In this document: one piece after another, positions 1 to 64,000 of the stretch
Numbering within the stretch: position 1 is the first letter of the stretch
Layout of the letters: each line of letters opens with the position of its first letter
IMG/VR virus record: IMGVR_UViG_3300024502_000010
Location: 1 to 64,000 of that record
Reading direction: 5' to 3' (one strand)
DNA length: 64,000 bases
Origin: a virus
Notes under the pieces: model-generated
The model's database searches: none
Seen by the model: the letters and a program-made list of their open reading frames with translations, nothing else
Told to the model about the DNA's origin: nothing
Position numbers and translations under genes: made by a program

Positions 1-3000
1 CAACACCACTATAGTTAATATCAGTACCATTGAGATTAGTTACTGTTCCAGTAGTACTGTTCAGTGTAGCAATAGTACCAACACCACTATAGTTAATATC
101 AGTACCATTGAGATTAGTTACTGTTCCTGTAGTGCTGTTTAGTGTAACAACAGTGCCAATACCAGTATAATTGATATTAGTTCCATTTAAGTTGGTTACA
201 GTACCAATACCACTGTAGTTAATATCAGTACCACTAAGATTAGTTACCGTTCCTTCGGTGCTGTTTAGAGTGGTAAAAGTACTAATACCAGTATAATTAA
301 TATCTGTTCCTGTTAGAGTTGTGATGAATCCAGTAGTACTGTTCAAAGTTGTAACAGTACCTACTCCGGTTACATTAAGATCTTGAGTGTTTAGAGTACC
401 ATAAACAGTTGCACCAATTCCAGAGGTTTCAAATACTTTTAAATTGTCATAATAAAGTGAAATCGAACCATCCGCAGTAAAAGTAGCAAGAGTTTTATTT
501 CCCGTATCATCATAGAAAAGATGTGAGCTAGCTCTATGATAAGTGTTGGAAGCATCAATAAAGAGATTTCCAACTCCAATATCGCGAATAAAACTATTGC
601 CCCCATCGTGATAAATTCTTAAATCATTGCCGTCACCAAAGTAAACACTCTTGCCATCAGTAATTTTTACATCACCATGGAATGTGGAAACACCAGAAAC
701 ACTTAATTGTTTGGTGAATAATGTTGGTCCAGCAACTGTTGTAATACCAGCAAAAGTGGAGAGACCAGAAACATTGATATTAGTCGAATTTAAATTATCA
801 ATCGTAGAGTTTGTACTATTGAAAGTCGCAATAGTACCAATACCACTATAGTTGATATTAGTTCCATTGAGATTGGTTACTGTTCCTGCAGTACTATTCA
901 GTGTAACAACAGTGCCAATACCAGTATAATTGATATTAGTTCCATTTAAGTTGGTTACAGTACCAATACCACTATAGTTAATATCTGTTCCTATTAAAGT
1001 TGTAACAGAACCAGTAGTACTGTTTAAAGTTGCAATAGTACCAATACCAGTATAATTGATATCAATACCACCAAGATTGGTTATAGTACCAATACCAGTA
1101 TAATCAATATTTGTACCACTAAGGTTGGTTACTGTTCCTGTAGTGCTGTTTAAAGTCGCAATCGTACCAATACCAGCATAATTGGCATTTATACCACCAA
1201 GATTGGTTATAGTACCAATGCCATTATAATTTACATTCGTACCACTTAGGTTAGTTACGGTTCCAGTAGTACTATTAAGAGTTGCAATAGTACCAATACC
1301 ACTATAATTGATATTAGTTCCATTGAGATTGGTTACTGTTCCTGTAGTACTATTCAGTGTTGCAATAGTACCAATACCAGTATAATTAACATTTGTGCCA
1401 CTAAGGTTAGTTACTGCCCCTGTAGTACTATTAAGAGTTGCAATAGTACCAATGCCATTATAATTTACATTCGTACCACTTAGGTTAGTTACGGTCCCAG
1501 TAGTGCTATTCAGTGTAGTAATAGTACCAATACCACTGTAGTTAATATCAGTGCCGCTGAGATTAGTTACTGCTCCAGTAGTACTATTCAATGTTGCAAT
1601 AGTGCCAACACCAGTATAATTGATATTAGTTCCATTTAGGTTAACTACAGTACCGACACCGCTGTAGTTAATATCAGTACCACTAAGATCAGTTACTGTT
1701 CCAGTAGTACTATTAAGAGTTGCAATAGTACCAATACCACTATAATTGATATTAGTACCATTGAGGTTAGTTACCGTTCCGTTGGTACTATTCAGAGTGA
1801 CAATAGTACCAACACCACTGTAGTTAATATCAGTACCACTAAGATTAGTTACTGTTCCTGTGGTGCTGTTTAAAGTTATAATGGTGCTTATGCCAGAAGC
1901 ATTAATATTTCTTACGACTGCTAAATCACTTTCAGTGAATTGAACAGCACCTGCCGCTAATCTGGTTCCATATGGGAATTGTGTACTGCCAATACCTACA
2001 GCATAGTTTATCAACCAAGCATCAGTTCCGAGTCCAGCAAACTCACCTGCCTTGAACCACATAATTTTCTTATATGTGGCAGGATTTGTTTCGATACCAG
2101 CGATGAATAACTGAACTAATGGAGTTCCTTCTGTTGATGCGACTGCAACGCCACCATGATTTGCCGTATTATCATTTGAAACATCATTGCCAAGTGCATC
2201 AGTTCTAAATCCAAGAACAATGTCTGGGTCGAATACATTTAATGATTGTGAAAAGATTGCTGCAGATGTTCCCCCAATTGTAATATTACCCGTTACACTT
2301 AAATCGCGATTGACAAATAAATCTCGCGTAACTGTTACATCTTGTGGAGCAGTAAATTGATTTGGGATGCTTAATACTGGTGAAGAACTCTCTCCAGTTC
2401 CGCTGGTAACTGTAATTTGATTTGCAGTTCCGGAAATTGTTTGGACATAATCCCCAGTTGTATCAGTTCCTAATCCAACACTATTTGGTTGAATTGTTGC
2501 TGCTAATGATACATTGCCGGTTCCATCAAAACTAATTGCAGATGCAACAATATCTCCGGTAATTTCAAATGTTCTTGAGTTTTGAAGAGCAGTTGCTGTA
2601 GATGCATTACCTTGAAGAGATCCTGAAAATGTTGTAGCGGTAATTATTCCCGCATTAAAATTGCCAGACGAATCTCTTGCTACTATTGATGAAGAAGTGT
2701 TATCGCTTGTAGCATTAGAAGTTACCGTAAATGTTGTATTATTACTTTGATTAGCAGTAAAAGTTTGTGATCCAGACAACCCAATGCCAGATGTTTGTAG
2801 AGTAAGCGTTCCATCACCAACAATAATTGAACTGGTAGTTACTCCAGTAACTAAACCTTTTGCATTGACAGTGATGCTTGGAATTGAAGTTTGGGAACCA
2901 AAAGTTCCAACATTATTATTAACTGTTGCAAGAGTAGTTACAGTATTATCTGAAGTTACATCGCCAGTTAAATTTGGAATATTAGTTGTAGATGTTGCAG

Positions 3001-4078
3001 TTCCGCTAAAACTTGATGCCGTTACTACACCAACAACTGATACTCCACTACCAACATTTAAACTATTTGTAATATTAACTGATGGTGTGGTTGTTGAACC
3101 GAAATCAAGTGCCTTATGTCCGGATGTGTTATTGATTGTACCTACACCAATAGTTCCCTGAAATGCTACATTTCCAGTTCCGCTATAGATGTAGAATGAA
3201 TTAGTTCCATCCGCTGCTTGGATATATCCACTACTTGGGTGGAAAGATGATGCAGTTATGATTCCAGAATAATTTGCACTTGTACCGCTAAGGTTAGTTA
3301 CTGTTCCTGTAGTGCTGTTTAAAGTCGCAATAGTACCAATACCATTGTAATTGATATTAGTACCACTGATATTGGTTAAATTTGCTGTAGTGCCGTTTAA
3401 AGTTGTAATAGTACCAATACCAGTATAGTTGATATTTGTACCACTGAGATTAGTTACTGCCCCTGTAGTGCTATCCAGAGTAGTAACAGTACCAATACCA
3501 GAAACATATATTGAAGAAAAGGATGATGCTGCTCCAGCAACTGCTACTCCTTTAACTCCACTATAAACTGCTCCACTAATATAGATACTCTTCCCACTAA
3601 AATTGACTCCACTTGGAAGATTAGTTCCAATAAAGTTTAAAGTTCCAGATTGATAATCAAAGAACCATTCGTCATTATTACCAGAACCAGCAGCAATTAA
3701 TTGAGTTCCTGATGAAGCGGCAGTTGCTGCATTTCCTGAGGTATGAACATATACTTTTACAAGATAAGTAGAACCAATTTCGGGAGGAATCCAATCTGTT
3801 ATATTTGTCTTCCAAGTCCTATTTGTTGATGATGTAATATCAGCAATACATTCTACAGGTAATGATGTTGGATATAAAGTAACTACTGATGTGCTGCTGC
3901 CGGGAATTGTTCCCGGAATTAGATTTGATTGTGACCAAACATTATCCCCTCTTATTAGTAGAGGACTTGAAATAGATTCATTAACCGCATCTTTGATTGT
4001 CGAGACATCGGTTTTTGTTCTACCGTAACCAAGTTTTTTCCAGAGATAATCAATCTTCTGATCGTTTGAAATGGCCAT
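1..4078 (-). CDS. Repeat-rich tail-fibre/virion structural protein, C-terminus beyond window
   Basis: The frame is open from an ATG at 4078 (MAISNDQKIDYLWKKLGYG) to the left edge, at least 1359 residues. The N-terminal part resembles cyanophage fibre proteins. Long stretches are a degenerate 26-residue repeat built around NLSGTNINYSGIGTIATLNS. Between repeat blocks is a segment with FGDGNDLRIYHDGG (about nt 600-660), a pattern I associate with cyanophage virion proteins. The composition (Ser, Thr, Gly, Asn, beta-prone, almost no Cys) fits a trimeric fibre shaft. The gene starts one base before the stop of the upstream 872-residue gene, so the two are probably co-transcribed and translationally coupled. 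The receptor-binding tip, if any, would lie outside the window. The structural role is inferred from composition and neighbours. Confidence 0.75.
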   Translation of the reverse strand, partial: MAISNDQKIDYLWKKLGYGRTKTDVSTIKDAVNESISSPLLIRGDNVWSQSNLIPGTIPGSSTSVVTLYPTSLPVECIADITSSTNRTWKTNITDWIPPEIGSTYLVKVYVHTSGNAATAASSGTQLIAAGSGNNDEWFFDYQSGTLNFIGTNLPSGVNFSGKSIYISGAVYSGVKGVAVAGAASSFSSIYVSGIGTVTTLDSTTGAVTNLSGTNINYTGIGTITTLNGTTANLTNISGTNINYNGIGTIATLNSTTGTVTNLSGTSANYSGIITASSFHPSSGYIQAADGTNSFYIYSGTGNVAFQGTIGVGTINNTSGHKALDFGSTTTPSVNITNSLNVGSGVSVVGVVTASSFSGTATSTTNIPNLTGDVTSDNTVTTLATVNNNVGTFGSQTSIPSITVNAKGLVTGVTTSSIIVGDGTLTLQTSGIGLSGSQTFTANQSNNTTFTVTSNATSDNTSSSIVARDSSGNFNAGIITATTFSGSLQGNASTATALQNSRTFEITGDIVASAISFDGTGNVSLAATIQPNSVGLGTDTTGDYVQTISGTANQITVTSGTGESSSPVLSIPNQFTAPQDVTVTRDLFVNRDLSVTGNITIGGTSAAIFSQSLNVFDPDIVLGFRTDALGNDVSNDNTANHGGVAVASTEGTPLVQLFIAGIETNPATYKKIMWFKAGEFAGLGTDAWLINYAVGIGSTQFPYGTRLAAGAVQFTESDLAVVRNINASGISTIITLNSTTGTVTNLSGTDINYSGVGTIVTLNSTNGTVTNLNGTNINYSGIGTIATLNSTTGTVTDLSGTDINYSGVGTVVNLNGTNINYTGVGTIATLNSTTGAVTNLSGTDINYSGIGTITTLNSTTGTVTNLSGTNVNYNGIGTIATLNSTTGAVTNLSGTNVNYTGIGTIATLNSTTGTVTNLNGTNINYSGIGTIATLNSTTGTVTNLSGTNVNYNGIGTITNLGGINANYAGIGTIATLNSTTGTVTNLSGTNIDYTGIGTITNLGGIDINYTGIGTIATLNSTTGSVTTLIGTDINYSGIGTVTNLNGTNINYTGIGTVVTLNSTAGTVTNLNGTNINYSGIGTIATFNSTNSTIDNLNSTNINVSGLSTFAGITTVAGPTLFTKQLSVSGVSTFHGDVKITDGKSVYFGDGNDLRIYHDGGNSFIRDIGVGNLFIDASNTYHRASSHLFYDDTGNKTLATFTADGSISLYYDNLKVFETSGIGATVYGTLNTQDLNVTGVGTVTTLNSTTGFITTLTGTDINYTGISTFTTLNSTEGTVTNLSGTDINYSGIGTVTNLNGTNINYTGIGTVVTLNSTTGTVTNLNGTDINYSGVGTIATLNSTTGTVTNLNGTDINYSGV
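835..1890 (-). repeat. Main block of 26-codon (78-bp) tandem repeats inside the fibre gene
   Basis: Successive units encode variants of GTVTNLSGTDINYSGIGTIATLNST with swaps at a few positions (S/N, D/N, I/V, S/T). Shorter blocks of the same unit lie at about 1-380 and 3260-3500. Period and frame are conserved, and mutations are mostly conservative. This fits a fibre shaft that grows and shrinks by unequal recombination. Confidence 0.85.
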
Positions 4079-4079
4079 T

Positions 4080-6698
4080 TTACGCAGCAGCTCCTATGCT
4101 AAGACTCGTTATAGATTGTCCAGATGTTAAAGCAATTCTTACGAGAACAACATTGCCAGTAGCATTACTCATATTTTCGCTACCTAAGGTCATAGTATAT
4201 CCACCACTTAAAGATGTTGAAGCAATAATTCTATCTCCATTAGTAACAGCACAACCATCAGAACCATTTCCACCAGATCCACTCCCCGGAACACCGGAAC
4301 CTGCATAAGCAGTGTCTGCTTTTAACCAACCATTTAATCCACTTGTAGTATCTATACTTGTTCCGGGTGCAGCAATCCAGAGACCCGAAATACCTGTAGA
4401 ACTTGTGATATTAATATCAAAGTTAGCAACAACTTTTCTTCTAAATGCAAAAGTGAAATACTGAGTTCCACTTCTTCCAGATGAAAAATCTGGACCAACT
4501 GGGAGATATCCAGTTGAGTAGTTCACTTGATTATGAGTGATGCTACCCAATCTCACAACCGCTTCTCTTGTTGCAGTAATTCCCGCAGGAGAAGAAGATT
4601 CTGAATATGGGTTGTTGGTGTAAAAATTAGTTACGCCACTATATGATGGAGTGTTTGTAGTAATTCCGGGACCAAAATCATATATTCTCTTACCATTGTC
4701 AGTGTAAGTTCCATCACCAAGTCCAGAAGGAACTGCTATAGAAATTTCGGAAATTCCAGATTGAGATGCAGTATGAACTTGAATGTTCGTTGAAATATCA
4801 CTTGTGTAACTACTGGTTCCATTTACATTCTTAGCACGAACTCTAACTCTATCAACAGTTCTTACGCTTGATGATGTGATTGGAACGGTCAAACTTGCAA
4901 TAGCATATGGTGAAGACACTCCAACATTAGCAATCGGTATCCCACCACTCAGCATACTTGAAGGACCATCAATCTGAGCATAAGTGTAATCAGTATCATT
5001 TGTAGCCGCACTTGAAGTTCCTTCTTGGTTTGTTCCAGTATCAACTTCAACAATATTAGATTGATTAGTATATGTCTGCCCAGTAAGGTTAGTAACTGTC
5101 AGTCCAGATAAAGTAAGAGATGGTGAACCAGTATTATAATAAGGAATACCAGAAACATATCGATAAGTGCCGGCAACATTTTCGGTAAGTGTTGCTGTAG
5201 AAATACTGACAACGGGTGTAGCGGTTATATCATCTTTCACAAACTGCACTGTATTAGTATTTCCAGTAGAACTATGAAGCAACTGCATACTATTCACACC
5301 AGTTGCTAAAGAAGAAACTAATTTAGAAACTTTTGCTTTGAATCCTTTATATAATCCTGGATAATATATGCTTGATGCGAAAGTAGTGGTAGAACCAGAA
5401 GAATTCAATAATTGATAATCACTCTCTTCAGTAATCACCAAACTCGTATAAGTTCCTGAATCATCTCCACTAGTTAATACTCGGGAACCATCTGAAGAAC
5501 CATTCACCTGTGCTGTAAGAGTTCCATTGTTTGCATCATATGCAAAAGAAGAAATTGCTGTTGCTTCAGCAGTTCCACTAGTTACGCGATTAACATCAGT
5601 ACCTGCTGTTAGTGTTGTACCTCCAGTATTATCAGTAAATCCAGAAACAAGTCTTGGACTAGTCCCGGTGCTAGTAACATTCGATAATGTTTTGCTGCTT
5701 AGTCCATCTGGTGCAGTTGGAGCATCATCATAAACTTTTAATAGTGATGTTCCAGTAGCAGGAATAACAGATGGGTTTGCTGTATTGTGTGCGTTTAAAG
5801 TTAGTGTAAGTGTATCTCTACTTGTAGAACTATTTGTACCTTGACTCCAAGTATGCTGAAGTCTAGCGGCAGAAGCATCAGCACCTCCATTAGCAGTATT
5901 AATTAGGATAGAATCATTAGTTGATCCATCTCCCCAGTTCATTGTATAATTAACTGTTGCGCCATTAGTATTTGTTGTATTATTATCTAAGTATAAAGAT
6001 TGCCCTTCTACAACATATAAATCATTACCTGAGAGAGCAGTACCTCCAGATGATGCTCTGTATAAATCAAAAGTAACAACTGGATCTGGTGTATAAACTG
6101 TAATATAATTACTCTTTGCCGCAGAATAACTACTCCCTGCTCCAATTCCGGAGTTATTTTTGGCGACCAAAGAGATTGAGAATAATCCTCCCGCAGGTTG
6201 GGTATATGTATGTGGAATAGAAGCAGAAGCGTAGTTAGAAGTTGTAGTTCCATCGCCCCAATCAACATCATACCTATTTGCGTTTCCGGAACTTGTAACT
6301 GATAAAGTAATTGATAAAGGAGAACCTCCAGTCACCACATTTGATGAAAAATCGACATTAGTAACTGCAGTGTTTCTAATAATATTAAATGCCAGTTCGT
6401 TTAAATCATCTATACTATTGACAATTTTTGTATTGGTTGTGAATGTATTCAATGCTCCTGATGATGTTAAACTTCCATCATCAGCAGAACCTAGAGTTAA
6501 ATATCCACCAGTCCCAGAAAATGATGATGCGGTAACAACACCTGTTATTAATACATCATCAATTACATGAAGTTTTGATGAAGCATTTGTTGTACCAATA
6601 CCAACCTTCCCAGTAACTTCTAATACCGTACTACTTTCGGTATATGATATGATACCAACCTTAAGATTTTTTTGTCTGTTACTGAGATATTTTGTCAT
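4080..6698 (-). CDS. Virion structural protein with PKD-like beta domains
   Basis: 872 residues from ATG at 6698. The N-terminus (MTKYLSNRQKNLKVGIISY, then GKVGIGTTNASSKLHV) is of the kind seen in cyanophage fibre proteins. Two PKD-type cores are visible: YDVDWGDGTTT followed by PHTYTQ near residues 125-150, and NYTMNWGDGSTND near 245-255. The rest is Ser/Thr-rich beta-prone sequence ending SITSLSIGAAA. PKD domains are extracellular beta sandwiches often found in adhesins and glycan-binding proteins, so a surface-exposed fibre or decoration role is inferred. It sits between two other fibre-like genes. No enzymatic motif seen. Confidence 0.7.
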   Translation of the reverse strand: MTKYLSNRQKNLKVGIISYTESSTVLEVTGKVGIGTTNASSKLHVIDDVLITGVVTASSFSGTGGYLTLGSADDGSLTSSGALNTFTTNTKIVNSIDDLNELAFNIIRNTAVTNVDFSSNVVTGGSPLSITLSVTSSGNANRYDVDWGDGTTTSNYASASIPHTYTQPAGGLFSISLVAKNNSGIGAGSSYSAAKSNYITVYTPDPVVTFDLYRASSGGTALSGNDLYVVEGQSLYLDNNTTNTNGATVNYTMNWGDGSTNDSILINTANGGADASAARLQHTWSQGTNSSTSRDTLTLTLNAHNTANPSVIPATGTSLLKVYDDAPTAPDGLSSKTLSNVTSTGTSPRLVSGFTDNTGGTTLTAGTDVNRVTSGTAEATAISSFAYDANNGTLTAQVNGSSDGSRVLTSGDDSGTYTSLVITEESDYQLLNSSGSTTTFASSIYYPGLYKGFKAKVSKLVSSLATGVNSMQLLHSSTGNTNTVQFVKDDITATPVVSISTATLTENVAGTYRYVSGIPYYNTGSPSLTLSGLTVTNLTGQTYTNQSNIVEVDTGTNQEGTSSAATNDTDYTYAQIDGPSSMLSGGIPIANVGVSSPYAIASLTVPITSSSVRTVDRVRVRAKNVNGTSSYTSDISTNIQVHTASQSGISEISIAVPSGLGDGTYTDNGKRIYDFGPGITTNTPSYSGVTNFYTNNPYSESSSPAGITATREAVVRLGSITHNQVNYSTGYLPVGPDFSSGRSGTQYFTFAFRRKVVANFDINITSSTGISGLWIAAPGTSIDTTSGLNGWLKADTAYAGSGVPGSGSGGNGSDGCAVTNGDRIIASTSLSGGYTMTLGSENMSNATGNVVLVRIALTSGQSITSLSIGAAA

Positions 6699-6705
6699 TT
6701 TCGTA

Positions 6706-7035
6706 TTAGTTAAGAGTTTCTAAAATACTTGCAATGAATTTTAAATTAGTTGCATCACTTCCCGACAAAACTAATTTATCTCCACTCTCAAGAACCAATT
6801 TTCCTGAGAGAAGATTTGCAGTATCATTTCCCGAAATTGGATAATTTTTTACCAATTCAGTATCAGTAGAGCTTCTTCTATGAATAAATGTTATATCGTA
6901 GGGAGATGCTCCGATATTTGTGACTTGTGCCAAAAGAACAACGCCAGTATATCCGACTGGAGCAGTGTAAACTTCTACTGGACTTGTAGAAACTACTGAA
7001 GTTACTGTCTGAAATACATTAAGTGCTAATGCCAT
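6706..7035 (-). CDS. Small beta-rich virion-associated protein
   Basis: 109 residues starting MALALNVFQTVTSVV. The whole chain is hydrophobic/polar alternating and beta-prone (VEVYTAPVGYTGVVLLAQVTN, KLVLESGDKLVLSG), with no Cys or catalytic motif. It lies 4 nt downstream of the collagen-like fibre stop and 7 nt upstream of the PKD protein. That spacing indicates one transcript and a probable role in fibre attachment or as a small capsomer-like decoration. I recognise the type as common in cyanomyoviruses but know no assigned function. Confidence 0.65.
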   Translation of the reverse strand: MALALNVFQTVTSVVSTSPVEVYTAPVGYTGVVLLAQVTNIGASPYDITFIHRRSSTDTELVKNYPISGNDTANLLSGKLVLESGDKLVLSGSDATNLKFIASILETLN

Positions 7036-7039
7036 GTTA

Positions 7040-10000
7040 TTATCCTCCTAATGCGAGTATGAATGGTGTCATTGTAGAAAATAAACTTCTTGTATAAGAT
7101 GCACCACTGATTGTTCCTGTTTGTTGATTAATAACAACTCCATCACCAATTCTAAAATTGCCAGATTGATCGGTAGTAGTATAAACAACCAATCCGCCAT
7201 TTCTAGAATCAGTTTCATTTTGTTGAATAGGAACACCACCATTTCTAGGAAGAGCTGTTGCAATGTCAACACCAGAACCAATATATTCTAGAGAATGACC
7301 AGAAGCTAAAACACGACTTTGTTTGAAGAAATTAACTTCACTGCCAACACCAACTACATAAGGAATTGTATCATTAACAGTAATAGTACAGATTCCACTT
7401 GAAATTGGAGTCGAACTCAATACTGCATAATATACAGGAGAAATAATTGCCGATCCTATGGCTGTATTTATTCCTGCATTTGGGGAGCTAAAAGTAACTT
7501 TTGGTGCAACAGTATATCCCCTACCTTCGGAAATAATATCAACTGAAGAAATTGATCCATTTGTAATTTGCACAGATGCAGTCGCTGGTATGCCCCAGTC
7601 AGACTCTGGTGGATCAATAGTTACTATTGCAGGTCCAGTATATCCACTACCTCCAGATGATATACCAATACCTTTTATTGTATAATATAATCTATCAAAA
7701 TAAATTACTTGACCATCGAATGGTCTTACAATACTGATATTTACTGTTCCTGTATTTGAAATATGAGCATGTGGAAGAGTAGAAACTCCAACATAAACAC
7801 TAAATGTGGTGCTTGCCATAGAAACCGCTGGCAAAGCGTTTGCTCCATTTATATTTCCTGCATTTAGGCGAGTTGTGATAATACCAACAAGATTGTCTAT
7901 GAATGACTGTACATCGGCACATGATGATGGACTTGTATTGATGCCTGTAAGAGGATCTGCAATGATTGATAAATCCTTATTTGTTAAATTATTAGTAATC
8001 GCAAGTTTCATTAATTCTCTTGCAGAAGTAAACCCAACAATTGTCTGAGGAACTTCTCCATCAACACCATGTGTTAAAATTGATCCATCTAATTTAAAAT
8101 ACGCTTTAGTAGCATCTAAAGTATTTTTACTTGTATAATCTCTAACATCAATCGATACTGCATCTACAATATATCCAATATCTCTTTTGCACTTATCTGG
8201 GCTTGGATTTGTGAAGTCAGTATATGCAACTCCTATGGCGTTATATGCCAAATCAACAATTTCTTGACGATTTGATTGAATCAAATTATATGCATCATAG
8301 TATCTACCGGGAGCAACAGAAACGGTATTGAATGTATACCCATTTCTTCCAGAAGGATATGTGACTATTCCGGGACCTGAAGGGCAATTAAATTCCAAAC
8401 CATGTAAAGATACTCCCATTCCAACTGAAAACTTATGGGGAATATTTGTAGTTGCAGTTAATATTCCAGTGGTATTATCATATCTTGCAGAAACTATACC
8501 TAAAATTGGAGAATTCAAATTAACTACGAATGTACTTGAATTTGCTGAAGATTGTTCAGTAACAATTCCAGTATAACTCTTACTACCTACACCATCAGCA
8601 ACAAGACCATAATTACCGAATGAAGCATTTGAGTTTGTTAAATCACATGCTCCACCAGATCCGCAATAGACAGCTATGTCATTGCATATAGTAAACAATG
8701 ATACCAACTGGGCATATCCACCATTAGTAATAGAAACTCCAATACCATTTTGATTGTATTGTGTAAAGGAATCTGTAACCATACTCTTAAATGGACCAAG
8801 AACATGGTTACCATCAATCTTCATTCCAATACTGTTGACAATAAAATTAGTACAGTTCCTAATATAAGGAGATTGGCTTGAAAAACCTATCTGGTTTGGA
8901 TTAAATGCAAATACTGCTTTTCCTTTATTTAAAGAACCAGTATATGAAATTTCAGTCACATAATTTCCTTCAGAAACATGGAATAAATCTTGGTCTGGAT
9001 TTAGTGGAGATACTGATACCTCTCTCAAACTATCTCCAGTAATTGAAACTTGTTTTTTAAGGACTAGTGGATTATTTTCTACATAATGTCCAGAAGTAAC
9101 CTTAATAACTGTTCCAGTTGTTGCTACTGTGAGAGCTGCTCCAATTGTTCTTTTTGCATCTCCGAGTTTGAGTCCTGTGTTTGTGTCGTTTCCATCTGAG
9201 GTTACATATAAAATACTTGTTACTTGAGTACCAAGAATTCCCGAAATACCCTGAGCACCTTGTATACCATGAGCTCCCTGAGCTCCTGCATTTCCAGATC
9301 TTCCCTGAGAACCTTGAGAACCTTGAATGCCTTGAGAACCTTGTATTCCAAATCCAGTATTTCCTTGAACGCCTTGAGTACCTTGGACACCTTGACCAGC
9401 AAATTCTCCGGGTAATCCTTGAGATCCTTGAATGCCAAATCCAATAATACCTTGAGATCCAATACTTCCCTGTACACCTTGTCCAGCAAATTGTCCGGAA
9501 ATTCCTTGTGGTCCTATAGGTCCAATAGAACCGATATCACCGACAGATCCTTGAATTCCTTGCCCCTCAAAACCTTGAATTCCTTGTGCTCCAATTTCAC
9601 CCTGAATACCTATTAACCCCTGAGAACCTTGAGTACCTTGCCCCGCAAATTCTCCGGGGATACCTTGAGAACCCTGAGAACCACTAAACCCAGCAGACCC
9701 CTGGGCTCCTTGGCCAGCAAATTCTCCGGGGATACCTTGAGAACCCTGAACACCTGTAGATCCAAGAATTCCTTGAGCACCCTGAGAACCCGATAATCCA
9801 GAAGAACCTTGAGCCCCCTGTCCAACAAATTCTCCAGATATTCCTTGAAGACCCTGAAGACCTCTTTCACCTCTAGCTCCTTGAGAACCTTCAAAACCTT
9901 GAGAACCTTGAAGACCCTGAATTCCTTGGTTTCCAGAAGAACCTTGAACTCCAGTTCCCACTCTACCTTGTGTTCCCTGAGTTCCTTGTCCAGCAAATTC

Positions 10001-12307
10001 TCCAGATATTCCTTGAAGACCTTGAAGACCTTGGGGACCTTGGAGACCTTGTGAACCTTGGGCACCTTGAGTTCCATCTAATCCTTGAATACCTTGAACA
10101 CCCTGAATGCCCTGAACTCCTTGTTCACCTCGGAGACCTTGTGTTCCTTGAGTTCCTTGTCCAGCAAATTCTCCGGATAATCCTTGGAGACCTTGGAGAC
10201 CCTGTAGACCCTGTAGACCTTGAATTCCACCTAAACCTTGAGCACCTTGGGCACCTTGGGCAACAAATTCTCCGGAGATACCCTGAGCTCCTTGCTCACC
10301 TTGTTCGCCCTGTTCACCAATAGATCCCTGAACTCCTTGTGATCCTGCAGGTCCCGGTGGACCTTCATTTCCAGGATCTCCTATATTACCTTGAACACCT
10401 TGAAATCCTTGAGAACCAACACTTCCCTGTACACCCTGTCCAGCAAATTGTCCAGATAATCCCTGAAGACCTTGAAGACCTTGAAGACCTTGAGTTCCTT
10501 GAACACCCTGAGACCCTTGAACACCTTGTCCAGCAAATTCTCCAGGTAATCCTTGAATACCTTGAGAACCTTGCGAACCATCGTATCCTTGAATTCCTAT
10601 TGCACCTTGAGTTCCTTGCCCAGCAAATTCTCCGGATAGTCCCTGAAGACCTTGAAGACCCACATCTCCCTGAGATCCCTGAGAACCTTGAGCACTTAAA
10701 CCACCCTGAATACCTTGGGCTCCTTGGAAACCTTGAGGACCAACTCCACCAAACCTACCTTGAGGACCTTGAGGACCTTGAGGACCATTTTCTCCTTGAA
10801 TACCTTGAATACCTTGAATACCTTGAATACCTTGAGGACCATCTGCCCCCTGAACACCTTGTCCAGCAAATTCTCCAGATAATCCTTGGAGACCTTGACT
10901 ACCTTGAGAACCACTAGTTCCTTGCAGACCTTGTATTCCTTGAGGACCAAAAATTCCCTGAAGACCTTGAGGACCTCTATCGCCAAAAGATCCCTGAATT
11001 CCTTGCAATCCAAATCCAGTATTACCTTGAACACCTTGAACACCTTGGGGTCCAAATCCTCTAATTCCTTGAGAACCTTGAGGTCCTTCGTCTCCCTGAA
11101 TACCTTGAGAACCCTGAGAACCTTGGGAACCTTGGGAACCAAGATCTCCTTTACTTCCCAATCTTCCTTGAACACCAATTAATCCCTGAGATCCTTGTGT
11201 TCCTATTGAACCTTGAGAACCTTGAGTACTTAATCCACCCTGAATACCCTGCGAACCTTGAAGTCCTTGTGTTCCTAATAATCCTTGAGAACCTTGAGCA
11301 CTCAATCCACCCTGAATACCCTGCGAACCCTGATAACCTAAAGAACCTTGAGCTCCTTGACCAGCAAATTCTCCAGATAGTCCTTGAAGACCTTGAGTTC
11401 CCGAAATTCCCTGAGAACCAGAACCCTGAATACCTTGTAAACCTTGAAAACCTATATCTCCCTGAATACCTTGAGATCCGAGATTACCTTGAACACCCAA
11501 ACTACCTTGAGTTCCAGTTCTTCCTTGAGAACCTTGGAAACCCTGAGAACCTAATAAACCCTGAAGACCCTGAGAACCTTGAAGACCCTGTAAACCTTGA
11601 ATACCTTGTTCTCCTTGAGTTCCTTGGGATCCTTGCTGACCTCGTAACCCTTGAATACCCTGAGAACCTAATAAACCCTGAAGACCCTGAAGACCCTGAA
11701 GACCCTGTAAACCTTGAAGACCCTGTAAACCTTGAACACCTTGAATTCCTTGGTCACCAAGTGGTCCCCTTAAACCTTGAGAACCTAAATTTCCTTGAGA
11801 ACCTTGTAAACCTTGAGTTCCTTGAAAACCATAATCACCTTGAATACCTTGGAGACCCTGTAATCCCTGAGATCCCTGAGACCCATTATTTCCTTGAGTA
11901 CCTCTTTGACCTTGAACACCTATAGAACCTTGTGTTCCTATATTACCCTGAATTCCCTGAATACCCTGGACGCCTTGTAGACCCTGCGCTCCATCAAATC
12001 CTTGTGGTCCAGATCTACCTTGTGTTCCTTGTAAACCTTGCGTTCCATTAGCACCTTGTACACCCTGTGCCCCATCAGACCCCTGTACTCCCTGAGCTCC
12101 ATCAGTGCCTTGTAGACCCTGAGAACCCTCAGTTCCTTGTACACCTTGTCCAGCAAATTCTCCAGATAATCCTTGAGAACCTTGAGAACCATCAAGTCCC
12201 TGAATCCCCTGAGAACCTTGAGTTCCTTGGGCTCCTTGGGCTGCGTAACCTTCCTGCGTTACAACGAAGTCTGAAGTATATCCTAAAGTGACATTATAAT
12301 CTGTCAT
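7040..12307 (-). CDS. Giant collagen-like tail fibre
   Basis: 1755 residues with a good ribosome site (AAGGAG before ATG at 12307). Residues about 1-22 form a short head ([16 protein letters not shown]). Residues about 23-1025 are continuous Gly-X-Gln triplets (for example [13 protein letters not shown]) interrupted by LSGEFAGQG cassettes. Residues about 1026-1755 form a beta-helix-like C-terminal part beginning [28 protein letters not shown], typical of right-handed parallel beta helices. It contains two GGSGYT/GRGYT modules and ends [16 protein letters not shown]. Collagen-like phage regions are trimeric shafts, so a long fibre with a C-terminal host-binding or trimerising region is likely. 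Unlike animal collagen, the Y position is mostly Gln and Pro is rare. Confidence 0.88.
9228..12240 (-). repeat. Collagen-like Gly-X-Gln coding repeat
   Basis: About 1000 consecutive codons follow a 9-bp period (plus-strand cctTGA/aacCTT-type words). The periodicity creates long spurious ORFs in other frames rich in Leu-Glu or Lys-Val-Leu. The recurrent LSGEFAGQG insert appears roughly a dozen times and breaks the triplet pattern, presumably as hinges. Confidence 0.9.
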
Positions 12308-12317
12308 TTATATCTCC

Positions 12318-12653
12318 TTAAACTGACGCAGAGGGTGTCACAATTGCCATACCTTCAATGATTTTCTTTTTCTTTCCGGTGGAATTGTTAATAATGACAA
12401 CATCATAATAATGTCTTCCATCTTCTAAAGTTGAAGATACTGTACTTCCCATAGAAAGAATTACCTGTCCCCTTGAAGTAACAATTCCAACAGAAAAGGG
12501 CGTTGAAGTTCCTGAAGATGGAAACTTCTTTATTTTAGAGACTGAAGAAAAATTATTTAAATTAAGTGCTGATCCATCTGGATTTGTTACAGTGAAGACA
12601 CTTTCAAAATCTGTCCCTCTTTCAATTGTTATATTGACTGCTGGAACCGCCAT
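12318..12653 (-). CDS. Small Ig-like virion protein, fibre/baseplate associated
   Basis: 111 residues, MAVPAVNITIERGTDFESVFTVTNPDGSALNL, then SVSKIKKFPSSG and a C-terminal DVVIINNSTGKKKKIIEGMAIV strand. The pattern (ITIERGTDFE, TNPDGSPLNL, a beta sandwich of about 110 residues) resembles the N-terminal domain of BppU-type baseplate proteins and small Ig-like phage proteins; this is weak, pattern-level evidence. A candidate late promoter AATAAATA lies 18 nt upstream. It directly precedes the collagen-like fibre, so it may link that fibre to the virion. Confidence 0.6.
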   Translation of the reverse strand: MAVPAVNITIERGTDFESVFTVTNPDGSALNLNNFSSVSKIKKFPSSGTSTPFSVGIVTSRGQVILSMGSTVSSTLEDGRHYYDVVIINNSTGKKKKIIEGMAIVTPSASV

Positions 12654-12670
12654 TTATAATTTTAGTATTT

Positions 12671-12678
12671 TATTTATT
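12671..12678 (-). promoter_or_regulatory. Candidate T4-type late promoter
   Basis: Minus-strand AATAAATA, one base from the T4 late consensus TATAAATA, ending 18 nt before the ATG of the 111-residue gene. It overlaps the end of the terminase small-subunit gene. Confidence 0.5.
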
Positions 12679-13115
12679 TATTCTTCTTGATTCAGTTGAC
12701 TTTTCAATAACTTAGCTAAATCAGCTGTAGAACCAACAAAAAGTGCATTATTGACGGTTGTTGGGCTTTTAGATTGCTTTTGTTCCTCAATATCTTTCAA
12801 TTTCTTCTGCAAATCCATAAGTTTGTCAGTTGCATCTGCAACACTTTTTATCAATTGACCAGCAACTTCATAAGCCCTTGGCATTTCACTTTCTTGAGCA
12901 AGTTCTAAAATTCCATTTATTGCCTCTTGTCCCTTTTCTATTAAGGAATATAAATTTCCTCTTGTGTAATTGTAATCTTTTTTTATATCATCAAAATCCG
13001 AAGAAATTTTTTCAACTTTTTCTACAACAGAATCAACTTCTGTAGGAACTATATCTAAACTTCCACTATTTTCTAAATTGAAAGCATCATTCAGAGAATT
13101 AAATTTTTTATCCAT
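12678..13115 (-). CDS. 16: Terminase small subunit gp16
   Basis: 145 residues, close to the T4 gp16 length (164). It aligns by eye with T4 gp16 through its whole core: FDDIKKDYNYTRGNLYSLIEKGQEAINGIL, then ESEMPRAYEVAGQLIKSVADATDKLMDLQKKLKDIEE, and the C-terminal NNALFVGSTADLAKLL, matching T4 NATVFMGSPTELM. gp16 forms a ring that recognises phage DNA and activates gp17 ATPase/nuclease for packaging. Gene order gp13-gp14-gp15-gp16 follows T4. The large subunit gp17 does not follow directly; fibre genes are placed after gp16 instead. Mostly helical and coiled-coil-like. Confidence 0.85.
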   Translation of the reverse strand: MDKKFNSLNDAFNLENSGSLDIVPTEVDSVVEKVEKISSDFDDIKKDYNYTRGNLYSLIEKGQEAINGILELAQESEMPRAYEVAGQLIKSVADATDKLMDLQKKLKDIEEQKQSKSPTTVNNALFVGSTADLAKLLKSQLNQEE

Positions 13116-13118
13116 AGT

Positions 13119-14120
13119 TTAAAAAGCACTTCCACTAAATCCAAAATCATCACCATCTTCAATCAAGAGATTATCTTGCTGAGTAATTGATTTAACTTCA
13201 GCACCGGAAAGATGAGATGTAATCTGAGTTTCATCTCTACCTCTTTCTACAGTTAAAACATTGCCAGAAACAAGTTTTACATAAACTTCTTCCCCCTCAA
13301 TATCCAAATAAGAATTCTTGACAATTGATGCTGCATTATTTACGGTAATTAGGGTATCTTCAGTATTAACATCCTTTGCTAAGTTGGTTAAAACAGTGCC
13401 AGTGTAATTTTTGATTGCTCTTGGTTGAGCGGAATATACAACTTCTCTTGTTGGAGAATTTGTAGTATCTCCTGTAATATAACTGATAGTAGTTTTCTTG
13501 ATAATGTCCTTCGTTGCAGAAGAAATAGGACCAAATAGATAAACCTTTGCAGTAAATCTTAATGTATAAATTAAAACTCTTCTTGTAGTAAAATCTCCTT
13601 CATAGTCATCCTGCATCGTAATATTTTCTAATACCACAGGAATATCTCTTTTTTCATTAATACTATCAACTAACTCCACTGTCATTGTGTAAGCTGGTTG
13701 GAAATATGGAAGAATTTGTTCAATAATTTGCAATGCATCATCATTTAATTTTGACATGATGCTTAATTCAAATTGCATATTATATGGAACAGGTAAATAT
13801 GCTTTTTTTGTTTCCTTAGTATCATTTACATCTTTTGCTGTAAATGTTTGAGTAGTTGTTGATTTTCTTGTTGGATCATATGTCAACCCAGTAAATTCAA
13901 AAGACATCCTTGGGAGTGTAATTTGAACTGGTTTATTTAAATTTGCAGATTGCTCTAATCGGGCAAGAAATTTTTGAGTAGGTCCATATGCCAGAGGAAC
14001 CTTAATAATACTTACAACATCATCTTCGGTGTTTTTATGCTTAATCTTTATATCATTAAACAATGAACCAAATGATATGACAGTTCTTCTTAAAATTTCG
14101 TTATAGAAATACTCAAACAT
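13119..14120 (-). CDS. 15: Tail completion / sheath stabiliser gp15
   Basis: 333 residues. The N-terminus MFEYFYNEILRRTVISFGSLFNDIKIKH matches T4 gp15 (MFGYFYNSSFRRY...LFSNIQIKR). The central YNMQFELSIMSKLNDDALQIIEQILPYFQPAYTMTVE matches the T4 signature ELSI...QIVEQILPYFQP. gp15 caps the end of the tail tube and sheath and docks the tail to the neck. The last ~100 residues are an extra beta-rich tail (DVNTEDTLITVNNAAS...VERGRDETQITSHLSG), longer than T4 gp15 (272 residues). Starts 4 nt after the gp16-side gene boundary in the same transcript block. Confidence 0.9.
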   Translation of the reverse strand: MFEYFYNEILRRTVISFGSLFNDIKIKHKNTEDDVVSIIKVPLAYGPTQKFLARLEQSANLNKPVQITLPRMSFEFTGLTYDPTRKSTTTQTFTAKDVNDTKETKKAYLPVPYNMQFELSIMSKLNDDALQIIEQILPYFQPAYTMTVELVDSINEKRDIPVVLENITMQDDYEGDFTTRRVLIYTLRFTAKVYLFGPISSATKDIIKKTTISYITGDTTNSPTREVVYSAQPRAIKNYTGTVLTNLAKDVNTEDTLITVNNAASIVKNSYLDIEGEEVYVKLVSGNVLTVERGRDETQITSHLSGAEVKSITQQDNLLIEDGDDFGFSGSAF

Positions 14121-14160
14121 GATAGAAACCTATTATAAAATAATTATTACTAATAACTAA

Positions 14161-14168
14161 TATTTATG
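14161..14168 (-). promoter_or_regulatory. Candidate late promoter before gp15
   Basis: Minus-strand CATAAATA overlaps the gp14 stop region and lies about 40 nt upstream of the gp15 start. The spacing is longer than for the other candidates, so it is less certain. Confidence 0.35.
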
Positions 14169-15573
14169 GCATTCCAAATGGGTTTCTCTCACTAAAGTCA
14201 ATTATTAAATCAGATTCCAATTCAATTTCAGAATTTTGTGCATATCCATCATCAATTGGATACTGATCAATAAAACGCAATTCGTGATAAGATCCAGAAT
14301 CTTCTCCTGTCACCATTTCTCCCGCAACAAATTCTCCGTTAATATTTGATAATTCTAAAACATTAGTAACAGAATTCCAAGATTTTACTCTTCCTTTTGT
14401 GCCACTATCAGATCCAACAACTACTTCGTTAAAGATATAGTTTCCATAAGAGGATGTTGACGCTGCTCCAATTATTATGGTTGGGGAAACGGTATATCCC
14501 AATCCGGCGTTTGTAATTCTTATCGATGTGATTGTTCCCGCAGAACTTACGACAGCAGTTGCGGCTGCAGAAACTGAAGAAATTCCACTGAAAGAAATAG
14601 TCGGCGGTGATGTATAACCAGATCCCCCATTAGTTAGAGTTATAATACCAACAACACCATTTCCAATTGTAGCTGTTGCTGTAGCACCACCACCTTCTTC
14701 ACTAATAAATCTTACTCCCGGAGACTGTGTATATCCAAATCCAGAATTTATTAATTGTACACTTTGAACTGATTTTGAATTTGGATTTGTATTGTCATTG
14801 CAAACAACAATACCGCCAATCATAATAGCTGTTGCTATACCAGTTTTTCCTCCAATTGGTGCTGAAGATATTCCAACTTTTGGCGCTGTTAGATACCCAC
14901 CACCTCTATTTGTTACAGTTATGTATCTTATACCACCATTTACTATATGTGCTGTTGCTGTAGCAGTTACTGCAGACCCAACCATGGTAAGCTTTTGAAT
15001 AGAACCAATTGAAGCATTTTCTCCATCAATACCAGTACCACTTATATTATCATCTATTTCCGCAATACCTGTATCAATGACTTCATCTTCATATCTAAAG
15101 ATTTCGCACCTTAATTCATAAGTATAGTTTTTTTGTAATTGATAAAATGGTTTTTCATGCTCAACATATTTAATTTCAAATAATCTATCTCCCAAAGGTA
15201 AATAAATTAAATCACCTTCTTTCGGTCTTGATGCTAATTTAATTCCGGGTCTGGATTTTATTAGTGGATATATGTAATTTTCATATCTTTCTTTTGAAAT
15301 TGTAATTGTTAATTCATTTAGTGCCTGTATACCAAATTTTGAAAGTATAGTTGGATTATTGCCATATCCATCATAATTTTCAATATAAGCTTCTATAGGA
15401 AAAGCCTGATTGAAAAGAGACTCTATTACTTCTTTTATTATTGTTCTTTCTGTCACATACTTTCTAGGTATATAATAAACTTCAACTCCATACATTCTAA
15501 GTTGTTCATTTATTAAATCTTGTATAAGACCCTGCTCAGATTTTGATCCTTGAAGAAAAAATGGATTAAGCAT
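14164..15573 (-). CDS. 14: Neck protein gp14 with inserted repeat modules
   Basis: 469 residues versus 256 in T4. The first ~165 residues fit T4 gp14: EQLRMYGVEVYYIPRKYVTERTI, SKFGIQALNELTITIS, EGDLIYLPLGDRLFEIKYVEHEKPFYQL. A block of about 200 residues (about 185-385) then contains four copies of a GGxGYTxxPxVxI module (NRGGGYLTAPKVGIS, NSGFGYTQSPGVRFI, NGGSGYTSPPTISFS, NAGLGYTVSPTIII). The C-terminus (LIDFSERNPFGMP) is again neck-like. gp14 forms the neck with gp13 after DNA packaging. The insert is probably an exposed decoration on the neck. Confidence 0.88.
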   Translation of the reverse strand: MLNPFFLQGSKSEQGLIQDLINEQLRMYGVEVYYIPRKYVTERTIIKEVIESLFNQAFPIEAYIENYDGYGNNPTILSKFGIQALNELTITISKERYENYIYPLIKSRPGIKLASRPKEGDLIYLPLGDRLFEIKYVEHEKPFYQLQKNYTYELRCEIFRYEDEVIDTGIAEIDDNISGTGIDGENASIGSIQKLTMVGSAVTATATAHIVNGGIRYITVTNRGGGYLTAPKVGISSAPIGGKTGIATAIMIGGIVVCNDNTNPNSKSVQSVQLINSGFGYTQSPGVRFISEEGGGATATATIGNGVVGIITLTNGGSGYTSPPTISFSGISSVSAAATAVVSSAGTITSIRITNAGLGYTVSPTIIIGAASTSSYGNYIFNEVVVGSDSGTKGRVKSWNSVTNVLELSNINGEFVAGEMVTGEDSGSYHELRFIDQYPIDDGYAQNSEIELESDLIIDFSERNPFGMP

Positions 15574-15577
15574 GAGA

Positions 15578-16423
15578 TTAACCTATCATATCTAAAGGTG
15601 GCAACTCATATGTATTTGACATTTTTTCCATTAAAATATCTATTTCTCTTTGAGCATCATCATACATTTGTCTGCCATTCAACTCAACACCACCGGGAAG
15701 TTTAACTCCAGTGAATTTCATCATATTCTGACCCCATTGTTTTTTAATCAAGGAGGTTAGATATGGTTTAAGGAAAGAGTCATTCCAAACTCTAGAATAA
15801 TCATTTGGATCGAGAGTTGAATAGCAATCAATTACAAAATACTGCCCCTCACTTACTGAACCCCAATCAATATCCAAATATAATCTATCTTGCCTTTTAT
15901 TAAAACGAATTTGTTTCTGTGTATTCAAAAGAAAATCCAAATCTTCCAAATAAGTTTTGACCATAGCATAAGAAAGTAGTTCAGTGGTCCCCCAGTAGTA
16001 AACATCATTTAAGAATAATTGATATTTTACGCTGAACATACTGTGGGTAATTGTATTTGCCCCATCAAAAGTAAAGATTTTATTTACACCAATAATATTA
16101 GGGGGAACTTGGAGATAATTGCTATTTTCATAATAATTAAAAGTAGTTGTTGTGCCAGCAATATTTGTCGTGGCGCTAATAGTCGTTATGCCCACATTTC
16201 CGGAAAGACCTTTAGCTCTTCCTCTATCAATGTCGTTCTGAGTTACTTTATACTTATAAAATGTTGGATAGACTCCATCAAAATGTCTTTCTTGAAAAAA
16301 CTGGATGGCATCATCAACTAAATCTTCAATTTGTTCATCTGCAACATTTATTTCCAAAACTGGCGCACCCAGTTTTCTTTTACAATAATCTATTAGTTCT
16401 TGTCTAGTAGATGGTTGCGCCAT
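15578..16423 (-). CDS. 13: Neck / head completion protein gp13
   Basis: 281 residues (T4 gp13 309). Recognisable gp13 features are the N-terminal RQELIDYCKRKLGAPVLEINVADEQIEDLVDDAIQFFQERHFDG, the central ALQ-like KTYLEDLDFLLNTQKQIRFNKRQDRLYLDIDW, and the C-terminal SLIKKQWGQNMMKFTGVKLPGGVELNGRQMYDDA. It seals the portal vertex with gp14 so the tail can attach. The stop lies 4 nt before the gp14 start. Candidate late promoter CATAAATA sits 19 nt upstream of the ATG. Confidence 0.92.
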   Translation of the reverse strand: MAQPSTRQELIDYCKRKLGAPVLEINVADEQIEDLVDDAIQFFQERHFDGVYPTFYKYKVTQNDIDRGRAKGLSGNVGITTISATTNIAGTTTTFNYYENSNYLQVPPNIIGVNKIFTFDGANTITHSMFSVKYQLFLNDVYYWGTTELLSYAMVKTYLEDLDFLLNTQKQIRFNKRQDRLYLDIDWGSVSEGQYFVIDCYSTLDPNDYSRVWNDSFLKPYLTSLIKKQWGQNMMKFTGVKLPGGVELNGRQMYDDAQREIDILMEKMSNTYELPPLDMIG

Positions 16424-16441
16424 TTATCTTCTCTTTTAAAA

Positions 16442-16449
16442 TATTTATG
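16442..16449 (-). promoter_or_regulatory. Candidate late promoter before gp13
   Basis: Minus-strand CATAAATA, 19 nt before the gp13 ATG, overlapping the stop codon of the upstream 59-residue gene. Confidence 0.5.
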
Positions 16450-16624
16450 ATTTGGTTGTTAAAAGTTGAGATACAACTTCTTGCTGCTTTAAGTATAATT
16501 TAAAATAGCATTTTGCAATGTTTTTTGCATCTTCTATATTAGATATATTATCTATTTCTGAGCAAACTTTAAAATATTCAAAGCTTTTACTAAGATTTTC
16601 AAGTTCTATATTATCTGGATTCAT
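16445..16624 (-). CDS. Small helical protein of unknown function
   Basis: 59 residues, ATG at 16624, MNPDNIELENLSKSFEYFK, then NIEDAKNIAKCYFKLYLKQQE and VVSQLLTTKS. Predicted as two helices. It overlaps the previous gene's stop by 14 nt, typical of coupled phage genes. The second helix (KCYFKLYLKQQEVVSQLL) faintly recalls the NblA phycobilisome-degradation helix (ELYRQMM.KE..Y..LL), but its position inside the virion operon argues for a structural or assembly role. Function unknown. Confidence 0.65.
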   Translation of the reverse strand: MNPDNIELENLSKSFEYFKVCSEIDNISNIEDAKNIAKCYFKLYLKQQEVVSQLLTTKS

Positions 16625-16838
16625 TTATCAAACCTCTAAGTAGCATTTTAATTTCATCTAAATCATTTTTTATACTCGATACTTCATGCTCCAAACTGTT
16701 AATTTTTTTCTGTTCTTCATTTTTTACATTACGTCTAGACAGATACTGTTGATATTCTGACATATTAGCATTAATAATCGAATTTGTTTTTGGGTCCCTA
16801 AAAAGGTCGTTTTGACCTTCTACTTTTAAGTAATTCAT
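16611..16838 (-). CDS. Small conserved-type phage protein with C-terminal coiled coil
   Basis: 75 residues, MNYLKVEGQNDLFRDPKTNSIIN, followed by NMSEYQQYLSRRN and a heptad-like helix (INSLEHEVSSIKNDLDEIKMLLRGL). The FRDPKTNSIIN motif is the sort found in short cyanomyovirus proteins near the neck genes. No catalytic motif. It sits between the DUF4815 protein and gp13 and probably takes part in assembly. Confidence 0.65.
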   Translation of the reverse strand: MNYLKVEGQNDLFRDPKTNSIINANMSEYQQYLSRRNVKNEEQKKINSLEHEVSSIKNDLDEIKMLLRGLINESR

Positions 16839-16846
16839 AATTTTTT

Positions 16847-19800
16847 TTATGCAAGTGAAATAACTCTTAGATTTTTAACTCTCGGTGGATACACTTGACT
16901 CGTTGATGTCATTACTAACTTAATTCTATAGAATCTAAATGAAGGTAGTTGATCTGCAGTGAATGTATATTCTCTAAAATCAACATTTGCAGATTCAAAT
17001 GCCAATGCTAAGGATGGTTGGACAAAAACATCAGGTAATCCATCACTGTCTTCAAGATTAATTACTTGTTTTGTTGTAACATCAATGTTATTGTATCCTG
17101 GGAATGGTGTAAATATTGGAGTAAAATTAGAAGTCTCACTTATTGCATAGAAAGCACGAATATCACAATAAGAATTGATGTGAGCATCTAATAGAATTTT
17201 AATTGATGATGCAGGATTTTCTAATGTAATTTCCTTTGATAGATATTGGAATGCAGATGGATCAACACCAACAGTATTTACTCTATTATCAGTTGCATAA
17301 TTTCCGATAACTTTATTAACTCTGTTTGAAGTTAAAACGGCTGTCATTCTTTGGGTATCAATAACTGGAGAGACCTTTGGATCGGAGGTACTCAAATTAA
17401 ATCTAATATTCAATGATTTTTTGCCAGGTAAGTCAACAATATTTTGTGTTTCGTTAGTTTTGGAAGCAATAATTCTTGGACTATTAAAATAATGAGTTTT
17501 ATTAATCGGAATAGTTTCAAAACCTTGATCCACATATGCAATTTCATTGCCACTAATACTAGAACCACTTATTGTTCTTATTTCGGCATCCAAACTAGTT
17601 CCCTGTACAGTTGTATTCTGAATACTTGTAGTAATTAATTCATAAGGAATATTTTGTGATGCCTTTATGTTAAATCCTCCCGCATTTTTTGTATTATTGA
17701 AATAAAGTGCTGGGAAAGATTGACCGTTACTTCTATCTGTACCTTCTTGATTCGATCTAATTTTAATAGAATATGAATCAAAAGTTATTGGATCTTTTAC
17801 TGAAGCATTGCCCAGATAATGCTCAGTATTAATTCTTCTTAGAGACACTCCATTAAGTTCATATTTGTAAACTGGAGTTCCTGCCAAATATTCTATGCTT
17901 CCACCTGGATATGAATTCAATACATTTTGATATACTGGATCGATATATCCAAAAGAAGTAATTCCACGAAGAGCACCACTGCTAACAGAAGTGTATTCTA
18001 AAAGTTGATTATCTATCAATACATATCCTGGATTTGTTGATGCGACACCAACATTTTCAAAAGTTGTAAAATTAGATGGATCGTCAATAAAAATACTATC
18101 CCCAGTTTGATATGGTATTGATAATTTTGTTGGTGGTACATCACTTTCAACGCCTGAAATATTAACATAGTTATTTTTAAAATACATACCATGATTTTTG
18201 TGATTTACAGTGAAGTGAAGACCATCTGTTTCAACATTAATATCATTTATTTGAACATTTCCACCATTTGAGTAATTTAATGCACTAGTTATTCCTGCAC
18301 TATTAATATAACTGACAGTTTTTCCTACTCCAGCAACTTCAAAATTACCCTGAACATTATCTAAAATAAGTTCATTAGTACTTGCTATTGATACTATAGA
18401 GAATGTTGCATTTCTTCCTATCGAATTCCCTCCAATTGTAGAAATTCCTAAGATATCTCCGACTTTGTAACCATTTCCAGATTGACTTATGGTTGCTGCA
18501 ACAGCAACTCCGCTACTAATTGTCACATCAGCCTTAGCATTTCTCCCACTTCCGGTAATTGTAACTAAAGATACATCATTGAAAGTGAGTGATCCTGCTG
18601 ACGGAGTATATCCGATTCCAGAATTGATAACCTCTAGTTGTCCTGTAGCTATTCCTGCACTTCCTACATAATTTCCGGATGCATTTGTTCCACCTTGAAC
18701 AATTGTATTACCTAAAACTAAATTAGCATCTGTTAATGATGAAGAAAGAGAAACTCTTATCTTTCTGGAATTCATTGAAATTGAGTTTGGCATTAATGTT
18801 GGAATTTGGGAATTTCCTATGCTCAATTCTGGATTATAAAATTCTACTCTTCCTTCCGGAACAAATTCTGCCCTATAAAGAGAAAACTTAAGATCTTCCC
18901 ATTGGCTAGCTTCCCAAGTTGATGCATTTTGGGACTTGAATAGAGAACCAAGTGTTGGTTGAGTGGAAACTGCGGATTGAGTTAAAATATCAACCTCACC
19001 AACACCAACTCTTGAAATAAAGACATTATATTTTGAAGAAGATGAACCAACAACAAGAGCGTATTCGGCTGGTCCAGTCAAGTAAACTGGAGCTTTAAAA
19101 GTAAATGTTGTTGCAACACTACCATCATTAGAAGTTTTTACTTCGTCTGGGCTTAAGAATACTTCAGAAAATGGTAGAACTTCTCTTGTAGGATAACCAT
19201 TTTGCATGGTTCTAATCTGAACAAAAACTGGCGTCTCAGCATCTTCTTTTGTCTTAAAGAAGATATCACACTTAGTAATAAAGACTCCCCCACTCTCATT
19301 AACTAAGAATGATTGTGCAAGAGGATCCCACCAATAGCATCTGTATCCATAATTTGTTGTGGAAGTAACTTGAGTATCTACCAATTGGGGCCCAGTTGTT
19401 TTGGATACTGCCTCTTGTTTGGTTTGTTGCTTTTGCTCAATTCTACCATTTCTTGTTGAAATGATATTTTCTTGAACGGTTTCCAAAGTTCCACTTGAAG
19501 TAAATGCTTCTTCAGCTAATGTAGCTGCAGTAGCTGCATTGTTTAAATTATTATTAATTAATGTAAAAGTTTTATTGCCATTTTCAAATCTTGGATTTGC
19601 TGATACATTTGGGTTGGGTAGATAGAAACTACCAATAATCCATGTGTATACATCAGTAAGCAATCTGACATTAGTAATTCTTGCCTGAGCACCACTTGTT
19701 TTTCCAACCAGTGTCATACCACTTTCTACATATCCGGAGTACTGTCCTTGATACTGTGCAGAAAGAGAGAATGTATCAACATTCAAAACTGTAGAAGTTG

Positions 19801-22800
19801 AAGAATAAGTTGATGGTAGGGGCTGACTTGTATATGGATTTAATGGGAAAACTGAAGATGGTGCATCATATTGACCGTCTTTATGATTAGACTGTGCAAC
19901 TCTAAATGTAATACTTGCAGTACTATCTGCTATAACTGTTGGACTTATACCAGTTTTAATAACAGTACCAACAACATCCTCTCCGACTTGGAAGACGCCG
20001 CTTATCATATTAATTTCAAGGAGTTTAGGTACACAATATTTTGTTACATCAATTCCATCGAAGAAAGCATATAGTTGTGTTAATGGTTTTAAGTTCTTAG
20101 AAACAAACTGAATGTTTCTAGACCTCATGTATTGAATAAGATTTCTACTTACTACCTTATCACCTATAGACTGTCTATCAAATTCCTCAACAACGAAGGT
20201 TGTTGTACCGGTGCTGCTCTTAACACCAGTTTCTTTTACTTCTCTATATTTGTCTTGAGTGACTGTAGTTGTTTGGCTATACCATCCACGATTATGCCAT
20301 CCGTAGTATCCCCAGTATCCGTAGTATCCCCAGTATCCATAATAATAACCATAAGGATAACCATACCAATAATACCCATAGTGTCCATAGTTTTGTGTTG
20401 TCTTACTGCTGGTTTGTACTGTTTCAATAACTTCCTTTCCAGTCCATGTTGTTTCCCATGCGCTCCAAACAGTGGGAGAATATCCAGTCTGAGGGTCTAC
20501 ATTAAACTGCTCTGCAGCAAGAGCCATAGTTTGGGCATAATTTCCTTCAACATTAATTGTTTTTGCATCTAAACGAACAGTATCGACCCAAGTATCGGAT
20601 GCTGGTGTTAATTCTGTAGTTCCTTGCCAAAAACTAATTACGAATGGAGTTACATTTTCAGTTCTTGTTGCAAATGGTTGTTTGAAATATTCAACCTCAG
20701 AATAATTTAGAGTAATTAAATCACTATTTTTTATGATATTAGAACCCTCTGGTTGCTCAACAGAATAATCGATAGAAGGATTTAATCCTTCTACGGGACC
20801 TTGAACCAAATCAATTGCAGTTGTGTAATGTCTTGGTCTTAGTTCTTTATTTTTTATATCAATACTATTTTGATATGGGAATCCACTTTCTTGTGATTGT
20901 AGAGTGCTAAAATTATCTACAAAAAATCCTGATTTAAAACGATCCAATCCTTCAGAATCTGCAACAAATAAATTCGCCGTGCTTGTTTCTAGCATTGAAA
21001 GCGCGGTGTAATACTCAAGATTCTTAATACGATTCTCAAGTTGTTTAATATCAACCATTCTATATCTTTTGTGCTCAAGAAGTTGAACAGTTGATTGCGA
21101 AACCGCAAATAGATATGGAGAATGTGTTACTGTTGCAATTTCTAATGAATCATCGACTGTAATTGGTTTTTCTGGTTTTTCTGAAGGAACTCCATACTGT
21201 ATTTGGAAAGTCCCATCTTTTCTTAAATATACTCTATCAATTCTTCCCAAGTAATAAGAGAATGATGTTATAATTTCTTCATCTGATGCTAAAATATTAG
21301 CAGAAGAATTTCCTGCAGCATTAAATACTCTTCCGTAGAATTCAAGAGGAGACCTTGAGTTTTGTGATACTGTATAATTAGACACTCTAGGTCTAATGTC
21401 AATCATATCACAATTTCTTATGGAGTTTGTTGTTTGGATATCTTTAACATAATCAAATCCACTATAGGATTCTATAGTTGTAATATCTCCAATATCAGAC
21501 TCTTGATGGTAACCACTAGAGTAATAAACTTTTATTTTATATACGGGTTCAGATGCCGAAGAATTCCTTGAAATATATCCATATCCATAGAAAGAACCAT
21601 TTTGCCCATTATCAAACTTATAACTTGAAGAGATATTCGAACTTGGAGAATCTATAGTTGTAATAACAGCTTGTATATTTGATTCTCTAAAAATTATTGG
21701 TTCCCCTTCTTTGAAATTAGTTTCATTTTCTGGTACAAATGTTATCTCAGAATCGGTCAATCTTTCGGTATATAAACCTATTGCACCACTAATTTGACCA
21801 ACAAATTGTTCGCCAATGATTAAATCTGTTGTTTTTGTTGTTGGTCCATTAATTGATGATAAAGTTGCCCTAGGTGCAGTTGGATCGCTGGTATCCTTGG
21901 ATTCATAAACAGCAATAACATTTAATACATCGGGAACATTTAATGATATTACATCATCTTGAACTCTTGTTCCATATGGATAATTTCCATAAATCAATCC
22001 ATCATTTAAAGTTGTAGTTCCTGTTCCAGAAGCTGCGTTCCTTGATTTATCTACAATATATACACCAACTCTATTTTTTAACTTATTTTTTGATTTTGGC
22101 TTTATTTTTCTGAGAGTTGTGACTAAAGTTGCTGCCGAATTTGTTCCCAAATTATAAATTTGAAGTTCTTTTGAACCATTTATAAAATCGAATTTATCTT
22201 CTGTTAAAACTTCAAAGGTTCCATCCTCTCTGACAAGAGTATAACGCTCTTCATCAAATGGTAGAAATGTCTCATTTTCTCCAGCAGCAACTGTGGATGA
22301 TAACTGATTTGATACTATGTTTACATCATATACCTTTCTTATTGTTAATGTTGTTTCTGATAAATTTATTGATGCAACATTTGGTCTTGGTAATACCGTA
22401 AATAAAGTATCATCGCTAGATCTTGAAAGTTTAGCTCCAAGTACTTTAAGATCAACTACTTCTAGTGTTGAATTTGGTAGTTTTCCTTCATTAGTTCCAA
22501 AAACAGTAGTAACTCCAGTTACTGATATTGAAGTTTTTCCTACACTAACTACACTTGCATAAACTGGATATGGAGAACTAAAATTACTAAATTCTACTAA
22601 ATTTCCTGGTTTAACTACTTTTCCTGGGAAATTTGGATTTGTGCTTATTATTGTACTAATTCCTAGTACATTTGCCGTACTTATAGTTGCTATACCAATA
22701 TTATAGTATGGGGATTGGATAACATTAGCATTGAAAGTTTTAGCAGTTCCTACTGTTCCTCTTATAGATTCAACATCGGAAATTGAATATGATGTTACTG

Positions 22801-24418
22801 CTATAGCTGTTCTTGTCTCCTCTATTCCATCAATTATAAGTGATTCATTGGGTATAAAATCACCATTCTTTTGATAAAGTACAATTGACCTACTATTATT
22901 AACAGAATCTTTTAGAAAAGCTGTTGCTCCGCTATTTGCCCCTGTAATAAAATTGGGAGTTGAAAGTGTAATCGGTTGGTTTAGGGTAATTTCTGTTGTT
23001 GTCTGTACATCATATAGTGATATTGTCCATTGATTTAAATTTGGATTTAGGCTGTCATATGAGCCAGATTCTAATTTAAAATCATAGACTCTAGCTACAC
23101 CAATTTCTTTTCCGGCAGCATCTGTAGATGCAGTCCCAATTCTACTATCTCTTAGACTTACAATATAAGTATTCCCAATTCCTACTATTGGAGAACCATA
23201 AACTCTATTCAGCGAAAGAGTTGATCCGGTATTATAATTAACAGCAATATTTTCTAAAGTTTTTGTATCTCTTGGTTTAGGAACATCTAAAAATGTTGTT
23301 GAAATAGTCTCAACTTCATATCCCTTGACAAAAGCTTTACCTGGAGAAATTTGATATAAAGCTAAACTTTCTGACGGAATTGATCCCCCATAAGTAAACT
23401 GACCTGCATTAAATATTCCACCATTTCCAAGATTGTCATTCAAAGATTCTTTAACACTTAAATCAAAAGGAGTTACATAATAGTCACCAGATTCTGCATA
23501 AGTTCTTCTTGCAAGTTCATCTGCAATTAATGAATATTCCTTGGTTACCCTGTTGGTTTTTAAGATACCATTTTCGATTGAAGCTAGTTCTACGAAATTA
23601 TTGTCGGAATAATCGTTTAAAGATTTTTTGAATAAAGATACTGTTATTTTTAATCTATCAGCTCCGGGAGAAGAGTAATTATTATAACCTTGAGAATTAT
23701 CATTTAGAGATTCATCTACATCTGAGGTAACAATTTCTTCATTAATATACAAACCAACTCTATAACTTGGAGTGTTTGTATATTGATCTAATATTAATGT
23801 CTCAGTATTAACTGTGATAAAATGACCACGAATAAAGTATACTCCTTCACTAATTGAAAATGAAGATCCCACAGAGCTAGCTCCGCTAGAAACCGTTGAT
23901 GCAAAAGGAGATCCTTCAGAAATTGTACTGTTTGACAGTAATCCAGATTGTATCGTTGTAGTTGTTATTAAATTTTCCCCATCTAAAAATTCTGTAGTAG
24001 AATTATTAATTAAACTTGATGAGATATAATTTACATATAATGTTGTATTTCCCCTTTCAGATTGAGTTGAAGGTAAAACCTTATCAATTGTTGCTGTTAT
24101 ACCAGAAGTCTCTCCAATAATTTTTGTTCCAACTAATTGATCTATATAAGCTTCTACGGGAACTCCAAGAAAAGAATTGTTTAGTCGGACAGCATAATAA
24201 GACTGATTATAAGAAATATTTCCCGGTATTACTTTTGCACCTTCTTTAAAAAAATGTTGTCCAAATTTTTCAATTTGATTTTGTAAAGTTGATTGTAGAG
24301 TTGTTAACTCTCTAGCTTGAACAGGATACCCTGGCTTAAAAAGAACTTTATAATAATCTTTATTTGCATCAAAATCATCAAAATATGGTGCAACATTGAG
24401 ATTTGTTTCTTGTGACAT
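16847..24418 (-). CDS. Giant DUF4815-type baseplate/fibre-attachment protein
   Basis: 2523 residues. The N-terminus MSQETNLNVAPYFDDFDANKDYYKVLFKPGYPVQARELTTLQS is the recognisable start of the DUF4815 family of cyanophage virion proteins. It occupies the place of T4 gp9-gp12 (after gp8, before gp13), so it may replace the baseplate pin and fibre-attachment proteins; that equivalence is inference. Middle residues about 1341-1379 are a striking Tyr/Gly/Trp-rich stretch. Near residues 1940-1990 there is one GGxGYT-like module (NSGIGYTPSAGSLTF). The C-terminus (SFRFYRIKLVMTSTSQVYPPRVKNLRVISLA) looks like a final beta sandwich. No enzyme motif noted. Confidence 0.85.
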   Translation of the reverse strand: MSQETNLNVAPYFDDFDANKDYYKVLFKPGYPVQARELTTLQSTLQNQIEKFGQHFFKEGAKVIPGNISYNQSYYAVRLNNSFLGVPVEAYIDQLVGTKIIGETSGITATIDKVLPSTQSERGNTTLYVNYISSSLINNSTTEFLDGENLITTTTIQSGLLSNSTISEGSPFASTVSSGASSVGSSFSISEGVYFIRGHFITVNTETLILDQYTNTPSYRVGLYINEEIVTSDVDESLNDNSQGYNNYSSPGADRLKITVSLFKKSLNDYSDNNFVELASIENGILKTNRVTKEYSLIADELARRTYAESGDYYVTPFDLSVKESLNDNLGNGGIFNAGQFTYGGSIPSESLALYQISPGKAFVKGYEVETISTTFLDVPKPRDTKTLENIAVNYNTGSTLSLNRVYGSPIVGIGNTYIVSLRDSRIGTASTDAAGKEIGVARVYDFKLESGSYDSLNPNLNQWTISLYDVQTTTEITLNQPITLSTPNFITGANSGATAFLKDSVNNSRSIVLYQKNGDFIPNESLIIDGIEETRTAIAVTSYSISDVESIRGTVGTAKTFNANVIQSPYYNIGIATISTANVLGISTIISTNPNFPGKVVKPGNLVEFSNFSSPYPVYASVVSVGKTSISVTGVTTVFGTNEGKLPNSTLEVVDLKVLGAKLSRSSDDTLFTVLPRPNVASINLSETTLTIRKVYDVNIVSNQLSSTVAAGENETFLPFDEERYTLVREDGTFEVLTEDKFDFINGSKELQIYNLGTNSAATLVTTLRKIKPKSKNKLKNRVGVYIVDKSRNAASGTGTTTLNDGLIYGNYPYGTRVQDDVISLNVPDVLNVIAVYESKDTSDPTAPRATLSSINGPTTKTTDLIIGEQFVGQISGAIGLYTERLTDSEITFVPENETNFKEGEPIIFRESNIQAVITTIDSPSSNISSSYKFDNGQNGSFYGYGYISRNSSASEPVYKIKVYYSSGYHQESDIGDITTIESYSGFDYVKDIQTTNSIRNCDMIDIRPRVSNYTVSQNSRSPLEFYGRVFNAAGNSSANILASDEEIITSFSYYLGRIDRVYLRKDGTFQIQYGVPSEKPEKPITVDDSLEIATVTHSPYLFAVSQSTVQLLEHKRYRMVDIKQLENRIKNLEYYTALSMLETSTANLFVADSEGLDRFKSGFFVDNFSTLQSQESGFPYQNSIDIKNKELRPRHYTTAIDLVQGPVEGLNPSIDYSVEQPEGSNIIKNSDLITLNYSEVEYFKQPFATRTENVTPFVISFWQGTTELTPASDTWVDTVRLDAKTINVEGNYAQTMALAAEQFNVDPQTGYSPTVWSAWETTWTGKEVIETVQTSSKTTQNYGHYGYYWYGYPYGYYYGYWGYYGYWGYYGWHNRGWYSQTTTVTQDKYREVKETGVKSSTGTTTFVVEEFDRQSIGDKVVSRNLIQYMRSRNIQFVSKNLKPLTQLYAFFDGIDVTKYCVPKLLEINMISGVFQVGEDVVGTVIKTGISPTVIADSTASITFRVAQSNHKDGQYDAPSSVFPLNPYTSQPLPSTYSSTSTVLNVDTFSLSAQYQGQYSGYVESGMTLVGKTSGAQARITNVRLLTDVYTWIIGSFYLPNPNVSANPRFENGNKTFTLINNNLNNAATAATLAEEAFTSSGTLETVQENIISTRNGRIEQKQQTKQEAVSKTTGPQLVDTQVTSTTNYGYRCYWWDPLAQSFLVNESGGVFITKCDIFFKTKEDAETPVFVQIRTMQNGYPTREVLPFSEVFLSPDEVKTSNDGSVATTFTFKAPVYLTGPAEYALVVGSSSSKYNVFISRVGVGEVDILTQSAVSTQPTLGSLFKSQNASTWEASQWEDLKFSLYRAEFVPEGRVEFYNPELSIGNSQIPTLMPNSISMNSRKIRVSLSSSLTDANLVLGNTIVQGGTNASGNYVGSAGIATGQLEVINSGIGYTPSAGSLTFNDVSLVTITGSGRNAKADVTISSGVAVAATISQSGNGYKVGDILGISTIGGNSIGRNATFSIVSIASTNELILDNVQGNFEVAGVGKTVSYINSAGITSALNYSNGGNVQINDINVETDGLHFTVNHKNHGMYFKNNYVNISGVESDVPPTKLSIPYQTGDSIFIDDPSNFTTFENVGVASTNPGYVLIDNQLLEYTSVSSGALRGITSFGYIDPVYQNVLNSYPGGSIEYLAGTPVYKYELNGVSLRRINTEHYLGNASVKDPITFDSYSIKIRSNQEGTDRSNGQSFPALYFNNTKNAGGFNIKASQNIPYELITTSIQNTTVQGTSLDAEIRTISGSSISGNEIAYVDQGFETIPINKTHYFNSPRIIASKTNETQNIVDLPGKKSLNIRFNLSTSDPKVSPVIDTQRMTAVLTSNRVNKVIGNYATDNRVNTVGVDPSAFQYLSKEITLENPASSIKILLDAHINSYCDIRAFYAISETSNFTPIFTPFPGYNNIDVTTKQVINLEDSDGLPDVFVQPSLALAFESANVDFREYTFTADQLPSFRFYRIKLVMTSTSQVYPPRVKNLRVISLA

Positions 24419-24424
24419 AATTCT

Positions 24425-25993
24425 TTAAAACTGCAAAATGACCTTAATATCTTCTTTTTGATTTAATGAACGGGTAATTGCTGGTCTGTTATCAACATAT
24501 ATTATATTTCCCGAATATTTTTTGACTTCAGGATTAGATAAACCGTTCGCAAAAGACTGTCCAAGGTAGTATGTCCTATTATTTATTACTGTAGATATAC
24601 CAGAAAAAGTTGAATCTATACTTAAAGTATTTCCACTATTTCCAGTAACTGTTAGACCACCTCCAACAAGAGGAGAACTGGTAAACCTTGTCAATTCGTA
24701 CCCAAAGTTGGGATATTCTTGAGTTTCGCCATTTGTATTGAATCCGGAAAGAGTTCTATCTTGCCAATATTTAAGAACACCGGTGGTTTGATCATAACTT
24801 ACTACTCTACCGATAGCAGTTACACCATTCCCTACAGTTTGCTTAATAAAAGAATCTTGTGAGAAAATTGCAGAACTATACCCTATTCCCGCTAGTTTTA
24901 ATGCATAAACTCCACTGGCTTTATTCGTACTTAATATCTCAGATGAAGCAAATGATTCCGGATTTGCTACTATTCCAACTCTAGCAATTTGATTTCCTGT
25001 AATAAAGTCTGGATTTTGGAAATCATTTTCTATTCTAGAATATAGGAGCACATTATACGCACCAAGTTCTTTGTAAATATCGTATCCATGTCCTCCCTTT
25101 GGAGAAATAATAACATCAAATTTTGGATTTATTACTCCTTCAGGAACATTTCCTCCCCTTAAATCAACATTTGCATAGGTATATCCGGATCCTTGACTGG
25201 AAACAACAACAGATCTTACTTTCTGGTCATTATCAATCGTTATTGTGCATTCTGCCCCCTGACCATCGCCTTTAATCGGAACTCTTGTGTATGTTTTATT
25301 TGCTGTTCCGACACCAACACCTCTGTTGTCCAAACTACTTGGATTTATGATAACCGTTTTTATAGATCCATCTACAGCATTATCTCTAACTAAAGAGTTG
25401 TCTGAGCTAGTGGACCAATCTTTAGGTACTGGAATAAAATCTGTAGATTCAAATTTTATAATATCACTTGGCTTTATTGTATACAAATATTTCCAAACAT
25501 ATCCATCTCCACTTGTTCCTGCAGATCTAGGCTCTAAATCTGTAAATCTAGGCTCATCTAATGAAGGTTTCCCTGAGGGGTTTTCTGGATCAGTACCATT
25601 CTGAAGACAAATGTATACTCTATAATCACTATTCATTACATAATATGAAGCGGCATATAAACTAGTAGATCCAGAAACTGAAGCAGTATTAGATCTACTA
25701 TAATCATGTCTATAATAATCATATGATATTCCCGAAGACCATACTCTTTTAGGAATAACATGAGAAACGTCAGTGGAGAGTATCTTCTTTAGAGATACGA
25801 TAGTATCCCAGTAACTATTTTCCTCATTGAAATTATCCTTTGGTGATGGTGGATTATAGTCCCAATCACTTTGGACTTCATATGGGTTTGGTAGTCCGAG
25901 GAATATGTAATATGAATTATTTGAAGATGTTACTCCGGCAACAAAATTTTTGGCATTGAGTATTCTAATTTGATCAGTTATAATTGCTGCCAT
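24425..25993 (-). CDS. 8: Baseplate wedge protein gp8
   Basis: 522 residues (T4 gp8 334). The N-terminus MAAIITDQIRILNAKNFVAGV and FLGLPNPYEVQSDWDYNPPSPKDNFNEENSYWDTIVSLKKI are gp8 hallmarks. So are GDGYVWKYLYTIKPSDIIKF in the middle and the C-terminal YVDNRPAITRSLNQKEDIKVILQF. gp8 is a dimer in each baseplate wedge, contacting gp7 and gp10 in T4. The extra length is a central insert containing a QGSGYTYANVDL module. A CATAAATA late promoter candidate lies 21 nt upstream. Confidence 0.92.
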   Translation of the reverse strand: MAAIITDQIRILNAKNFVAGVTSSNNSYYIFLGLPNPYEVQSDWDYNPPSPKDNFNEENSYWDTIVSLKKILSTDVSHVIPKRVWSSGISYDYYRHDYSRSNTASVSGSTSLYAASYYVMNSDYRVYICLQNGTDPENPSGKPSLDEPRFTDLEPRSAGTSGDGYVWKYLYTIKPSDIIKFESTDFIPVPKDWSTSSDNSLVRDNAVDGSIKTVIINPSSLDNRGVGVGTANKTYTRVPIKGDGQGAECTITIDNDQKVRSVVVSSQGSGYTYANVDLRGGNVPEGVINPKFDVIISPKGGHGYDIYKELGAYNVLLYSRIENDFQNPDFITGNQIARVGIVANPESFASSEILSTNKASGVYALKLAGIGYSSAIFSQDSFIKQTVGNGVTAIGRVVSYDQTTGVLKYWQDRTLSGFNTNGETQEYPNFGYELTRFTSSPLVGGGLTVTGNSGNTLSIDSTFSGISTVINNRTYYLGQSFANGLSNPEVKKYSGNIIYVDNRPAITRSLNQKEDIKVILQF

Positions 25994-26013
25994 TTTTTAG
26001 AAATTTTTTATTT

Positions 26014-26021
26014 TATTTATG
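26014..26021 (-). promoter_or_regulatory. Candidate late promoter before gp8
   Basis: Minus-strand CATAAATA, 21 nt before the gp8 ATG, in the short gap after the giant gene. Confidence 0.5.
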
Positions 26022-26029
26022 GTAGATTC

Positions 26030-29000
26030 CTATGGATTTTTATATTGAGAATACTTTAATGGATTTTTTCTTTTTAAAATAGTTCCAGTAGAGATGCCCG
26101 AATATCCATTTAATGTATATGCATTAAATGCACTTTCCTTTTGTCTGTAATCTAGAATAACTCTTCCCCAACTAAAATCTCCATAATAATCACTAATTCC
26201 AATTCCAGATAGTCCGTTTAAGTTGTCCACACTCACAGTAACTCTTGCAATGTATGTTGTTCCCACTCCGATTATAGAAGATTGCTCTATTGAAACATCA
26301 ACTGCCTTATAAACACCATCCAAAAATGTAGTTGCTATTCCGACAATATTTGAACTCTCATCCAATGATGTAAGTCCATTTCCAATATTTGAATTTGAAA
26401 CTACGAAATAATAATCAGTTTTTATTTGACTCACGGTTGTAAGTCCTGTTATTTTGCTGTTTCTCAATGGTGAGTTTATTGGAATCATAAAATCAAATAT
26501 TATTCCAGTTGAAGCAACTCCGACAGAAGTAGTCGCAATTCCAGTTATTACTCCAAAATCTCCTCCATATGATAAAACTTTAGTAGATTCTATTTTAATA
26601 ATTGGTGGTTCTATCAATACTAATGGTGGATTTTCTTGAGAATATCCTGTAGTAACTCCAGTTACAATGATAGAAGTCACTATTCCAGAACTAATATAAG
26701 AAACACAAGTAGTAGTTGTGGAAGCAATTCCTACCGGACTTTGAACAACTACTGATGGTGCTTCAGTGTACCCAAATCCACCGTCAGTAATAACAATTGA
26801 AGAAACAGTTCCTGCTGACGATACAACTGCAGTAGCAGTAGCTGAAGCAACTTGATCTTGGGAAATCAAGTAAATATCTTTTTGAAATTCTAAGGAAGAT
26901 ACATTTTCATTTATTGGATTGAAAAATGGTCTACAATTGTCAACAAAAATAAGAGTGGATCCAACACCAACTGAACTTATGATATTTGCCGATGGATGTA
27001 TCAAAGGCTCATATAGAATTCTATCCTTTCCAATTTGCTTTTGATTAATTATTTTGTCCTTGGTTTGTTTATACCAAGATATCGGTCTGTTTAGATTTTC
27101 GATATTAGTGTTACCTGGACCAAAATAAGGATTAGTTTCTATTAAATCAACAGTTTTAATGTCTAAAACTGTTCTTCTATCCTCAAGTAAGAATGGGTTT
27201 TGTCCGGCAGAATAATCATACTCAAGTCTGACCTCATCTCCCATTTTAACTGTTTCTATTATGTTCCTAAAAGGAACATCTATTTCCCCACTTCCCTTAT
27301 AGAAAAGAATTTTACAAACATCATCTTCTTTAGGGGGCTCAACAAATCTAATTACACTTCCACCATCAAATATATAAGATTTCTGTGGAACTTGAAGAAT
27401 ATTATTTAAAAATACCAATAAGTTATCTCTTATATTGATAAGAGATCCTTTACCTGCTAAAATTGAAATCGATTGTCCTTGATATATTAATGGGAAAACA
27501 GTTCTTTCTCCTGTAAAAAGTATATCAATAGAATCTAATAACTGCAATTCTCCAATAGACCAAGCAGTAAATTTATCAGTAAAAGTTCTTTGAACTTCTA
27601 TTTGAAACTCTTCAAATTGCGATCCTTGTACTGTTGGTATTCCAACTATTGAATTAGTTGAAACTGTTAAGATATCTCCAGATTTGTATCCATAACCCAG
27701 ATTCTTTATCTCAAAATCAACTACACTTGATCCCTGACCAACAACAATATCAATCGTTGCTTGTGTACCAACACCAGAAGAAGATGGACTATAAACTAAA
27801 GGTAAATCTGAGTATGAAAGTGGAGAATCAAAAATAACAAAGGGGGGATTTGAACGAGTATATCCAATTCCCGGATTAGTAATTGCAACACTAACAATGT
27901 TTCCTTTACTTACTGCAGCTGTTCCAATAAATTGAATGCTTCTAGAATTTAAAGAAGATGTTGAAACCCCTACTCTAACCTGAACATCTCTAGTTCCAAA
28001 GGAATTTTGAATTTTTTGTCTATATCCAGACCCACTGTTTCCTATACTAATTGCTTGGATAGTTCCTGCATCCGAAACAATTGCTGTTCCTCCAGCGGAA
28101 ACTAATGGTTGATATCCAAATCCTGATGTTGAACCGACAGAAACTATAATACCACCCGCAGGCAATCCAGATGTATTAATATCAGAAGCCAATGAAGTTC
28201 CTGCTCCAATAAATCTTATAGAAGTAAATCCAACATTTTCTTCTTCTAAGACATAAGAAGCAATATCGCCAGGTTCTTGGAAAATATCATTAATTATAAC
28301 TATAGCATTTTCTACAGAAACTCCAGAAACATTCTCTGCATTCGATGTTAAACTAAATGTATTTTTTTTGCCGTCAAACTGATTTGAAATATCATCGTAA
28401 AGATAATTTTTATAGTATGTGTCTTGATTTGAACCTGTTGCACCAGACCTCATAAAAATTCTTCCGTAGAAAGTGGAATTGGTTTGTATATTTTCCCAAT
28501 CCCTTTCATCTGGTGGATTTGTTGGTGTTCCTATTGGAACTCTTCCGTATGGAGCTTCAACGAAATGAATTTGATTTTGTACAATATTATAATTCCCAGT
28601 TACTTTAACAACTTTTGTTAAAGATTCATGTTCTTCTACTTTGGTGCCCAACCAAGGTCTATTTACTCTTACTGCGTTTGTTGACCCAACACCAACAGAC
28701 TCGACCCTCATAACCTCATCATCAATCCTTAATAAATCTCCACTAAAAATATTTGTAGTATTGTGGACATATAAAACATCTTCAGATATAAGATTCTTGG
28801 TAGAAAGAATTGTTGTAGTTGCTGTGGCAACTAGTGGAGACTGAATAAGATTGTCTAGAGTAATTAATCCTTTAGAATTTTGATTTGCTGCAGTGAAAGT
28901 ATGATTGGTTCCAATACCAAGAGAAGTTAAATTTAATATTTCAGGTATAAATTTAAGTGCGCTACTAGCACTCTTCGCCAATCTAATTCTATTTTGGTCT

Positions 29001-32000
29001 AACTTAATTGCATAAACTGTAGAAGGTAACCTGTCAGTAGTACCTATTCCCACTCCAAAATCTGTGGTTGTAATTCCTATTGGTTGGTTTATCTCACCAA
29101 GAGTTCCTGAAGAATAAGTTAATTTTTCTCCAGTAACGAAGAAATGATTTTTGATATAAATTAAATCTCTATCTATATCAACAATTGCAGGAGAACTTCC
29201 ATCAAAATATCTTTCAAAAATTGGTTCTCCTTGATGATTTAAATCAAATGTTCTCTTAACATCAACTGCAGCTCCGAGATAAACTGCAGATTGGTTAGTT
29301 ATTGTAGAATCATTGAAGTTCAATGGTTTACTAGCATCTCTATAATCTCTCATTGCATTTGAATAAACTTTTACCTCTGCGTTTATATTTGCAATGGGAG
29401 TGAATAAAAGTTGAGTAGAATTTGGAGTTTTATTAGAAGTTATAGTTCCAATTCCTGTTTCATTTGCTGCTTGCAAAATAGCAAATTCGCTGATATAAGA
29501 ATTATCTGAATCGTTAATTACAATAACCTCAGATATTTGATGAATATTATTTGTAGTATCTGAAATTTGAACAATAAAATATGCCCCGTTATGTAAACTC
29601 GAATATTCTGAAATTACATTTGCTGTTGGGGTTGGGGATGATGCAATAGATGTTGATCTCCCTTCAATTGTAGAATGTCTTAGATAGTAGGTTCCTATGC
29701 CAGATGATTCAGTATTTGCAATAGAAATTTGAATAGAGTTGATAGTAACAGCTATTCCGGGAGTTGCAATAAAATCGACATTTATTTTTGAATTTGCAAG
29801 ATATGCATCAAACTCTCCCAAAGATAATAATGGATTGTTGTCTGAAGAATTTGTTACCAACTGTCCATAATTAATAAATTCAATATTTGTCCCATTGTGA
29901 ATAGCAGTAATTTCTTCAAATTGGCGCTGCCCATTATCTGCAGAAATTTCTATTATTGCCTTCACTGAAGTAAATGTTGTTCCTATTCCAATTACGCTTG
30001 TTGTTCCAGAAGAAACTTGATTGACTTTTGAATCTATATAAACAACATTACCAAAACTTGTACTTGCAATACCAACAAAAGCATCTTTTATATTATAAGA
30101 TAAGACTGATACATCATAATCATTCCAAAGCGATCTATTTGGATAGAAAAGAAGAGAACCTTGATTATCTTCTTTCTTAAAATCAAATGAACCCAAATCA
30201 TAGACGCTTTCTACTCTACCATATTGATTTAAATATGCATCTTTTTCATCATAAACAACAGAAACAAGCATTAATTGCCTCTGCCCAACATATCTTCTAT
30301 CTTTTACAAAAGTTATATACTTCTGTGATTGAATTTGATTAGTATCAATAGTGTCCAGAACGACATATCTAGAGAATCTTGGTAAATTATAGAAAGAACC
30401 ACTAAAATCATCAATTGACAATACTCTGTTATTCAGTGACTCATAATAATCCGTAAGAACTCTGCTGGAAAAATAAATTTGATCTGAAAATGGATAAGAG
30501 TCATCAATAAGTACGTTTTCTCTAGCCAAATCAAAGTCATAAAAACAATTTAAATCAGCAACTCCGACAATATCTGTAAAAGTATCGACATAGCTTATTG
30601 GACTAATATTAATCTGATTATTCTTAACTTCATCTAAAGAGGGTTCGCATTGATAATCGCCAAATTTTCTAAATCCTAATGTATGATTTAATGATCCAAC
30701 TGCGTCTTCCCAGGTATCATATGGAACTTTAGATTTTAATGAATATGAAAAATTCTGATAGTAGAAACTATCTTGAATTCTTTGTAAGTTATTGCTTAAA
30801 AATCCTATTTGAGTTTCCCAACCATCTTCAACCTTAGAATATGGTGCCAAATTAATAAACGCATCTCCAGAAATAACTGAAGAAATTAATCCTTGTGTTT
30901 TTGAGGTATCCCCTTGTATAATTTTACCAGATTCTATTCTTTCTCTTGAAGAAATTCTTAGTTGATTTACTTGAGAATTCCACCCCTCAACTTCACCGAC
31001 AGTTTTAGCATCCCCCAAATATCTTATCTTTTCATCTTTTAGATAATTATTCTTCTTAAAAATTGTTTTAAATTTAGGAAAATATTTCTCAGGAATAATT
31101 CTGGCGGAAGAATTTGTGGAATTGTATACACCTGGAGTTTCTCCAGGTTGTAAAACATTATTCATCGTATAAGTTACAATTCCAATTCCTCCAAGATTCT
31201 CAGAAACTGCAGTAATTGTGAAAAGTTTATAATTATAATTCTTAGAATTGAATCCTCTACCCGTAGAATTAATACCCACACTGACATTTTCTACCATAAT
31301 TTTATCATTAACAGCAAATGGGAAACTATCTGCTGTACTGAATCCTACTGATAAAGTGGCAGTAACACTATTTTTTGTTAAATCATAGACCAATGAAGAT
31401 ATTCCAACTCCATTTGAATTTTGTGTTGGAATTATAATTGGTTCAACATTATTAATACCATAAGTATTTTTTAAAATAGTAACAAAACTATCACCAAAAG
31501 AATATTCTAAATCAACTTCAGGAACTATATTTTTTGTAACTCCATCTAAAACTACTAATTTTGGTGGATGATTATATCCGTTACCCAAAGAAAGTATTTG
31601 TATTGATTCAAATGATGATAATAATTCAATTTTAGCAATTTGTGGTAAAGATAAATTTGGTTTTAAAGTAAAATCTGATGGATAATTAAATCCAATATCA
31701 TTTATTTTTATTTTTTTAATTTTACCAATATTTTTACTATTGTAATCTAATATTGCTCCAGATCCAATTCCAGATGAAATTTTGGAAAATTTTGGAAGAT
31801 TATAATAATTTTGACCATTTGATACAACTTCAACTTCCGAGATAGATCCCTTTGTATTTTTGGAAGTGGTTTGATAATTTATAATTGCTTGAGTTTTATC
31901 GTAAAAATTAGATTCTGGTTTTTTTCTTAAGCTGTAAGTAAAAGTTGTTCCTGAAGTTGAAACAATAGAATATTTTCCATTATAAAGACTATCTTCAATA

Positions 32001-35000
32001 CTAATTTCATTATGGGAAGAAACTGAAGAATCTATTGAAATCTCGGATTTAACACTTGGTAAGTTGAAAGCAGTAATAGGGTCTAGTCTGTAGTAAAGTT
32101 TATTAGGAATATCATCAGTTATAGTTAATGAAATTCTCGCATTTGAACTTATTCCAACTGTACCAACTCTTTTTATATTGAAGAAATTACTATTTTTAGA
32201 CGATTCAAATAGTTCTTCAAATGAAGAATTAGTATAAAAATTAAAATTAAACGCTGGAAACTTAGTTTGGGAAGAATTTGTATATGATAAAGATGAATCT
32301 GATACATCAAAAAATACTGTGCTATTCTTATATAATTTTATTGGAGGATTTACCAAAGATAAAGTTCCACCGAATTGTGAGGACAATCCAACGACGACAG
32401 GATCGTATTGAATAGAATTATAATAATTATCGGACAACTTTATAGTATCCTTATCAATGACAATAACATAATAATCTTTTTCATTTTTCAATACTTTAGA
32501 AGGAGAAGTTTGGATTACTTGTTGACCAGTGGTAAATCCATGGTTTTCAATGGTTATAGAATTAGTTAAAGTGTTAACACCAACTGGAGAAAATGATTTT
32601 GGATTAATTACTAATTTTCTATTATAATCACTATATGCTACTACGAATGATGTTGATATTGAAGGATTAACATCAACAAAAACAATGTCTCCATCAGACA
32701 ATCCATGAGTTGTTGCTGTAGAAACAATCGTTTTATTCTTTGAAATATTCCCCCTCAATGAATTGTAATTAGTTTTAAAACTATGATAAGTACCGCTTCC
32801 AAAAGAAGTAAAGTAAAGAATACTCTGATTTCTTTGTGTTGATGCAATACCAACAATAGTTCCTGTTGAACCAATTCCAACTTTTACTGTAGAAATTCCT
32901 ATAAAATTCGGAGATACATTTGTTGCATAAATTAAGGATCCATCCGCAAGATTTGCTCCAATTCCTTCACCATTTGTGGAAATTGCAATAGGATCTCCTC
33001 CATTTGAGTCATAAATCAACTGATCGCCAGTTTCTAATTTATGATCTGGGAGGTAAATTAATCTACTTGGAACCGTAACATAACTAACTCCTGCTCCCGG
33101 ATTTGAAATAAAAATAGTAGTTCCTATTCCCACCGCTGTTCCGACACCAATAGATTCCCTAGGATTAAAATATATTTGTCTATTTGATGAATAATTAAAA
33201 GGATTAGTCAGTCTATCACTTATTACCAATCTTCTTGAATTTTCATATAAAATATCAGAATAACTGTGAGACGAACCAACAGTGTTATTGACTGCCCTAA
33301 GGATTTTTAATCTCGATGAATTTTTATCTACATTTAAAACTTTAACCTTTTCTGTTCCTATCGTGAAAATGTCATTTTCACGAATATTTGATAAGTTTCC
33401 TCCAACAGAAATAAAGGTTACTATACCTGTTGCTCCAGTTGTACCAAGACCAACTGTATTAATTAAAGAAAGAGTGTTTTTCCTTGGAACTTCTGCAGAA
33501 TACAATTCGTTGAATATTGTCAAAGAAGTGGTGAGACCTGAAATAGTGACAATATCACCGGTATTAAATTCATGCGGATTCTCTGCTAAAATATTAAAAC
33601 TATTCACCCTCCCAGAATCTGGATATATTTCTACATTATAAGAAACAATGTTATCAACGCTAATAGTTTCTACTTCCTTTCCTTTTAGTTTAGAAACTCT
33701 TGCAGAAAATCCATATCCTCTAGTATCTGTTTCATCAGAAACTAATAAATCATTTATACTATAGTTATTACCTCCAGTCAATATACCAACTGTTTGTATA
33801 TTTCCGGGAGATGCATACTTTATAGTAGATGTTTGATTTAGTCTATTTGGAAGATCTAAGTACTTGTAGTAAGATTTTTCTCCAAGTAAGTTATAATTTT
33901 TTGTATACCTAATCCAATCAGTTTTGTTTAAGTCAATATCATCTTGATTTGAAGAGGCTTTAAAATTGAATTCATTTGGACGTGACTTGAAAGTATTTCC
34001 AATAAGATATGGAAATACGGGTATCCTGTAATTTCGAAATGGACTTGAAGATGTTCTGGTAGTTGTCGCTGCTATTGTGCAAAAATAAGCGTATACTCCA
34101 TTGGGAAATTCTGGAGTAACACAAAATCTACCATTATGCTCATCCAAAACACTATCATCTTGATTTAGTCGAGTATAATATTTGTAATCTTCTACAAAAA
34201 ACCCTAATGGGTATATTTTTTCAGATGGTCTATCACTTGATACTGGTGCAAGTTTATACCCAGATTTCATCTGTGTTATTGAACCGCCACCGGAAGCGTC
34301 CTTTTTAGCGTATCCATATGGACCATAGATTGGATTCCCATCATATGCCCAACCAATTATCGGAGAATGTTTAGTCGAAGATACTTCACTTCCTCCTACT
34401 CTACTTAAATCAAAATTTCCATAAGATGGTCTTCCTGTAGGATCTACAGAATATATTGATTCTCTAAGTTTTCTTGGTGCATATAAATGAGAGTACTGAA
34501 GACCACCTTTAGTGTATGAATTATAAAATACGAATCCATCATCTGGAGTTGTATTGCTAAAATTCCTACTCACTAAATTTATATTCCATGATTTTAATTT
34601 TGATTTAAATGTTGCCCCAGAACCAGAATCTTGGACTGTAATAAAAGTATTTTTTTGAGAATATCCAATTCCTCCATTTATTATTTTTACTTGTTTAATT
34701 TGACCATTTTCAACAATTGGCACCAAAACAGCGCCTAATCCATCTCCAGATATGTTGATAGTTGGTGCATTATTATAATCATAACCAGAATTATTAACTA
34801 AAACTTCTACTATTCTTCCATTATTGATAATTGGTACTATTTCTGAACTTTTTCCTTGTCTTAAAATCAAAAGTGGTTCTCTGAGGTAATTCAATACTTC
34901 AGGTGTTCCATATGATCTTCCTCCATTTTGTAAATGGAAAGATGTTATTTCTCCCCTAAAAACTGGTTGAATTTTTGCCGCAAAATCCACACCGGCAGAT

Positions 35001-38000
35001 GTTGAAACCCCAATTTCTCCCACAACTTCAACAGAAATTGGTTGATAGTTAAAGTAGTGTACTCCAGTTCCTCTAGAGGTTAAATCTACATATTGATTTG
35101 TTGTATAATAAAAATCTTGATTGGATGAACTTACCCCAACAATTGATAGCTTAAAATTATTGTCGTCGATCTTAGTCAAATAATAATCAGAGTTTTTAGT
35201 TAATCCACCTATTGCTGTTCCACTGCTAGTATATCTGACTATTTCTCCAGAATTAAAATCGTGTTCATTTATATTAATACTATTAGTTGATGTATTAATC
35301 CCCGAAGGTGAGGTAGTTCTTATTTTATTTTGATATCCAAATCCTGGGTTTAGAACATTAATGGTAGAAATAACTTGTTTTTTATTGATGCATTTGAATG
35401 AATGATTACCTATACCATATGTGGTTAAAGAAACGGTATTAATCCCAACAAGAGCATCTTCGGCACTATTATGGATTGTTAAAGTCTTTAAGTCAACAAC
35501 GCGGGCATAATACTCCGCATTTGTCGAAATTCCACCAACTCCTTTTTGATTATTTGTATAATATGTTATTTTTTCTGCATTTCTAAATTTATGATAAGTA
35601 GAAAAACCAATGGAGTTGTTAATTATATTAACTTCATTAAACTTTTGCTCAGAATTGAAAAATACTTCATGATCTATAAATTTAGTTGATACATCTGCTA
35701 CAGCTCCAACTCCATTTCCCCCAGTAATTCTTATTGTTGGTTTTGAAACATAATCAAAACCGGGATCTAATAATCTAATTTCAAATAAACCACCAGAAAC
35801 GGCGCAATATCCAGTAGCACCAATTCCAATAGAATCAGTTATATCTAAAACAGGAGGACTAATAACATCATATTCAGAACCTCCTGAAGAAACATCAATA
35901 CTTTCTACGGGTCCATAATAAATTATATCTTTAGATTTATAATTTAATATTTCTGTTCCGTTAATAAGAATTCCGGTAGGTCCGGGAAAAGTTTCATAAT
36001 TCTTCCCATCATTATATGGTAAAGAAATTTCTCTAAGTAATTTTTGTGATATTAATGATTTTGATTTGAATTGTTGGAGAATAATTTTATCAGATGCTAC
36101 ATTTATGTTTTCTTCTGTTTTTAAGAATTTGGAATTCTGAATATCTGAACTACTTTTGGCAAATTGTACATTATTTGCATCTACTCTTTTTATATAATAA
36201 ACTCCACTATCAAATAATGATCTTGGAATATCACTAGTTTCTCCCGAAGATTCGTAGTAAATACAATCTCCCGTATAGAATCCATGATCTTTTTGATTTG
36301 TTATCCTAAAAGTATCTCCGGCAGGAAAAGTACCACTAATATATAAAGATCTATCAGAAGCATTGAGAGACTGTCCATTATAAAATGGTAATGATGGAGA
36401 CGCAACTAAAGTTTTTTCTTTTATTTTGTAAATATTTTGAACATTTGCATTTTGATTTGATAGTTCGTTGTATAGAGTATGTCTAACTTTAGTCAGTACT
36501 TTCTCTATAGTATATTTGAAATTTGTCGGAACAGCAATATTACTTCCAATATAAACCTCAGTATCTGAAACAACTCCAATAATGGACAATACAGTTTTAG
36601 AACCATTATTTGAAATTAAATTAACCGAGTCTCCAGTTGCAAAATTGTGTTTATCGCTTGTTTTTACACTATAAATTTTTGATGAAGAATTGAATACGGA
36701 TATTTCTTTAACTTCGTATGTAGTTTGGATGTTAAAAATCCAACTATTTGAAATTGGATCTATAGAATCAGCACCTAAAGTTCTAATTATTGCATTATCA
36801 CCCGAAATTTGATAATAAACTGCTTCATCATCAACAAGAGACACCTCATTTAGTACCGAATTAATTCTAACTTTTATAGTCTCATTACTATCCGATTGAC
36901 TTGAGGATCCGTATGCAAATACATTTAAAGAAATATCAGAAGCATCGAATATTTTTTTAGTTATATTTACACATCCAAAAAACTGAGTCAGACTTTTTGA
37001 TGCATATGAAACTACGCCTGTTGTACCATCTTCATAAGTTACAAATAAATCACCACTAGAGGGGAATCCAACTGTAGAATCTACATCAATTGTTGATACA
37101 TCTGGATTTACGTCACCTATTATTCTTGTCTTGGGATGTATGGAAAAGTTTCCATATAGTGCTCCACTTACACCAATATCTCTATTATACCCACCATCAA
37201 ATCCCAATCTATAATACTCTTTTCCTTCCGTAGAATAAATTTTTTCTACATCAGATATTGAAGCATAACATTTGGTTATATCGCCATACTCATCTTGAAA
37301 TAAAGTAGAGTTTCTTAAATTATATGGGTCTCCTTCTATAGATTCTACAACTAAAGCATTGATGACATTAAATCCAGCATTTGATGGTCTAATTAGACTA
37401 TTTTGTGGTTTTACAATATCAACATCTTCTCCATATAAAACTTTAAATAGAATCTTATATGAAATATCTGTTCCCTTTGAGGAATAAAAATCCTTTGATT
37501 GTTTTAGAAATAGATATTGGTCTAAATTACTATATAATTCCCTCCCTTCAAATCCGGGAATTAATTGATACTTTATCTTTTTTAAAAACTCTTTTAAAAA
37601 TAACGAACTTAAATTAGTTATTTTTGAACCAGATAAATGCTCTTTAGATTCTGTTGATTCGAATACGAGTTGATCAGATAAATCCGATAGAGAATTAGTT
37701 CTACTTGTGCTTATTCCAACATTTGAGTAAGAAGAAATTCCACTAAAACCTCTGATACAATTAACAAAAGAATTTGAAGTTTTATATTCGTAGGTTATAA
37801 TTTCATCATCAATTTTAATCAAACCATAGGAATCTGGAAAACCAATAGTTCCAGATTCTGAGGAGACCGTAATAACATCATCATCAAATGAAATATCATT
37901 TGAAAGAATCGCAAAGTCTGTATTGCTCTTAATTTCATCTAATTTAATATATTGATCAATATTTTGTATCAAATCATAAGGAGCTCCAGTAAATTCCTGA

Positions 38001-38110
38001 GAAAGATAATATTGTTTTAAAAATTCAGCAACTAAAGGAAATTCTTCCCTTACATAAGAAGGTAGCTGTCTTTCTAAAATGGTATTAAATTTTACTCTTT
38101 TCTTTGTCAT
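26030..38110 (-). CDS. 4026-residue baseplate protein at the gp7 position, with YHYH domain
   Basis: Uninterrupted 4026-residue frame starting MTKKRVKFNTILERQLPSYVREEFPLVAEFLKQYYLSQEF. It lies between gp6 and gp8, exactly where T4 gene 7 (1032 residues) sits, so it is probably the functional counterpart of the wedge initiator gp7; direct similarity to T4 gp7 was not established. A YHYH domain is visible at about residues 1240-1350 (GWAYDGNPIYGPYGY, later DEHNGRFCVTPEFPNGVYAYF). At least six GGxGYTxxPxVxI modules are spread along the chain. The last ~200 residues end SAFNAYTLNGYSGISTGTILKRKNPLKYSQYKNP. It overlaps neither neighbour and starts 1 nt after the gp6 stop. Confidence 0.85.
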   Translation of the reverse strand: MTKKRVKFNTILERQLPSYVREEFPLVAEFLKQYYLSQEFTGAPYDLIQNIDQYIKLDEIKSNTDFAILSNDISFDDDVITVSSESGTIGFPDSYGLIKIDDEIITYEYKTSNSFVNCIRGFSGISSYSNVGISTSRTNSLSDLSDQLVFESTESKEHLSGSKITNLSSLFLKEFLKKIKYQLIPGFEGRELYSNLDQYLFLKQSKDFYSSKGTDISYKILFKVLYGEDVDIVKPQNSLIRPSNAGFNVINALVVESIEGDPYNLRNSTLFQDEYGDITKCYASISDVEKIYSTEGKEYYRLGFDGGYNRDIGVSGALYGNFSIHPKTRIIGDVNPDVSTIDVDSTVGFPSSGDLFVTYEDGTTGVVSYASKSLTQFFGCVNITKKIFDASDISLNVFAYGSSSQSDSNETIKVRINSVLNEVSLVDDEAVYYQISGDNAIIRTLGADSIDPISNSWIFNIQTTYEVKEISVFNSSSKIYSVKTSDKHNFATGDSVNLISNNGSKTVLSIIGVVSDTEVYIGSNIAVPTNFKYTIEKVLTKVRHTLYNELSNQNANVQNIYKIKEKTLVASPSLPFYNGQSLNASDRSLYISGTFPAGDTFRITNQKDHGFYTGDCIYYESSGETSDIPRSLFDSGVYYIKRVDANNVQFAKSSSDIQNSKFLKTEENINVASDKIILQQFKSKSLISQKLLREISLPYNDGKNYETFPGPTGILINGTEILNYKSKDIIYYGPVESIDVSSGGSEYDVISPPVLDITDSIGIGATGYCAVSGGLFEIRLLDPGFDYVSKPTIRITGGNGVGAVADVSTKFIDHEVFFNSEQKFNEVNIINNSIGFSTYHKFRNAEKITYYTNNQKGVGGISTNAEYYARVVDLKTLTIHNSAEDALVGINTVSLTTYGIGNHSFKCINKKQVISTINVLNPGFGYQNKIRTTSPSGINTSTNSININEHDFNSGEIVRYTSSGTAIGGLTKNSDYYLTKIDDNNFKLSIVGVSSSNQDFYYTTNQYVDLTSRGTGVHYFNYQPISVEVVGEIGVSTSAGVDFAAKIQPVFRGEITSFHLQNGGRSYGTPEVLNYLREPLLILRQGKSSEIVPIINNGRIVEVLVNNSGYDYNNAPTINISGDGLGAVLVPIVENGQIKQVKIINGGIGYSQKNTFITVQDSGSGATFKSKLKSWNINLVSRNFSNTTPDDGFVFYNSYTKGGLQYSHLYAPRKLRESIYSVDPTGRPSYGNFDLSRVGGSEVSSTKHSPIIGWAYDGNPIYGPYGYAKKDASGGGSITQMKSGYKLAPVSSDRPSEKIYPLGFFVEDYKYYTRLNQDDSVLDEHNGRFCVTPEFPNGVYAYFCTIAATTTRTSSSPFRNYRIPVFPYLIGNTFKSRPNEFNFKASSNQDDIDLNKTDWIRYTKNYNLLGEKSYYKYLDLPNRLNQTSTIKYASPGNIQTVGILTGGNNYSINDLLVSDETDTRGYGFSARVSKLKGKEVETISVDNIVSYNVEIYPDSGRVNSFNILAENPHEFNTGDIVTISGLTTSLTIFNELYSAEVPRKNTLSLINTVGLGTTGATGIVTFISVGGNLSNIRENDIFTIGTEKVKVLNVDKNSSRLKILRAVNNTVGSSHSYSDILYENSRRLVISDRLTNPFNYSSNRQIYFNPRESIGVGTAVGIGTTIFISNPGAGVSYVTVPSRLIYLPDHKLETGDQLIYDSNGGDPIAISTNGEGIGANLADGSLIYATNVSPNFIGISTVKVGIGSTGTIVGIASTQRNQSILYFTSFGSGTYHSFKTNYNSLRGNISKNKTIVSTATTHGLSDGDIVFVDVNPSISTSFVVAYSDYNRKLVINPKSFSPVGVNTLTNSITIENHGFTTGQQVIQTSPSKVLKNEKDYYVIVIDKDTIKLSDNYYNSIQYDPVVVGLSSQFGGTLSLVNPPIKLYKNSTVFFDVSDSSLSYTNSSQTKFPAFNFNFYTNSSFEELFESSKNSNFFNIKRVGTVGISSNARISLTITDDIPNKLYYRLDPITAFNLPSVKSEISIDSSVSSHNEISIEDSLYNGKYSIVSTSGTTFTYSLRKKPESNFYDKTQAIINYQTTSKNTKGSISEVEVVSNGQNYYNLPKFSKISSGIGSGAILDYNSKNIGKIKKIKINDIGFNYPSDFTLKPNLSLPQIAKIELLSSFESIQILSLGNGYNHPPKLVVLDGVTKNIVPEVDLEYSFGDSFVTILKNTYGINNVEPIIIPTQNSNGVGISSLVYDLTKNSVTATLSVGFSTADSFPFAVNDKIMVENVSVGINSTGRGFNSKNYNYKLFTITAVSENLGGIGIVTYTMNNVLQPGETPGVYNSTNSSARIIPEKYFPKFKTIFKKNNYLKDEKIRYLGDAKTVGEVEGWNSQVNQLRISSRERIESGKIIQGDTSKTQGLISSVISGDAFINLAPYSKVEDGWETQIGFLSNNLQRIQDSFYYQNFSYSLKSKVPYDTWEDAVGSLNHTLGFRKFGDYQCEPSLDEVKNNQINISPISYVDTFTDIVGVADLNCFYDFDLARENVLIDDSYPFSDQIYFSSRVLTDYYESLNNRVLSIDDFSGSFYNLPRFSRYVVLDTIDTNQIQSQKYITFVKDRRYVGQRQLMLVSVVYDEKDAYLNQYGRVESVYDLGSFDFKKEDNQGSLLFYPNRSLWNDYDVSVLSYNIKDAFVGIASTSFGNVVYIDSKVNQVSSGTTSVIGIGTTFTSVKAIIEISADNGQRQFEEITAIHNGTNIEFINYGQLVTNSSDNNPLLSLGEFDAYLANSKINVDFIATPGIAVTINSIQISIANTESSGIGTYYLRHSTIEGRSTSIASSPTPTANVISEYSSLHNGAYFIVQISDTTNNIHQISEVIVINDSDNSYISEFAILQAANETGIGTITSNKTPNSTQLLFTPIANINAEVKVYSNAMRDYRDASKPLNFNDSTITNQSAVYLGAAVDVKRTFDLNHQGEPIFERYFDGSSPAIVDIDRDLIYIKNHFFVTGEKLTYSSGTLGEINQPIGITTTDFGVGIGTTDRLPSTVYAIKLDQNRIRLAKSASSALKFIPEILNLTSLGIGTNHTFTAANQNSKGLITLDNLIQSPLVATATTTILSTKNLISEDVLYVHNTTNIFSGDLLRIDDEVMRVESVGVGSTNAVRVNRPWLGTKVEEHESLTKVVKVTGNYNIVQNQIHFVEAPYGRVPIGTPTNPPDERDWENIQTNSTFYGRIFMRSGATGSNQDTYYKNYLYDDISNQFDGKKNTFSLTSNAENVSGVSVENAIVIINDIFQEPGDIASYVLEEENVGFTSIRFIGAGTSLASDINTSGLPAGGIIVSVGSTSGFGYQPLVSAGGTAIVSDAGTIQAISIGNSGSGYRQKIQNSFGTRDVQVRVGVSTSSLNSRSIQFIGTAAVSKGNIVSVAITNPGIGYTRSNPPFVIFDSPLSYSDLPLVYSPSSSGVGTQATIDIVVGQGSSVVDFEIKNLGYGYKSGDILTVSTNSIVGIPTVQGSQFEEFQIEVQRTFTDKFTAWSIGELQLLDSIDILFTGERTVFPLIYQGQSISILAGKGSLINIRDNLLVFLNNILQVPQKSYIFDGGSVIRFVEPPKEDDVCKILFYKGSGEIDVPFRNIIETVKMGDEVRLEYDYSAGQNPFLLEDRRTVLDIKTVDLIETNPYFGPGNTNIENLNRPISWYKQTKDKIINQKQIGKDRILYEPLIHPSANIISSVGVGSTLIFVDNCRPFFNPINENVSSLEFQKDIYLISQDQVASATATAVVSSAGTVSSIVITDGGFGYTEAPSVVVQSPVGIASTTTTCVSYISSGIVTSIIVTGVTTGYSQENPPLVLIEPPIIKIESTKVLSYGGDFGVITGIATTSVGVASTGIIFDFMIPINSPLRNSKITGLTTVSQIKTDYYFVVSNSNIGNGLTSLDESSNIVGIATTFLDGVYKAVDVSIEQSSIIGVGTTYIARVTVSVDNLNGLSGIGISDYYGDFSWGRVILDYRQKESAFNAYTLNGYSGISTGTILKRKNPLKYSQYKNP

Positions 38111-38111
38111 T

Positions 38112-40043
38112 TTATTGTCTTACTAAATTCCCGTTACTGTAGCTTGAAGTTACTATGTAATTTGATGCAGATGGATCAAGTCCTGATGATATTTGATCAG
38201 TAATCATTTCAAATATACTGTTATTAATATCTAGCTGCAAATATAAATCCTGTAATCCGATAACATCATTTGATTTTGGAATAGTTGAAATTTCAATGAT
38301 TGATTGTCCATCTTTTACTTTATCGGTAGATAAAACATTTATTGGATTGAGTGTAATTATTCCTTTGACATAATCAATTCTACCAACATTTCTTCTTACT
38401 ATAGTTGCATCATTGGAATTAACACTTGGTACAGTAAAAAGGAACATGCTTCCAGTATTTCCATTAGTATCTGGGATGTCCGATAAGTAAACAGAACCTT
38501 GTATTCCGGAAATAGTAAATGCTGTAGATTTCACATTGTATCCATTCATACTCTTAATATGGAATGCATTGCCGAATCCAATCTGATATTCTGCTATAGA
38601 ATTTAAGACTACTCTTAAATCCCTTCTCATTTGAATCTTAGTGATGTTTGATGTTATTGCTGGATGACTATCATCTATTATCTTAAGAAATTTACTGTAT
38701 TTAAATCTTGCTCCATACTTATTCAATTCGGTTGATTCTGCATATTTATTGGTATTTGACTGAACAATACTCGAAACATAATCAGATCCTTGTGCGGAAT
38801 TTGTATTATAATAAATTTTAGAATCTACCTCAATATAGAGATACTTAAGATCTAAAATTTCAGGAACAATTCCTGCCACTGCGTATTTCTTTAAATCTCT
38901 TTTAATATTTTCTTTTATTAAATTGGGAATAAAATCTCCAGTCCTTGGTTTAATACTTATGAAAACTTTTCCATATTGGGGAGGAATCAACTCTTCTCCA
39001 CCAAAAACTGATATTGATTCCGTTTCTGGATAAATCTTTGAAGGTATTAATGATTCATAATCACTAGCAGTCAACGCTCTATTCTGGGAAGCATATATTC
39101 TTGTTGAATATTTTTTAATAGATTCTACAGTTTCTATGTTTTCTCCACCAGAAGAAATTAACCCAGTTGCCAACAAAGAAATTCCTGAGTTTACTGTATA
39201 CTCTACAGAATTTCTGGTATATGTTAATCTTCCGGAAAAAGCAAATTGATTTACTCCATTTCCACTATCACCATTTGATACAATATAATTAACTTCTATA
39301 AAATTATCATTCTCAAGTTTTTTGCCATATAAAATACCATCACCAAAAAGCAATTCATATCTTTCGTCTTCAATTTCTTGGATATAATAGACAGTAGAAT
39401 CCTTATCTACATCAAAGACACTATTTTGTAAAGAATAATTGACCAAAGAGGTTGAATTCTGGTCATCTTTTACTGATACTGAGATTAAAGAAGTATCTAC
39501 GCCAGGATTGGGTAATATAAATCTTTGATTTGGATTTCTCGAAGAATAAGTAAAAGATGTTGTTAGCAGTACACCCTCATATATTTTTAAATCATTAAAT
39601 GTTGCTACTTTATTAATTACTGGTACAGTCACATCATCTAATATTGAAAAAACAAATGATTGATTTCCAAAAGAACTTGATGATGTTGCTACAATTCCTT
39701 TTTTTAGAGTTATTGATGCTGGAACAGGAGTGATATTTGAGGTATCAATAAAAAAGCTTACCGTAGCTCTTGCTGCTTTTCTTGACCTAGGAACATATCC
39801 AATATTCCTAGCGAGGGCAACAACATTCTCTCTAAGAGTAGCACTATCAATAAAAACCTCATTCGCAACCATGTTTGCGTTATATGAGGTAATATATGTG
39901 TTATATGCTAAAACATCAAGTATAGACGATAAATTAGATCCCTCAAAATCATAGTCGGTGAAATTTGAGTTTGCTTTTAAATAGTCTCTTAAAGAAGCTT
40001 TTATCTGGTTAAAATCCAGATTTGAAAAATTTGTTAATGGCAT
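38112..40043 (-). CDS. 6: Baseplate wedge protein gp6
   Basis: 643 residues, near T4 gp6 (660). N-terminal signature MPLTNFSNLDFNQIKASLRDYLKANSNFTDYDFEGSNLSSILDVLAYNTYITSYNANMVANEVFIDSATLRENVVALARNIGYVPRS is classic gp6/J-like. gp6 dimers form the continuous ring around the baseplate dome. The start codon directly follows the gp25 stop, as in T4-like operons. Ends with SSYSNGNLVRQ. Confidence 0.94.
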   Translation of the reverse strand: MPLTNFSNLDFNQIKASLRDYLKANSNFTDYDFEGSNLSSILDVLAYNTYITSYNANMVANEVFIDSATLRENVVALARNIGYVPRSRKAARATVSFFIDTSNITPVPASITLKKGIVATSSSSFGNQSFVFSILDDVTVPVINKVATFNDLKIYEGVLLTTSFTYSSRNPNQRFILPNPGVDTSLISVSVKDDQNSTSLVNYSLQNSVFDVDKDSTVYYIQEIEDERYELLFGDGILYGKKLENDNFIEVNYIVSNGDSGNGVNQFAFSGRLTYTRNSVEYTVNSGISLLATGLISSGGENIETVESIKKYSTRIYASQNRALTASDYESLIPSKIYPETESISVFGGEELIPPQYGKVFISIKPRTGDFIPNLIKENIKRDLKKYAVAGIVPEILDLKYLYIEVDSKIYYNTNSAQGSDYVSSIVQSNTNKYAESTELNKYGARFKYSKFLKIIDDSHPAITSNITKIQMRRDLRVVLNSIAEYQIGFGNAFHIKSMNGYNVKSTAFTISGIQGSVYLSDIPDTNGNTGSMFLFTVPSVNSNDATIVRRNVGRIDYVKGIITLNPINVLSTDKVKDGQSIIEISTIPKSNDVIGLQDLYLQLDINNSIFEMITDQISSGLDPSASNYIVTSSYSNGNLVRQ

Positions 40044-40445
40044 TTACCTAATAGGTTGCAAAACAAACTGTAACTGTTGAGGTGTAACATCAATACCGAC
40101 AATTCTATAAGAAATTAATACGTCAAATGAATTGTTATCATAATCTGGAATTACGACCACTTGATTTAAAGAAACTCTTGGTTCATAGTTTGAAATAGAA
40201 TACTCTATTTCATCCTTAATGTTTTCAGCTGTCAGTTGATCTAGGTTTTCAAAGAGAGAGCGATTAATTTTGGAACCAAAACCTTCATTAAAAAATTTTT
40301 CACCAGGGTAAGTAAAGACAATATTTCGAATGGAACGAGCAATCGCATTTGCATTGTTAATAGCAATCAAGTCATTAGTCAGAGGATTGCTCTGAAATGA
40401 CATACTAATGTCTTTAAATCCTTTACTTACCCTTTCTAAAGGCAT
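40044..40445 (-). CDS. 25: Baseplate wedge protein gp25
   Basis: 133 residues (T4 gp25 132). NPLTNDLIAINNANAIARSIRNIVFTYPGEKFFNEGFGSKINRSLFENLD is the lysozyme-like gp25/W family core, followed by YEPRVSLNQVVVIPDYDNNSFDVLISYRI. gp25 joins gp6 and gp53 in the inner wedge and primes sheath polymerisation. AATAAATA lies 20 nt upstream of the ATG. Confidence 0.95.
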   Translation of the reverse strand: MPLERVSKGFKDISMSFQSNPLTNDLIAINNANAIARSIRNIVFTYPGEKFFNEGFGSKINRSLFENLDQLTAENIKDEIEYSISNYEPRVSLNQVVVIPDYDNNSFDVLISYRIVGIDVTPQQLQFVLQPIR

Positions 40446-40464
40446 TTTAGTTATAATTCTATCT

Positions 40465-40472
40465 TATTTATT
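40465..40472 (-). promoter_or_regulatory. Candidate late promoter before gp25-gp6 operon
   Basis: Minus-strand AATAAATA, 20 nt before the gp25 start, just after the 53-residue gene. Same spacing as the candidates before gp8 and gp13. Confidence 0.5.
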
Positions 40473-40632
40473 ACCGATTTTTTGATTCATAAAGAGGTTC
40501 TGTTCCATATTCCCAATCATCATAGTCTTCATCATTGCGAATTTTTGAATGAATTTCATTTTGGTGGAAAAAATCGTGTTTTTTGGGATTCATATCGTCG
40601 TTTGCGATTTCCCTCAGCATTTTTTGGTCCAT
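40471..40632 (-). CDS. Small acidic protein of unknown function
   Basis: 53 residues, MDQKMLREIANDDMNPKKHDF then RNDEDYDDWEYGTEPLYESKNR. The AGGAG ribosome site 7 nt before the ATG supports translation. It follows the stop-interrupted gene and precedes gp25. No family recognised. Confidence 0.65.
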   Translation of the reverse strand: MDQKMLREIANDDMNPKKHDFFHQNEIHSKIRNDEDYDDWEYGTEPLYESKNR

Positions 40633-40644
40633 TTTTGCTCCTGA

Positions 40645-40986
40645 TTAGTTAAAATCAGAACTTTTTACGGGGTTGCTATCCCGGGTGTCGATGTAAAACC
40701 CTTCTCTTAGATAGTCTTCGTCTTTAACAAAGGTAAAATCTTCTATTTTTTGTATTTTTTCTCCTTTCCAAACGGGAATTGCAACTGAATTGCCATAACG
40801 AAAGTCTGGATTGCGTCTAAAATGAACTTCAATCAGTTTATTGCCAATAAATTCACAGTTAATCCACTCATAATTACCTTTTAAGTTGTTTAGAATCAAA
40901 GGAAATTCAATATCTTTGTCAATTTTAGTCCATTTCTTCCATTTATACAATGACTTATTATCATATCTATCACCTAAGACAACCAA
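40645..40986 (-). pseudogene. Downstream half of a stop-interrupted structural-block gene
   Basis: 113 codons open in the same frame as, and immediately after, the TAA of the upstream half. The first codon is TTG. The chain (SLYKWKKWTKIDKDIEFPLILNNLKGNYEWINCEFIGNKLIEVHFRRNPDFRYGNSVAIPVW) looks fully constrained. It continues naturally from the upstream half, as in single proteins of about 210 residues that I recall from other cyanomyoviruses. Options are a nonsense mutation, a sequencing error, stop readthrough, or TTG re-initiation directly at the stop. Confidence 0.6.
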
Positions 40987-41283
40987 TTATGCTTTTCTAT
41001 CTCTGAAATCTACACTAATATGTTCTCCTTGAAATATCTCACACCAAAATTCTGCTGGGTGAAGATGATCTGTAGAATTATCAATCCACTCTATACGAGA
41101 AAATCGTCCCATACCGAGTAAATTAATACTTGGTCGGACGATATAGTAGTCTGGAGATGGTACAGATGCGCCTACAGGACCACATAGGTGCCCCAGAGAG
41201 CGTGCTAGAAACAGTTTATTATATACCCACAGATCTTCCTTGTGAATTGAGTTCCATTCATCTATTGGATCTGAGTAGTACAT
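40987..41283 (-). CDS. Upstream half of a stop-interrupted conserved cyanophage protein
   Basis: 98 residues, ATG at 41283, MYYSDPIDEWNSIHKEDLWVYNKLFLARSLGHLCGPVGASVPSPDYYIVRPSINLLGMGRFSRIEWI then HPAEFWCEIFQGEHISVDFRDRKA and TAA. The Trp/Asp/His-rich, highly constrained sequence suggests a real enzyme-like or virion protein of unknown function. The frame resumes straight after the stop. The start overlaps the 75-residue upstream gene by 22 nt. Confidence 0.65.
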   Translation of the reverse strand: MYYSDPIDEWNSIHKEDLWVYNKLFLARSLGHLCGPVGASVPSPDYYIVRPSINLLGMGRFSRIEWIDNSTDHLHPAEFWCEIFQGEHISVDFRDRKA

Positions 41284-41489
41284 GAAGAAAATCCGATTGG
41301 ATTATTTCTATGAAGAGTATAGTTCTTCTGAATACGAATATCAGAGTTTTTAAAAGTCCAACATTCCCCATTACTATCTAGAAAAACTACCCATTCAAGA
41401 TCGTGTTCTTGAGAACGGTCAATTACAAAAAAAGCCCAACCATTACCCCAAAAGGTAATGGTTGGGATTTGTGGATTTAATTGAAGCAT
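41262..41489 (-). CDS. Small conserved-type phage protein
   Basis: 75 residues, MLQLNPQIPTITFWGNGWAFFVIDRSQEHDLEWVVFLDSNGECWTFKNSDIRIQKNYTLHRNN. The start ATG directly follows the TAA of the basic 46-residue gene. Trp-rich beta-like small protein, with no motif that assigns a function. It overlaps the next start, so it is coupled. Confidence 0.65.
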   Translation of the reverse strand: MLQLNPQIPTITFWGNGWAFFVIDRSQEHDLEWVVFLDSNGECWTFKNSDIRIQKNYTLHRNNPIGFSSCTTQIQ

Positions 41490-41630
41490 TTACTTCCCTT
41501 GACCACGATACCTTTTCTTACGTCCATTGCGAGAGGTTGCACTGAGAAGTGTTCGAGCAGAACGTCCTTGACGAGTCTTTTTAGGTGCTCCTGGTTCAAA
41601 TACGGTTTTATTACTTCCACCTTTAGCCAT
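41490..41630 (-). CDS. Very basic 46-residue protein
   Basis: MAKGGSNKTVFEPGAPKKTR then QGRSARTLLSATSRNGRKKR and YRGQGK. About one third Lys/Arg, no acidic cluster, resembling small cyanomyovirus proteins that probably bind nucleic acid. It overlaps the preceding gene by 8 nt and abuts the next one, so it is part of the same tightly packed operon. Function not known. Confidence 0.65.
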   Translation of the reverse strand: MAKGGSNKTVFEPGAPKKTRQGRSARTLLSATSRNGRKKRYRGQGK

Positions 41631-41778
41631 TGTTAATTTCCTCCAGTTCAATTAAATTAGGATCAATATCATCACCCGAGTAAAAACGCTCAGATAAGTC
41701 TTGAAGAACCTCAAGACATTCATCTGTAGTGAGGTTCATATAAATTTTACGTCCTTTATAAAGTACGTGATAGTTCAT
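41623..41778 (-). CDS. 51-residue conserved-type phage protein
   Basis: MNYHVLYKGRKIYMNLTTDE then CLEVLQDLSERFYSGDDIDP and NLIELEEINNG. The start lies inside the TAATG overlap with the glycosyltransferase-like gene. Short beta hairpin plus helix by appearance. Unknown function. Confidence 0.65.
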   Translation of the reverse strand: MNYHVLYKGRKIYMNLTTDECLEVLQDLSERFYSGDDIDPNLIELEEINNG

Positions 41779-42545
41779 TAGATAATGCGAGTTTTTTCAT
41801 GTCCAACTCTAATGCGAGGATCGCACCAGATATCAAACCCCGCATCCTTGGCATCAAGACAGAATGAAACATCTTCGCCACACATATCTTGAACATTACC
41901 AGACTCAAAGACTTGCATCTTCGGAGCAAACCAAGGATACTCAAGATTCTCAAAGACTCCATTCTTAATCATAACCCATCCAAAACCTGTGTAATCTACA
42001 GTGAATGGCTTACGACGCTTGCTGATTGATTCCACAGTTTCGTGGTTCATTACACCACCATTCTTACGGAAATCATCTTCTTCTAACCAGTGTGCGACAG
42101 AAGTTGTGTGACCATCTTCTGTTGCGTACCAACCTGCAACAACTTCTTTCTCTTCTCCTTCAGCAGAAAGAGCTAAATCACAAAGCTGCCAGAACTTGTT
42201 AGAATCAAAAACAATATCATTATCAATCCAGAGCTGATAATCATATTGAAGTTTTCCATCCCAAGGTTTTTGGTTTGGTCCACGGAGAACATTTGCTCCA
42301 AGACACTTGCATCGTGCAAAGTTAACCATTGATGAATAATCTTGAGAAATTTGAATACTCATTCCATTTTGTACAATATCAAAACAAAGTTGTACAAATG
42401 CTTTCAAAAAGATATAAGAGCATCCTCGTCCAGGAAGACAGAATACAATACTCTTACCCTTCATCCTTTCTTTAATCGCATCGTAGTCCCATTCTTCAGT
42501 GGACTTCTTTGGTGCTACAGTTTTAACAGTGAATCCTTTTGCCAT
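41778..42545 (-). CDS. Glycosyltransferase-like protein (GT-A type)
   Basis: 255 residues. IVFCLPGRGCSYIFLKAFVQL and SIQISQDYSSMVNFARCKCLGANV form a Rossmann-like N-terminal half. DYQLWIDNDIVF (residues 102-113) carries a DxD-type metal/nucleotide-sugar motif at 108-110. The C-terminal CGEDVSFCLDAKDAGFDIWCDPRIRVGHEK is the usual GT-2-like acceptor side with GHEK. Such genes near virion operons may glycosylate capsid, fibre or DNA; the substrate cannot be read from sequence. A strong sigma70-like promoter precedes it. Confidence 0.7.
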   Translation of the reverse strand: MAKGFTVKTVAPKKSTEEWDYDAIKERMKGKSIVFCLPGRGCSYIFLKAFVQLCFDIVQNGMSIQISQDYSSMVNFARCKCLGANVLRGPNQKPWDGKLQYDYQLWIDNDIVFDSNKFWQLCDLALSAEGEEKEVVAGWYATEDGHTTSVAHWLEEDDFRKNGGVMNHETVESISKRRKPFTVDYTGFGWVMIKNGVFENLEYPWFAPKMQVFESGNVQDMCGEDVSFCLDAKDAGFDIWCDPRIRVGHEKTRII

Positions 42546-42569
42546 AAGTTAAAATAACCTTCAACATCA

Positions 42570-42599
42570 ATTTTAACAGTCTATATATGCTTTTGTCAA
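42570..42599 (-). promoter_or_regulatory. Sigma70-like promoter for the glycosyltransferase-like operon
   Basis: TTGACA (42594-42599), 18-bp spacer, TAAAAT (42570-42575), 25 nt before the ATG. Early-type promoter by appearance. Confidence 0.6.
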
Positions 42600-42787
42600 T
42601 GAGAGGAGTTCAAAATAATTTCCTTATTTACAATAAGTTCCTCATAGGATAAATCCTCTGCATTGTAATCAGTTTTCATAATTTCCACCATATTCTTCAG
42701 AGTATTCCAAGTGGTCGAGAACTCATCTTCTTTAATAGAGTGGAATAAACACTTATCCCCTGCGTATATGTGGTATATTTTTTCCAT
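42596..42787 (-). CDS. Small acidic protein of unknown function
   Basis: 63 residues, MEKIYHIYAGDKCLFHSIKEDEFSTTWNTLKNMVEIMKTDYNAEDLSYEELIV. Beta hairpin then helix, similar in style to many phage early proteins. The stop lies inside the -35 of the promoter for the next gene, so there is no spacing to spare. Function unknown. Confidence 0.6.
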   Translation of the reverse strand: MEKIYHIYAGDKCLFHSIKEDEFSTTWNTLKNMVEIMKTDYNAEDLSYEELIVNKEIILNSSH

Positions 42788-42827
42788 TTTTTATTAAACT
42801 TTTTCCGGAAAATTTTTTAGTAAAAAC

Positions 42828-42971
42828 TTATTTTACTAACGCATTATATATCAATACAACAAAAACCCCCAGGGGGATTAATACAATTCTACCCATTGTT
42901 TTTGGATATCTGATTATCCAACCTGCGAGTATCACTCTCCAAAAATTCCAATATGGTGTTCTCCTTCTCAT
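42828..42971 (-). CDS. 47-residue membrane protein
   Basis: MRRRTPYWNFWRVILAGWII followed by RYPKTMGRIVLIPLGVFVVL and IYNALVK. One clear transmembrane segment (IVLIPLGVFVVLIYNAL) after a basic, Trp-rich N-terminus. I chose the ATG overlapping the upstream TGA (ATGA) rather than the upstream TTG. Possibly an envelope-acting early protein; function unknown. Confidence 0.65.
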   Translation of the reverse strand: MRRRTPYWNFWRVILAGWIIRYPKTMGRIVLIPLGVFVVLIYNALVK

Positions 42972-43084
42972 TTTTTCTTCTTTCGCTTTCTCGCAGCATT
43001 CTTTTGAGCACAAGTTCTTGCTGCACCTTTTGATTTATTTTTATTGGGGCGACTCTTACCGTTCTTGTGAATCCATCCAAACAC
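42968..43084 (-). CDS. 38-residue highly basic protein, GTG start
   Basis: MFGWIHKNGKSRPNKNKSKG then AARTCAQKNAARKRKKKK: 16 Lys/Arg in 38 residues. The GTG start is supported by GGAGG about 10 nt upstream and by the ATGA overlap with the membrane protein. Probably binds nucleic acid; no family known. Confidence 0.6.
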   Translation of the reverse strand: MFGWIHKNGKSRPNKNKSKGAARTCAQKNAARKRKKKK

Positions 43085-43342
43085 TTAGAAATACCTCCGG
43101 AAAATTTTTATGAGATTGATATTTATCGGTCGATTTGTCACCTCTGTAGGTTAGGGTAGTTTGCTTTTTTTAATAAGGGGGGGGGGCATCGGCGGGCTTA
43201 TAACAACGCCGCGCGGCGCTATAACAAATCGGCGGCAATTAACTGCCGATAAGCATCACTGCCAATCATAACATAAACGCCCCTCAGTGTCAACATCGCT
43301 CACGCTCTGTCTAACAACCAAGGGGCATACAGTTACTAACAA
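43085..43342. other. 258-bp intergenic region with GC-rich palindromes and a G10 tract
   Basis: No ORF seen. It contains a run of ten G (43177-43186), a perfect 12-bp palindrome CGCCGCGCGGCG (43207-43218) and an ATCGGC/GCCGAT inverted repeat (43228-43250), followed by a minus-strand promoter. In the minus direction this is a long structured leader before the 38-residue gene. GC content is far above the surrounding sequence. Confidence 0.6.
43265..43293 (-). promoter_or_regulatory. Sigma70-like promoter
   Basis: TTGACA (43288-43293), 17-bp spacer, TATGAT (43265-43270). Transcript would cross the GC-rich palindromes before reaching the 38-residue and membrane genes. Confidence 0.65.
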
Positions 43343-43513
43343 TCAGAAGGCAATCTCTTCCAGAGTAGGAATACCCAGTGCCGACTCAAGTTGCGGCGAC
43401 TCGATATAATCGAAACCAGCAACATTATCAGCAACGATTGCATCCAGAATGGACAGAATTTCGCTGCCGTTGTTACCTTGTGCCAGCAGAGAAAGAAGAA
43501 CTTGCTTGGACAT
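43343..43513 (-). CDS. 56-residue protein of unknown function
   Basis: MSKQVLLSLLAQGNNGSEIL then SILDAIVADNVAGFDYIESP and QLESALGIPTLEEIAF. The acidic, helical sequence fits real coding and the codon use resembles the neighbours. No Shine-Dalgarno; the leader is CT-rich. No family recognised. Confidence 0.6.
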   Translation of the reverse strand: MSKQVLLSLLAQGNNGSEILSILDAIVADNVAGFDYIESPQLESALGIPTLEEIAF

Positions 43514-43599
43514 AATGAAGAAGAAAAGTGTAAATCAGTGTGTGTTGAGTAAGTGTCTTTATAGGGCGCATCTTATTCCCCCCTTGTTGTTACTTAAGG

Positions 43600-43857
43600 T
43601 CAGAAATCGAACACGTCAGAGTTAATCTCAAGGATGTTAATCTTGGGGTCTTTGAATGATACTCCGTCAGGCGTTTTTAGGGAATTGAAAGAACACGCTT
43701 CCAGAGCATCTACGAAGTCTTCATAGTTACCTACCTCACGGGCAAGACTATAGAAACCCTCATCATTTTGAATCCAGAGAGCAACATTCCAGGTCTCATA
43801 ATTCGTCCAACCGTTATACTCAGTATCGGTCAGATTTGCTTGGAAAGTAACAGTCAT
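43600..43857 (-). CDS. DUF7249-like small protein
   Basis: 85 residues, with the core GWTNYETWNVALWIQNDEGFYSLAREVGNYEDFVDAL. The NYETWNVALWI-N-D signature is common to small phage and bacterial proteins of this type. Biochemical role unknown. It has a CA-rich leader (ACACACACAATG) without Shine-Dalgarno, as do many genes here. Confidence 0.7.
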   Translation of the reverse strand: MTVTFQANLTDTEYNGWTNYETWNVALWIQNDEGFYSLAREVGNYEDFVDALEACSFNSLKTPDGVSFKDPKINILEINSDVFDF

Positions 43858-43891
43858 TGTGTGTGTTGTGAGTGTTAATTAAGAGACGAAA

Positions 43892-44095
43892 TCAGGCAGA
43901 AGGCATAACACCAGCGAGCATCAGATTGAGGTTCGTTTCGTTATGCTCTGCTTCGATTTCTGTGATGTGCTCAATGTTATCAATCACCTGAACATTGTGC
44001 AGACGCTCATACCAGGCGTCGAACAGTTCCCAACTCTGAGCGGCACAAAGTTGGAAGGCATTCTCGATAGCGGTGTTCAGTTCGATTTGAGTCAC
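43892..44095 (-). CDS. 67-residue acidic helical protein, GTG start
   Basis: MTQIELNTAIENAFQLCAAQSWELFDAWYERLHNVQVIDNIEHITEIEAEHNETNLNLMLAG. GTG start, 24 nt downstream of linker copy 1, with a CA-rich leader. Acidic and helical; function unknown. Confidence 0.6.
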   Translation of the reverse strand: MTQIELNTAIENAFQLCAAQSWELFDAWYERLHNVQVIDNIEHITEIEAEHNETNLNLMLAGVMPSA

Positions 44096-44119
44096 TTAGT
44101 GGTTTGTGGTTGTCCTTAC

Positions 44120-44147
44120 ACTATAGGTACACTTTAGAGGATCCAAG
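44120..44147 (-). repeat. 28-bp linker, copy 1
   Basis: Exact consensus (reads CTTGGATCC...CCTATAGT on the minus strand). Joins the 59-residue gene to the GTG gene, with 24 nt to the start. Confidence 0.95.
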
Positions 44148-44149
44148 TT

Positions 44150-44329
44150 TCAGTTACCCAGACGGTCTTCGATATCACTTAAGACGCGCAATATCACCTC
44201 ACGACTATCCTCACCGTTCTCCTCTAACTGTTGCATAACCTCTTGCAGTTGAGGTAGAATATCAGTGGTTATTTGGGCGACTCGTATAATCCTCATGTCG
44301 CCCAAATGTTTATATTTTAGTGTTCTCAT
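44150..44329 (-). CDS. 59-residue helical protein with start inside an inverted repeat
   Basis: MRTLKYKHLGDMRIIRVAQI then TTDILPQLQEVMQQLEENGE and DSREVILRVLSDIEDRLGN. The ATG at 44329 lies in the last bases of a 17-bp inverted-repeat arm; an in-frame ATG at 44296 is an alternative. Amphipathic helix with coiled-coil character. The hairpin could sequester the first start, making the shorter 48-residue form possible. Function unknown. Confidence 0.55.
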   Translation of the reverse strand: MRTLKYKHLGDMRIIRVAQITTDILPQLQEVMQQLEENGEDSREVILRVLSDIEDRLGN

Positions 44330-44376
44330 TTTGTTAACATAAAGACCCGATTATTTATGCTTTATGTTAACAAAAT
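44328..44376. repeat. Perfect 17-bp inverted repeat with 15-nt loop
   Basis: Arms ATTTTGTTAACATAAAG (44328-44344) and its exact complement (44360-44376). Each arm contains the GTTAAC palindrome. AT-rich without a T tract, so not a usual terminator. It overlaps the start codon of the 59-residue gene and could be an operator or an RNA hairpin controlling translation. Confidence 0.85.
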
Positions 44377-44410
44377 AAAAACGCCTTATATGGTATAAAT
44401 TGATACCAAA

Positions 44411-44584
44411 TTACCATCGGTCAGGTGTACTTAGGTCCTCAACATAAGCATCACACTTCTCTGCAGGTTCCAACTTGAATAACTTCTCCCAATCAATCTG
44501 GTGTGGGTCGAAGTCACCGAACACTGATAGATCCAGAGTAATCCTATAACGCTGCTTCTGTGCCTGCTGATATGCAACTGACAT
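44411..44584 (-). CDS. 57-residue early protein
   Basis: MSVAYQQAQKQRYRITLDLS then VFGDFDPHQIDWEKLFKLEP and AEKCDAYVEDLSTPDRW. The start at 44584 was chosen because it has AGGAGC just upstream; the longer frame to 44773 has an unlikely Pro-rich N-terminus. Perfect early promoter 28 nt upstream. Small beta/helix protein, function unknown. Confidence 0.65.
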   Translation of the reverse strand: MSVAYQQAQKQRYRITLDLSVFGDFDPHQIDWEKLFKLEPAEKCDAYVEDLSTPDRW

Positions 44585-44611
44585 AAGTTCGCTCCTGTGT
44601 GTTATGAAACT

Positions 44612-44640
44612 ACTATAAGATGCTGGGCGGTTTTTGTCAA
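44612..44640 (-). promoter_or_regulatory. Strong sigma70-like early promoter
   Basis: TTGACA (44635-44640), exactly 17 bp, TATAGT (44612-44617), 28 nt before the ATG at 44584. The -10 is the same TATAGT that ends the 28-bp linker. Confidence 0.75.
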
Positions 44641-44713
44641 TGGTCTGGGGGTATTTATCAGGGGTCGGTGGATTTATGCGGGGGGATTGTGGGGATTTGA
44701 GAACGCGGGGGTA

Positions 44714-44743
44714 TTGACATTTTGGGGGCGAGTGTGATAGAAT
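44714..44743 (+). promoter_or_regulatory. Sigma70-like promoter facing the GIY-YIG gene
   Basis: TTGACA (44714-44719), 18-bp spacer, TAGAAT (44738-44743). Plus strand, diverging from the promoter at 44612-44640. It would give a leader of about 165 nt crossing the DnaA-like boxes. Confidence 0.5.
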
Positions 44744-44788
44744 GACCTGTAAGATAACGACCCCCAGAGACATTTAAATGACTATAAG

Positions 44789-44852
44789 TTTTCCACAATT
44801 CTAACAGTTTTTCCACACATTTATTATACTTTTTCCACAACATTGTGGAAAA
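44789..44852. other. Cluster of four TTTTCCACA boxes (cyanobacterial DnaA-box consensus)
   Basis: Exact TTTTCCACA at 44789-44797, 44809-44817 and 44831-44839 on the plus strand and at 44844-44852 on the minus strand. The first three are spaced 20 and 22 bp. The last two form a 10+2+10 palindrome. Surrounding DNA is AT-rich. TTTTCCACA is the DnaA-box consensus known for Synechococcus-type cyanobacteria. Confidence 0.65.
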
Positions 44853-44878
44853 CTAATATCATTATTTCAGCACTTAAA

Positions 44879-44886
44879 TATAAATA
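44879..44886 (+). promoter_or_regulatory. Perfect T4 late promoter for the GIY-YIG gene
   Basis: TATAAATA, 26 nt before the GTG start, plus strand. Confidence 0.65.
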
Positions 44887-44912
44887 ACGCAAGTACATTT
44901 TTCATCAATTCA

Positions 44913-45926
44913 GTGGCATACATCTACTCAATCACCAACCTTGAGAATAGCAAACTCTATGTGGGAAAGACTACACAACCCAACCCATATGATAGATGGA
45001 AGCAACACCTACAGAACGCAAGAAGTAAGGATAATTTAGCAGAGAACAATTCATCTCACTCTATGCCTATTGTTCGTGCCATATGTAAGTACGGAGCAGA
45101 TAACTTTAAGTTTAGAGTATTGGAAGAATGTAGCGATGATAATGTTAATGAACGTGAAACCTTTTGGATAAACAAACTTGATACTTGTGGTAAGAATGGA
45201 TATAACATTACATTAGGTGGTGATGGTGTAAAGAAACCAAAAAAGTATTGGGCAAATCATCCACATTCCAAAGCAGTGAGTTGTTATACATTAGAAGGTG
45301 AATGGGTTAGAGACTATGAGAGTGTAGGAATTGCTGCTGATAGTTGTGGAAATAAAAAGGGAAAAACTGGGATAATTGCTTGCATTAAAGGTGTGACATT
45401 TCAAGCACTTGGATATAGATGGGCTTGGAAAGGTGAAACACCTAAAGTAATAGAAAAGAGAGTAAATGTTCGTGGTGCTGTATATGGAATCAATCCAACA
45501 TTAGGGCGTAAAAAGATGTGGAAATCAATGGCAGATGCGGCAGAAGAAATACAAGGAAATCGTACAAATAATCACGCTATTCATCACTCACTTAACAGTC
45601 CCGACAATAGCAAATTACAGGTAAAAGGTTGGTATTTCTTTAGATCAAAACCAACAGATTGGACACCAGCAACAAAAACAAATTCAATAGAACACTATAA
45701 AAAAATTGCTGCAATTAGCAACGAAAAAAGAAAGAAACCTGTCTATGGTGTAAGTATTAAAACCAACGAAATCGTAGAATTTGGTAGTATGAGTGAGGCG
45801 TCATTCTTTATCAAAGGTGATGGTAATTATAGTGGCGTTGCTAATATCAAAAACAACATTCAACGTATAAACAATGGGCAAACTTGGTGCAATGCTTATG
45901 GTTATAGATGGTACGAAAAAGCATAA
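44913..45926 (+). CDS. GIY-YIG homing endonuclease with modular DNA-binding tail
   Basis: 337 residues, GTG start (no ATG nearby). GIY-YIG nuclease: YIYSITN (3-9) and LYVGKT (15-20) form the two strands, R28 (PYDRWKQH) the catalytic arginine, and the E in NERETFWI (E82) the metal ligand. Beyond residue ~100, repeats of NUMOD type (AVSCYTLEGEWVRDYESVGIAA, AVYGINPTLGRKKMWKSMADAAEE, PVYGVSIKTNEIVEFGSMSEAS) are DNA-binding helical modules. Free-standing mobile endonuclease of the T4 Seg type: it cuts phage genomes lacking it and is copied in by repair. Inserted opposite to all neighbours with its own late promoter. Confidence 0.92.
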   Translation: MAYIYSITNLENSKLYVGKTTQPNPYDRWKQHLQNARSKDNLAENNSSHSMPIVRAICKYGADNFKFRVLEECSDDNVNERETFWINKLDTCGKNGYNITLGGDGVKKPKKYWANHPHSKAVSCYTLEGEWVRDYESVGIAADSCGNKKGKTGIIACIKGVTFQALGYRWAWKGETPKVIEKRVNVRGAVYGINPTLGRKKMWKSMADAAEEIQGNRTNNHAIHHSLNSPDNSKLQVKGWYFFRSKPTDWTPATKTNSIEHYKKIAAISNEKRKKPVYGVSIKTNEIVEFGSMSEASFFIKGDGNYSGVANIKNNIQRINNGQTWCNAYGYRWYEKA

Positions 45927-45950
45927 AAAAAGACCCCTGATGTGGGGTCA
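45925..45950 (-). terminator. Rho-independent terminator
   Basis: Minus-strand GACCCC-ACATCA-GGGGTC stem followed by TTTTTTT. It lies directly after the stop of the 78-residue gene. Its T tract overlaps the stop codon of the plus-strand GIY-YIG gene, so that gene is inserted exactly behind a terminator. Confidence 0.8.
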
Positions 45951-45960
45951 CTGTGTATCA

Positions 45961-46197
45961 TCAATCAAGTGCTAATCTGTACCTTGCATAATCCTCTGCA
46001 TCACTACGTTTGCGGAATCGTGCTTCTTCTCCTTCAAATCGTAAAGGTAAGTATCGGTATTTCTTTCCTTCCTTGGTGATAACGATTCGGGAGAATAGGT
46101 GAAGTGAGTAACTACCTTCTTCAGTATATTCATCCTCTTTCTTTACTATGAAAGGGAGAACTTGTTGATTGTTGAATGACTGTTTGGAGAGTAACAT
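45961..46197 (-). CDS. 78-residue phage protein
   Basis: I prefer ATG at 46197 (MLLSKQSFNNQQVLPFIVKK then YSLHLFSRIVITKEGKKYRYLPLRFEGEEARFRKRSDAEDYARYRLALD) because it lies just after the upstream stop; a TTG start at 46254 would overlap by 50 nt. Basic beta strand plus helix, reminiscent of small modulator proteins. Unknown function. Confidence 0.6.
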   Translation of the reverse strand: MLLSKQSFNNQQVLPFIVKKEDEYTEEGSYSLHLFSRIVITKEGKKYRYLPLRFEGEEARFRKRSDAEDYARYRLALD

Positions 46198-46204
46198 TGG
46201 AAGA

Positions 46205-46510
46205 TTAGTTGTTAATGAGTTCAGCAGGACTTCCGCATGATTTGTAGAACTCAATCATACGATTTGCTTCATCTAGTGTAGAGAATGTTTGCGTTCTCCA
46301 CTGTTGTTGATACGGTGTAAAGTAGCGAATCGTGAACATTTTGTTTGATTCAGTTAGAGTGAGCATCTTTTGGTAATAGTTGTCTGCTTCTACTTCACAC
46401 TTATGAGATTCAGTTGCATCTTCAATCTCGTATTGTTTCATACTCAGAGAGTGAATCACGTTGTCCAGAAGATTAGTCAGTGCCTCAATCTTTTGTTCGT
46501 TAGTCATCAT
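46205..46510 (-). CDS. 101-residue helical protein
   Basis: MMTNEQKIEALTNLLDNVIHSLSMKQYEIEDATESHKCEVEADNYYQKML, then FTIRYFTPYQQQWRTQTFSTLDEANRMIEFYKSCG. Helical N-terminal half plus a small beta/alpha C-terminal half. The first ten residues and their DNA are duplicated in the next upstream gene. Function unknown. Confidence 0.65.
   Translation of the reverse strand: MMTNEQKIEALTNLLDNVIHSLSMKQYEIEDATESHKCEVEADNYYQKMLTLTESNKMFTIRYFTPYQQQWRTQTFSTLDEANRMIEFYKSCGSPAELINN
46481..46509 (-). repeat. 29-nt direct repeat encoding MTNEQKIEAL, copy 1 (copy 2 at 46641-46669)
   Basis: The first 29 nt around the start codon of the 101-residue gene are identical to those of the 55-residue gene 160 nt away. 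Protein sequences diverge completely after IEAL. This looks like a duplicated translation-start module. Confidence 0.85.
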
Positions 46511-46667
46511 TAGTGCGGTTCCTTTTACTCTGTTGGTGGTTTCTCCAAGTCAGGAAATCGTGGAGTGCTTTTTGATATTCTTCTTCCGAGAAGTATGTAC
46601 GGAGACCAATCGTATATGGGAAGGTACGGATTGTGGGTAATGCCTCAATCTTTTGTTCGTTAGTCAT
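46500..46667 (-). CDS. 55-residue protein sharing a duplicated N-terminus
   Basis: MTNEQKIEALPTIRTFPYTI then GLRTYFSEEEYQKALHDFLT and WRNHQQSKRNRTNDD. Start in a TGATG overlap with the upstream gene. The identical 5' 29 nt recurs in the following gene. The core LRTYFSEEEYQKALHDFLTW looks like a real helical fold. Unknown function. Confidence 0.6.
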   Translation of the reverse strand: MTNEQKIEALPTIRTFPYTIGLRTYFSEEEYQKALHDFLTWRNHQQSKRNRTNDD

Positions 46668-46984
46668 CAGTTAAGCACCATACCTTCAGTGAAAGGAACT
46701 TTGTTGCCGTTATCAATCACAAACCATTCAAAGTCACGTTGAAAGATACGAGCATCATTTCCATGAACTTTCAGAATAGCATTGAGACGTGATTTGGTGG
46801 TTACAGTTCTATAACCACAGGTGTAAAGTTCAAGGAAGGTATCACCAATCGTTGCAATATGATTGCCGTGAAGATACACATAAGAGGCATCTCTTTCGGG
46901 CGAATAGAGAACTTCAGTGTTGTCATTTTTCCAGTCTTTGCAATCAATGATTGCTTTATTCATTTGGAGTTCAATCTTTCGCAT
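46667..46984 (-). CDS. 105-residue phage protein
   Basis: MRKIELQMNKAIIDCKDWKNDNTEVLYSPERDASYVYLHGNHIATIGDTFLELYTCGYRTVTTKSRLNAILKVHGNDARIFQRDFEWFV. An internal ATG (MNKAIID) is a possible start. The NDNTEVLYSPERDASYVYLHGNHIA pattern is seen in small cyanophage proteins. 19 nt downstream of linker copy 2 with a CA-rich leader and no Shine-Dalgarno. Function unknown. Confidence 0.65.
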   Translation of the reverse strand: MRKIELQMNKAIIDCKDWKNDNTEVLYSPERDASYVYLHGNHIATIGDTFLELYTCGYRTVTTKSRLNAILKVHGNDARIFQRDFEWFVIDNGNKVPFTEGMVLN

Positions 46985-47003
46985 GGTTGGAAGTTGTGGT
47001 TAT

Positions 47004-47031
47004 ACTATAGGTACACTTTAGAGGATCCAAG
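47004..47031 (-). repeat. 28-bp linker, copy 2
   Basis: Exact consensus. Six nt after the TGA at 47038-47040; 19 nt before the next ATG. Confidence 0.95.
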
Positions 47032-47037
47032 TTGCAA

Positions 47038-47241
47038 TCAAGCAACGATTGCAGACTCTACATTCACCTCACGGGTTTCCAGTAGAGCATAATCGTAGTT
47101 TGCTTCCAGATGCTTCAGGTAAGCATCTGCAGCGGAGAAGCAATCAAACAAGCGGAGAGATTTGAAGTCTTCACCTTCATAATCCAAACCGCCAATCACA
47201 GCGTAGACTTTAGACATTTGGGACATTTGGGAAGTGCTCAT
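47038..47241 (-). CDS. 67-residue small acidic protein
   Basis: MSTSQMSQMSKVYAVIGGLDYEGEDFKSLRLFDCFSAADAYLKHLEANYDYALLETREVN. Start is the ATG that abuts linker copy 3; the in-frame TTG in the linker is rejected. Ferredoxin-like beta-alpha pattern (KVYAVIGG...FSAADAYLKHL), common among phage modulators. Function unknown. Confidence 0.65.
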   Translation of the reverse strand: MSTSQMSQMSKVYAVIGGLDYEGEDFKSLRLFDCFSAADAYLKHLEANYDYALLETREVNVESAIVA

Positions 47242-47269
47242 ACTATAGGTACACTTTAGAGGATCCAAG
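47242..47269 (-). repeat. 28-bp linker, copy 3
   Basis: Exact consensus. The stop TGA of the upstream gene is 6 nt away; the ATG of the next gene directly abuts the linker. Confidence 0.95.
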
Positions 47270-47275
47270 TTAGTA

Positions 47276-47413
47276 TCACACTTCAATCAAAGGTCCAGAT
47301 ACATCACAAAACTCACACAAATAATAATCAATACTCACATTGATTTCCTCTGCAAGTTGTGAGAATTGTGCAAATTGTTCTTCGGAAAGAATGTAGAAAT
47401 CAGTCTCAATCAT
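47276..47413 (-). CDS. 45-residue acidic protein
   Basis: MIETDFYILSEEQFAQFSQL then AEEINVSIDYYLCEFCDVSG and PLIEV. Start overlaps the previous gene by 8 nt. Acidic helix-rich; contains a CxxC (CEFC). Function unknown. Confidence 0.55.
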   Translation of the reverse strand: MIETDFYILSEEQFAQFSQLAEEINVSIDYYLCEFCDVSGPLIEV

Positions 47414-47534
47414 GGGGTGCAATAATGTCAGCAACAGTGTGTAATGTGGTGGCAGTGATGTTACGAACTCCTGGTGATAGGATACTCGCAACGATAAAGA
47501 TTAACAGAATTGTTTTCACTTTCTGTCGTCTCAT
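47406..47534 (-). CDS. 42-residue predicted membrane or exported protein
   Basis: MRRQKVKTILLIFIVASILS then PGVRNITATTLHTVADIIAP and HD. Basic N-terminus followed by a hydrophobic segment, so a signal anchor or signal peptide. Starts immediately before the previous stop. Envelope-located small phage protein. Confidence 0.5.
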   Translation of the reverse strand: MRRQKVKTILLIFIVASILSPGVRNITATTLHTVADIIAPHD

Positions 47535-47765
47535 TCAGTCAAAGCGGGAAGATACATCACGACCAGGATTCTCAAGATGTGCTACACTCTCAGCAACACC
47601 TTCAGCAGTTAATGCAAACTGAACTTTTTTGCCTTCGTGATAGATGTCAAAGACAGATTGCACATAAGGAGTCAAATTGCCTTCAGAATCCCATGCGTTT
47701 CGTGTGTGTGAAGTCTTGACGATTTCGTAGACTTTAGAGGTGAGAGGTGAAGTGTAAGTGCTCAT
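47535..47765 (-). CDS. 76-residue phage protein
   Basis: MSTYTSPLTSKVYEIVKTSHTRNAWDSEGNLTPYVQSVFDIYHEGKKVQFALTAEGVAESVAHLENPGRDVSSRFD. ATG abuts linker copy 4. There is no other in-frame ATG, so translation must start at the linker edge. Looks like a small alpha/beta regulator; function unknown. Confidence 0.65.
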   Translation of the reverse strand: MSTYTSPLTSKVYEIVKTSHTRNAWDSEGNLTPYVQSVFDIYHEGKKVQFALTAEGVAESVAHLENPGRDVSSRFD

Positions 47766-47793
47766 ACTATAGGTACACTTTAGAGGATCCAAG
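47766..47793 (-). repeat. 28-bp linker, copy 4
   Basis: Exact consensus, fused to an ATG. The upstream stop is 17 nt away, the longest gap in the set. Confidence 0.95.
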
Positions 47794-47810
47794 TTAGTGA
47801 CTCTTACGAA

Positions 47811-47993
47811 TCACAAACCGTTGATATAATCAGCAACTGCTTGCTTATATTCTTCTTCAGTCTCAAAGATGCGACCGTGAATGTTACGCGGATAAGTAGG
47901 GTTCAATTCACCTACTGCAGCAACAGCGTAACAATCTTGGGCATCATATCCCATTTCAATGAGATTTTGAACGTAAGGATTGTAGTGTGTCAT
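47811..47993 (-). CDS. 60-residue phage protein
   Basis: MTHYNPYVQNLIEMGYDAQDCYAVAAVGELNPTYPRNIHGRIFETEEEYKQAVADYINGL. Two short helices and a beta turn (EEEYKQAVADYINGL). The leader lacks Shine-Dalgarno. Function unknown. Confidence 0.6.
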   Translation of the reverse strand: MTHYNPYVQNLIEMGYDAQDCYAVAAVGELNPTYPRNIHGRIFETEEEYKQAVADYINGL

Positions 47994-48024
47994 TGTGATT
48001 TAGTGGTAAAACAGTGAGTGTGAA

Positions 48025-48207
48025 TCAGTTGCCGAAGAAAGCGTCGAACTCATCAGCAACATAATCAATCAGTTCGTCAGTTGCATCAAGGTCAAAGACA
48101 TTGCAAACGAAATCTACACAATCATTCAAATCTGTGTGATTGTTGCACATGAACTCCAGAAGTGCAGGAGTGATGTCGGTTTGGAAGTCGAAAGAGGTGT
48201 TAGTCAT
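48025..48207 (-). CDS. 60-residue acidic protein
   Basis: MTNTSFDFQTDITPALLEFMCNNHTDLNDCVDFVCNVFDLDATDELIDYVADEFDAFFGN. Strongly acidic, helical. ATG abuts linker copy 5. Acidic phage proteins of this size sometimes mimic DNA, but nothing here proves it. Function unknown. Confidence 0.6.
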   Translation of the reverse strand: MTNTSFDFQTDITPALLEFMCNNHTDLNDCVDFVCNVFDLDATDELIDYVADEFDAFFGN

Positions 48208-48235
48208 ACTATAGGTACACTTTAGAGGATCCAAG
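48208..48235 (-). repeat. 28-bp linker, copy 5
   Basis: Exact consensus, fused to ATG; six nt after the stop of the MutH-like gene. Confidence 0.95.
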
Positions 48236-48241
48236 TTGCTA

Positions 48242-48832
48242 TCAGAAAAGATTGCGACCGAATGAACCACACAAATAAAATGCCATTCCTTTATCCTTAA
48301 GCGTCACACCTGCGAAACGGAGAGGAACATAGCGACCGTTAGTTTTAGATGCTTTGGTGCGAATCTGCAGCAATCCGTTAGGTCCAGTGATTGTATTCAG
48401 TTCGCTTTCAATATCAAATGCACGGCGAATCTGCTCACAAATGAACTCATAATCCTCACGCAGTTCCTGATAGTGTTCGGGATGAGTTTCCTCATTCAGT
48501 ACAACAGAACCTACATAATCGTTCTCACGGGTGAATCCAACATATACAGTTTGCTTCAGTTTCTGTCCAACCTTACTATCATCAAAAGACACAGAATCTT
48601 CAATGATTTCAGATAGACAATGCTTCAACTGTGTGGCAGCAATAGATTCACCAACTGTAAAAGTCTTAATCTCTCCATCCTCCAAATCTTTGAGGTCAGA
48701 AGAGTTAGGAACTCCAAGGACAATTTCTAACAGTTGCCCGCGAGCACCTTTGTTCTTGCCAGGTTTATCAAATGCACTGAAATCAGTTACATTCAGTTTG
48801 GCAGATACCTGCAAAGTGGTAAGTTTGGACAT
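48242..48832 (-). CDS. MutH/Sau3AI-family endonuclease
   Basis: 196 residues. It aligns by eye with E. coli MutH along most of its length. GARGQLLEIVLGVP (29-42) matches KGWIGVLLEIWLGA with the MutH catalytic E56 at E36. DLKDLEDGEIKT (46-57) is the PD-(D/E)xK core, with E54 and K56 for MutH E77 and K79; the metal Asp is D46 (MutH-like) or D49 (Sau3AI-like). GQKLKQTVYV (89-98) matches HKLKRVLWI, with a Lys at the MutH K116 position. LREDYEFICEQI matches LREDWEELMDMI, LQIRTKAS matches LQIRPKAA, and AFYLCGSF matches GFYLKKNF. MutH nicks unmethylated GATC and Sau3AI cleaves GATC. The phage also carries a Dam methylase, so a GATC system is likely. Confidence 0.82.
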   Translation of the reverse strand: MSKLTTLQVSAKLNVTDFSAFDKPGKNKGARGQLLEIVLGVPNSSDLKDLEDGEIKTFTVGESIAATQLKHCLSEIIEDSVSFDDSKVGQKLKQTVYVGFTRENDYVGSVVLNEETHPEHYQELREDYEFICEQIRRAFDIESELNTITGPNGLLQIRTKASKTNGRYVPLRFAGVTLKDKGMAFYLCGSFGRNLF

Positions 48833-48849
48833 TGTGGAATTGCGGTGAT

Positions 48850-48877
48850 ACTATAGGTACACTTTAGAGGATCCAAG
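48850..48877 (-). repeat. 28-bp linker, copy 6
   Basis: Exact consensus; 17-nt leader to the MutH-like ATG; upstream stop 6 nt away. Confidence 0.95.
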
Positions 48878-48883
48878 TTGCTA

Positions 48884-49138
48884 TCAACTTTCTTGTGTTA
48901 CACTTTCCACCAAATCGTTCACATAATCCTCATCATAGAGTCGTGAAATCTCTTCGATTAACTCTTCTGGAAGTGAGCAAGTTTCGCGGAGATTCTCTTC
49001 AATCGTATCGCTTGCAAATTGTACCAAACTGTCGAGGTCCATACCATCAACAATCGACTCAATGTAGAGTGCAAGCAGTTTATCGTATTGGTCTTGAGTA
49101 AGTGTCATTTTGTTTGTGAAGTTAGGGAGGGAAATCAT
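48884..49138 (-). CDS. 84-residue acidic helical protein
   Basis: MISLPNFTNKMTLTQDQYDKLLALYIESIVDGMDLDSLVQFASDTIEENLRETCSLPEELIEEISRLYDEDYVNDLVESVTQES. The start overlaps the upstream stop (ATGA); an internal ATG (MTLTQDQ) at 49108 is the alternative. Helical, acidic, like known phage early proteins. Function unknown. Confidence 0.6.
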   Translation of the reverse strand: MISLPNFTNKMTLTQDQYDKLLALYIESIVDGMDLDSLVQFASDTIEENLRETCSLPEELIEEISRLYDEDYVNDLVESVTQES

Positions 49139-49377
49139 TTCAAGATGTGGCGATAATCAATGGATTTGATACACCAACCGTAGGCAGTTGTAATCTCTTC
49201 TACTAAATCTTCTTCATCATCTGCCTCCCAGATTTGACCGATTGTTGCTTGAGTGGCATAATCAAACTCCAAGAATCCATCACATTCTGCATCGTGTTCT
49301 GGAGATTGATTCTCGCCACAATACGGACATTCATCATCAAAATCAAAAGCGATTTCAGTAACTTGGAATTGCATCAT
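49135..49377 (-). CDS. 80-residue acidic zinc-ribbon-like protein
   Basis: MMQFQVTEIAFDFDDECPYCGENQSPEHDAECDGFLEFDYATQATIGQIWEADDEEDLVEEITTAYGWCIKSIDYRHILK. C17, C20, H28 and C32 form a plausible C2HC zinc site. Acidic elsewhere. Possible transcription or nuclease modulator; function not known. Confidence 0.65.
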   Translation of the reverse strand: MMQFQVTEIAFDFDDECPYCGENQSPEHDAECDGFLEFDYATQATIGQIWEADDEEDLVEEITTAYGWCIKSIDYRHILK

Positions 49378-49508
49378 TTGCAGTAGTTAGGGTCAATTTG
49401 GCAGAACTGATCTGCTTGGCGTTCTTGATACTCATTCACCGTCGCATAAGCAGGAATTGCAACTTTAAAACCAAGTGCAATAGTAGCAATCAGGAAAGCA
49501 ATTCGCAT
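49374..49508 (-). CDS. 44-residue exported protein
   Basis: MRIAFLIATIALGFKVAIPA then YATVNEYQERQADQFCQIDP and NYCK. Signal peptide with AYA cleavage site around residue 22, leaving a mature peptide of about 20 residues with two Cys. It overlaps the next stop by a few nt. Confidence 0.6.
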   Translation of the reverse strand: MRIAFLIATIALGFKVAIPAYATVNEYQERQADQFCQIDPNYCK

Positions 49509-49514
49509 TACTAA

Positions 49515-49685
49515 TCAGTCAACGACAGAGTAACAGGCAACCCAGGAAGGAATCCCAGAAAGTGATAGCGAACCGTTGCGGGCATCGCAATAGTCTTGGG
49601 CGTCATCTTCAGTGTAGAAAGGTCCAATATACTCGGGAGAATCCAGAGCATCGGATACGAAACGGACGGTGAAAGTGTTGCTCAT
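49515..49685 (-). CDS. 56-residue phage protein
   Basis: MSNTFTVRFVSDALDSPEYI then GPFYTEDDAQDYCDARNGSL and SLSGIPSWVACYSVVD. ATG abuts linker copy 7. Beta-alpha-beta pattern, probably a tiny ferredoxin-like fold. Function unknown. Confidence 0.6.
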   Translation of the reverse strand: MSNTFTVRFVSDALDSPEYIGPFYTEDDAQDYCDARNGSLSLSGIPSWVACYSVVD

Positions 49686-49713
49686 ACTATAGGTACACTT
49701 TAGAGGATCCAAG
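49686..49713 (-). repeat. 28-bp linker, copy 7
   Basis: Exact consensus, fused to ATG; upstream stop TGA 6 nt away. Confidence 0.95.
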
Positions 49714-49719
49714 TTAGAA

Positions 49720-49863
49720 TCAACGAAAACTTACATTGACCGCAACAACTTTTGCGTGAGGATTTCGTGCCAGTGCAGTCTCACGGGCATCTTTTGGGTT
49801 GGTTGCTTGCACTTCTTCTTTGAAGACTTTGCCACCAACGTAGAGTTCAACGATGTACTTCAT
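49720..49863 (-). CDS. 47-residue protein
   Basis: MKYIVELYVGGKVFKEEVQA then TNPKDARETALARNPHAKVV and AVNVSFR. Compact beta-alpha-beta fold by appearance, as in small phage regulators. Its leader is AC-rich without Shine-Dalgarno, just downstream of an 80-bp intergenic repeat. Function unknown. Confidence 0.6.
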   Translation of the reverse strand: MKYIVELYVGGKVFKEEVQATNPKDARETALARNPHAKVVAVNVSFR

Positions 49864-49901
49864 GTGTTTGTTTGTATTTTAGAAAAAATTGAGGATTTCC
49901 C

Positions 49902-49987
49902 TGCAGTGAATGACCTATGACACCGCTGCAGTAGAATTGAAGAAAAAACAGGTTTTTGCTTCAGTGGTGGACTGGGTTCTCAGTGAG
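49902..49987 (-). repeat. Second intergenic repeat family, copy A
   Basis: Ungapped alignment with 56087-56165 over 79 bp. A core of about 52 bp (TGCAGTG..TGACCTATGACACCGCTGCAG..GAAGAAAA) has only about two differences. A second block reads ACTGGGTTCT. Contains CTGCAG repeated as an imperfect inverted pair around GACCTATGAC. Lies in the gap before the 47-residue gene. Confidence 0.85.
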
Positions 49988-50000
49988 ACACAAGTGAGAA

Positions 50001-50195
50001 TCACAGGGTTTGCCACTCTTGTGCCTCTTTCAAGTTAGAGTTAAAGAATTTTTGGAAGATAGAATCGATCACAGGATACCATTCTTCGTTTGCACTAGGA
50101 TACCCACATTCTCGTGCTTGATTGAGAAACTTAAGAATACAACTTTCCTCATTAGGAGTAAAATTAACGCGATTGAAAGTGTAACCGTCAGTCAT
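50001..50195 (-). CDS. 64-residue phage protein
   Basis: MTDGYTFNRVNFTPNEESCILKFLNQARECGYPSANEEWYPVIDSIFQKFFNSNLKEAQEWQTL. ATG in a TGATG overlap with the preceding gene. Helical small protein, function unknown. Confidence 0.6.
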   Translation of the reverse strand: MTDGYTFNRVNFTPNEESCILKFLNQARECGYPSANEEWYPVIDSIFQKFFNSNLKEAQEWQTL

Positions 50196-50353
50196 CAATC
50201 ATCTCCAAAGTTGTTGACAAGAAAATCCTCAAGTTCGCAAAGTTCCACCTCATCTAAGGAGTCAATGTAGTTACGCAAAGTATCTTCTAAGACACCATTA
50301 TTCTTTTTGCAAGTTTCATACAGAAACTCAAAAAGTTGTGTTTTGTTAGTCAT
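50195..50353 (-). CDS. 52-residue acidic protein
   Basis: MTNKTQLFEFLYETCKKNNG then VLEDTLRNYIDSLDEVELCE and LEDFLVNNFGDD. Acidic and helical. The start follows a short gap after the 89-residue gene; the stop is coupled to the next gene. Function unknown. Confidence 0.6.
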   Translation of the reverse strand: MTNKTQLFEFLYETCKKNNGVLEDTLRNYIDSLDEVELCELEDFLVNNFGDD

Positions 50354-50355
50354 AA

Positions 50356-50625
50356 TCAGTTAGCGTAGATGGACATTTGCTTACGGTCACGGATTGAATC
50401 ATCAATCACCTCACCAATCTGTTCGTAAATGTAGTCGGAACCGCCTACATCAGCGAGCACATCTTGAGTGAAAAGAGAAGAAAAATACTTCTCTTGATTG
50501 TCCTCACCATCAAACTCAACGACATCGTGTTGAGTGAATACAAACGCAGCACAGGGAGCGTTCTCACCTTGACTCTCAATCATTTGGTTGATAGAGTCAC
50601 GAAGTTCAGAAAGAGTGCGGTACAT
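50356..50625 (-). CDS. 89-residue acidic phage protein
   Basis: MYRTLSELRDSINQMIESQGENAPCAAFVFTQHDVVEFDGEDNQEKYFSSLFTQDVLADVGGSDYIYEQIGEVIDDSIRDRKQMSIYAN. Acidic alpha/beta protein, found between small coupled genes. Similar small acidic proteins are frequent in T4-type cyanophages. Function unknown. Confidence 0.65.
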   Translation of the reverse strand: MYRTLSELRDSINQMIESQGENAPCAAFVFTQHDVVEFDGEDNQEKYFSSLFTQDVLADVGGSDYIYEQIGEVIDDSIRDRKQMSIYAN

Positions 50626-50627
50626 AA

Positions 50628-50795
50628 TTAAACAGGGGTAACTTCAACAGAGCGGATAAGATTTGTGCGGTCTTGTGCTAGGTAATCATCAGCGATTTTA
50701 CCACAAGATGAACGAGACTTGATGAACCTTTCTTCATAGTAAGTCTCTGCACTGTTGGGGACTTTATACTCAATCAAGAGTCGATAGTTGTTCAT
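50628..50795 (-). CDS. 55-residue phage protein
   Basis: MNNYRLLIEYKVPNSAETYY then EERFIKSRSSCGKIADDYLA and QDRTNLIRSVEVTPV. Beta-alpha-beta pattern (YRLLIEYKVP...CGKIADDYLAQ...LIRSVEV) of a tiny ferredoxin-like fold. Coupled to neighbours. Function unknown. Confidence 0.6.
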   Translation of the reverse strand: MNNYRLLIEYKVPNSAETYYEERFIKSRSSCGKIADDYLAQDRTNLIRSVEVTPV

Positions 50796-50797
50796 AA

Positions 50798-51040
50798 TCA
50801 GTACAGAAGAGAGAAAGAACCACAGAACTTACGAACCCACTGGAGAGTATCATAATGACTGCGAGGATTAGACATTACCATGCTCTTGTTAGTTACAGGA
50901 TTGAGAGCAATAGCAACATATTTGTGGTCACATTCTTGATACTCAGGGGTGATTTGTTGAATGAACATTTGCATCACCTTACCTTCTTTCCAGTTGGTGA
51001 CATAGTGAAAGACTTGATCCATTTCAGTGGTTGTGCTCAT
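50798..51040 (-). CDS. 80-residue phage protein
   Basis: MSTTTEMDQVFHYVTNWKEGKVMQMFIQQITPEYQECDHKYVAIALNPVTNKSMVMSNPRSHYDTLQWVRKFCGSFSLLY. ATG abuts linker copy 8. Appears as a compact alpha/beta domain. Function unknown. Confidence 0.6.
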   Translation of the reverse strand: MSTTTEMDQVFHYVTNWKEGKVMQMFIQQITPEYQECDHKYVAIALNPVTNKSMVMSNPRSHYDTLQWVRKFCGSFSLLY

Positions 51041-51068
51041 ACTATAGGTACACTTTAGAGGATCCAAG
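51041..51068 (-). repeat. 28-bp linker, copy 8
   Basis: Exact consensus, fused to ATG; upstream stop about 10 nt away. Confidence 0.95.
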
Positions 51069-51078
51069 TAAGAATCAC

Positions 51079-51333
51079 TCACCACTTTCCTTGTTGAATG
51101 AGAATCTTTTTGATTTCAGTATAAATGAAGTGACGAAGTTTAGAGTCGGTAGTGTTATCAAAAGCATAATAGAGACGATTCAAGTATTCATTCTGTGTCG
51201 CACCTATGTTACCATTACCACCGATGTCATTGAGTGTAGAACCTCCCTTAGATTTGGGTTTTCCGAAGTTGCCTGTAATGTTTCCTTGTGTGCGAAGTTT
51301 GGGGCGAATCTTTGAAAGGTTAGAGTAAGTCAT
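51079..51333 (-). CDS. 84-residue basic protein
   Basis: MTYSNLSKIRPKLRTQGNITGNFGKPKSKGGSTLNDIGGNGNIGATQNEYLNRLYYAFDNTTDSKLRHFIYTEIKKILIQQGKW. Disordered Gly/Asn/Lys-rich N-terminal half, then a helical C-terminal domain (NEYLNRLYYAFDN...LRHFIYTEIKKILI). It overlaps the next gene's stop (ATGA). Possibly nucleic-acid or partner binding. Function unknown. Confidence 0.6.
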   Translation of the reverse strand: MTYSNLSKIRPKLRTQGNITGNFGKPKSKGGSTLNDIGGNGNIGATQNEYLNRLYYAFDNTTDSKLRHFIYTEIKKILIQQGKW

Positions 51334-51587
51334 CGTGCTACAATGTCAAGAGTTTCCAACAGCATCATAGAAAGTTCCATCTGGTTCTCATCATCAACCA
51401 CAGGAATGTTTGTCTCTACAAACTCACTAATCAGTTGGGCAAAGAGTTCAGTTGTGCGCTCATCTGCGAATAGAGCAGTGGCAAGTTCGTTCTTGAACCC
51501 ATCACGCAAAAGTTTGAGAGACTTTGTGACAGTCATTTCTTTGATTTGTTCATCATAAGTCATTTCAGTGTCAGGGATTGTGCTCAT
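51330..51587 (-). CDS. 85-residue acidic helical protein
   Basis: MSTIPDTEMTYDEQIKEMTVTKSLKLLRDGFKNELATALFADERTTELFAQLISEFVETNIPVVDDENQMELSMMLLETLDIVAR. Entirely helical, acidic, coupled with both neighbours by 4-nt overlaps. Function unknown. Confidence 0.65.
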   Translation of the reverse strand: MSTIPDTEMTYDEQIKEMTVTKSLKLLRDGFKNELATALFADERTTELFAQLISEFVETNIPVVDDENQMELSMMLLETLDIVAR

Positions 51588-51808
51588 TCTTCATTTCCAT
51601 CAAAAATCGAATCTTCCCAACCATCAAGGTAAGGTTGTTCATCCTCCTCATAAGGGAACATTTCGTCATACTCTTCGTCAGTCAGAGTAAGATACTGAAC
51701 ATTAGCATTTTTGTGCTCTTCAGCATACACTAACTGATAGTGAGCGAAAGAAGAAGGGTCTGAACTAGCGTATTCTAGCAAACCATCAACAAAACAAAGG
51801 TAGTTCAT
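51584..51808 (-). CDS. 74-residue very acidic protein
   Basis: MNYLCFVDGLLEYASSDPSSFAHYQLVYAEEHKNANVQYLTLTDEEYDEMFPYEEDEQPYLDGWEDSIFDGNEE. The last 30 residues are almost half Asp/Glu, a possible DNA-mimic-like tail. It lies just before the plus-strand HNH gene, separated by a late promoter. Function unknown. Confidence 0.65.
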   Translation of the reverse strand: MNYLCFVDGLLEYASSDPSSFAHYQLVYAEEHKNANVQYLTLTDEEYDEMFPYEEDEQPYLDGWEDSIFDGNEE

Positions 51809-51825
51809 TTTGCGTACAGATAGGT

Positions 51826-51833
51826 TATAAATA
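51826..51833 (+). promoter_or_regulatory. Perfect T4 late promoter for the HNH gene
   Basis: TATAAATA, 10 nt before the ATG at 51844, plus strand. Confidence 0.7.
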
Positions 51834-51843
51834 ATAACACAGT

Positions 51844-52332
51844 ATGCAGGTATTAAAGATGAAAGAACACCCAGAACATAAAGGTTATTTTATCACAGAA
51901 AACGGTGAAGTTTGGTCATACTGGCGCAATCGTGGAAGAGATGGGTGGGGAGTAGTATTGGATAAAGAACCAAAAAAAAGAAGATTTAATAATCATTGCA
52001 AGGGATACTTGACTGTTTGGATTAAAACGGAAGAAGGACAGAAGTTAAAAAAAGTTCATCGTTTGGTCGCAGAAACTTACATTCCAAATCCAAATAATCT
52101 CCCTCAAGTTAATCACATTGATGGCGTAAAAACAAACAACAATGTCAGTAATCTTGAGTGGTGCAGTAATCAAAAAAACACGGAGTTGGCATTAGCAAAA
52201 GTTCATCGGTTAGTAACACCAACTGGAGAAATAGTAGAAGTTTTTAATCTTGGAAAGTTTTGTAGAGAACATAAAATTGATAGGGGAGACCTTTATAAAG
52301 GGAAAAAGTCCAAAGGTTACTATTTGCAATAA
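51844..52332 (+). CDS. HNH homing endonuclease with NUMOD4 domain
   Basis: 162 residues. NUMOD4-type N-terminus about 11-75 (HKGYFITENGEVWSYWRNRG...GYLTVWIKTEEGQKLKKVHRLVAETYIPNP). HNH core about 71-115: VHRLVAETYIPNPNNLPQVNHIDGVKTNNNVSNLEWCSNQKN, with H72, N90-H91 and the NNNVSNLEW Asn. Short C-terminal DNA-binding tail (EIVEVFNLGKFCREHKID). Free-standing mobile HNH nuclease, opposite to all neighbours, with its own late promoter. Its stop abuts the next minus-strand stop with no gap. Confidence 0.92.
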   Translation: MQVLKMKEHPEHKGYFITENGEVWSYWRNRGRDGWGVVLDKEPKKRRFNNHCKGYLTVWIKTEEGQKLKKVHRLVAETYIPNPNNLPQVNHIDGVKTNNNVSNLEWCSNQKNTELALAKVHRLVTPTGEIVEVFNLGKFCREHKIDRGDLYKGKKSKGYYLQ

Positions 52333-52764
52333 TCACCTTTTGTAAAGATATCCGGACGACCAATCTGCGTTCTCAAACAACCATTCACGGTCCTTAATTA
52401 ACAAGAGATTGTATCGCTCACCCTTTGCAGGACTACGCCACGACGCTGACTTGAAAACGCCTCCATTTTGCTTGTCGATAAAACAGTGAACCGATCTCGA
52501 TCCACCACCATTCACCAGAATGACTTTGTGATACTTTTTGCCAGTCTCAACAGTATAATCAATGTCACACTTGCCAGACTTGAGTTCATCAATCTTGCGC
52601 TGATGATACTCTTGATTATCAGCATCATTCACGAACTTTTGGTGACCGCGAATAGAATACTGACGATAGTTGTCTTTCAGTGCTTCAATCAGCAGCAGAG
52701 TGTTCTTATACACATTCTCTGCAATAGTTTGTTGTGCTTGTGCTTGCATCGTAGGAGTGCTCAT
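52333..52764 (-). CDS. 143-residue phage protein
   Basis: MSTPTMQAQAQQTIAENVYKNTLLLIEALKDNYRQYSIRGHQKFVNDADNQEYHQRKIDELKSGKCDIDYTVETGKKYHKVILVNGGGSRSVHCFIDKQNGGVFKSASWRSPAKGERYNLLLIKDREWLFENADWSSGYLYKR. The sequence SRSVHCFIDKQNGGVFKSASWRSPAKGERYNLL looks like a small beta domain; I know of similar phage proteins without function. ATG abuts linker copy 9. Its stop abuts the HNH stop. Confidence 0.7.
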   Translation of the reverse strand: MSTPTMQAQAQQTIAENVYKNTLLLIEALKDNYRQYSIRGHQKFVNDADNQEYHQRKIDELKSGKCDIDYTVETGKKYHKVILVNGGGSRSVHCFIDKQNGGVFKSASWRSPAKGERYNLLLIKDREWLFENADWSSGYLYKR

Positions 52765-52792
52765 ACTATAGGTACACTTTCGAGGATCCAAG
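52765..52792 (-). repeat. 28-bp linker, copy 9 (one substitution)
   Basis: TTTCGAGG on the plus strand instead of TTTAGAGG. The stop TAA of the ligase-like gene directly abuts it and an ATG follows. Confidence 0.9.
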
Positions 52793-53710
52793 TTACCAAC
52801 TCTTTGCGATTGTGAAGTTGGCATGAGAGAATACCTCACGATCAACTACTTTGTAAGACCCAAACTTGTTATGAATGACATAACCCTCGTGGAAACCTGC
52901 AACATCCCAGAGGAAACATTCAATGTCATCCTCTTCATGAATGAACAGGAACAAATCATCCTTGATAGACTTCACCAACTTCCACAATCTGATGAGGTTG
53001 ATGTCACAATCGCATTTTTCTGCAATTTCATCCTCACGGATGGTGCGTTGCTCTCGGATGCAAGCGTTAATCTCTTTTTTGATTTGTGATGCTTTCTTGT
53101 CGCTCACAAACTCACACAGAGTGCTCATTTGTTTAGCAAAGTTACACACATCCTCCAAATCTTCACGATAAGGATTCAGCGACACAGCAGGTTGCACAAA
53201 CAAACATTTCTTTGTGCTTGCAAACTTGCTAGTGATAGGATGTGCTACCATTTCAGGCAGACGCTCACCAGTGTAGTAAGTATGTGGAGCAACGATAATC
53301 TCTTGACGCACAACTTCAGGAAAACGATAGGTAATCGTGTTGGGCGTGAATGTATCCAACCCTTTACCGAAACCAATCCAATCTCCCTGATACACATTGT
53401 TAGTGCGAGGAAGATAATCCAGACAGAAGATGAGGATTTGTGCTACCCTTGGTTGTCCACCAAAATGAGTAAAGATGTCATCTTCGTTATAGCAAAGGCG
53501 AATCTTTTGCTTGTTAAATGCTGCTTTGGTGCAGACAAAAAACTTACCATTCTCAGGATTAGTGCCCCAAACAATAGCAGGAGCACCATCCATCTTGACG
53601 CTGATAAAACTATCAACCTCAGAGAACCAATCAAGAACAGATAGATTACCCGTCAGGATTTCATCTTCAGGGTGCTCAAGGTGCTTATTTTGCATTGGTT
53701 GCTTACTCAT
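52793..53710 (-). CDS. Polynucleotide-ligase-like nucleotidyltransferase (DUF6267-type)
   Basis: 305 residues, ATG abutting linker copy 10. Motif I is SVKMDGAPAIVWG, with K39 as the likely adenylylated lysine (KxDG as in DNA/RNA ligases). The C-terminal EGYVIHN (about 275-281) and SYKVVDR (Lys about 287) resemble ligase motifs IV and V. Middle LDYLPRTNNVYQGDWIGFG and YTGERLPEMVAH are conserved-looking. Possible nick sealing, capping or RNA repair; substrate unknown. Linked on both sides by the 28-bp linker. Fold assignment inferred from motif order only. Confidence 0.65.
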   Translation of the reverse strand: MSKQPMQNKHLEHPEDEILTGNLSVLDWFSEVDSFISVKMDGAPAIVWGTNPENGKFFVCTKAAFNKQKIRLCYNEDDIFTHFGGQPRVAQILIFCLDYLPRTNNVYQGDWIGFGKGLDTFTPNTITYRFPEVVRQEIIVAPHTYYTGERLPEMVAHPITSKFASTKKCLFVQPAVSLNPYREDLEDVCNFAKQMSTLCEFVSDKKASQIKKEINACIREQRTIREDEIAEKCDCDINLIRLWKLVKSIKDDLFLFIHEEDDIECFLWDVAGFHEGYVIHNKFGSYKVVDREVFSHANFTIAKSW

Positions 53711-53738
53711 ACTATAGGTACACTTTCGAGGATCCAAG
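53711..53738 (-). repeat. 28-bp linker, copy 10 (one substitution)
   Basis: Same CGAGG variant as copy 9, fused to ATG of the ligase-like gene. The shared variant suggests both copies moved or converted together. Confidence 0.9.
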
Positions 53739-53748
53739 TTTCAATCAA

Positions 53749-53952
53749 TCAAACTTGCATCAGTTTAGCAAGACGATTGCGAATATCAAAGAGTTCCATT
53801 TCATCCATATCTACATCATCAAGACCTACGGGAGCAAACGCTTCAAGATCTACAGTGCCATTTTGCATAATGGGAGAATAATATAACTCATCTCCATCTT
53901 CTTGCGACAGAGTATAGACGCAACCGTGACCAGGAACAGTGAGGAAAATCAT
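53749..53952 (-). CDS. 67-residue acidic phage protein
   Basis: MIFLTVPGHGCVYTLSQEDGDELYYSPIMQNGTVDLEAFAPVGLDDVDMDEMELFDIRNRLAKLMQV. Start at 53952 chosen over a longer non-conserved-looking extension. Acidic C-terminal helix. I recognise the general pattern of a small cyanophage protein; function unknown. Confidence 0.65.
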   Translation of the reverse strand: MIFLTVPGHGCVYTLSQEDGDELYYSPIMQNGTVDLEAFAPVGLDDVDMDEMELFDIRNRLAKLMQV

Positions 53953-53980
53953 TGAAGTTTTACGAACAAAGGTACAATAA

Positions 53981-54010
53981 AGGAGCACTTGCTAAATTGC
54001 AAGTGCTCCT
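53981..54010 (-). terminator. Rho-independent terminator
   Basis: Perfect 12-bp stem AGGAGCACTTGC/GCAAGTGCTCCT with 6-nt loop, followed on the minus strand by TTTATT, right after the stop of the 80-residue gene. Confidence 0.8.
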
Positions 54011-54020
54011 GTGTCAGTTT

Positions 54021-54263
54021 TTATACTGCCACACGACGGGCAGATATTTGTTGTTCAATAAAGTTCAATACTTGCTTCACATAAGGCGAAACAGTTTGAG
54101 TGAACTTCACCACATCTTCACGAAGTTTGTTGACTTCATACTGATGGATTTGCCAGCGAACCTGAATGTCTTGGAAGTATTGTTCACGAGTAATCAGTAC
54201 CTGTGGGACGGACACTTCGGGAGCAACAGAGACATTAGCAGTTTGCTTGCGAGCGCGAGGCAT
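54021..54263 (-). CDS. 80-residue basic helical protein
   Basis: MPRARKQTANVSVAPEVSVPQVLITREQYFQDIQVRWQIHQYEVNKLREDVVKFTQTVSPYVKQVLNFIEQQISARRVAV. Disordered basic N-terminus, then a helical core rich in Gln/Lys. Preceded by linker copy 11 with an 18-nt leader; followed by a terminator. Possibly DNA- or partner-binding. Function unknown. Confidence 0.6.
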   Translation of the reverse strand: MPRARKQTANVSVAPEVSVPQVLITREQYFQDIQVRWQIHQYEVNKLREDVVKFTQTVSPYVKQVLNFIEQQISARRVAV

Positions 54264-54281
54264 AGGGTAAATGCGTCTTAC

Positions 54282-54309
54282 ACTATAGGTACACTTTAGA
54301 GGATCCAAG
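54282..54309 (-). repeat. 28-bp linker, copy 11
   Basis: Exact consensus; the stop TAA of the 59-residue gene is 1 nt away. Confidence 0.95.
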
Positions 54310-54310
54310 T

Positions 54311-54490
54311 TTAATTCACTGGAAGTTTTGCCATTGACTTACCTTTTTTGTGGTCTGTGATATACTTTCGCGCAGAACTTTCGGTCCTACAAACTTTCTC
54401 AAGTTGCTGACCATTGTGAATGATAAGATACTGATTCCCAAACGGAATTGCAGCATATGTATCCTTGAACATTGTAAATCCTTCTTTCAT
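54311..54490 (-). CDS. 59-residue basic protein
   Basis: MKEGFTMFKDTYAAIPFGNQ then YLIIHNGQQLEKVCRTESSA and RKYITDHKKGKSMAKLPVN. Starts 3 nt after the methyltransferase stop. A small beta/alpha domain with a Lys-rich tail. Function unknown; co-transcribed with the restriction-modification pair, so it may be an accessory. Confidence 0.6.
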   Translation of the reverse strand: MKEGFTMFKDTYAAIPFGNQYLIIHNGQQLEKVCRTESSARKYITDHKKGKSMAKLPVN

Positions 54491-54492
54491 CG

Positions 54493-55356
54493 TTACATAA
54501 ACTTGGTAAGACCAACAGTTTCACTAACTCTCTTTTCAATCAATTTACCATACTCCTCGTGAAGTTCGCATCCAACATAATTCCTTCCCAAAGATTTGGC
54601 AACAGCAGCAGTAGTCCCACTACCCATAAATGGGTCAAGAATAGTGTCACCTTCACGAGAACCAGCAATAATACAAGGTTCAATAAGTTCTGGAGGATAA
54701 ACTGCAAAGTGAGAACCTTTGTATGGTTTAGTTGTTACTTCCCATACACTACGTTTCCGTTTTAATTCCTTGCCATCTACAGTGGGTTCTTTAATCGAAT
54801 CAACATCAAAATAATAGTTCTTGCTCTTAGATAAGAGGAAGATATATTCGTGAGATTTGGTACATCGATCTTTCATACTTTCGGGCATTGGATTTGGTTT
54901 GCTCCAAATAATATCCTGTCGTAGATACCAACCATCTGCACGCAAAGCAAATGCTAGCATCCAAGGAATACCAATCAAATCTTTATCCTTTAGACCCTCA
55001 AGTTTATTTCCTCTTCTAGGATTTCGTATTTGTGGCAAATCTTGGTTGTTAGATGCCACAGATTGCTTAGGTAGTGTCTGACCTTTACCAGAACGATAGT
55101 TGTAATAAGAATCACCAATGTTAACCCACAATGTGCCATCATCTGTAAGAACATCACGCACACCGCGAAACACCTCTACCAGTTGGGAGATAAACTCTTC
55201 AGGCGACTCTTCTAAACCAATTTGATTATCTTCGTTACCGTAATCACGCAGACCGTAGTATGGTGGAGAGGTCACACACATTTGTGCTTTTACACCAGCG
55301 TCTACAAAATGTTTAAGAGTTGAGCGGCAGTCACCATAAAGAATAACATCCTTCAT
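54493..55356 (-). CDS. TSPPY-type DNA methyltransferase (beta class), partner of the adjacent nuclease
   Basis: 287 residues. The catalytic motif IV is TSPPYYGLRDYG (29-40), the TSPPY form typical of cytosine-N4 and some adenine methyltransferases. The AdoMet motif I is DPFMGSGTT (241-249), C-terminal to motif IV as in beta-class enzymes. Other conserved parts are DGTLWVNIGDSY, KDLIGIPWMLAFALRADGWYLRQDIIWSKPNPMPESMKDR and HEYIFLL. The start overlaps the stop of the MvaI/BcnI-type endonuclease (ATGA), the classic arrangement of a type II restriction-modification operon. It presumably protects phage DNA from that nuclease. M.MvaI, a CCWGG enzyme, is of this N4-cytosine type, but the target is not readable here. 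Confidence 0.85.
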   Translation of the reverse strand: MKDVILYGDCRSTLKHFVDAGVKAQMCVTSPPYYGLRDYGNEDNQIGLEESPEEFISQLVEVFRGVRDVLTDDGTLWVNIGDSYYNYRSGKGQTLPKQSVASNNQDLPQIRNPRRGNKLEGLKDKDLIGIPWMLAFALRADGWYLRQDIIWSKPNPMPESMKDRCTKSHEYIFLLSKSKNYYFDVDSIKEPTVDGKELKRKRSVWEVTTKPYKGSHFAVYPPELIEPCIIAGSREGDTILDPFMGSGTTAAVAKSLGRNYVGCELHEEYGKLIEKRVSETVGLTKFM

Positions 55357-56048
55357 TCAAGAACCTCTTTTACAAACAATTTATCCATATTTGAGTGATT
55401 TATACGAAAGCAAGTGCCACGATTGCGAACACCCTTACCAGTGCCAACATTATACTGGGTTCTCAGTCGTAAGTCAATAGAAATTACATCATCTTCGATT
55501 GCCTTACGAAACAGATTTTTATCAATAGAAATGTAGACATACGCTTCATTGTAGTGAAAATACTCTATACCATTACGAACTTCAACATCGGCAAATACTT
55601 TAACACAAGATGGAAATTTGTGAGCAAACTGTTTAATAAGTGAATCCCAATCCCACCTAACAATCTCCAGTTCTTCGTGCTTTATGGAAACATATTCATC
55701 ATCAGTATGAATCCAAAATCCTCTGTTGTTTTTGGTTCTTGTCACAGTAGATTGTCCAGACAATTCCCCAATGTGTTTTGTGTGAGGAAATCCAAAAGTT
55801 TCTAGGAACTTTAATTGAGGTATCTGCCATTCACCTTCCTTTGTAAAGAGAGTTTGTTTTCCACCAGCACCTTTCCTTGCTGCTTTCAACTCTTTTCCAT
55901 CAATATCTGGACCAGAGATACAATTCTCAGTCAAACCAAGTTCTTGTTCAAAAGTATGACCAACTCCAGTATCACCTTTGCGATGAGACTTTATGAAACC
56001 TTTTGCTTTAATTCGGTTGTAAGCAGGAACGAACTCAACGAAATCCAT
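55353..56048 (-). CDS. MvaI/BcnI-family restriction endonuclease
   Basis: 231 residues. TGVGHTFEQELGLTENCISGPDIDGKELKAARKG (27-60) matches the MvaI/BcnI family core: GxGxTxExxLG-x-EN then PD-x4-E-x-K. The inferred catalytic residues are D48, E53 and K55. Next come KQTLFTKEGEW and FGFPHTKH. The C-terminal FHYNEAYVYISIDKNLFRKAIEDDVISIDLRLRTQYNVGTGKGVRNRGTCFRI completes the family pattern. Monomeric MvaI-type enzymes cut CCWGG (MvaI) or CCSGG (BcnI), but the target here is unknown. It overlaps the methyltransferase start by 4 nt. A plausible role is attack on host or competing phage DNA. Confidence 0.88.
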   Translation of the reverse strand: MDFVEFVPAYNRIKAKGFIKSHRKGDTGVGHTFEQELGLTENCISGPDIDGKELKAARKGAGGKQTLFTKEGEWQIPQLKFLETFGFPHTKHIGELSGQSTVTRTKNNRGFWIHTDDEYVSIKHEELEIVRWDWDSLIKQFAHKFPSCVKVFADVEVRNGIEYFHYNEAYVYISIDKNLFRKAIEDDVISIDLRLRTQYNVGTGKGVRNRGTCFRINHSNMDKLFVKEVLE

Positions 56049-56086
56049 GGTAAAATCTATACTTTAGTAAAAATCAGGAATTTGGT

Positions 56087-56172
56087 TGCAGTGGATGACC
56101 TATGACACCGCTGCAGTAGAATTGAAGAAAAATCAGGTTTTGACCCCTGACTGTGACTGGGTTCTTAGGCGA
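56087..56172 (-). repeat. Second intergenic repeat family, copy B
   Basis: Aligns without gaps to 49902-49980. Lies between the helicase stop and the restriction endonuclease start, so it could act as a leader, promoter or terminator region. Shares CACCGCTGCAG and GAAGAAAA. Confidence 0.85.
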
Positions 56173-56175
56173 GAC

Positions 56176-57363
56176 TCACCGCCGCACTACACTATCAACC
56201 ATCTCACCCTTCTCAAACACAGCATCAACAACTCGCTGGAGTGCTCGCTCTGTAGATACTCCAACTTTGGAATATACAGGCACCACACAGAGACCGAAGA
56301 CCTTTTCTTTGCCGCCAAGGCGAAGAACCCGACCAATAGTTTGGGTCATTTCAATCACATCCATATTGCGAAGAAAGACGACCGCCTCTAGTTCGCTGAC
56401 ATTAATTCCTTCGCTCAAAATAGAGCGATGGAAGCAAACAAACTTCTTGTTAGGGTCACGACCCCAAGAATTGAGCGTGTCAAAGAATACTTCACGATTG
56501 ACTTTCTTACCATCAATAATCGCTCCAGTTTTTGAGGTGATGTAGAGGTAAGAATAACCACGCTGATTTAGTTGGGAAGCACAGTCAGTATGAGACATCA
56601 GGTTGATAAGTTGCTTCGCAGACTTAACACATACCAGGATTTTCTTGCAATCAATATCCTCCAGAGTGTCCATCAGATTGCTACTGTCACATTCAGCAGT
56701 TACCTGCTTTGGTGCAAGTACATCAAACTTCTTCGCTACAATCTTAGGAGCAATAATGTATCCTCCATCAACAAGTTCAGGAGCAGAAACGCGGCAAATA
56801 ATATCTCCATAGACATCACGATCGTTCATTCCAGGTTTAGAAGGAGTGAGCGAAGTCTTCCTGGTAGCAGTGAAGAAGTAGCAGCGGCGTGCATTAGCAG
56901 CAAAGTGCTCAGTTGCAGGGAAAAAGTGACGCTGAACAGAATTATGTGCCTCGTCAAAGTAAATGGTATCCACATCAACTTCTGCCACTTGAAGACGCGA
57001 CAGAGAGTTGTAGGTGGTTACAATCAGGCGATGATTGTCGGCATTAGCATCAACCCAGTTGCGAATCTCTTGAGGGCGAGTAGAAGACTCGTGATGAGTT
57101 TCGCCACTGTGAACATGGAAAACAGCAGCGTTAGTGATAAACTCCAGGAACTCCGAAGACAGTTGCTCTGCCAGAAGAATACGCGGAGCAACAACAACAA
57201 TGGTCTGGGGAGTTTGTGACTGCAACTCACGCAGACAATCATAGATCATCTTCAGAGTCTTGCCACCACCAGTAGGAACAATGACTTGACCTTTATCATG
57301 CTGTTGCATAGCAGCAACTCCGCGTTCTTGGTGAGGACGAAGATTGATCAGATGAGGAATCAT
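56176..57363 (-). CDS. SF2 DEAH-box helicase
   Basis: 395 residues. Motif I is PTGGGKT (30-36), motif II DEAH (137-140), motif III TAT (165-167) and motif VI QTIGRVLRLGG (341-351). Preceding RPHQERGVAAM is the Q-type region. This is a small ResIII/DEAD-like helicase, as in phage UvsW and type III restriction helicases, but shorter, without an extra nuclease domain. Located upstream of the restriction-modification pair and separated from it by the second repeat family. It may act in recombination, or in translocation with the nuclease (inference). Preceded by a hairpin/promoter unit. Confidence 0.88.
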   Translation of the reverse strand: MIPHLINLRPHQERGVAAMQQHDKGQVIVPTGGGKTLKMIYDCLRELQSQTPQTIVVVAPRILLAEQLSSEFLEFITNAAVFHVHSGETHHESSTRPQEIRNWVDANADNHRLIVTTYNSLSRLQVAEVDVDTIYFDEAHNSVQRHFFPATEHFAANARRCYFFTATRKTSLTPSKPGMNDRDVYGDIICRVSAPELVDGGYIIAPKIVAKKFDVLAPKQVTAECDSSNLMDTLEDIDCKKILVCVKSAKQLINLMSHTDCASQLNQRGYSYLYITSKTGAIIDGKKVNREVFFDTLNSWGRDPNKKFVCFHRSILSEGINVSELEAVVFLRNMDVIEMTQTIGRVLRLGGKEKVFGLCVVPVYSKVGVSTERALQRVVDAVFEKGEMVDSVVRR

Positions 57364-57404
57364 TACGAATTACAGAGTTTCAGGTGGTTTGGTATCTAAA
57401 AGAC

Positions 57405-57433
57405 ATTATAGCACCCTTCCTGACGCTTGGAAA
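57405..57433 (-). promoter_or_regulatory. Sigma70-like promoter within a hairpin, upstream of the helicase
   Basis: TTTCCA (57428-57433), 17-bp spacer, TATAAT (57405-57410), 42 nt before the ATG. The -35 and spacer lie inside a GCACCC..GGGTGC hairpin (57410-57440, one bulged A). Terminator/promoter hybrid. Confidence 0.6.
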
Positions 57434-57453
57434 GGGTGCTGGCGGACAGTTAA

Positions 57454-57609
57454 TCAACCGCCAAACATTTCATCAAACAACCAATCACCAGAACGCTCTT
57501 TTTCTTCCCAGACTTTGTTAGCGTTTGCTTCAATCATTGCTCGCTCAATTTTCATGTCGATAGGAGAAACAGTGCTGAACCAGTTACCGTTGCGGTCTTG
57601 CCAGAGCAT
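57454..57609 (-). CDS. 51-residue protein
   Basis: MLWQDRNGNWFSTVSPIDMK then IERAMIEANANKVWEEKERS and GDWLFDEMFGG. ATG at 57609, 25 nt after linker copy 12; leader without Shine-Dalgarno. Helical with conserved-looking Trp/Asp end (GDWLFDEMFGG). Function unknown. Confidence 0.6.
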   Translation of the reverse strand: MLWQDRNGNWFSTVSPIDMKIERAMIEANANKVWEEKERSGDWLFDEMFGG

Positions 57610-57634
57610 AATGTTGTTTCGTTTGAGTGCTTAT

Positions 57635-57662
57635 ACTATAGGGACACTTTAGAGGATCCAAG
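57635..57662 (-). repeat. 28-bp linker, copy 12 (one substitution)
   Basis: GGGACAC instead of GGTACAC on the plus strand. Upstream stop of the basic 202-residue protein 6 nt away. Confidence 0.9.
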
Positions 57663-57668
57663 TAAGTA

Positions 57669-58277
57669 TCAGCGAGAAGTGTATCGGTGTTGGAGGTCTT
57701 TCTCACTCTTAATGTTTTTACCTCTTTCTCTTTCTCCTGCAATTACAAGATCGCGGAGTTTCTGTTCTCCCTTTCTTGTAACATGCAATCTTTCTTGTCT
57801 GCTTAGACCAGATGCTTTTTGTGGTTTGTATCCAGGAGCGGGTTCTGCTGTTGCTTTCTTCTTAGAAAGAAGTTTAGTTGCTGCTTTTACTACTTCTTTT
57901 GCTTTTGGTTTTTCTGCTGCTGGTGCTGGTGATTCTCCACCTTTCTTAGCAGCAATTCTTGCCTGTGCTGCTTTTCTTCTTTCCTCTTTTGCTGCTGCCA
58001 GTTGTCTTTCTCTAGCAGATCCACGCTCTTGTTCTGGTTGTTGAATTTGTGAACCCTTTGGTTTTCCAATATCCTTGCGTGGTTTGTATTCTTTTGCTGG
58101 TTCCATTTTACCACCGCCAACTGCTTTCATACGGCGTTTTTCAGGAGTTGTCTTTTTGCGTTCAGCACCAATACGACCGCCAGGTCTTGCTTTTCTGATT
58201 GTTGCTTGGAATCCAAGTGCTTTTGACTTGTCATCAACTTCTTCGCAAATAGACATAAACTCCTGAAAGGTTTTCAT
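57669..58277 (-). CDS. Basic 202-residue protein with capsid-targeting-like N-terminus
   Basis: MKTFQEFMSICEEVDDKSK begins like the T4 internal-protein capsid-targeting peptide (MKTYQEFIAE), which the gp21 prohead protease cleaves after an (I/L)xE site. Here ICE at residues 10-12 would be the cleavage site. The rest is extremely Lys/Arg/Ala/Gly-rich (GGRIGAERKKTTPEKRRMKA; PAPAAEKPKAKEVVKAATKL), as expected for DNA-packed internal head proteins. Candidate protein injected with the genome. Upstream is a CTAAATAC sequence, a weak late-promoter match. Confidence 0.65.
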   Translation of the reverse strand: MKTFQEFMSICEEVDDKSKALGFQATIRKARPGGRIGAERKKTTPEKRRMKAVGGGKMEPAKEYKPRKDIGKPKGSQIQQPEQERGSARERQLAAAKEERRKAAQARIAAKKGGESPAPAAEKPKAKEVVKAATKLLSKKKATAEPAPGYKPQKASGLSRQERLHVTRKGEQKLRDLVIAGERERGKNIKSEKDLQHRYTSR

Positions 58278-58304
58278 TGTTATCTAAACACTACTTTTTA
58301 GTAT

Positions 58305-58505
58305 TTAGAACTCTACTTCCTTTGCTTTATATGAACCCTTGAATACTCGTCCTTCAGTATAGAATTGCTTTACACGTTCGCGGCGAGTAGCAAGAAGCAA
58401 ATCATATTCTTCTTGTTGCTGCTTAGTAAAGATAAAATCTTGACGACGCCAAGCATCTTTCAGTTCTTGAATGTGAGGGAGCACGTTGGGGATGTGTTCA
58501 GTCAT
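58305..58505 (-). CDS. 66-residue conserved-type basic protein
   Basis: MTEHIPNVLPHIQELKDAWRRQDFIFTKQQQEEYDLLLATRRERVKQFYTEGRVFKGSYKAKEVEF. Helical, basic C-terminal tail (VFKGSYKAKEVEF). Pattern of small cyanophage proteins; function unknown. Transcribed with the basic proteins around it. Confidence 0.65.
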   Translation of the reverse strand: MTEHIPNVLPHIQELKDAWRRQDFIFTKQQQEEYDLLLATRRERVKQFYTEGRVFKGSYKAKEVEF

Positions 58506-58565
58506 TTGAGAATAATAAAGGAAAAGTGTTCTGTGTGGGTGATTTGGTGGACAGTTTAGAAACTG

Positions 58566-58712
58566 TCAGTAATCATAGTTGGAGTTAAGATACTCATTAA
58601 GATTGAAGTCGTTAGATTCTTCAATGAGTTCAGTTAGATCTTTTTCAATAAAATCAAATCCATTAGATTCTTCAATTTGAATGTCATCGAAGCAGTCCAT
58701 AATTTGTTTCAT
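58566..58712 (-). CDS. 48-residue acidic protein
   Basis: MKQIMDCFDDIQIEESNGFD then FIEKDLTELIEESNDFNLNE and YLNSNYDY. ATG at 58712, 6 nt after linker copy 13. Acidic, Asn-rich helix. Function unknown. Confidence 0.6.
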   Translation of the reverse strand: MKQIMDCFDDIQIEESNGFDFIEKDLTELIEESNDFNLNEYLNSNYDY

Positions 58713-58718
58713 GCTTAC

Positions 58719-58746
58719 ATTATAGGTACACTTTAGAGGATCCAAG
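58719..58746 (-). repeat. 28-bp linker, copy 13 (one substitution)
   Basis: ATTATAGG variant, which turns the end into TATAAT, a perfect -10 hexamer, on the minus strand. Upstream stop 6 nt away. Confidence 0.9.
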
Positions 58747-58752
58747 TAAAAA

Positions 58753-59001
58753 TCAATCAATTTTTTTAACAGATTTTGCTAACTTTTTCAGTCTCTTTGT
58801 TACTTCTTTTCCGCCACTACGCTTTACAATTAACTTATTAACTTCTTTCTTTGTTGGTTTCCCTTCTGGACCTTCATATCTTTGAAGAGTATAAGTTTGC
58901 ACACCAGTATCACTCCTCTTGTAAGTTCCAGGAACTGCTTGAGGTGGAGTGTCTGGTCTTTTTGCTTCGCAGATTTCGTAGAACTCTCTAAATGTTAGCA
59001 T
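58753..59001 (-). CDS. 82-residue basic protein with capsid-targeting-like N-terminus
   Basis: MLTFREFYEICEAKRPDTPP starts with the same F-x-EF-x-x-ICE pattern as the 202-residue protein. Cleavage after ICE (residue 12) would release a basic 70-residue peptide ending KEVTKRLKKLAKSVKKID. Internal-head or injected protein candidate. It abuts linker copy 13 at its 3' side. Confidence 0.6.
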   Translation of the reverse strand: MLTFREFYEICEAKRPDTPPQAVPGTYKRSDTGVQTYTLQRYEGPEGKPTKKEVNKLIVKRSGGKEVTKRLKKLAKSVKKID

Positions 59002-59002
59002 T

Positions 59003-59647
59003 TTATCCTAATTCTCCCATTGCTTTTTGCTTACGAAGTTTCTTAGGATTCTTCGTCTTATCTGCAGAGTAGTTATTATCATCCTCATTATCAGGATCTA
59101 CAGCACTACGATGTCTCGTGCGTCTTTCTTCATCATCCATATTTGCACGACTTCTCTTTGCTTCATCTGGAGAATATCTTCTACCACTGTTATACCATTC
59201 CTTACCTACATGACCTCTCTTCTCAGCATCAGCAGAAGCAGATCTCCTCTTATTCTTCTGACGATTTGCCTTGAAGTCCTTCATAGTCATTCCTTCAGCA
59301 ATCATAATACTCTCTCTCCACTCTTCACTCATATTCCCCATAATTGCCGTTGCTGCTTGTTCAGTATCAGCATATCCTTCATCAAGAAGGTGCGAAAGAA
59401 TGATGTCGTATAGGTCATAATCCTCAACATATTGTGAACGATATTTGCCACCTGTTTTTTTATGAGTATCTTCAAGTTCTGCTGCTCTTGCGTCAGCATA
59501 CTTTCTACTCTTTACTGGTTTACCAATCTTCTTCTCTTTCTTTCCATCAGGAGAACCCATTACTTGATATGGCATCTCATCAAGTTGCTGGTTTTCAACA
59601 ACTTCCATATATGCTTCTTGAAGATTGCGAATGTCTTGAGCGTCCAT
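59003..59647 (-). CDS. 214-residue basic, cyanophage-type internal protein candidate
   Basis: MDAQDIRNLQEAYMEVVENQQLDEMPYQVMGSPDGKKEKKIGKPVKSRKYADARAAELEDTHKKTGGKYRSQYVEDYDLYDIILSHLLDEGYADTEQAATAIMGNMSEEWRESIMIAEG then KANRQKNKRRSASADAEKRG and a basic tail. The LQE near residues 9-11 could be a prohead-protease site. The mid-domain LYDIILSHLLDEGYADTEQAATAIM...EEWRESIM looks conserved. AATAAATA lies 21 nt upstream. Function unknown; a head-internal or DNA-condensing role is inferred. Confidence 0.6.
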   Translation of the reverse strand: MDAQDIRNLQEAYMEVVENQQLDEMPYQVMGSPDGKKEKKIGKPVKSRKYADARAAELEDTHKKTGGKYRSQYVEDYDLYDIILSHLLDEGYADTEQAATAIMGNMSEEWRESIMIAEGMTMKDFKANRQKNKRRSASADAEKRGHVGKEWYNSGRRYSPDEAKRSRANMDDEERRTRHRSAVDPDNEDDNNYSADKTKNPKKLRKQKAMGELG

Positions 59648-59667
59648 CTTATGAATAACTTTTTAGT

Positions 59668-59675
59668 TATTTATT
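59668..59675 (-). promoter_or_regulatory. Candidate late promoter
   Basis: AATAAATA on the minus strand, 21 nt before the 214-residue protein. Fits late expression of a virion-packaged protein. Confidence 0.45.
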
Positions 59676-59676
59676 G

Positions 59677-59967
59677 TTACTCAAACTCAAGGGGTTTATT
59701 TGCAACTCTCATAGGTGGAGTTTGATATTCTGGCATACTAGAAGTTTCAACAAATACTTCTATCTTAGTCTCATCATTCCAATGTCGAATTGCATTAGCG
59801 ATAATGAAGCAGTTGGTAATAAAAATGCTCAAAAACATCAAAAGGCGGATAAGTGCTACCTTATCCGCTTCTTTATCACATTTACTTGCTTTTTCTCCAA
59901 GTGCCTTAGCAAGCAATCGCCAGACAGTTCTGTTCTTCTTCATATCTTGATTTTCTTGATTTAACAT
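59677..59967 (-). CDS. Small membrane protein
   Basis: MLNQENQDMKKNRTVWRLLAKALGEKASKCDKEADKVALIRLLMFLSIFITNCFIIANAIRHWNDETKIEVFVE... The start could be the second Met (MKKNRTVW). One transmembrane helix (ALIRLLMFLSIFITNCFIIANAI) and a basic cytoplasmic N-terminus. Overlaps the upstream gene by 62 nt. Recognisable small cyanophage membrane-protein pattern; function unknown. Confidence 0.65.
   Translation of the reverse strand: MLNQENQDMKKNRTVWRLLAKALGEKASKCDKEADKVALIRLLMFLSIFITNCFIIANAIRHWNDETKIEVFVETSSMPEYQTPPMRVANKPLEFE
59845..59868 (-). terminator. Possible intragenic terminator hairpin
   Basis: GCGGATAAG/CTTATCCGC 9-bp stem with 6-nt loop, followed by CCTTTT. It lies inside the membrane-protein frame, about 40 nt after the stop of the upstream 87-residue gene. 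Confidence 0.4.
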
Positions 59968-60169
59968 ACTTTAAATGTTTCCAATCTTCTTTATAACAAA
60001 CAACAAGCAATCTTTCATTTGCGTGAATGGGGCAGGCGTGATAGTTTACTTGGTCTTTAGGACGAACAACATACTCAATCGTAACATATTCGTCATCCCT
60101 AAAATAAACCCAACCTTCAACACCTTTTGTCCATTCAACATAATCATTGACTTGTGGTTTGTATGTCAT
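59906..60169 (-). CDS. 87-residue conserved-type phage protein
   Basis: MTYKPQVNDYVEWTKGVEGWVYFRDDEYVTIEYVVRPKDQVNYHACPIHANERLLVVCYKEDWKHLKYVKSRKSRYEEEQNCLAIAC. Small beta barrel (DYVEWTKGVEGWVYFRDDEYVTIE) resembling SH3/KOW-like domains; several conserved-looking Trp/Tyr/Cys. Function unknown, possibly nucleic acid or protein binding. Overlaps both neighbours. Confidence 0.7.
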   Translation of the reverse strand: MTYKPQVNDYVEWTKGVEGWVYFRDDEYVTIEYVVRPKDQVNYHACPIHANERLLVVCYKEDWKHLKYVKSRKSRYEEEQNCLAIAC

Positions 60170-60447
60170 ACAAAGAACGCATCCAATGGAGACTGCTTGA
60201 TAGGCATTGCTGAATAGTTTCGCGTGTCGTTGATATTTACACGAGCACCAACTGTCTTACTATTGATTGGGGCAAAGTATTCTCTGGTCTTGGATTTGTA
60301 GAATCCCCAGATTGTCCTTGTGGGAGCACCATTATTGTAATCAAACTTACGATTGCAATACAACCATATAGCAATAACTCCACGCTTGAACTCTTCGAAC
60401 TCATAATAATAATTTTCGGGTGCTTTATGCGGAAACTCAGCAATCAT
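60166..60447 (-). CDS. 93-residue conserved-type phage protein
   Basis: MIAEFPHKAPENYYYEFEEFKRGVIAIWLYCNRKFDYNNGAPTRTIWGFYKSKTREYFAPINSKTVGARVNINDTRNYSAMPIKQSPLDAFFV. I chose the ATG at 60447 over the longer frame; this start sits just before the end of the coiled-coil gene. PINSKTVGARV and WGFYKSK look conserved. Unknown function. Confidence 0.65.
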   Translation of the reverse strand: MIAEFPHKAPENYYYEFEEFKRGVIAIWLYCNRKFDYNNGAPTRTIWGFYKSKTREYFAPINSKTVGARVNINDTRNYSAMPIKQSPLDAFFV

Positions 60448-60604
60448 AGAACTTGTCACGCGACATATACTCAATTTGTTTCTGCAGTTGTGAGATTTCG
60501 TGTTCTTGTTCTGCAATTTTACTTTGCAGTTGTTCAATACGTTCTTGGTACTGTTTCTTCAAATCAAACACCATTTTATTGGTGTGAGTAACGTGGTGAG
60601 TCAT
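60437..60604 (-). CDS. 55-residue coiled-coil protein
   Basis: MTHHVTHTNKMVFDLKKQYQ then ERIEQLQSKIAEQEHEISQL and QKQIEYMSRDKFYDC. Heptad-patterned helix (IEQLQSKIAEQEHEISQLQKQI). ATG in a TGATG overlap; the stop overlaps the next gene by 11 nt. Function unknown. Confidence 0.6.
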   Translation of the reverse strand: MTHHVTHTNKMVFDLKKQYQERIEQLQSKIAEQEHEISQLQKQIEYMSRDKFYDC

Positions 60605-60846
60605 CAGGTTGTAAAAGATTCAACTACTGCAGATTCTACATCCTCAGCAAGCGCATAAGTCCTCGCGCTTAACACATTTTCACGAAGAGTAGTATAGTGT
60701 TGCTCATAAAAATTGTCAGAATCTTCTGCAGAAATCAAATCAAAACATTCATTGTCGTTTTCCGCAATCACATTCCAAAGTCCACCGTATTCACTGGACG
60801 GAAAAGGAATGTAGTGGTCAACGATGTAAAGAAACTTTTGTGCCAT
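60604..60846 (-). CDS. 80-residue acidic phage protein
   Basis: MAQKFLYIVDHYIPFPSSEYGGLWNVIAENDNECFDLISAEDSDNFYEQHYTTLRENVLSARTYALAEDVESAVVESFTT. Acidic alpha/beta protein of the kind often found among cyanophage early genes. Candidate promoter TTGACA-17-TAAACT 24 nt upstream. Function unknown. Confidence 0.65.
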   Translation of the reverse strand: MAQKFLYIVDHYIPFPSSEYGGLWNVIAENDNECFDLISAEDSDNFYEQHYTTLRENVLSARTYALAEDVESAVVESFTT

Positions 60847-60869
60847 TTGTCTTTGTAAATTACCTCTTA

Positions 60870-60898
60870 AGTTTAAGATTAGTTGTCGTTATTGTCAA
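60870..60898 (-). promoter_or_regulatory. Candidate promoter
   Basis: TTGACA (60893-60898), 17-bp spacer, TAAACT (60870-60875). The -10 is weak. Overlaps the 30-residue gene. Confidence 0.4.
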
Positions 60899-60971
60899 TG
60901 TCGGAAGCAACTATAAAAGAAACTCCTACAGTCAAAAGAATACCGATTCCCATACCAAGAATAAAAGTCAT
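60879..60971 (-). CDS. 30-residue membrane peptide
   Basis: MTFILGMGIGILLTVGVSFI then VASDIDNNDN. One hydrophobic segment and a short acidic tail. TAATG overlap with the upstream gene supports translation. Function unknown. Confidence 0.45.
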   Translation of the reverse strand: MTFILGMGIGILLTVGVSFIVASDIDNNDN

Positions 60972-61108
60972 TAGTAAAACTCAGCGAGATAGTAGTCAAC
61001 AGTTACCTCAAGTTTCGCTGCTTCACGCTCAACTTCTTTCCAGAACTCTTCTGCTACTTTGTCCATTTCTGCTTGTTTAATAAGGTCACGGAGTCGTTTG
61101 GGGATCAT
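60971..61108 (-). CDS. 45-residue helical protein
   Basis: MIPKRLRDLIKQAEMDKVAE then EFWKEVEREAAKLEVTVDYY and LAEFY. ATG with AAGGAG upstream and an overlap with the previous stop. Amphipathic helix. Function unknown. Confidence 0.6.
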   Translation of the reverse strand: MIPKRLRDLIKQAEMDKVAEEFWKEVEREAAKLEVTVDYYLAEFY

Positions 61109-61230
61109 TTGGATTTCTCCTTAAGTTTTGCTTCTTCGCGTGAATACATTACCTTTAAGTAATATAGCATAATGGAGGATACAAATGCAACCAGTGCTGC
61201 GTAGATTGCTACACCGAGTACAATACTCAT
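61105..61230 (-). CDS. 41-residue membrane protein
   Basis: MSIVLGVAIYAALVAFVSSI then MLYYLKVMYSREEAKLKEKS and K. N-terminal transmembrane helix with basic/acidic cytoplasmic tail. ATGA overlap with both neighbours. Function unknown. Confidence 0.6.
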   Translation of the reverse strand: MSIVLGVAIYAALVAFVSSIMLYYLKVMYSREEAKLKEKSK

Positions 61231-61385
61231 CTGATTTCTATAGAGGGTGGTTTCTTGAGATTCTCTATTGCCTTAGAGCGATAGTAAGCATCATACATTT
61301 TGTCATCACGCTGGATTAGAAAGACATTCCAACCAAGAATAACTGCAAAACCAATCAATCCAACAACAATGTACTTTTTGTTCAT
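61227..61385 (-). CDS. 52-residue single-pass membrane protein
   Basis: MNKKYIVVGLIGFAVILGWN then VFLIQRDDKMYDAYYRSKAI and ENLKKPPSIEIR. N-terminal transmembrane helix, cytoplasmic or periplasmic helix. Part of a run of coupled membrane genes ending in the SPFH-like protein. Confidence 0.6.
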   Translation of the reverse strand: MNKKYIVVGLIGFAVILGWNVFLIQRDDKMYDAYYRSKAIENLKKPPSIEIR

Positions 61386-61789
61386 TTGCTCATTTGAAGA
61401 GTAGGAACAGGCATACCACCTTCGGTGGGAACATAGATGGTCACATTACCTTTGTTAGATCCTTCTTCAAGACCAGTAATGTAAAGATACTGAAGATACT
61501 CACGGTTGTCCTTCAGACTATCACCAATGATTTGGTTTGCCTTAGCAACACCAGTAGCACGGATGATTTCAGCATCAGCAAGTTGTTGAGCACTATCTTT
61601 CTTTGCTTGTGCTTCAAGAACTGCTACCTGACGAGTGTATTCTGCTTTTTGCAACTCTGCTTTACCAGCAAGAGATTGCTGCCACACATTATATTGTGGA
61701 CCACCAATAAAGATGAGACCACCAATCACAACCACACCGACAGCAATAGCAGCAACAGCAGGGTCAATAAATCCGTTTTGTTGTTTCAT
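61382..61789 (-). CDS. SPFH/band-7-like membrane protein fragment type
   Basis: 135 residues. Transmembrane helix about 10-30 (PAVAAIAVGVVVIGGLIFI), then a long helix (VWQQSLAGKAELQKAEYTRQVAVLEAQAKKDSAQQLADAEIIRATGVAKANQIIGDSL) and a C-terminal YLYITGLEEGSNKGNVTIYVPTEGGMPVP. The RATGVAKANQII..L..NREYLQYLYI pattern matches the C-terminal half of SPFH proteins (stomatin, HflK/C) without the N-terminal SPFH domain. Probably oligomeric membrane scaffold acting on the host envelope. Confidence 0.65.
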   Translation of the reverse strand: MKQQNGFIDPAVAAIAVGVVVIGGLIFIGGPQYNVWQQSLAGKAELQKAEYTRQVAVLEAQAKKDSAQQLADAEIIRATGVAKANQIIGDSLKDNREYLQYLYITGLEEGSNKGNVTIYVPTEGGMPVPTLQMSK

Positions 61790-61806
61790 AATAATTTACC
61801 TAAGAA

Positions 61807-62220
61807 TTAAACAGCAAGCGCAGCAGAGGGGATTTCAATCACTTCAGGAAGTTTTTGTTCATAACAATTCATATTGTAGCACACCCATTCACCGTTGCGG
61901 AAGACATAGGCATACTCTTCACCATTAGCAGGCAGAAGATACTCACACAAATCAGCATCAAGACGAGGAGGACAATCATCGTTACGATAAGAATAATAGT
62001 TGGGTCCATAAACACCCTTCACTGCACTATCATTCCAGCGGTCATCAGTCCAGCAGCAAGACATATCACCACCATCAATCAAGTCAGCAACTTTCTGACG
62101 AGTGTTGTAATGAGTGTTCAGGATACGACCCAACCATTCAGGATAACCATCCCAGTGGTGATACACAGAGAGAATAGAACCATTCTTAAGTTCAAGACCG
62201 ATTCGTGCTCGGGTGGACAT
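61807..62220 (-). CDS. 137-residue conserved-type phage protein
   Basis: MSTRARIGLELKNGSILSVYHHWDGYPEWLGRILNTHYNTRQKVADLIDGGDMSCCWTDDRW... The MSTRxRIG-x-L-x-G-x-S-x-YxHWDGYPEWLG-x-x-L-x-x-HY pattern with later VADLIDGGDMS is recognisable as a widespread phage protein family of unknown function. ATG at 62220, 18 nt after linker copy 14. Confidence 0.75.
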   Translation of the reverse strand: MSTRARIGLELKNGSILSVYHHWDGYPEWLGRILNTHYNTRQKVADLIDGGDMSCCWTDDRWNDSAVKGVYGPNYYSYRNDDCPPRLDADLCEYLLPANGEEYAYVFRNGEWVCYNMNCYEQKLPEVIEIPSAALAV

Positions 62221-62238
62221 TTCAAGTTTGTTGCTTAC

Positions 62239-62266
62239 ATTATAGGTACACTTTAGAGGATCCAAG
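62239..62266 (-). repeat. 28-bp linker, copy 14 (one substitution)
   Basis: Same ATTATAGG variant as copy 13, giving a TATAAT -10. The Dam methylase stop TAA directly abuts it. Confidence 0.9.
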
Positions 62267-63118
62267 TTAGTAAACTGCTATGAGTTCACTTGCTTTTTTC
62301 CTACTGCCGCCTTTTGCAGCAATCGTTCTAGTTACTTGAATTTGATAGATTGTAGCATTTTTGTAGAGTTCTCTTGTAATAGGAACATCGTGATTTGATA
62401 CAATCACTTTGATACCTTTAGATGAAAGAGATTCTGCAAGTTGTGCTAACTGAACTTGTTGGTCAGAAGTAAATCCATCAGTCGCATAACTTGTGAAATT
62501 TGCAGTATTTGATGCAGGAACATACGGTGGGTCAAAGTAGACAACATCACCTGCTTCCAAATCCTCATACAGAGATGAATCTTCAAAAGAAAGTGATGTG
62601 AACCTCACCAATTGTTTGGATAAGAAATACATCCTGAAGTTCATCATTTCCTCTCTGGGAAAGTAAGCACTTTGTATTTCTTTCTCCCCAGTATCCTTAT
62701 TTACAACTTCTCTACCATAAGGAACATTAAACATTCCTTTGCTATTATATCTTGATAGTCCATTAAAACAGTGCTTATTCAAATAAATGAATAACCTTGC
62801 TCTCTCTGTAGTATCTGTTGCTTGATTGAAGTGCTCTCGCAACTCCAAATATACTTCTCTTGTATTATTCTCTGGCGTGAATAGTTCTTCGCAGTATTGA
62901 ATGAAACTATCATCATTTGGATTTACCAAATTCTGATAGATTGCTACCAAATCCTTATTCACATCGTTGAGGATATATTGCTGTGCTGGTGTATTCAAAG
63001 CAACAGCAAGACTACCACCAAAGGGTTCACAATAACGCTTTGGATAACCAATATGGGGAATAAGATGGGGCAGAACTCTTGTTTTATTGCCAGCCCATTT
63101 AAGAAAAGTTTTGTTCAT
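62267..63118 (-). CDS. dam: Dam-type DNA adenine methyltransferase (GATC expected)
   Basis: 283 residues. FLKWAGNK (5-12) and EPFGGS (31-36) are the AdoMet motifs, and DPPY (196-199) is the catalytic motif. The body matches E. coli Dam closely: YILNDVNKDLVAIYQNLV, ELFTPENNTREVYLELREHFN, FIYLNKHCFNGLSRYNSKGMFNVPYGR, NTANFTSYATDGFTSDQQ, NHDVPITRELYKNATIYQIQVTRTIAAKGGSRKKASELIAVY. The target is therefore probably N6-adenine in GATC. Its stop abuts linker copy 14, whose sequence contains GATC. Functional partner candidate: the MutH/Sau3AI-like nuclease at 48242-48832. A promoter/terminator unit lies upstream. Confidence 0.92.
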   Translation of the reverse strand: MNKTFLKWAGNKTRVLPHLIPHIGYPKRYCEPFGGSLAVALNTPAQQYILNDVNKDLVAIYQNLVNPNDDSFIQYCEELFTPENNTREVYLELREHFNQATDTTERARLFIYLNKHCFNGLSRYNSKGMFNVPYGREVVNKDTGEKEIQSAYFPREEMMNFRMYFLSKQLVRFTSLSFEDSSLYEDLEAGDVVYFDPPYVPASNTANFTSYATDGFTSDQQVQLAQLAESLSSKGIKVIVSNHDVPITRELYKNATIYQIQVTRTIAAKGGSRKKASELIAVY

Positions 63119-63124
63119 TGGATA

Positions 63125-63152
63125 AGTATAGCATAAAAAAGAGGGTTGTCAA
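63125..63152 (-). promoter_or_regulatory. Sigma70-like promoter overlapping a terminator hairpin
   Basis: TTGACA (63147-63152), 16-bp spacer, TATACT (63125-63130), upstream of dam. The TTGACA lies in a GGGTT/AACCC hairpin that is followed by TCTTTTTT, so the same bases can end the upstream transcript and start dam. Confidence 0.65.
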
Positions 63153-63164
63153 CCCCCCAGAAAC

Positions 63165-63356
63165 TCAACCACCCTTTTCTCTCAAACTTCGCACAAGATA
63201 CTCAGTAAATTGCTCCATCTTCTCAGGAACTACAGCAGCAGGGCGTTGATTGATTACATTTTTAAGTGCAGTCATTTCATTAAACTCTTCGTCTGTAAGT
63301 TTTTTATTTCCCTTTGAAGGAAGAGTCATAAGTTTTGCTCCCGTGATTATGTCCAT
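63165..63356 (-). CDS. 63-residue conserved-type phage protein
   Basis: MDIITGAKLMTLPSKGNKKLTDEEFNEMTALKNVINQRPAAVVPEKMEQFTEYLVRSLREKGG. The helical part TDEEFNEMTALKNVIN...VVPEKMEQFTEYLVRSL recalls small cyanophage proteins. Its stop is followed by the hairpin/promoter upstream of dam. Function unknown. Confidence 0.65.
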   Translation of the reverse strand: MDIITGAKLMTLPSKGNKKLTDEEFNEMTALKNVINQRPAAVVPEKMEQFTEYLVRSLREKGG

Positions 63357-63422
63357 ATCCTAACACTATTTAAGGGGGTTGTGTGGTTTCTTAATATTCT
63401 CTTTGGGATTGTTTAACAGTTC

Positions 63423-63647
63423 TTAATCGTTGAAGAAAGAACCAAAACTACCACGACTTCCTGGTTTTCTATCTTCCAACATATCCATCAGTTCTTCGAT
63501 TTTTTTGCAGTTTTCCATATCAAGAAGAACTTGTGACAGTTGTTTTACAACTAATGGTTTTTCTGATGTAGATGCAACACGAATAGCAGCACGAAGATGT
63601 GATTCTGCTTCCAAGATATGATCTAAAGTTTGTTTACTTAGTGCCAT
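63423..63647 (-). CDS. 74-residue conserved-type helical protein
   Basis: MALSKQTLDHILEAESHLRAAIRVASTSEKPLVVKQLSQVLLDMENCKKIEELMDMLEDRKPGSRGSFGSFFND. Helical bundle N-terminal part with a Gly/Ser-rich tail. Pattern ALSKQTLDHIxEAESHLRxA is common in cyanomyoviruses. Function unknown. Overlaps the upstream gene. Confidence 0.7.
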   Translation of the reverse strand: MALSKQTLDHILEAESHLRAAIRVASTSEKPLVVKQLSQVLLDMENCKKIEELMDMLEDRKPGSRGSFGSFFND

Positions 63648-63825
63648 TTAATCGGTCCTCGCATTTAGTGTAAAAAGTCCCTTCAACATAACAGGACTTA
63701 CCAGCTTCGTAGTATCTTACCACAGATGGTTTGGGTTGGTCAAGAGCACAATATCCTTGATTAGATAATGCACTTTCGGCACATAACATTAAAGCAGCGG
63801 GTGCAAGAAGTTTGATTGTATACAT
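63634..63825 (-). CDS. 63-residue exported protein
   Basis: MYTIKLLAPAALMLCAESALSNQGYCALDQPKPSVVRYYEAGKSCYVEGTFYTKCEDRLNGTK. Signal peptide (KLLAPAALMLCAESALS, possible cut near residue 22) and a mature domain with three Cys suitable for disulphides. Acts in the periplasm. Start in a TGATG overlap. Confidence 0.65.
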   Translation of the reverse strand: MYTIKLLAPAALMLCAESALSNQGYCALDQPKPSVVRYYEAGKSCYVEGTFYTKCEDRLNGTK

Positions 63826-64000
63826 CAACACTCATCCATTCCAAGTGGTTTAGTTACTTTACGCAACTCAAAACTACCGTCCCCACGGTCAATCCACTCC
63901 ACAGTATCACCTTCCTTCAGATTTGCTGCTTCTAATAAATCATCAGGGAAACTGATAAAATATTCTGTCTCATCAGTATCAGTATCTTTACATTCTTCAA
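63825..64000 (-). CDS. AbrB/SpoVT-like protein, N-terminus beyond window
   Basis: Open to the right edge. Visible C-terminal part: EYFISFPDDLLEAANLKEGDTVEWIDRGDGSFELRKVTKPLGMDEC. The F-x-D-LL-x-A-NLKEGD-x-V-x-W pattern is the swapped-hairpin DNA-binding AbrB-type fold. Transition-state-like DNA-binding protein in cyanophages; here incomplete, so role inferred. Confidence 0.6.
   Translation of the reverse strand, partial: EECKDTDTDETEYFISFPDDLLEAANLKEGDTVEWIDRGDGSFELRKVTKPLGMDEC

Follow-up and report, generated by a model that had tools for sequence, protein, structure and literature searches.

The window, which is the whole 64,000-nucleotide stretch analysed (positions 1 to 64,000 of IMG/VR record IMGVR_UViG_3300024502_000010, a source record of 204,829 bp), belongs to a T4-like cyanomyovirus, since its closest regional matches are S-SM2, Bellamy and SynMITS9220M01 and since gp25, gp6 and the helicase lie at the expected places. 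A non-coding array of four TTTTCCACA copies is found at 44789-44852. Its surroundings comprise small minus-strand genes and then, on the same strand, GC102, gp25 and gp6. The features of the locus are:

38112-40445, minus strand: baseplate wedge genes gp6 and gp25 (phrog_219, 4.8e-186; phrog_261, 1.4e-53), opposite to the promoter at 44714
41778-42545, minus strand: conserved landmark gene GC102 beside gp25/gp6 (phrog_1574, distant glycosyltransferase similarity)
44411-44584, minus strand: 57-aa protein (phrog_12516, 6.4e-22), a flanking landmark in most relatives
44612-44640, minus strand: predicted divergent sigma-70-like promoter, TTGACA-17-TATAGT (11/12 consensus positions), for the minus-strand early genes
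44714-44743, plus strand: predicted early sigma-70-like promoter, TTGACA-18-TAGAAT with TG before the -10 (11/12 consensus positions), reading towards the array
44750-44788, plus strand: leader between promoter and array; relatives carry AAGATCACAAG..CACATTTATAAG
44789-44797, plus strand: DnaA box 1, exact TTTTCCACA, the least conserved direct copy (14/63 aligned positions mismatched in relatives)
44809-44817, plus strand: DnaA box 2, TTTTCCACA, core (1/63 mismatched in relatives)
44831-44839, plus strand: DnaA box 3, TTTTCCACA, core, 22 bp after box 2 (1/62 mismatched in relatives)
44844-44852, minus strand: DnaA box 4, inverted, palindrome partner of box 3
44879-44886, plus strand: putative T4-type late promoter motif TATAAATA, identified by the T4 consensus (3/84 mismatches in relatives across 44879-44890)
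44913-45926, plus strand: GIY-YIG homing endonuclease, 337 aa, GTG start (Pfam GIY-YIG, 2.1e-14; phrog_314, homing endonuclease)

Most of the relatives compared show an equivalent of the promoter at 44714 ahead of their array, and no second promoter-leader-array combination of this kind was found in the rest of the genome. Near DNA relatives in the phage collection gave matches limited to the flanks or to part of the leader. An Rfam search of 42-46.5 kb returned no family above its threshold. The product of 44913-45926 contains the GIY-YIG catalytic domain, and the gene is free-standing and missing at the syntenic place in S-SM2, Bellamy and SynMITS9220M01. Other repeats were seen at 44330-44380, where a long, terminator-like inverted repeat (TTTTGTTAACATAAAG..CTTTATGTTAACAAAA) lies downstream of a small minus-strand gene, and at 1200-1810 of the window, where repeats with a 78-bp period contain GTACTATT/AATAGTAC.

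The preliminary description had reported four exact sites within 64 bp, three on the plus and one on the minus strand, with 20/22-bp spacing and a 10+2+10 palindrome, and all of this was confirmed. Start-to-start distances are 20, 22 and 13 bp, and boxes 3 and 4 form the palindrome TTTTCCACAA-CA-TTGTGGAAAA. Only two further copies of TTTTCCACA occur in the 204,829 bp (at 74003 and 160363). The genome total of six is ordinary when compared to the 4.4 expected from a third-order Markov model. The clustering is exceptional, as not one simulation out of 200,000 gave even three copies within 64 bp. The genome does hold other 9-mers with at least three copies per 100 bp, most of them spaced at multiples of 3 bp as in coding repeats; the TTTTCCACA cluster differs from these by its irregular spacing and its non-coding position. 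The cyanobacterial DnaA consensus matches TTTTCCACA exactly, and paired boxes of such kind are bound in vitro by cyanobacterial DnaA (PMC4674748).

We then compared the spacing of phage and host arrays. Among 91 same-strand spacings from 41 distinct arrays adjoining cyanomyovirus genes, 33 measured 11-12 bp and 49 measured 20-22 bp (82/91). The search admitted gaps of 1-30 bp, so these peaks were not forced by it, and related phages inflate the counts. Phage boxes usually have AG on their 5' side and GG on their 3' side. The same spacing peaks and flanks were found in 25 cyanobacterial chromosomal arrays, and the oriC arrays of Synechococcus PCC 7942, Anabaena PCC 7120 and Cyanothece 51142 (PMC4674748) likewise contain several exact copies of TTTTCCACA. 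Spacing by helical turns points to a protein on DNA and supports DNA-bound DnaA. The array is real and conserved, and very probably binds DnaA. The earlier identification of the sites as host-type DnaA boxes thereby gained strong, if indirect, support from the exact host-group 9-mer, clustering beyond chance, spacing and flanks of the chromosomal type, and enrichment in one zone of many phage genomes.

In the alignment of the DnaA-box class, boxes 2 and 3 were changed at 1.6% of the aligned positions versus 10-30% in the spacers, similar to the late promoter, while box 1 and the inverted box were less constrained. This pattern bears on whether the element acts as RNA, with a leader hairpin controlling the endonuclease messenger or forming a small RNA. 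The leader indeed folds better than shuffled sequences (z of -3.8 here, -3.1 in L037 and -4.3 in S-SM2), and the direct-plus-inverted layout is kept across motif classes. However, the inverted copy decays in relatives (to TGTGGAATA or TGCGGAAAA, or is lost; degraded or lost in L021, L028, L030, L033 and L045), and box 3 mostly stays exact without a compensating change. Box 2, outside the palindrome, is among the most conserved elements, the spacing tracks DNA helical turns, and the hairpin lies 60 nt from the start codon, so that the ribosome site is not covered. The pattern of change thus does not fit a conserved hairpin, and we consider control through RNA very improbable.

The position of the boxes is conserved as well. 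We counted TTTTCCACA in 80 IMG/VR loci that surround GC102: of 45 sites, 42 lay 0.6-3.6 kb upstream of this gene. This corresponds to 42 sites in 139 kb of zone versus three in 811 kb outside, an enrichment of about 70-fold, whereas the E. coli form TTATCCACA was not enriched in the zone (1.2-fold). Large records were searched whole for clusters of at least two boxes within 100 bp, counted where GC102 could be located. All 13 placeable clusters, from 12 records, fell 1-7 kb upstream of GC102; they partly share ancestry, and the product of their chances is therefore not a probability. In several cluster-bearing records the identity of GC102 to that of the window drops to 67-81%. In L135/G020 (up to eight boxes in 380 bp), L136 and DSL-LC03 (L277), boxes surround the divergent promoter, either as well or as an alternative. 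Of the 15 isolates fetched, only two, S-SM2 and DSL-LC03, had a cluster in the zone, and S-SCSM1 had a single box there. S-SM2, whose host is WH8017, has its two boxes at 58064 and 58085. Judged by these isolates, DnaA boxes are not universal in cyanomyoviruses. One 284,050-bp record (G001, L019; IMG/VR contig 3300027541_000009) contains two copies of GC102 and two DnaA-box arrays that differ from each other, and probably represents two phage genomes joined in assembly.

Relatives of the endonuclease are encoded in 52 IMG/VR loci. Those with the most similar enzyme have one to four exact boxes upstream; among the loci of about 70-76% identity, many carry ATTCTCAA/TTGAGAAT repeats at the place of the array, and other loci have no repeats. 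The preliminary description had suggested DnaA-sensing control of the endonuclease gene and of the divergent early operon. Control of the endonuclease alone proved too narrow: promoter, leader and boxes are retained in the endonuclease-free loci S-SM2, L202, L216, L225 and L230, and with this the idea that the boxes move solely together with the endonuclease was rejected as well. Three more endonuclease-free loci (L206, L222 and S-SCSM1) retain promoter and leader with one box. Behind the boxes of endonuclease-free loci comes a CATATACATTTTTTAATACATTTTT-like stretch rich in AT, and several of these loci also have a terminator-like hairpin. At the identical insertion point, L250 carries an HNH endonuclease and L264 a different GIY-YIG enzyme. 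The locus is therefore independent of the GIY-YIG gene, and the insertion point has been used repeatedly. Dedicated control of the divergent operon was too narrow as well, as arrays are present in G019-G021, where no homologue of the divergent gene could be detected, and boxes serving only phrog_12516 are thereby ruled out.

Not all relatives carry DnaA boxes in the leader; others have Fur-box-like repeats, CACGAAT repeats or none. The leader of L037, for example, is of the TTGAGAAT class. The Fur-box-like ATTCTCAATAA equals, as a sequence match only, the core of the Anabaena FurA consensus AAATAAATTCTCAATAAAT (PMC4005646). Repeats of ATTCTCAATAA/TTATTGAGAAT contain this core and are phased, with copies 11-12 and 20-24 bp apart (direct distances of 11-12 and mostly 23 bp, inverted distances of 20-21 bp). 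Their zonal enrichment is only 5-8 fold, from small counts, and one control motif reached 3.3 fold. A third class, GATAATAAGAATCATTATC in L257, resembles the E. coli Fur box. We tentatively regard the alternative repeats as Fur boxes. One intergenic region of DSL-LC03 (L277, 1500-2500) combines two arrays, of which one is Fur-box-like and lies in the early leader, while the other is a separate DnaA array of five boxes. Upstream of GC102, seven sister phages (L192, L215, L219, L229, L236, L245 and L258) have clustered ACGAATAA/TTATTCGT about 13-19 bp apart, and several of them also have CACGAAT repeats of longer period in the same zone. DnaA boxes are thus no universal requirement, judged by the loci that lack the array or have phased Fur-box-like repeats in its stead. 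The swapping of arrays argues that the leader offers exchangeable protein sites and does not depend on one indispensable initiator.

Such exchangeability would also be expected if the arrays titrated different host regulators. As phage copies rise, they would then capture host DnaA and block new rounds of host replication, and in sister phages the Fur-like arrays would titrate Fur and raise iron uptake. Several high-consensus sites in non-coding DNA suit such a sponge, but there are only 4-8 per genome, and their usual place behind an early promoter, in fixed orientation to it, would go unexplained. We regard titration as quite unlikely. A broader proposal, which we consider improbable though less so than titration, is that marine T4-like phages share a conserved early control and replication-start locus, with binding sites that are swappable host-regulator modules (DnaA here, Fur in sisters). 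If true, the phage would time early transcription or first-round replication by the replication or iron state of its host.

The exact boxes, their phasing, the constraint on boxes 2 and 3, the conserved zone, the promoter matches and the repeated endonuclease insertion are evident from sequence; DnaA binding, transcription, a gating effect and its purpose are inferred. The reading we prefer, with a probability of about 0.42, is that host DnaA binds the array and acts as a gate for a non-coding locus that is conserved and transcribed early. DnaA molecules would sit side by side on the boxes, along a single face of the DNA, in the initial ~110 bp that the early sigma-70 promoter would transcribe. 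When host DnaA is plentiful, its binding to boxes 2 and 3 and their neighbours would block or shorten the early leader transcript. The late promoter after the array would escape this block, and the endonuclease would be made mainly from there. The array would be part of an older, endonuclease-independent cyanomyovirus locus consisting of early promoter, leader, phased sites, AT-rich tail and terminator, into which endonucleases inserted repeatedly. Free-standing and intron-encoded GIY-YIG homing endonucleases of T4 are regulated between early and late expression, and the predicted early promoter upstream and the putative late TATAAATA promoter close to the endonuclease resemble this arrangement. 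In contrast to T4, the control element of the phage would be an array of protein sites that is found also without the endonuclease. Two observations count against gating of a single transcript: some arrays, among them those of DSL-LC03, L135 and L136, are placed on the divergent side or not simply in the leader, and the leaders of other relatives hold the alternative repeats described above, or none.

Not far behind DnaA gating ranks an origin of the T4 oriE kind, a serious alternative that we hold somewhat less likely. RNA from the early promoter would prime DNA synthesis from an R-loop in the AT-rich stretch that follows the array, and DnaA on the boxes would aid DNA opening and helicase loading. 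T4 oriE has evenly spaced 12-nt repeats and depends on an early promoter (PMC3016281); it lies beside gene 5/gene 6, its early transcript runs opposite to the late genes, and the GIY-YIG gene segC adjoins it. The phage locus has similar parts: a predicted early promoter opposite to the late baseplate genes gp25/gp6, even direct repeats (20 and 22 bp here, mostly 11-12/20-22 bp in relatives), a GIY-YIG gene close by and, in relatives, an AT-rich tail. Several lineages have box clusters, placed at differing intergenic sites within the one zone. Unlike in oriE, the repeats are host DnaA boxes, and gp6 lies at another distance than in T4. An origin would be an odd place for Fur-box-like sites, box clusters are missing from most cyanomyoviruses (only 2/15 isolates have one in the zone), and no DnaA C-terminal domain is encoded in the 205-kb record. 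Since the swapping of arrays argues against an indispensable initiator, we rank gating above a DnaA-melted origin.

The locus is also unlike a cyanobacterial oriC, as it belongs to a lytic T4-like phage, has an early-promoter leader and shows no skew inflection. It has neither dnaN nor dnaA as a neighbour, nor an encoded initiator; the neighbours identified are phage genes. In three full genomes (G000, S-SM2 and DSL-LC03), GC skew had no extremum at the array. The shift at 45-52 kb is small, stems partly from the plus-strand endonuclease and is not specific, and we dropped GC skew as a marker of origins. Because replication of T4-type phages relies largely on recombination, the skew is weak evidence against an origin. 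For the host-dependent origin raised earlier, a universal DnaA dependence is disfavoured, with most cyanomyoviruses lacking the boxes or carrying other repeats and with no origin signature in GC skew.

The general view of T4-like phages is that they do not depend on host DnaA. The open-access papers searched for cyanophage DnaA boxes or origins contained no report of such sites. The sequence comparisons suggest that this phage recruits host DnaA at an early control site or a replication start. A conserved host-DnaA array would offer a small, concrete target for asking at which site these abundant phages of the ocean begin to replicate and how they sense the state of their host.

A further non-coding element, CTACCCTAACCTACAGAGGTGACA, lies at 43145-43154 on the minus strand, inside TGTCACCTCTGTAGGTTAGGGTAG. 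It is near-identical upstream of GC102 in many cyanomyoviruses, including S-SM2, Bellamy, L135, L192 and L215, and is possibly a promoter or an origin core.

Follow-up and report, generated by a model that had tools for sequence, protein, structure and literature searches.

The window analysed here, a stretch of 64,000 nucleotides, forms positions 1 to 64,000 of IMG/VR record IMGVR_UViG_3300024502_000010, a 204,829-bp virus contig whose nucleotide sequence matches Synechococcus phages in many short stretches. Because the record contains two photosystem reaction-centre (psbA/psbD-type) genes (G000:C1:129054-132791), the virus is a cyanophage, and the location inside a phage given by the original prediction holds; a search for the capsid family Gp23 found no match anywhere, controls included, and so carries no weight. 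The features of the locus, listed along the minus strand, are:

57633..57659, minus strand: 27-bp promoter-like repeat (GGATCCTCTAAAGTGTCCCTATAGTAT) heading the helicase-nuclease-methyltransferase unit (repeat search)
56176..57363, minus strand: DEAD/ResIII helicase of the T4-GC36 family, upstream neighbour in the same apparent unit (Pfam, PHROG)
55353..56048, minus strand: PD-(D/E)xK nuclease of the MvaI/BcnI family, 231 aa (Pfam, PDB, AlphaFold2/Foldseek, conservation, dN/dS)
54493..55356, minus strand: beta-type (motif IV before motif I) amino DNA methyltransferase of the T4-GC38 cyanophage family, 287 aa (Pfam, identity, alignment, tree)
54311..54490, minus strand: 59-aa ORF downstream of the methyltransferase in the same unit (ORF list)
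54280..54306, minus strand: next copy of the 27-bp promoter-like repeat, at the start of the following unit (repeat search)

The nuclease and methyltransferase genes overlap by 4 nt (ATGA) at the nuclease stop, as had been predicted, and the unit runs from the repeat at 57633-57659 through a small ORF, the helicase, the nuclease and the methyltransferase to the 59-aa ORF. Fourteen copies of this intergenic repeat, GGATCCTCTAAAGTGTACCTATAGTRT, occur between window positions 44118 and 62263, all on the minus strand and in the coding direction, where the chance expectation for the window is none; the rest of the 205-kb genome has no copies. The copies divide the run of minus-strand genes that includes the restriction-modification pair and probably form a series of phage promoters, and the nuclease appears to be embedded in a phage transcription unit. 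Loci L131 and L132 carry a diverged form of the repeat. The helicase is a landmark of the locus and stands outside the restriction-modification pair. An HNH endonuclease gene elsewhere in the window (51844-52332, plus strand) lies on the strand opposite to its neighbours and is likely a mobile insertion. Three other IMG/VR contigs have the identical helicase-nuclease-methyltransferase order and a fourth has the nuclease-methyltransferase pair at 99.6-100% identity, which argues against an assembly chimera.

The nuclease matches Pfam MvaI_BcnI (PF15515) at E=6.7e-39, scoring 134.7 bits where the cut-off is 25, and the match spans positions 5-227 of the 227-position model; a sequence search of the PDB returned R.MvaI (6.5e-15) and R.BcnI (4.2e-9), with no matches beyond these two. 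Its AlphaFold2 model (pLDDT 90.6) has the two-lobe MvaI/BcnI fold: Foldseek matched it to the MvaI-DNA structure 2oaa (E 1.2e-18, TM 0.82) and to the BcnI-DNA structure 2odi (TM 0.80), with MutH far behind (2aor; E 0.16, TM 0.36). The family motif core from which the nuclease had been recognised is found in the sequence as G30-T32-E34-L37-G38-E41-N42-P47-D48-(x4)-E53-x-K55. Alignment to MvaI, at a constant offset, predicts E34, D48, E53 and K55 as the catalytic residues, in agreement with what we take to be the MvaI active-site numbering (E36, D50, E55 and K57); all four are invariant in 24 relatives, phage and cellular, bearing out the earlier view that they are intact. Values of dN/dS among the nucleases lie mostly at 0.03-0.2, with 0.38 in one very close pair; the protein has therefore been kept functional. 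Judged by its sequence and predicted fold, the nuclease is a real MvaI/BcnI-family member with intact catalytic residues, and it is presumably an active enzyme.

The methyltransferase, of TSPPYYGLRDYG type, matches Pfam N6_N4_Mtase (E=4.1e-57), with the TSPPY and DPFMGSGTT motifs noted earlier located at residues 29-33 and 241-249. TSPPY fits m4C, yet the nearest solved relatives, CcrM and MboIIA, are m6A enzymes, so the sequence assigns neither m4C nor m6A; the AlphaFold2 model of this protein was poor (pLDDT 62) and was left out of the analysis. Homology and the T4-GC36 helicase neighbour both place it in T4-GC38: it is 64-72% identical to the solitary 'dam' methyltransferase of that family in cultivated cyanomyoviruses, and the helicase adjoins the T4-GC38 gene or lies within a few kb of it in S-SSM5, P-SSM2, P-SSM4, P-SSM7 and P-TIM68. 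Solitary methyltransferases are common in cyanophages.

The nuclease, by comparison, is missing from almost all phage isolates: a search of 50,697 annotated phage records found one occurrence (MH319755, 59% identity). Scans of IMG/VR gave 26 nuclease loci, and a methyltransferase scan added more; about 20 distinct phage nuclease sequences or loci are represented. In every phage locus whose contig is long enough, the same methyltransferase family directly follows the nuclease, usually with an overlap (ATGA or TTGA) that joins the ATG or TTG start codon of the methyltransferase to the stop codon of the nuclease, so that an adjacent nuclease and methyltransferase, as in type II systems, have been kept together across these loci. 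Among the 80 best-matching methyltransferase loci in IMG/VR, only a handful have the nuclease (L073-L076 and L079-L081). Two MAG contigs (L022 and L023) carry a nuclease 66-68% and a methyltransferase 79-81% identical to the window's, one of them with a cyanophage-type helicase; on the strength of these identities and the helicase we set aside an archaeal or planctomycete origin and took both as phage sequence in MAGs. The methyltransferase comes directly after the helicase in S-SSM5 and AG-345-O18, and the helicase has no methyltransferase behind it in S-B43 and S-SKS1; these neighbour patterns therefore define three states of the locus, with the helicase alone, with helicase and methyltransferase, and with helicase, nuclease and methyltransferase.

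The nearest cellular nucleases are 32-40% identical to the phage protein. Every readable cellular partner is a different methyltransferase, of TSPPYGDSRTT or TSPPYGDSKTT type, mostly 420-460 aa long and with motif I before motif IV, the opposite of the phage order; further cellular neighbours are of similar size, with a larger one in Lactococcus, and the cellular nuclease and methyltransferase genes are sometimes convergent. The phage pair has no TSPPYGDSRTT-type partner of the kind that marks an MvaI/BcnI-type operon. Because the cellular partners differ and the phage partner belongs to a resident cyanophage family, the pair is a chimera in which the nuclease was recruited beside a phage methyltransferase. 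The locus had been described as a complete MvaI/BcnI-like operon: the nuclease family and the linked methyltransferase stand, but the partner is of a different class from that of the cellular systems, and by its sequence the nuclease is MvaI/BcnI-family in an operon that is not MvaI/BcnI-type, that is, a re-partnered system. Among the other loci, an archaeal MvaI/BcnI-family nuclease frame (L032:4001-4630) contains two stop codons and is apparently a decayed cellular copy, and a seeming nuclease-methyltransferase fusion at L031 was rejected, its joint being a stretch of X that stands for a gap in the assembly.

We asked how often nuclease and methyltransferase have come together. On a methyltransferase tree of 53 rows, sampled partly by nuclease so that frequencies on it are not estimates, linkage to the nuclease needs 5 changes against 16.3 in shuffles (0/500 as low), and well-supported branches force at least four nuclease gains or losses. 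The linked rows fall into two mostly linked clades, plus L009 and L062 isolated among solitary ones; from these sequences, repeated gain or loss of the nuclease is a firm conclusion. The two genes also have different histories. L049 and L080 have clade-II methyltransferases yet nucleases nested among clade-I partners (96/94); the nuclease of L073 is only about 45% identical to the window's, against 86-87% for its methyltransferase; and between L046 and L054 dS is 0.53 for the nuclease and 3.06 for the methyltransferase. Since trees and dS disagree in this way, nucleases have been exchanged among phages carrying the T4-GC38 methyltransferase. Such exchange makes sense if the phage methyltransferases share a recognition site, as we infer for those with exchanged partners, and an active nuclease could pass between phages only where their methyltransferases protect the sequence it cuts.

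Which site this would be is suggested by two nuclease residues. T69 and C213 align to H77 and H219 of BcnI, presumably the contacts to the central base, and MvaI has T and A there; if the outer bases are still CC/GG, this hint makes a CCWGG-like rather than a CCSGG-like site our best guess. The m4C mark and the CCWGG or CCSGG sites suggested for the phage pair are likewise guesses. The 204,829-bp genome contains 173 CCWGG sites against 250 expected and 69 CCSGG sites against 60 expected; we dropped site avoidance as a route to the recognition site, as nearly all 4-base palindromes (GATC, CATG, AGCT, ACGT, GGCC) are depleted genome-wide and give no signal for one target. In the same genome GGTACC is wholly avoided (0 against 21.8 expected), with GGCC at 23 against 89 and ACGT at 73 against 275. 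In one marine survey, viral contigs were reported as the only ones with CCWGG methylation (PMC9516812); this would fit if those contigs have the T4-GC38 methyltransferase, but it is a lead only, as the viral clade there is not tied to that enzyme.

We consider it probable that the two genes form a working type II pair that cuts unmodified host or competitor DNA while phage DNA is methylated. That the nuclease and methyltransferase work as a pair is likely, as far as sequence can indicate, because both have been retained side by side, under purifying selection, at about 20 distinct phage loci. A lytic cyanophage would thus carry a type II-like restriction-modification pair, whose monomeric MvaI/BcnI-fold nuclease would nick first one strand and then the other wherever a short sequence lacks modification, and whose methyltransferase would mark that sequence on phage DNA. 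Incoming phage DNA would already be methylated, and new DNA would be methylated by the product of the downstream overlapping gene, leaving the nuclease to act on unmarked DNA: the host chromosome (for nucleotide supply and shut-off), co-infecting phages without the methyltransferase, or both. The nuclease would be an optional cassette, acquired next to a methyltransferase which most related cyanophages have on its own, and exchanged among phages with this methyltransferase. No control gene is visible at the locus and the nuclease gene precedes the methyltransferase gene, an order that would endanger the phage if its DNA did not enter the cell already methylated. The recognition site would be common to both enzymes and the DNA cut in the infected cell would be that of host or competitor; the two sites could nevertheless differ, and the main role of the methyltransferase may be unrelated to the nuclease, because its family mostly occurs without one.

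Breakdown of the host chromosome and exclusion of other phages are both possible uses, and the data fit either. Chlorovirus restriction enzymes serve in host DNA breakdown (PMC7019647). DenA, the T4 host-DNA nuclease, is missing from marine cyanophages (PMC2993671), which makes a substitute plausible and the nuclease a candidate for this task in marine cyanophages. That the same pair serves mainly to exclude other phages, with the solitary cyanophage methyltransferases sharing its site and giving immunity, is a possibility we take seriously but consider unlikely. Partner exchange across clades, including long-loop methyltransferases otherwise without a nuclease, implies a shared site; the nuclease is patchy and the methyltransferase widespread; and marseillevirus enzymes act against competing viruses, the orphan methyltransferases there being proposed as self-defence (PMC7253447). 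The same data, however, fit host-DNA breakdown, cyanophages such as S-B43 and S-SKS1 that have no methyltransferase at the locus are well known, and chlorovirus restriction enzymes are not behind mutual exclusion (PMC7019647). Somewhat less likely still is a methyl 'password' among cyanophages, in which many phages keep a common-site methyltransferase as immunity and some carry an exchangeable neighbouring nuclease that destroys unmarked DNA. That nuclease would be the MvaI/BcnI one here and one of other restriction-like kinds in P-SSM4 and P-TIM68; if true, there would be restriction warfare among lytic phages of marine cyanobacteria, with 'orphan' methyltransferases as its defensive half.

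The two genes might instead be unmatched neighbours, a selfish homing-type nuclease cassette beside an unrelated solitary methyltransferase. Cellular relatives of the nuclease pair with an entirely different methyltransferase, the phage methyltransferase is usually alone and the histories of the two genes differ; but one methyltransferase family adjoins the nuclease in every long-enough phage locus and in several genomic contexts, the genes usually overlap, and an active nuclease whose site no methyltransferase protected would attack the phage's own DNA, so that we find this improbable. Even less credible is a MutH-like enzyme that nicks or processes DNA in repair, recombination or packaging, directed by phage methyl marks and no weapon at all: the MvaI/BcnI fold is related to MutH and the pair adjoins a helicase, but in sequence and fold the nuclease stands much nearer to MvaI/BcnI, it is missing from most phages with the same helicase and methyltransferase, as would not befit a core processing enzyme, and many loci have no helicase relative within the few kb around the nuclease. 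An inactive nuclease, binding DNA only or decaying, is the least probable of all. The recognition loop speaks for it in differing from the known enzymes (RNRG, against HDHG in MvaI and HDRG in BcnI), but nearly all cellular relatives have RNRG/RNHG-type loops too, the catalytic residues of the phage nuclease are invariant and its dN/dS is low.

A working type II pair would matter beyond this genome. A conserved and exchanged nuclease partner suggests a role, open to testing, for a methyltransferase of solitary type: it would guard against a restriction enzyme carried by a phage. The pair is also a natural example of a restriction enzyme that has taken a new partner from another class of methyltransferase, and this change of partner, with the exchange, makes it more interesting than the simple presence of restriction-modification in a phage would. 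Restriction-like modules recur in this cyanophage group, which makes any one of them less surprising and the group more interesting. In P-SSM4 (L011:4359-6004), the hypothetical PSSM4_046/047 match PHROG 18366 'restriction endonuclease II' and the methyltransferase PHROG 18657, and stand directly before the resident methyltransferase, where they form another restriction-like pair, unrelated to that of the window, at the corresponding locus. Relatives of PHROG 18366 occur in 16 cyanophage records, and we found no solved relative of it. In P-TIM68 (L013:4445-5531), the stretch from the resident methyltransferase to the helicase contains an ORF that is weakly PvuII-like (E 0.002, below the curated cut-off; motif GEDAxDEKGKCEYKS), with a PHROG 799 methyltransferase after it; relatives occur in P-SSM2 and P-SSM5. 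Five small ORFs in the slot between helicase and methyltransferase (L089:904-1347, L142:2540-2998, L102:1534-2049, L117:869-1381 and L149:2233-2781) show PD-(D/E)xK-like motifs by eye, with no Pfam support and nothing nuclease-like in PHROGs. We did not adopt the idea that this slot usually holds nucleases; by eye, most insertions are oxygenase-like, nucleotidyltransferase-like or unknown ORFs.

Among known systems, R.MvaI and R.BcnI resemble the phage nuclease in fold, length, the four catalytic residues and a single PD-x4-ExK site; they differ in the recognition loop, share about 23-26% identity with it, and are not, as here, phage-encoded with a partner methyltransferase of another class. 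The closest arrangement is that of Marine virus AG-345-L05 (MH319755), an unannotated single-cell genome fragment with the same helicase-nuclease-methyltransferase order, whose nuclease is 59% and methyltransferase 67% identical to the window's, although its methyltransferase is of the long-loop form. The solitary T4-GC38 methyltransferases of S-SSM5, P-SSM2, P-SSM4, P-SSM7 and P-TIM68 share the motif order but have no MvaI/BcnI nuclease beside them, and most such solitary forms contain an additional loop, roughly 26-31 aa long, missing in the window's enzyme and most nuclease-linked forms; a role for the loop as a specificity switch is weakened, as the same nuclease clade pairs with both forms. 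The 'restriction endonuclease II' of P-SSM4, P-SSM3, ACG-2014e and S-RSM4 is likewise restriction-like and cyanophage-borne, and in P-SSM4 lies near the same methyltransferase and helicase, but it has no detectable sequence relation to MvaI/BcnI and in P-SSM4 brings its own methyltransferase. T4 DenA and DenB follow the same logic, sparing modified phage DNA and cutting host DNA, but in T4 the base itself is modified and these enzymes are unrelated to the window nuclease. The chlorovirus (CviAII and others) and marseillevirus pairs are likewise virus-encoded, adjacent nucleases and methyltransferases directed against host or competitor DNA, though in viruses of eukaryotes and from other enzyme families than the window's.
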